Positions 1-7,341 of a stretch of DNA of 7,341 nucleotides are shown piece by piece (the first letter of the stretch is position 1; every line of letters begins with the position of its first letter). The notes below the pieces were generated by a model. The model was not told the origin of the DNA. It worked only from the letters and a program-made list of their open reading frames with translations, and did not search any database. The stretch comes from Actinomycetes bacterium. GTDB lineage: Bacteria; Actinomycetota; Acidimicrobiia; Acidimicrobiales; RAAP-2. The stretch is taken from contig JAJZMN010000059.1 of NCBI GenBank assembly GCA_021850345.1, forward strand, positions 1-7,341, written 5' to 3'. The position numbers were made by a program, and so were the translations under genes.

Positions 1-1156
1 CGAGCGCGGCCGGCAGCACCACGTCGGCGAGCTGGGCCGTCTTGGTCAAGAAGATGTCTTGGACCACGAGGTGGTCGAGCCCCTCGAGCAGGTGCACGGC
101 CCGGGGCGTGTCGGCCTCCGACTGCGCAGGGTTCTCACCCAGCACGTAGAGGGCACGGAGCTCGCCATGTTCCATGGCGTCGAACATCTGAGAGAGGTGC
201 CAGCCGCGCGTGGGCGGGACGCTGACCCCCCAGCGGGCGTCGAACTTGGCCCGGATGTCGTCGTTCTCTACGTCTTGGAAGCCTGGGAACTTGTTGGGCA
301 GTGCGCCCATGTCACCGCCGCCCTGGACGTTGTTCTGCCCGCGCAGCGGCACGAGCCCCGATCCGAAGCGACCGACGTGGCCGGTCAAAAGGGACAGGTC
401 GCACAACGCGAGGACGTTGTCGGTCGCGCTGTGGTGCTCGGTGATCCCGAGCGTCCAGCACAGCTGTGCCCGGTCTGCGCGCGCGTAGTCGTGCGCAAGT
501 GAGGCGATGAGGTCGGCTGGCACCCCAGTGAGCCGTTCGCCCTCGGCGAGGGTGAACGGCTCGACCGCCTCGGCGTACTCCTCGAAGCCGGTCGTCGCGC
601 GCCGCACGAACTCGGTGTTCACCAGGCCCGCGCGGATGATCTCCCTGCCCACCGTGTTGGCCAGGGCGATGTCGGAACCGACGTCGATGCCCATCCAGAC
701 GTCTGCCCACTGCGCCGAGGTCGAGCGACGCGGGTCGACCGCGTACATCTTCGCTCCGTGACGGAGGCCCTTCAGGAGGTGATGGAAGAAGATGGGGTGC
801 GCCTCACGGGCGTTCGATCCCCACAGGACGATGAGGTCGGTCTCTTCGATCTCCCGGTAGGAGCTCGTGCCGCCTCCGGCACCGAAGACTGCCGCCAGAC
901 CGGCGACGCTCGGTGCGTGTCAGGTGCGGTTGCACGAGTCGATGTTGTTCGACCCCATGACCGCCCGGGTGAACTTCTGGGCCAGGTAGTTGACCTCGTT
1001 GGACGACTTCGAGCAGCTGAACATGCCGTACTCGGTGCCGCGGTGGGCGGCGAACCCGGCGGCCGCCCGCTCGAGCGCCTCGTCCCAGCTCGCCGGCCGG
1101 AGAGCTCCGTGCTCTCGGACGAGCGGCTGCGTAAGTCGGGGAAGATGGCGGGGCAC
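1..1156 (-). CDS. fdhF: Selenocysteine-containing formate dehydrogenase catalytic subunit (3' end beyond left edge)
   Basis: Molybdopterin oxidoreductase of the formate dehydrogenase alpha family (formate to CO2 plus two electrons, Mo/W-bis-MGD cofactor). 385 codons are visible and the reading frame is open to the edge. Key blocks: WDEAL (residues 24-28), SCSKSSNEVNYLAQKF (47-62), then SCNRT-U79-HAPSVAGL, where codon 79 is TGA at the Mo-ligand position. After it come GAGGGTSSYREIEETDLIVLWGSN, RGQNNVQG (272-279; its Arg probably matches the catalytic Arg of E. coli FdhF) and GENPAQSEADT. I chose the GTG start because AAAGGAGG lies 5 nt upstream. No CxxC-type [4Fe-4S] motif occurs before the molybdopterin domain in any frame, so the usual ~60-residue N-terminal cluster domain is absent. 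The gene diverges from the PDZ gene. A conceptual translation that stops at TGA would call only a 78-residue fragment. Family assignment is firm; physiological partner and electron acceptor are unknown. Confidence 0.93.
879..916 (-). promoter_or_regulatory. Bacterial SECIS element (SelB-binding hairpin) inside fdhF
   Basis: The hairpin begins 3 nt after the UGA. The lower stem is 7 perfect pairs (GCACCGA with UCGGUGC), then a 2x5 internal loop, an upper stem of 6 pairs including one G-U (GUCGCC with GGCGGC), and the 5-nt apical loop GGUCU. The loop starts 18 nt after UGA. The E. coli fdhF SECIS, as I recall its sequence, has the same GGUCU at the same distance. Part of this follows from conserved protein sequence (SVAGL). 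However, the lower stem pairs the wobble A of a GCA codon with the wobble U of a GGU codon, an unusual choice in so GC-rich a gene and suggestive of selection on RNA structure. Confidence 0.85.
920..922 (-). other. In-frame TGA read as selenocysteine (Sec79)
   Basis: TGA sits between CNRT and HAPSVAGL, exactly where formate dehydrogenases carry Sec or Cys as the molybdenum ligand, followed by the conserved His. The same frame continues for 306 codons of clear homology to the left edge, so this is recoding and not the end of the gene. A nonsense mutation of an ancestral Cys codon is the only serious alternative, and the hairpin that follows argues against it. Confidence 0.92.
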
Positions 1157-1161
1157 CGCGG

Positions 1162-1169
1162 CCTCCTTT
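1162..1169 (-). promoter_or_regulatory. Ribosome binding site fixing the fdhF start
   Basis: AAAGGAGG is followed by 5 nt and GTG. This is the best Shine-Dalgarno match upstream of the molybdopterin domain and decides the start at 1156. It shows that the domain-short N-terminus is a real translation start and not an annotation artefact. Confidence 0.8.
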
Positions 1170-1215
1170 CTCGGTGGCGGCCACCGGGTCGGACTTCTGA
1201 CGACGACGCTACCGC

Positions 1216-1225
1216 GTTTCGAAAC
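1216..1225. promoter_or_regulatory. Perfect 10-bp palindrome, possible operator
   Basis: GTTTCGAAAC lies 60 nt upstream of the fdhF start, between the leader hairpin and the ribosome binding site. On the minus strand it is followed 4 nt later by TAGCGT, which fits the actinobacterial TANNNT -10 pattern, so the palindrome could sit in a promoter spacer. No good -35 is visible. Operator function is inferred from symmetry and position only. Confidence 0.3.
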
Positions 1226-1237
1226 ACAGTCGCGAAG

Positions 1238-1257
1238 AAAAAACGGCCGCCCGCCGT
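1238..1257 (-). terminator. Hairpin plus T-tract in the fdhF leader (terminator or attenuator)
   Basis: On the minus strand, ACGGC, a GGGCG loop and GCCGT form a 5-bp stem that runs directly into a six-T tract. It lies about 82 nt upstream of the fdhF start codon. The 160 bp between it and the divergent PDZ gene contain no minus-strand gene that it could terminate. It is therefore either an attenuator in a long fdhF leader or a block to antisense transcription from the PDZ side. The stem is short, so strength is uncertain. Confidence 0.45.
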
Positions 1258-1370
1258 GTGGCCCTGGTGCGTGCACGCCGCCGCGTTCGGCGTGAAAGCT
1301 GGGATTCTTAACCCGGTCTTGGTGCCTTCTTATCCAGCCCGTATGCCGCCTGGCTGGAATGGGGGTGCAA

Positions 1371-1406
1371 GTTGCCAGCAGTGTCCACGTTGCCAGCGGT
1401 GTCCAA
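1371..1406 (+). repeat. 18-bp tandem repeat (two units) in the PDZ gene leader
   Basis: Unit 1 (1371-1388) is GTTGCCAGCAGTGTCCAC and unit 2 (1389-1406) differs at only two positions. The second unit abuts and partly overlaps the AAGGAGG ribosome binding site, so the repeat lies in the 5' untranslated leader or core promoter. It could be a replication-slippage product or a pair of regulator half-sites. Confidence 0.7.
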
Positions 1407-1411
1407 GGAGG
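1405..1411 (+). promoter_or_regulatory. Ribosome binding site fixing the PDZ gene start
   Basis: AAGGAGG is followed by 6 nt and ATG. The reading frame stays open far upstream (to 758), but that part is antisense to fdhF. This site sets the start at 1418. Confidence 0.85.
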
Positions 1412-1417
1412 CAAGGC

Positions 1418-2440
1418 ATGTCAGATCAACCGCCCGGTGCTTCGGGTGGTGGAGAGCCCACCGAGGAGCTGCCGACACCCGGAGTGCCAGGCCCGTTCGG
1501 CGCGACGGACGACACCGTCGACACGGTGCAGTTGCCGACTGCAGCGGATTCGCAGGTGCCGCCGGGGATTGGCGTACCCCTCGGCGGCGGCACCACCTCG
1601 CTCCCCGGGCAGTACAGCGCGTCCGGTCCGCCACCCCCGGGCGGCTACGGGCTGCCGCCGTGGGCTACCCCCGGTCCCTGGGTGGCCGGACCGTGGGCTA
1701 CGCCCGGTCCCTGGGCGACCGGTCCCTGGGCGACCGGTCCCTGGGCGTCGCCGGGGTCGTGGGCCCCAGCGGGTCCCTGGGTCACCCCCGGTCCCTGGCC
1801 GACGGGGGCGCCGGGTCCCGGGACAAGACGCGCTCCCGCCCCAGGTGGCCGAGAGCGCCGCGCCATCCGCGTGTGGCGGATTGTCGGCGGCACGCTCGCA
1901 GGGGCGGCGCTCGTCGCCTTGGGCATCGGGATCGGCTTCAGCACCTGGGGCACCACGCAGCAGCCGGTGTCGGCCTCGGGGCGTCCCACGTCACCCGTGA
2001 GGCCGCTCCACCCGTCCCAGCCCCTCGTGCCGCGCTCCACACCGGGCTCGTTTCCGGGCACCGGCAGCGCGACACCGAAGAACGAGGCATTTCTCGGTGT
2101 GGAGATCGCCCCCACATCCACCCTGCCGGCTGGTCTGACAGCGAACACATCGGCCACAGCGCCATCGGCCCCCAAGTCGACATCGTCAGCGGTCGCCGGT
2201 GCGCACGTGCTCGGAGTGGTGCCGACATCGCCGGCCGCCAAAGCGGGGATTGCCAAGGGCGACACCATCACCGGTTTTCGGACATTGCGCGTGGTGAACG
2301 CCATCACACTGTCTTTCGACGTCTCCCACGCCAAGGTCGGCCAGTCCGTGCGAGTCGACTGGGTCACGCCGACAGGCAAGCACGACCACGCGACGGTGAC
2401 GCTCACTACACGACGCGCGGCGAACCGGTCGGTCGGCTGA
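1418..2440 (+). CDS. Single-pass membrane protein with GPW repeats and an external PDZ domain
   Basis: 340 residues. Residues 1-80 are an acidic, Gly/Pro-rich cytoplasmic region. Residues 81-129 form a Gly-Pro-Trp repeat tract with eight Trp-centred units in GPWAT style. A basic stretch (RRAPAPGGRERR, 137-148) precedes one membrane helix (about 153-175, WRIVGGTLAGAALVALGIGIGF), which implies an N-in topology. A Ser/Thr/Pro-rich linker leads to a PDZ domain (about 224-330) with AFLGVEI, GAHVLGVVPTSPAAKAGIAKGDTITGF and a closing beta region. This is the layout of actinobacterial HtrA/PepD-type proteases, but the trypsin-like domain that normally lies between helix and PDZ is absent: only a ~48-residue linker remains and no GNSGG-type motif is seen. 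A scaffold or substrate-binding role at the cell surface is an inference. It is transcribed away from fdhF and towards the YihY gene. No specific gene name is recognised. Confidence 0.88.
   Translation: MSDQPPGASGGGEPTEELPTPGVPGPFGATDDTVDTVQLPTAADSQVPPGIGVPLGGGTTSLPGQYSASGPPPPGGYGLPPWATPGPWVAGPWATPGPWATGPWATGPWASPGSWAPAGPWVTPGPWPTGAPGPGTRRAPAPGGRERRAIRVWRIVGGTLAGAALVALGIGIGFSTWGTTQQPVSASGRPTSPVRPLHPSQPLVPRSTPGSFPGTGSATPKNEAFLGVEIAPTSTLPAGLTANTSATAPSAPKSTSSAVAGAHVLGVVPTSPAAKAGIAKGDTITGFRTLRVVNAITLSFDVSHAKVGQSVRVDWVTPTGKHDHATVTLTTRRAANRSVG
1658..1804 (+). repeat. Imperfect tandem repeats encoding Gly-Pro-Trp units
   Basis: Repeats built on GGTCCCTGG encode PGPWVAGPWATPGPW-like units in the PDZ protein (residues 81-129). 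The core contains two identical adjacent 15-bp copies of GCGACCGGTCCCTGG (1715-1729 and 1730-1744). Near-perfect DNA identity next to diverged flanking units suggests recent expansion and possible length variation between strains. Confidence 0.85.
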
Positions 2441-2444
2441 CACC

Positions 2445-2472
2445 GAGCCGCGGGCATGCGTCACGCGGGCTC
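2445..2472. terminator. Candidate bidirectional terminator between convergent genes
   Basis: GAGCCGCG (2445-2452) pairs with CGCGGGCTC (2464-2472) with one bulged base around an 11-nt loop. It spans the 20-bp gap between the PDZ gene stop and the YihY gene stop and enters the last codons of the latter. There is no T-tract on either strand, so the call rests on position and symmetry. Confidence 0.35.
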
Positions 2473-3564
2473 CGGCCTCGGCGGCTCCTCGGCACTGGAC
2501 GCCGGGGTTTGCCCGGTCTGTAGAACCCGCCGCTCGGTCCCCACGACCGCAGCGTCGGCCTCGTCGATGTGGCCGCCCGTGACGAGGTAGTCCGACTGGG
2601 GCATGGGGCGGCCGCGCACTCGCGTCACGACCTCTTGCTCGGGACGCCGTTGGTTCTCGATTGCCTGGAGCGCGATCGAGTGCTGGTCGGCTGCGGTGAG
2701 CGGCGGCTGCACCATGCCGCGCGGCCAGAGGTGTCGCTTGACGACCGTGTTCAGCTCCGCGGCGTAGACGGTGACCTCCGCGCCGATGTAGATCCATGCG
2801 AGGAGGCCCAGCACCGTCCCGAACATGGCATAGACGGCGTTGTCGTCACGTAGGTAGTGCCCGACGACGTAGCTGCCCGTCGCCTGGAGCACCGACCAGG
2901 CGATGCCGCCGAATGCCGCGCCGAGGACCAAGTCACGGCTCGCCACCTGGCGCGGCGTGAGCACGCGGAACGCCGCGAGGTACAGGCCAACGTTGCATGC
3001 CGCTGCGAGTGCCTCCGCGCCGACCCCATACCAGTACTCGTGACTACCGAAGGTGCCGAAGCTCGAGAGGAACGTGGTGACGACGAGACCGATCCCGAGC
3101 ACGGCGAGGAACGTGAAGCTCCGCCCGACGCGCTTGACGCAGCTCGGCCGCACGGCGCCCGGGATGTTCCAGATCTGCTCCATCGCGTACATTCCGGCAC
3201 CGGCGAGCCCCGTGGAGCCGTAGAGGAGCCCGATGATGCCGACCGCGAACCCGAAGAGAGAGTTCCGCTTCATCACGTGGATGTTCTCGGCGAGCTTCGA
3301 GCCGACGATGGGGAATTGGGCGAACGCCGAGTGCAGCACGGCATGGCGCAATCCCGGGTGGCTGGCGAGGATGAGCGCCAGCGCGGTATCGAGCAAGAGC
3401 AGTAGCGGGAAGATCGTGGTGAACAAGGAGTAGGCGAGCTGCACGGTGAGCACCCCGGCGTTGTCGTCGCCGTACTTCTTGGTGAGCGCGACCACGAAGG
3501 CGATCGAGCCGTGCGCCTGCTGGAAGGCGTCGATGCACCGGAAGATCCGCTCGATCCGGTTCAC
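2461..3564 (-). CDS. YihY/BrkB family (UPF0761) inner-membrane protein
   Basis: 367 residues from the chosen start. Family landmarks: RIERIFRCIDAFQQ at the N-terminus, FVVALTKKYGDDNAGVLTVQLAYSLFTTIFPLLLLL (about 23-58), the small-residue helix GFAVGIIGLLYGSTGLAGAG (105-124), and GTVLGLLAWIYIGAEVTVYAAELN (249-272). About six membrane helices are predicted (40-66, 104-124, 149-168, 184-200, 210-230, 246-270), followed by a ~95-residue hydrophilic tail that is probably cytoplasmic. The family was once mis-named ribonuclease BN; its molecular role is unsettled. I chose GTG at 3564 because GGTGG lies 5 nt upstream and the protein then begins just before the conserved RIER..DAFQQ block. GTG codons slightly upstream (within about 40 nt) are possible alternatives. 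The frame extends to 3792, but that part carries no family homology and is antisense to the hemerythrin remnant. Confidence 0.9.
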   Translation of the reverse strand: MNRIERIFRCIDAFQQAHGSIAFVVALTKKYGDDNAGVLTVQLAYSLFTTIFPLLLLLDTALALILASHPGLRHAVLHSAFAQFPIVGSKLAENIHVMKRNSLFGFAVGIIGLLYGSTGLAGAGMYAMEQIWNIPGAVRPSCVKRVGRSFTFLAVLGIGLVVTTFLSSFGTFGSHEYWYGVGAEALAAACNVGLYLAAFRVLTPRQVASRDLVLGAAFGGIAWSVLQATGSYVVGHYLRDDNAVYAMFGTVLGLLAWIYIGAEVTVYAAELNTVVKRHLWPRGMVQPPLTAADQHSIALQAIENQRRPEQEVVTRVRGRPMPQSDYLVTGGHIDEADAAVVGTERRVLQTGQTPASSAEEPPRPEPA

Positions 3565-3664
3565 GGCGCCCACCGCCGATCGCACTGGCCCCGGCACCGC
3601 CGTTCTCGACTTCCCACACCGGGTCGGTACCCCTGCGGCGGACTGTCGATGTAGCGGTACTACA

Positions 3665-3902
3665 AGGGAGATGCACTTCTGGCCAACGGTGCGCGAGAAG
3701 ATCCCCGGTGGCGCCGTCCTGGCGGACATGGCGGTCAAGCAGGAAACGGAGGGCAAAGGGCAAGGTCCTCGACGCGCTGTGCAAGGCGACACCAGGAGCG
3801 CCCGAGTTCGCCGGGCTCGTCGTCACGTTCGCCAAGGCCGGCAACGAGCACGTCGCCTCCGAAGAGGAGAAGGTCTGGCCGGGCCGCGGCCGCGCCGACG
3901 TG
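3665..3902 (+). pseudogene. Truncated, frameshifted hemerythrin (HHE) domain gene remnant
   Basis: Two adjacent reading frames together encode a typical HHE second half. MHFWPTVREKIPGG through KQETEGK is in the frame of the ATG at 3671. KVLDALCKATPGAPEFAGL through NEHVASEEEKVWPG is in the frame shifted by one base. The junction is a 7-bp tandem duplication (3750-3763); removing one copy restores a continuous KQETEGKVLDALCK. The first half of the domain, with its first HxxxE metal ligands, is absent in all three plus frames before about 3665. The end runs into the stop codon of the convergent ABC gene, where the family's C-terminal tail is also lost. The E of the EMHFWP block and the H and E residues of NEHVASEEE remain, but an intact di-iron four-helix bundle cannot form. 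It is most likely a decaying remnant left by deletions or rearrangement between the YihY and ABC genes. Confidence 0.8.
3750..3763 (+). repeat. 7-bp tandem duplication causing a frameshift
   Basis: AGGGCAA occurs twice back to back (3750-3756, 3757-3763). Deleting one unit joins the two hemerythrin frames exactly, with no lost or gained residue. This marks it as the inactivating (or at least frame-breaking) event. Confidence 0.85.
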
Positions 3903-5705
3903 TCAGGCCGCGAGGAATCCGCCCGACTGGTGCCGCCAGAGGCGCCCATAGACACCGTCGTCTCCCAGCGCGAGCAGCTCGCGATGCGAGCCCTGCTCGA
4001 CGATCTCGCCATGGTCGAGCACCACGATCCGGTCGAGGCGCGCGATGGTGGCGAGCCGGTGGGCAACGACGAGTGCCGTGGAGCCAGCCATGAGGTGCCA
4101 CAACGCCTCTTGGACGAGTGCCTCTGATTCGGAGTCGAGGGACGAGGTGGCTTCGTCGAGGATGAGCAGCGGGGCCCCCTTCGCCATCGCCTGCGCGATC
4201 GCCACCCGTTGGCGTTGACCGCCAGAGAGCTTCAGGCCGCGCTCGCCGACGACCGTGTGGTAGCCGTCGGGGAGGCGCTGGACGAACTCTTCGACGTGCG
4301 CGGCGCGCCCGACTTCGCGTACGAGCTCCATGTCTGGCCCGTCCATACCCTCGAGCCCGTAGCAGATGTTCTCCGCGATGGTGCGGTGCAGCATCTGGGG
4401 ATCCTGGGGGACGAAGGAGATGTGCGCGCGCAGTGACGCCTGGGTGACCGTCGCGATGTCTTGTCCGTCGATGCTGATGGTGCCGCCCTCGATGTCCATG
4501 AAGCGCAGCACGAGCTTGGTGAGCGTGGTCTTCCCAGAGCCCGACGAGCCCACGAGGCCGACGTGCTCACCCGGCGCGATCGACAGCGAAAGCCCGTCGA
4601 ACAGCAGCGGTCGACCCGGATAGGAGAAGCGCAAGCCCGAAAGTGTGATGCAGCCGTCGGTGACCTCGAGCGGCCGCGCGTCGCCGGCATCGACGATCTC
4701 GGGCGGCGTCGCCGCGATCCCCGCGAATTTCGCACAGCGCCCGAGCCCGCGCGACGACGTACGGATGTGCTCGAACGACTCCTCCATCGAGGCGACGACG
4801 GAAGTCGCATAGAACAGGATCAGGTAGATCGTGCCGGCGGCCGCCGAGTGATGCAGGGCGAGGATGACGCCGACGACGATCGCGAGCCAGCTGAAGATGC
4901 CGAGCGATCCCTCCATCTGCAAGCGGGTCATGGCGAAGATGCGCCGGGCCTCGAGATCCGCGGCGACGGTCTGGCCGACGAGTGCCTCGACGTGGCGCCC
5001 CTCGAGCGGCTCGGCCGACTGCGTGCGAACGGTGGTGAGGTTCGAGATGGTGTCGGCGAGCACCCCGGTCGCGCGGCTGTGGGTGTCGGAGAACTTCTTG
5101 CCCGCGGCGACGACCAGCGACATGCGCGACGTCAATACGATGCAGAAGACGAGCACGAGCCCCGCCATCACCAGCGCGACGGGCCACGCGACGATCGCGA
5201 GCACCACGATCGCCGAGAGCACGGTCACGGCGATGCGCAAGAAGCCCCAGTTCAAGGTGTCGAGGAGGTCGACGAACGCCCATGAGAACGTCTCGAGCGT
5301 CGAGATGACTTCACCCGCGGGGCGATCCGAGTGCCAGCGGTGGCTGAGCGAAATGAGGTGCTTGTAGCCCTCGGTCAGCGCGTGCGAGAAGGCGCGCAAC
5401 GACGCGCCCCACTCCACCCATCCCGCCCACCGCCACATGAGGGTGCTGGCGACGAGGACCGCGCCGTAGGCGACGACGAGCGGCTCGAAGGTGGCGCTGA
5501 AGGACGCGTGCGGCGGGAGATCGGCGACGCGGGTCAGCAGTGCGGCGAAGATCAACGGTCCCGCGACCGACTGCAGTGAGGTCGCGACGCTGGTGAGGAC
5601 CCATCCGAAGATGGTGGCCCTCTTTTGCGGGCCGACCTGGCGCCAGCAGAACCGGAGGGTCTCGGCGGTCGACGATGCAGGGAAGAGCGAGTCGTCGCTC
5701 GTCAT
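3903..5705 (-). CDS. ABC exporter half-transporter (fused membrane and ATPase domains)
   Basis: 600 residues, a normal length for a type IV exporter half-transporter that works as a dimer in the cytoplasmic membrane. Residues 1-320 hold about six membrane helices (near 32-57, 76-96, 155-175, 177-193, 270-286, 289-306). The nucleotide-binding domain (350-590) is complete: A-loop Tyr in FSYPGR (362), Walker A GSSGSGKT (386-393), Q-loop VPQDPQ (Q434), signature LSGGQ (493-497), Walker B LLILDE (513-518) with catalytic Glu518, D-loop SSLD, and H-loop His549 in VVAHRLAT. The ATG is preceded by GGAG at 7 nt spacing. The gene stands alone, with no partner ABC gene in view, so it probably homodimerises. 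Substrate cannot be told from sequence: lipid, peptide and drug exporters share this layout. It has a long upstream region containing a promoter and strong hairpins, so expression may be controlled in the leader. Confidence 0.95.
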   Translation of the reverse strand: MTSDDSLFPASSTAETLRFCWRQVGPQKRATIFGWVLTSVATSLQSVAGPLIFAALLTRVADLPPHASFSATFEPLVVAYGAVLVASTLMWRWAGWVEWGASLRAFSHALTEGYKHLISLSHRWHSDRPAGEVISTLETFSWAFVDLLDTLNWGFLRIAVTVLSAIVVLAIVAWPVALVMAGLVLVFCIVLTSRMSLVVAAGKKFSDTHSRATGVLADTISNLTTVRTQSAEPLEGRHVEALVGQTVAADLEARRIFAMTRLQMEGSLGIFSWLAIVVGVILALHHSAAAGTIYLILFYATSVVASMEESFEHIRTSSRGLGRCAKFAGIAATPPEIVDAGDARPLEVTDGCITLSGLRFSYPGRPLLFDGLSLSIAPGEHVGLVGSSGSGKTTLTKLVLRFMDIEGGTISIDGQDIATVTQASLRAHISFVPQDPQMLHRTIAENICYGLEGMDGPDMELVREVGRAAHVEEFVQRLPDGYHTVVGERGLKLSGGQRQRVAIAQAMAKGAPLLILDEATSSLDSESEALVQEALWHLMAGSTALVVAHRLATIARLDRIVVLDHGEIVEQGSHRELLALGDDGVYGRLWRHQSGGFLAA

Positions 5706-5878
5706 GTGCGTGCTCCGTGTGGTGGTGTCGAGGGATCGTGGTCAGTAGTCGGTGCATGCAGCCATGTGTCGCAGATGCACCCGAGGGCTCACGGCGCGAG
5801 CCGGTGGTCTGGGCGCAGCGGGCGGGCGCGGCATGCGCGGCCCATCGGGCGTCGGGGGATGGACGGGGTCGAGTGATA

Positions 5879-5917
5879 CGGCACCCGGACGGCCGCTCGT
5901 CGGCCACGCGGGTGCCG
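5879..5917 (-). other. Strong 39-nt hairpin in the ABC gene leader
   Basis: Outer arms CGGCACCCG (5879-5887) and CGGGTGCCG (5909-5917) are 9 perfect pairs. After a 3x3 segment that can form two G-U pairs come inner arms GGCCG and CGGCC (5 pairs) closing a 5-nt loop. It lies about 175 nt upstream of the ABC start codon. No T-tract follows on either strand, so it is not a classical intrinsic terminator. It may be a leader structure, an RNA stabiliser or a DNA-level binding site. Confidence 0.6.
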
Positions 5918-5929
5918 CGGCCGCGAAAG

Positions 5930-5959
5930 CCCTGCTGCGCCGCGTCCCTGCTGCGCCGC
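5930..5959. repeat. 14-bp direct repeat with 16-bp period
   Basis: CCCTGCTGCGCCGC occurs at 5930-5943 and 5946-5959, separated by 2 bp. The 16-bp period is not a multiple of three, which speaks against a coding origin. Confidence 0.7.
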
Positions 5960-6087
5960 TACGTGGCTGCCGCGCAGCACGCGGCGACGCCAGGGTCGTC
6001 CGACATGGCGCGTCCGGCACGTACGTCAGGACTTGCATACTGCGTGGGCGACCCGTCCGATCGGCCGTGAACGATGCTGCGTGCCAT
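5959..6087 (-). CDS. Possible 42-residue small ORF in the ABC leader (weak)
   Basis: ATG at 6087 follows GAGG with 8 nt spacing and lies about 31 nt downstream of the putative transcription start of the promoter at 6125-6153. The peptide begins MARSIVHGRSDG and ends VAACCAAAT; it has no recognisable domain, signal or membrane segment. It is listed because promoter, ribosome binding site and ATG are in proper order, which would suit a leader peptide or small protein. Composition gives no independent support, and a chance ORF in GC-rich DNA is as likely. Confidence 0.2.
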   Translation of the reverse strand: MARSIVHGRSDGSPTQYASPDVRAGRAMSDDPGVAACCAAAT

Positions 6088-6124
6088 CAGGGTCACCTCG
6101 CATTCTGCTCTGACCGAACCCGTC

Positions 6125-6153
6125 ATCTTATCCCAGGTGGCTGCAGCTGTAAA
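6125..6153 (-). promoter_or_regulatory. Sigma70-like promoter facing the ABC exporter gene
   Basis: On the minus strand, TTTACA (-35; 5 of 6 consensus) and TAAGAT (-10; 4 of 6) are separated by exactly 17 nt, inside an AT-rich island of otherwise GC-rich DNA. The transcription start would be near 6118, giving an ABC leader of about 410 nt. It is the best promoter match in the window. Confidence 0.6.
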
Positions 6154-6190
6154 TACCTCTACGTACGCGAACAAGGGATGCTCCCACCTG
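6134..6190. promoter_or_regulatory. 7-bp inverted repeat round a TACGTA palindrome
   Basis: CAGGTGG (6134-6140, inside the promoter spacer) and CCACCTG (6184-6190) are perfect inverted copies. The midpoint, near 6162, falls on the palindrome TACGTA (6160-6165). The arms flank the -35 box, an arrangement that could serve a dimeric regulator or looping. Function is inferred from geometry only. Confidence 0.3.
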
Positions 6191-6233
6191 TGCGTCTGCA
6201 AGGATCTCCGCGCGGCAGCGCAGTCGCAGCCAT

Positions 6234-6251
6234 GCTGCGCGCAGACGCAGC
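6234..6251 (-). terminator. Weak candidate terminator after phoU
   Basis: GCTGCG and CGCAGC arms (6 pairs) enclose a 6-nt loop, starting 22 nt after the phoU stop codon. No T-tract follows. It could end phoU transcription only in the relaxed sense seen in GC-rich actinobacteria. Confidence 0.25.
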
Positions 6252-6273
6252 GTCGCGCGTCTGGTGTTGCCTG

Positions 6274-6870
6274 CTACTCCTCGACCGACGCGACGCGACG
6301 GCTGAGGTTCACGGCATGGTCGCCCAGGCGCTCGTAAAATCGCGCGAGGAGGGTGACCTGCGCTGCCACCGACGGCTGCATCGCCCCACCCGAGACCTCG
6401 GTCGTGAGTCGCTGATGGAGGATGTCGAGCTCTTCATCTGTCTCGTGCAGCTCGAGGACACGGGCCTCGCCGCTCGCGAAGGCGTCGGCCGCCGCGCGCC
6501 ACATTTCGATCGCGACTTCCGACATGCGCTGCACGATGCCGCGGCTCACGGGGGTCATCTCGCCACCGAGCCCGTAGAGCGCGCGCTGGGCGATGTGCTC
6601 GGCGAGATCGGCGCTACGCTCGAGCTCGGGGAGGACGAGCAGCATGGCGATCACGTGGCGCAGCTCGGCGGCCCGGTCCGTGAGAGAGTCGACCTCGCGC
6701 CACAGCGACTCTTCGGCCGCAGCCACCTGGTCGTCCATCGCCCGGTCGTCTGCGACCACCTGGCGTCCGAGCTCCGAGTCGGCGTTCAACAGTGCGAACG
6801 TCGCCCGTGCGAGCGCTTCGCTCACCTGGGCGAACAGCGCCTGCACCCGGCGGGAGGTCTCGTCGTCCAC
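6274..6870 (-). CDS. phoU: PhoU, phosphate signalling regulator
   Basis: 198-residue, all-helical PhoU protein, slightly shorter than the usual ~215-220. Both PhoU repeats are present, each with its metal-binding ExxxD motif: ERSAD (84-88) and ERLGD followed by HAVNLS (180-190). In the known family, PhoU links a phosphate transporter to the sensor kinase of the Pho two-component system and helps keep it off when phosphate is plentiful. The start is GTG at 6870: an in-frame TAA lies 6 nt upstream, and AGGG precedes the GTG by 8 nt. An ATG at 6874 is out of frame. The gene diverges from a PHS-type transporter gene, with a PHO box 31-63 nt upstream of its start, so phosphate starvation probably induces it. 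No pst or phoR/phoP genes are in the window; these may be elsewhere, or PhoU may partner the MFS transporter here. Confidence 0.95.
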   Translation of the reverse strand: MDDETSRRVQALFAQVSEALARATFALLNADSELGRQVVADDRAMDDQVAAAEESLWREVDSLTDRAAELRHVIAMLLVLPELERSADLAEHIAQRALYGLGGEMTPVSRGIVQRMSEVAIEMWRAAADAFASGEARVLELHETDEELDILHQRLTTEVSGGAMQPSVAAQVTLLARFYERLGDHAVNLSRRVASVEE

Positions 6871-6900
6871 CCATTAGACCCTAGCGAGGGCCCCCGGGTG

Positions 6901-6933
6901 GTTCACTGACTGTTCGCGTGCAGTTCACCTTCG
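6901..6933 (+). promoter_or_regulatory. PHO box: three contiguous 11-bp PhoP direct-repeat units
   Basis: Units GTTCACTGACT (6901-6911), GTTCGCGTGCA (6912-6922) and GTTCACCTTCG (6923-6933) follow with exact 11-bp spacing. A degenerate fourth (TGTCATG...) starts at 6934. This matches the established actinobacterial (Streptomyces-type) PhoP site, direct repeats of GTTCACC-like heads every 11 bp. It lies between phoU and the PHS transporter and can serve both divergent promoters. I could not place a clear -10 box for either gene. Confidence 0.8.
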
Positions 6934-6989
6934 TGTCATGAAGAGATTGCCCACAGGTCACGTGGCGGCGCAATAGTGGCCGAAGACCG

Positions 6990-7341
6990 ATGTCGCGCTC
7001 GACCCACCGCCCTCCAGCCCCTGGTGCCTCGGTGCCGTCGGCGTCCTCTATCGGCACCCTCCTCGACGAGACCCCGATGTCGAAGTTCCACCGCCGTGCG
7101 GTGCTCGTCGCCGGCGTCGGGTTCTTCACCGACGCATATGACCTGTTCGTCATCAGCACGGTCGGCGTCTTGGTCCAGGCGGAGTGGCACCTCAGCACCT
7201 CCCAGACCAGCTGGGTGGAGGGTGCTGCCATCCTGGGAGCCTTCGTCGGTGCGCTCGTCTTCGGCCGCATCGCCGACCTGATCGGCCGGCGCCGGGTGTT
7301 CGCTCTCGTTGCCGCCGTGATGATCGCGGGGGCCGTCGCCT
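6990..7341 (+). CDS. PHS-family MFS transporter, probable phosphate:H+ symporter (3' end beyond right edge)
   Basis: 117 residues of the N-terminus are visible. After a ~30-residue polar leader come SKFHRRAVLVAGVGFFTDAYDLFVIST (31-57), whose GFFTDAYDLFVI helix is the hallmark of the phosphate:H+ symporter (Pho84-like) branch of the major facilitator superfamily, then helix 2 (SWVEGAAILGAFVGALVFGRIADL), the MFS motif A loop GRIADLIGRRR (92-102) and the start of helix 3. The ATG at 6990 is the first in the frame; a TGA lies at 6939. Only a weak GAAGA precedes it, and another ATG (residue 30) lies just before the conserved block. Divergence from phoU across a PHO box strongly supports a role in inorganic phosphate uptake under starvation, although some PHS relatives carry other organic or inorganic anions. 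Confidence 0.9.
   Translation, partial: MSRSTHRPPAPGASVPSASSIGTLLDETPMSKFHRRAVLVAGVGFFTDAYDLFVISTVGVLVQAEWHLSTSQTSWVEGAAILGAFVGALVFGRIADLIGRRRVFALVAAVMIAGAVA

Follow-up and report, generated by a model that had tools for sequence, protein, structure and literature searches.

Formate dehydrogenase with selenocysteine (Sec) and a bacterial SECIS (bSECIS) element is a textbook case. The catalytic chain usually starts with a [4Fe-4S] domain (PF04879); Escherichia coli FdhH has such a domain of its own and is not known to be NAD-linked. FdhA is placed among the most widespread bacterial selenoproteins in the accessible text of two papers (PMC13188914, PMC5029168). The available part of PMC10100899 tabulates the NAD-reducing enzymes of FdsA type with Cys, and the acetogenic NAD-dependent enzymes with Sec or Cys. 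FDH3 of Actinomycetospora chiangmaiensis DSM 45062, which we infer to belong to another class of Actinomycetota, is presented in the accessible part of PMC7176365 as a cytoplasmic, three-subunit, selenocysteine-containing enzyme whose subunits were detected by proteomics. According to the same text, formate accumulates in this organism without selenite, the Se-dependent removal of formate was attributed to FDH1 and FDH3, and SECIS elements were searched with bSECISearch. That text already covers the core claim made here for a cultured actinobacterium, and the locus described below is a well-supported but largely expected instance of a known mechanism.

The window, by which we mean the whole stretch of 7,341 nt analysed here, contained the 5' part of an fdhA gene in which the TGA at 922-920 was the single internal stop, the rest of the frame being open to the window edge. 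A near-identical contig (JAJZJC010000020.1, here L001) of the metagenome-assembled genome (MAG) LSA5.bin114, also labelled G001, matched the window with 99.76% identity over 7341 nt (3 mismatches, 15 gap positions). It carried the full-length gene (L001:10046-11977), encoding 643 aa with U at residue 79 and using TGA as the terminal stop. The features of the locus are collected in Table 1.

Table 1. Features of the fdhA locus in the window and, where marked L001, on the near-identical contig
Feature	Position	Strand	Remarks
fdhA 5' part	1..1156	(-)	Mo-bisMGD catalytic subunit of formate dehydrogenase; starts with GTG at 1156; gene runs past the window edge
Shine-Dalgarno-like AAGGAGG	1162..1168	(-)	5 nt ahead of the GTG start; direct sequence reading
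UGA codon, residue 79, Mo-ligand position	920..922	(-)	read as selenocysteine; homologue comparison
bSECIS hairpin	879..916	(-)	folding and homologue comparison
Lower stem 5' side, conserved part +6 to +10	912..916	(-)	pairing reaches 910 in the window
Lower stem 3' side, conserved part +39 to +43	879..883	(-)	pairing reaches 885 in the window
Upper stem 5' side, +15 to +20	902..907	(-)	99.3% of cells paired
Upper stem 3' side, +26 to +31	891..896	(-)	99.3% of cells paired
Apical loop GGUCU, +21 to +25	897..901	(-)	wobble U at 899 invariant, 127/127 TGA homologues
fdhB	L001:11977-13860		downstream of fdhA; 627 aa, NuoE-like and NuoF-like
fdhC	L001:13857-14792		downstream of fdhB; 311 aa

The UGA of fdhA aligned with the Cys at the ligand position of HDCR FdhF (E 1.1e-105) and with the ligand position of E. 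coli FdhH (E 2.4e-94), where the PDB sequence has an X that we take to be Sec. The site read CNRT-U-HAPSVAGL and contained, as UHAP, the Mo-ligand motif U-H-x-P that the accessible text of PMC13188914 lists for the formate dehydrogenase alpha subunit. An earlier sequence-only reading of this DNA had placed a TGA at the Mo-ligand codon with a homologous frame continuing beyond it, and both position and sequence proved correct. It had also expected that automated annotation would split the gene. This was indeed the fate of the three database copies examined from close relatives (P0068, P0075, and P0080; 552-582 aa), which begin at residue 90, directly after the UGA. The fdhA UGA is very probably decoded as selenocysteine, judging from the comparisons that follow.

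Genome contigs were scanned for relatives, and of 155 confirmed loci the best 80 were taken; the ligand codon was TGA in all 80, L001 included. By their NCBI record names, which may be wrong where they are MAG labels, these 80 of 155 loci came from Actinomycetota (45), Acidobacteriota (12), Chloroflexota (4), Planctomycetota (3), Dormiibacterota (2), Pseudomonadota (2), Bacillota (1), and Gemmatimonadota (1), with 10 unnamed. One locus (L052) additionally carried a 33% identical paralogue with TGC. The alignment set joined the 80 loci with loci from three genome searches, giving 159 matches that covered the codon at 50% identity or more; the row of L069, whose codon is TGA, was dropped, apparently for an N in its stretch. 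After removal of identical stretches, 149 non-redundant homologues remained, 127 with TGA and 22 with Cys (14 TGC, 8 TGT), a proportion that mirrors the choice of searches and not nature. The alternation of Sec and Cys at this codon, by which the sequence-only reading had proposed to judge it, was therefore found. On an unrooted FdhA tree (FastTree, residues 74-96 left out) the Sec/Cys state changed once. Among the closest known relatives were Streptomyces proteins named 'molybdopterin oxidoreductase family protein' (~640-650 aa, e.g. P0003), which were equal to FdhA in size, 66-69% identical among those listed, and likewise matched PF00384 and PF01568 only; the 22 loci without TGA fetched with P0003 encoded Cys at the ligand position, with unconstrained wobbles.

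These counts bear on two other explanations of the codon. The TGA could stem from an error in sequencing or be a mutation that disables the gene, with fdhA a pseudogene or its codon in truth one for Cys; a frame that is open but for one in-frame stop would look like this, and the support for Sec is at the sequence level. Yet the TGA recurred in the separate 99.8% identical record L001, which may stem from the same reads, as well as in 80/80 loci (the best 80 of 155) and 127 non-redundant genes, which refutes the explanation for the family. The frame also remained open and homologous past the TGA, and the wobble constraint described below was confined to the TGA set, so that error or decay has a negligible probability here. 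Alternatively, UGA could be reassigned to Trp or Gly throughout the genome, or read through without a SECIS element. A more distant metagenome protein (P0008) has W at the ligand position, as if translated with another code, as such a reassignment would have it. Against it, fdhA itself terminates in TGA, the non-TGA homologues had Cys in 22/22 cases and never Trp or Gly, tRNA-Sec and SelB were present, and the hairpin was constrained only beside TGA. We consider reassignment or unaided readthrough extremely improbable, and decoding as Sec is the reading followed below.

In the window the hairpin began 3 nt past the UGA and consisted of the stems 916-910/885-879 (7 pairs) and 907-902/896-891 (6 pairs). 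Both formed in a free fold, plus two marginal extra pairs. The same two-tier structure had been drawn in the sequence-only reading; it stood for the window, but in the family 5 of the 7 lower pairs were kept (+6 to +10 with +39 to +43), +11/+38 pairing in only 28/127 homologues and +12/+37 in 84/127. The accessible text of PMC13188914 quotes four numerical criteria of the bSECIS model, namely an apical loop of 3-9 nt on an upper stem of 4-16 bp, a G in loop position 1 or 2, a spacing of 16-37 nt from UGA to loop, and a minimum free energy of -7.5 kcal/mol or lower. The hairpin had a 5-nt loop on a 6-bp stem, the G of GGUCU in 127/127 homologues, a loop beginning 18 nt past the UGA, and energies of -8.9 kcal/mol for the upper hairpin and -22.0 kcal/mol for +6 to +43. 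No Rfam family reached its gathering score within the window. Single-sequence folding could not tell the hairpin from chance, as the z-scores were weak (-0.54 for 53 nt, -2.53 for 44 nt, -0.42 for 34 nt, and -1.36 for 48 nt), and it was dropped as proof of the hairpin. The GGUCU loop that the sequence-only reading gave for E. coli fdhF was borne out: the K-12 gene reads TGACACGGCCCATCGGTTGCAGGTCTGCACC, with GGTCT at the identical offset +21 to +25 and U at +16 as in the window. The fold of the E. coli element differs in that a 4-nt loop is closed by A-U and a U at +17 is unpaired in the 5' strand, whereas in the window C-G closes a 5-nt loop and there is no bulge, the stem register being one base off that of E. 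coli.

Comparison of homologues, unlike single-sequence folding, argues strongly from the sequences that the hairpin lies beyond chance. The loop codons were GGU-CUG in 127/127 TGA homologues and variable in the 22 Cys homologues. In the TGA set the wobbles at +20 (C), +23 (T), and +26 (G) were invariant (127/127); in the Cys set (n=22) they were C11 G10 A1, C9 T5 G4 A4, and G15 C7, respectively. Wobble variability was ranked over the 167 columns conserved in at least 90% of the sequences as G, A, V, P, T, L, R, or S, and the upper hairpin contained all four of the least variable wobbles, those of residues 86, 87, 84, and 88.

This conservation might be owed to the active-site peptide HAPSVAGL and not to an RNA element, as the amino acids fix many of the paired positions and single sequences barely outfold their shuffles. 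The Cys homologues argue otherwise, since their wobbles were free on a nearly identical peptide (the mixture at +23 just given versus T in 127/127), and compensatory changes at +17/+29 and covarying ones at +8/+41 fell on synonymous sites. The peptide is thus a very unlikely cause, and the conservation is best read as that of a bSECIS element.

The sequence-only reading had suggested looking for covariation in the stem, and the stem did show compensatory changes. At +17/+29, which joins two wobble positions of the well-paired upper stem, C-G occurred in 116 and G-C in 11 homologues, so that 127/127 were paired, a number reached in 0/2000 shuffles; +19/+27 had two U-A beside C-G and U-G. On the FdhA tree +17 and +29 each changed at least 7 times, and on supported branches 5/5 independent contrasts agreed (sign test p 0.0625, five being too few for 0.05). 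The pair +8/+41 in the lower stem is the pairing of a wobble A (GCA) with a wobble U (GGU) to which the sequence-only reading had drawn attention as two AT-ending codons. The GC3 of fdhA was 0.908, with GCA used in 8/69 Ala codons and GGT in 7/57 Gly codons. This pair was formed in 95/127 homologues against a shuffled mean of 67.5, with 0/2000 shuffles as high, and appeared as U-A, A-U, C-G, G-U, and U-G. Its tree contrasts (agree/oppose), among the codings listed, were 7.5/1.0 coded as T-A (median p 0.065), 2.2/1.1 as A-T, and 4.2/1.0 as C-G; control pairs, among those listed, gave 3.4/4.7, 3.4/2.5, and 2.2/0.7.

Some pairs that are not part of the model beat the shuffles as well (+8/+44 and +14/+32 at 0/2000, +12/+36 at 1/2000), and shuffling therefore overstates significance by ignoring relatedness; covariation is better judged from the tree contrasts. 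Over 117 distinct alignment rows, the model structure paired 88.6% of cells versus 28.0-64.6% in versions slid against it. With the 3' side slid by +3, double-changed cells (80 vs 43) and pair types (17 vs 15) exceeded those of the model, while paired cells (64.6% vs 88.6%) and the covariation score (0.115 vs 0.171) fell below it. In a control with 500 shuffles, 3/5 measures lay above all shuffles; pairs changed on both sides and further pair types were no better than the 500 shuffles. Of the 9 pairs that RNAalifold retained, 3 belonged to the lower stem.

The genes for Sec decoding, which the sequence-only reading had named as the check on its view that the organism decodes Sec, were searched in the MAG that holds the 99.8% identical fdhA contig. 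This MAG is fragmented, and its sel genes lay on contigs other than that of fdhA. tRNA-Sec (selC) was found at G001:C29:11483-11574 with 67.8 bits (cut-off 47) and was called SeC with anticodon tca by ARAGORN; the second-best tRNA match, at 46.0 bits, marks the background of ordinary tRNAs. A selB-selD-selA cluster occupied contig C46. SelB scored 260.5 bits (cut-off 242.25) with the SelB winged helix PF09107, its six-frame match alone scoring 239.3, below that cut-off, and SelD scored 328.1 bits (cut-off 125). With selC, selB, and selD present, the expectation of Sec decoding was supported. For selA, the start of the gene was there, reading LRPVVNATGVLLHTNLGRAPLG, as is typical of SelA, but the contig end cuts the gene, and the fragment scored 63.7 bits over profile 68-142 only, below the cut-off. 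FdhD was encoded on contig C140 (163.1 bits, cut-off 140.9). The MAG holds two FdhA copies (L104 on C13 and L142 on C137), 83% identical and both with TGA, which is compatible with paralogues or with two strains in one bin. In other lineages the decoding genes shared a contig with fdhA. In Comamonas badia and a Comamonas MAG (L058, L064), tRNA-Sec and selB lay ~4.5-6.6 kb from the Sec codon of fdhA; in L031 both lay, together with selD, ~8-10 kb from that codon. By gene order this linkage is compatible with a joint transfer of the enzyme and its decoding genes.

We further surveyed tRNA-Sec in 296 genomes of the class, which is probably Acidimicrobiia, the nearest named relatives (L002, L007) being Acidimicrobiaceae. 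A carrier of FdhA was defined by a match of at least 59% identity with TGA inside, and 96/296 genomes carried such a match; several of the 96 were cut by contig ends (G091 and G277 to <215 residues), and the position of the codon was confirmed for the fetched loci only. The single listed match of at least 59% identity without TGA (G091, residues 185-483) lay outside the codon. tRNA-Sec was found in 193/296 genomes, in 87/96 carriers versus 106/200 others (Fisher 2e-11, relatedness ignored). Such a presence in two thirds of the class sample is a broader result than one selenoprotein gene.

These numbers also speak to the suspicion that the sel genes and tRNA-Sec of the MAG came from another organism in the bin, the host being without Sec decoding. 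A MAG with its sel genes on other contigs, and two FdhA copies whose 83% identity fits mixed strains, would agree with such an origin; the frequency of tRNA-Sec in the class and among its FdhA carriers, and the same-contig linkage in L058, L064, and L031, go against it. We regard a foreign origin of these genes as very improbable, and a host that itself decodes Sec is the reading we retain.

In a phylum sample of 396 genomes, overlapping that of the class, tRNA-Sec was present in 206/396, including 38/43 TGA carriers (at least 52% identity to P0003); G462 was left out of this count, its match missing the codon. Four further carriers had no stop and were Cys by sequence, with tRNA-Sec in 1/4. 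One genome (G631, locus L137) had a Cys-type FdhA 80% identical to P0003 together with tRNA-Sec, and may thus hold the Cys form while decoding Sec. At E 1e-9, tRNA-Sec was not found in 9/96 class and 5/43 phylum-sample TGA carriers. A laxer search of these 14 gave matches at 1e-7 in 6/14, two of which cleared the cut-off narrowly (48.0 and 47.6 bits), near the ordinary-tRNA level in G001. Incomplete MAGs are the likeliest cause of the missing tRNA-Sec. Some matches of lower identity (33-42%) also showed a TGA; among the carriers, six genomes (G227, G122, G007, G231, G057, and G080) had distant FdhA relatives (33-41% identity) with TGA inside the match, perhaps other types of Sec-containing formate dehydrogenase. 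Twenty class genomes of 0.6-1.1 Mb, picked for their tRNA-Sec (G006, G012, G018, G026, G030, G034, G038, G042, G046, G050, G054, G058, G062, G066, G070, G074, G078, G109, G141, and G152), had no FdhA match at 1e-60; selD exceeded its cut-off with exactly one internal TGA in 20/20. Genomes of this small size seem to retain Sec decoding with a putative Sec-containing SelD. In open-access text, Acidimicrobiia and selenocysteine co-occurred only in PMC5649159, and 'acidimicrob' occurred 0 times in the main texts of PMC5029168 and PMC13188914.

On L001, fdhA, fdhB, and fdhC overlapped by TGATG and ATGA. FdhA matched PF00384 and PF01568 with PF04879 absent, in contrast to E. coli FdhH with its own [4Fe-4S] domain, and the in-frame Cys cluster motif was found upstream in 0/80 loci (one cut by a contig edge). 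PF04879 was found instead at residues 256-307 of P0123, which is FdhC minus its first Met (E 1.5e-20), behind 2Fe-2S and 4Fe-4S domains of NuoG-N type. The TIGR01591 profile was divided in the same way: FdhA matched profile 51-672 with 616.6, below the cut-off of 666.25 because it lacks the first 50 positions of the profile, and profile 1-48 was matched by FdhC 260-307 with 54.1 bits. FdhB matched PF01257, PF01512, and PF10589, which makes it a partner of NuoE/NuoF type. The order fdhA-fdhB-fdhC with the [4Fe-4S] domain on FdhC was kept in 56/58 loci with at least 3200 nt past the fdhA match; FdhC was not found in L060, and in L062 the same parts lay farther off. FdhC lies outside the window, and the domain split had not been noticed in the sequence-only reading.

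Among the closest known enzymes are the NAD-dependent ones of FdsABGD/MeFDH1 type. FdhC matched residues 22-303 of FdsA (6tg9; E 2.5e-49), and FdhB matched their NuoF-type partners. The NuoG-N-like domains that FdsA has fused to its catalytic chain were on the separate downstream FdhC here; FdsA is one chain, whereas in the enzyme described here a break follows the [4Fe-4S] domain, the gene for the N-terminal half comes last, and Sec is the ligand. Set beside the accessible table of PMC10100899, it is mildly surprising to find an FdsA-like enzyme with Sec and a divided chain. Fission of an FdsA-like chain fitted better than an ancestry before fusion. An origin of FdsA from unfused FdhA and FdhC was considered and judged less likely, since FdhC carries the [4Fe-4S] domain that is native to the Mo chain. 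The subunits of A. chiangmaiensis FDH3 have 640/614/316 aa against 643/627/311 here, and from these sizes only, FDH3 may be a homologue with the same split [4Fe-4S] domain, and so of the same family. A split formate dehydrogenase of the fdhA/fdhC kind was not described in the open-access text available to us, including the accessible parts of PMC10100899, PMC13397495, and PMC7331816.

Taken together with the known enzymes, the genes predict a cytoplasmic, NAD-linked formate dehydrogenase made from fdhA-fdhB-fdhC. SelB-GTP-Sec-tRNA(Sec) would bind the GGUCU hairpin 3' of the UGA and deliver Sec in place of termination, and the side chain of Sec79 would ligate Mo (or W) in the bis-MGD site. FdhA would comprise the Mo/Sec domains only, FdhB, of NuoE-NuoF type, would hold FMN and bind NAD, and FdhC would contribute the 2Fe-2S/4Fe-4S domains of NuoG-N type and the C-terminal [4Fe-4S] domain. 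If the reaction runs in the direction of formate oxidation, with NAD as the probable acceptor and FdhA assembled on FdhC, formate would pass its electrons to Mo-Se, from where they would cross the interface between FdhA and FdhC, reach the [4Fe-4S] cluster of FdhC, and move on to FMN and NAD+ in FdhB.

A wider reading, which we put forward tentatively and hold slightly more doubtful than probable, is that these genes represent an undescribed lineage of NAD-linked Sec-containing formate dehydrogenase, an FdsA-like chain cut and reordered, spread under eight phylum labels with its SECIS intact, in a class (probably Acidimicrobiia) that has a Sec-decoding majority and includes genomes of 0.6-1.1 Mb with a Sec-containing SelD. 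Were the split lineage real, electrons would have to cross a protein-protein interface right beside the Mo-Se site. Selenium-dependent formate oxidation may be under-counted, because gene callers can cut the gene at the UGA and the NCBIfam model for the alpha subunit stays under its cut-off as a result of the split chain. The FdhA family, with its frozen wobbles and covarying pairs, is a clean comparative set for the rules of bacterial SECIS elements in GC-rich genomes. Carriers among named strains (Comamonas badia DSM 17552 and Aquisphaera insulae JC669) make a test possible.

The neighbours at 2464-7340 of the window were a YihY/BrkB-family membrane protein (-), an ABC transporter (-), PhoU (-), and an MFS transporter (+), none with an evident link to formate or selenium. 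A frameshifted hemerythrin-like gene had been suspected by eye at 3671-3905, in two short pieces in different frames, and was rejected as Pfam gave nothing in either piece. The gene at 1418-2440 had no Pfam match; its N-terminal part was PGPWATG-rich and its C-terminal part PDZ-like by eye. Tandem repeats with 15- and 18-nt units lay inside this gene at 1658-1798, where the window is 15 nt longer than L001, and 60 bases within them (1682-1741) were present in the window and not found in L001, the offset between the two shifting by 15 across them.
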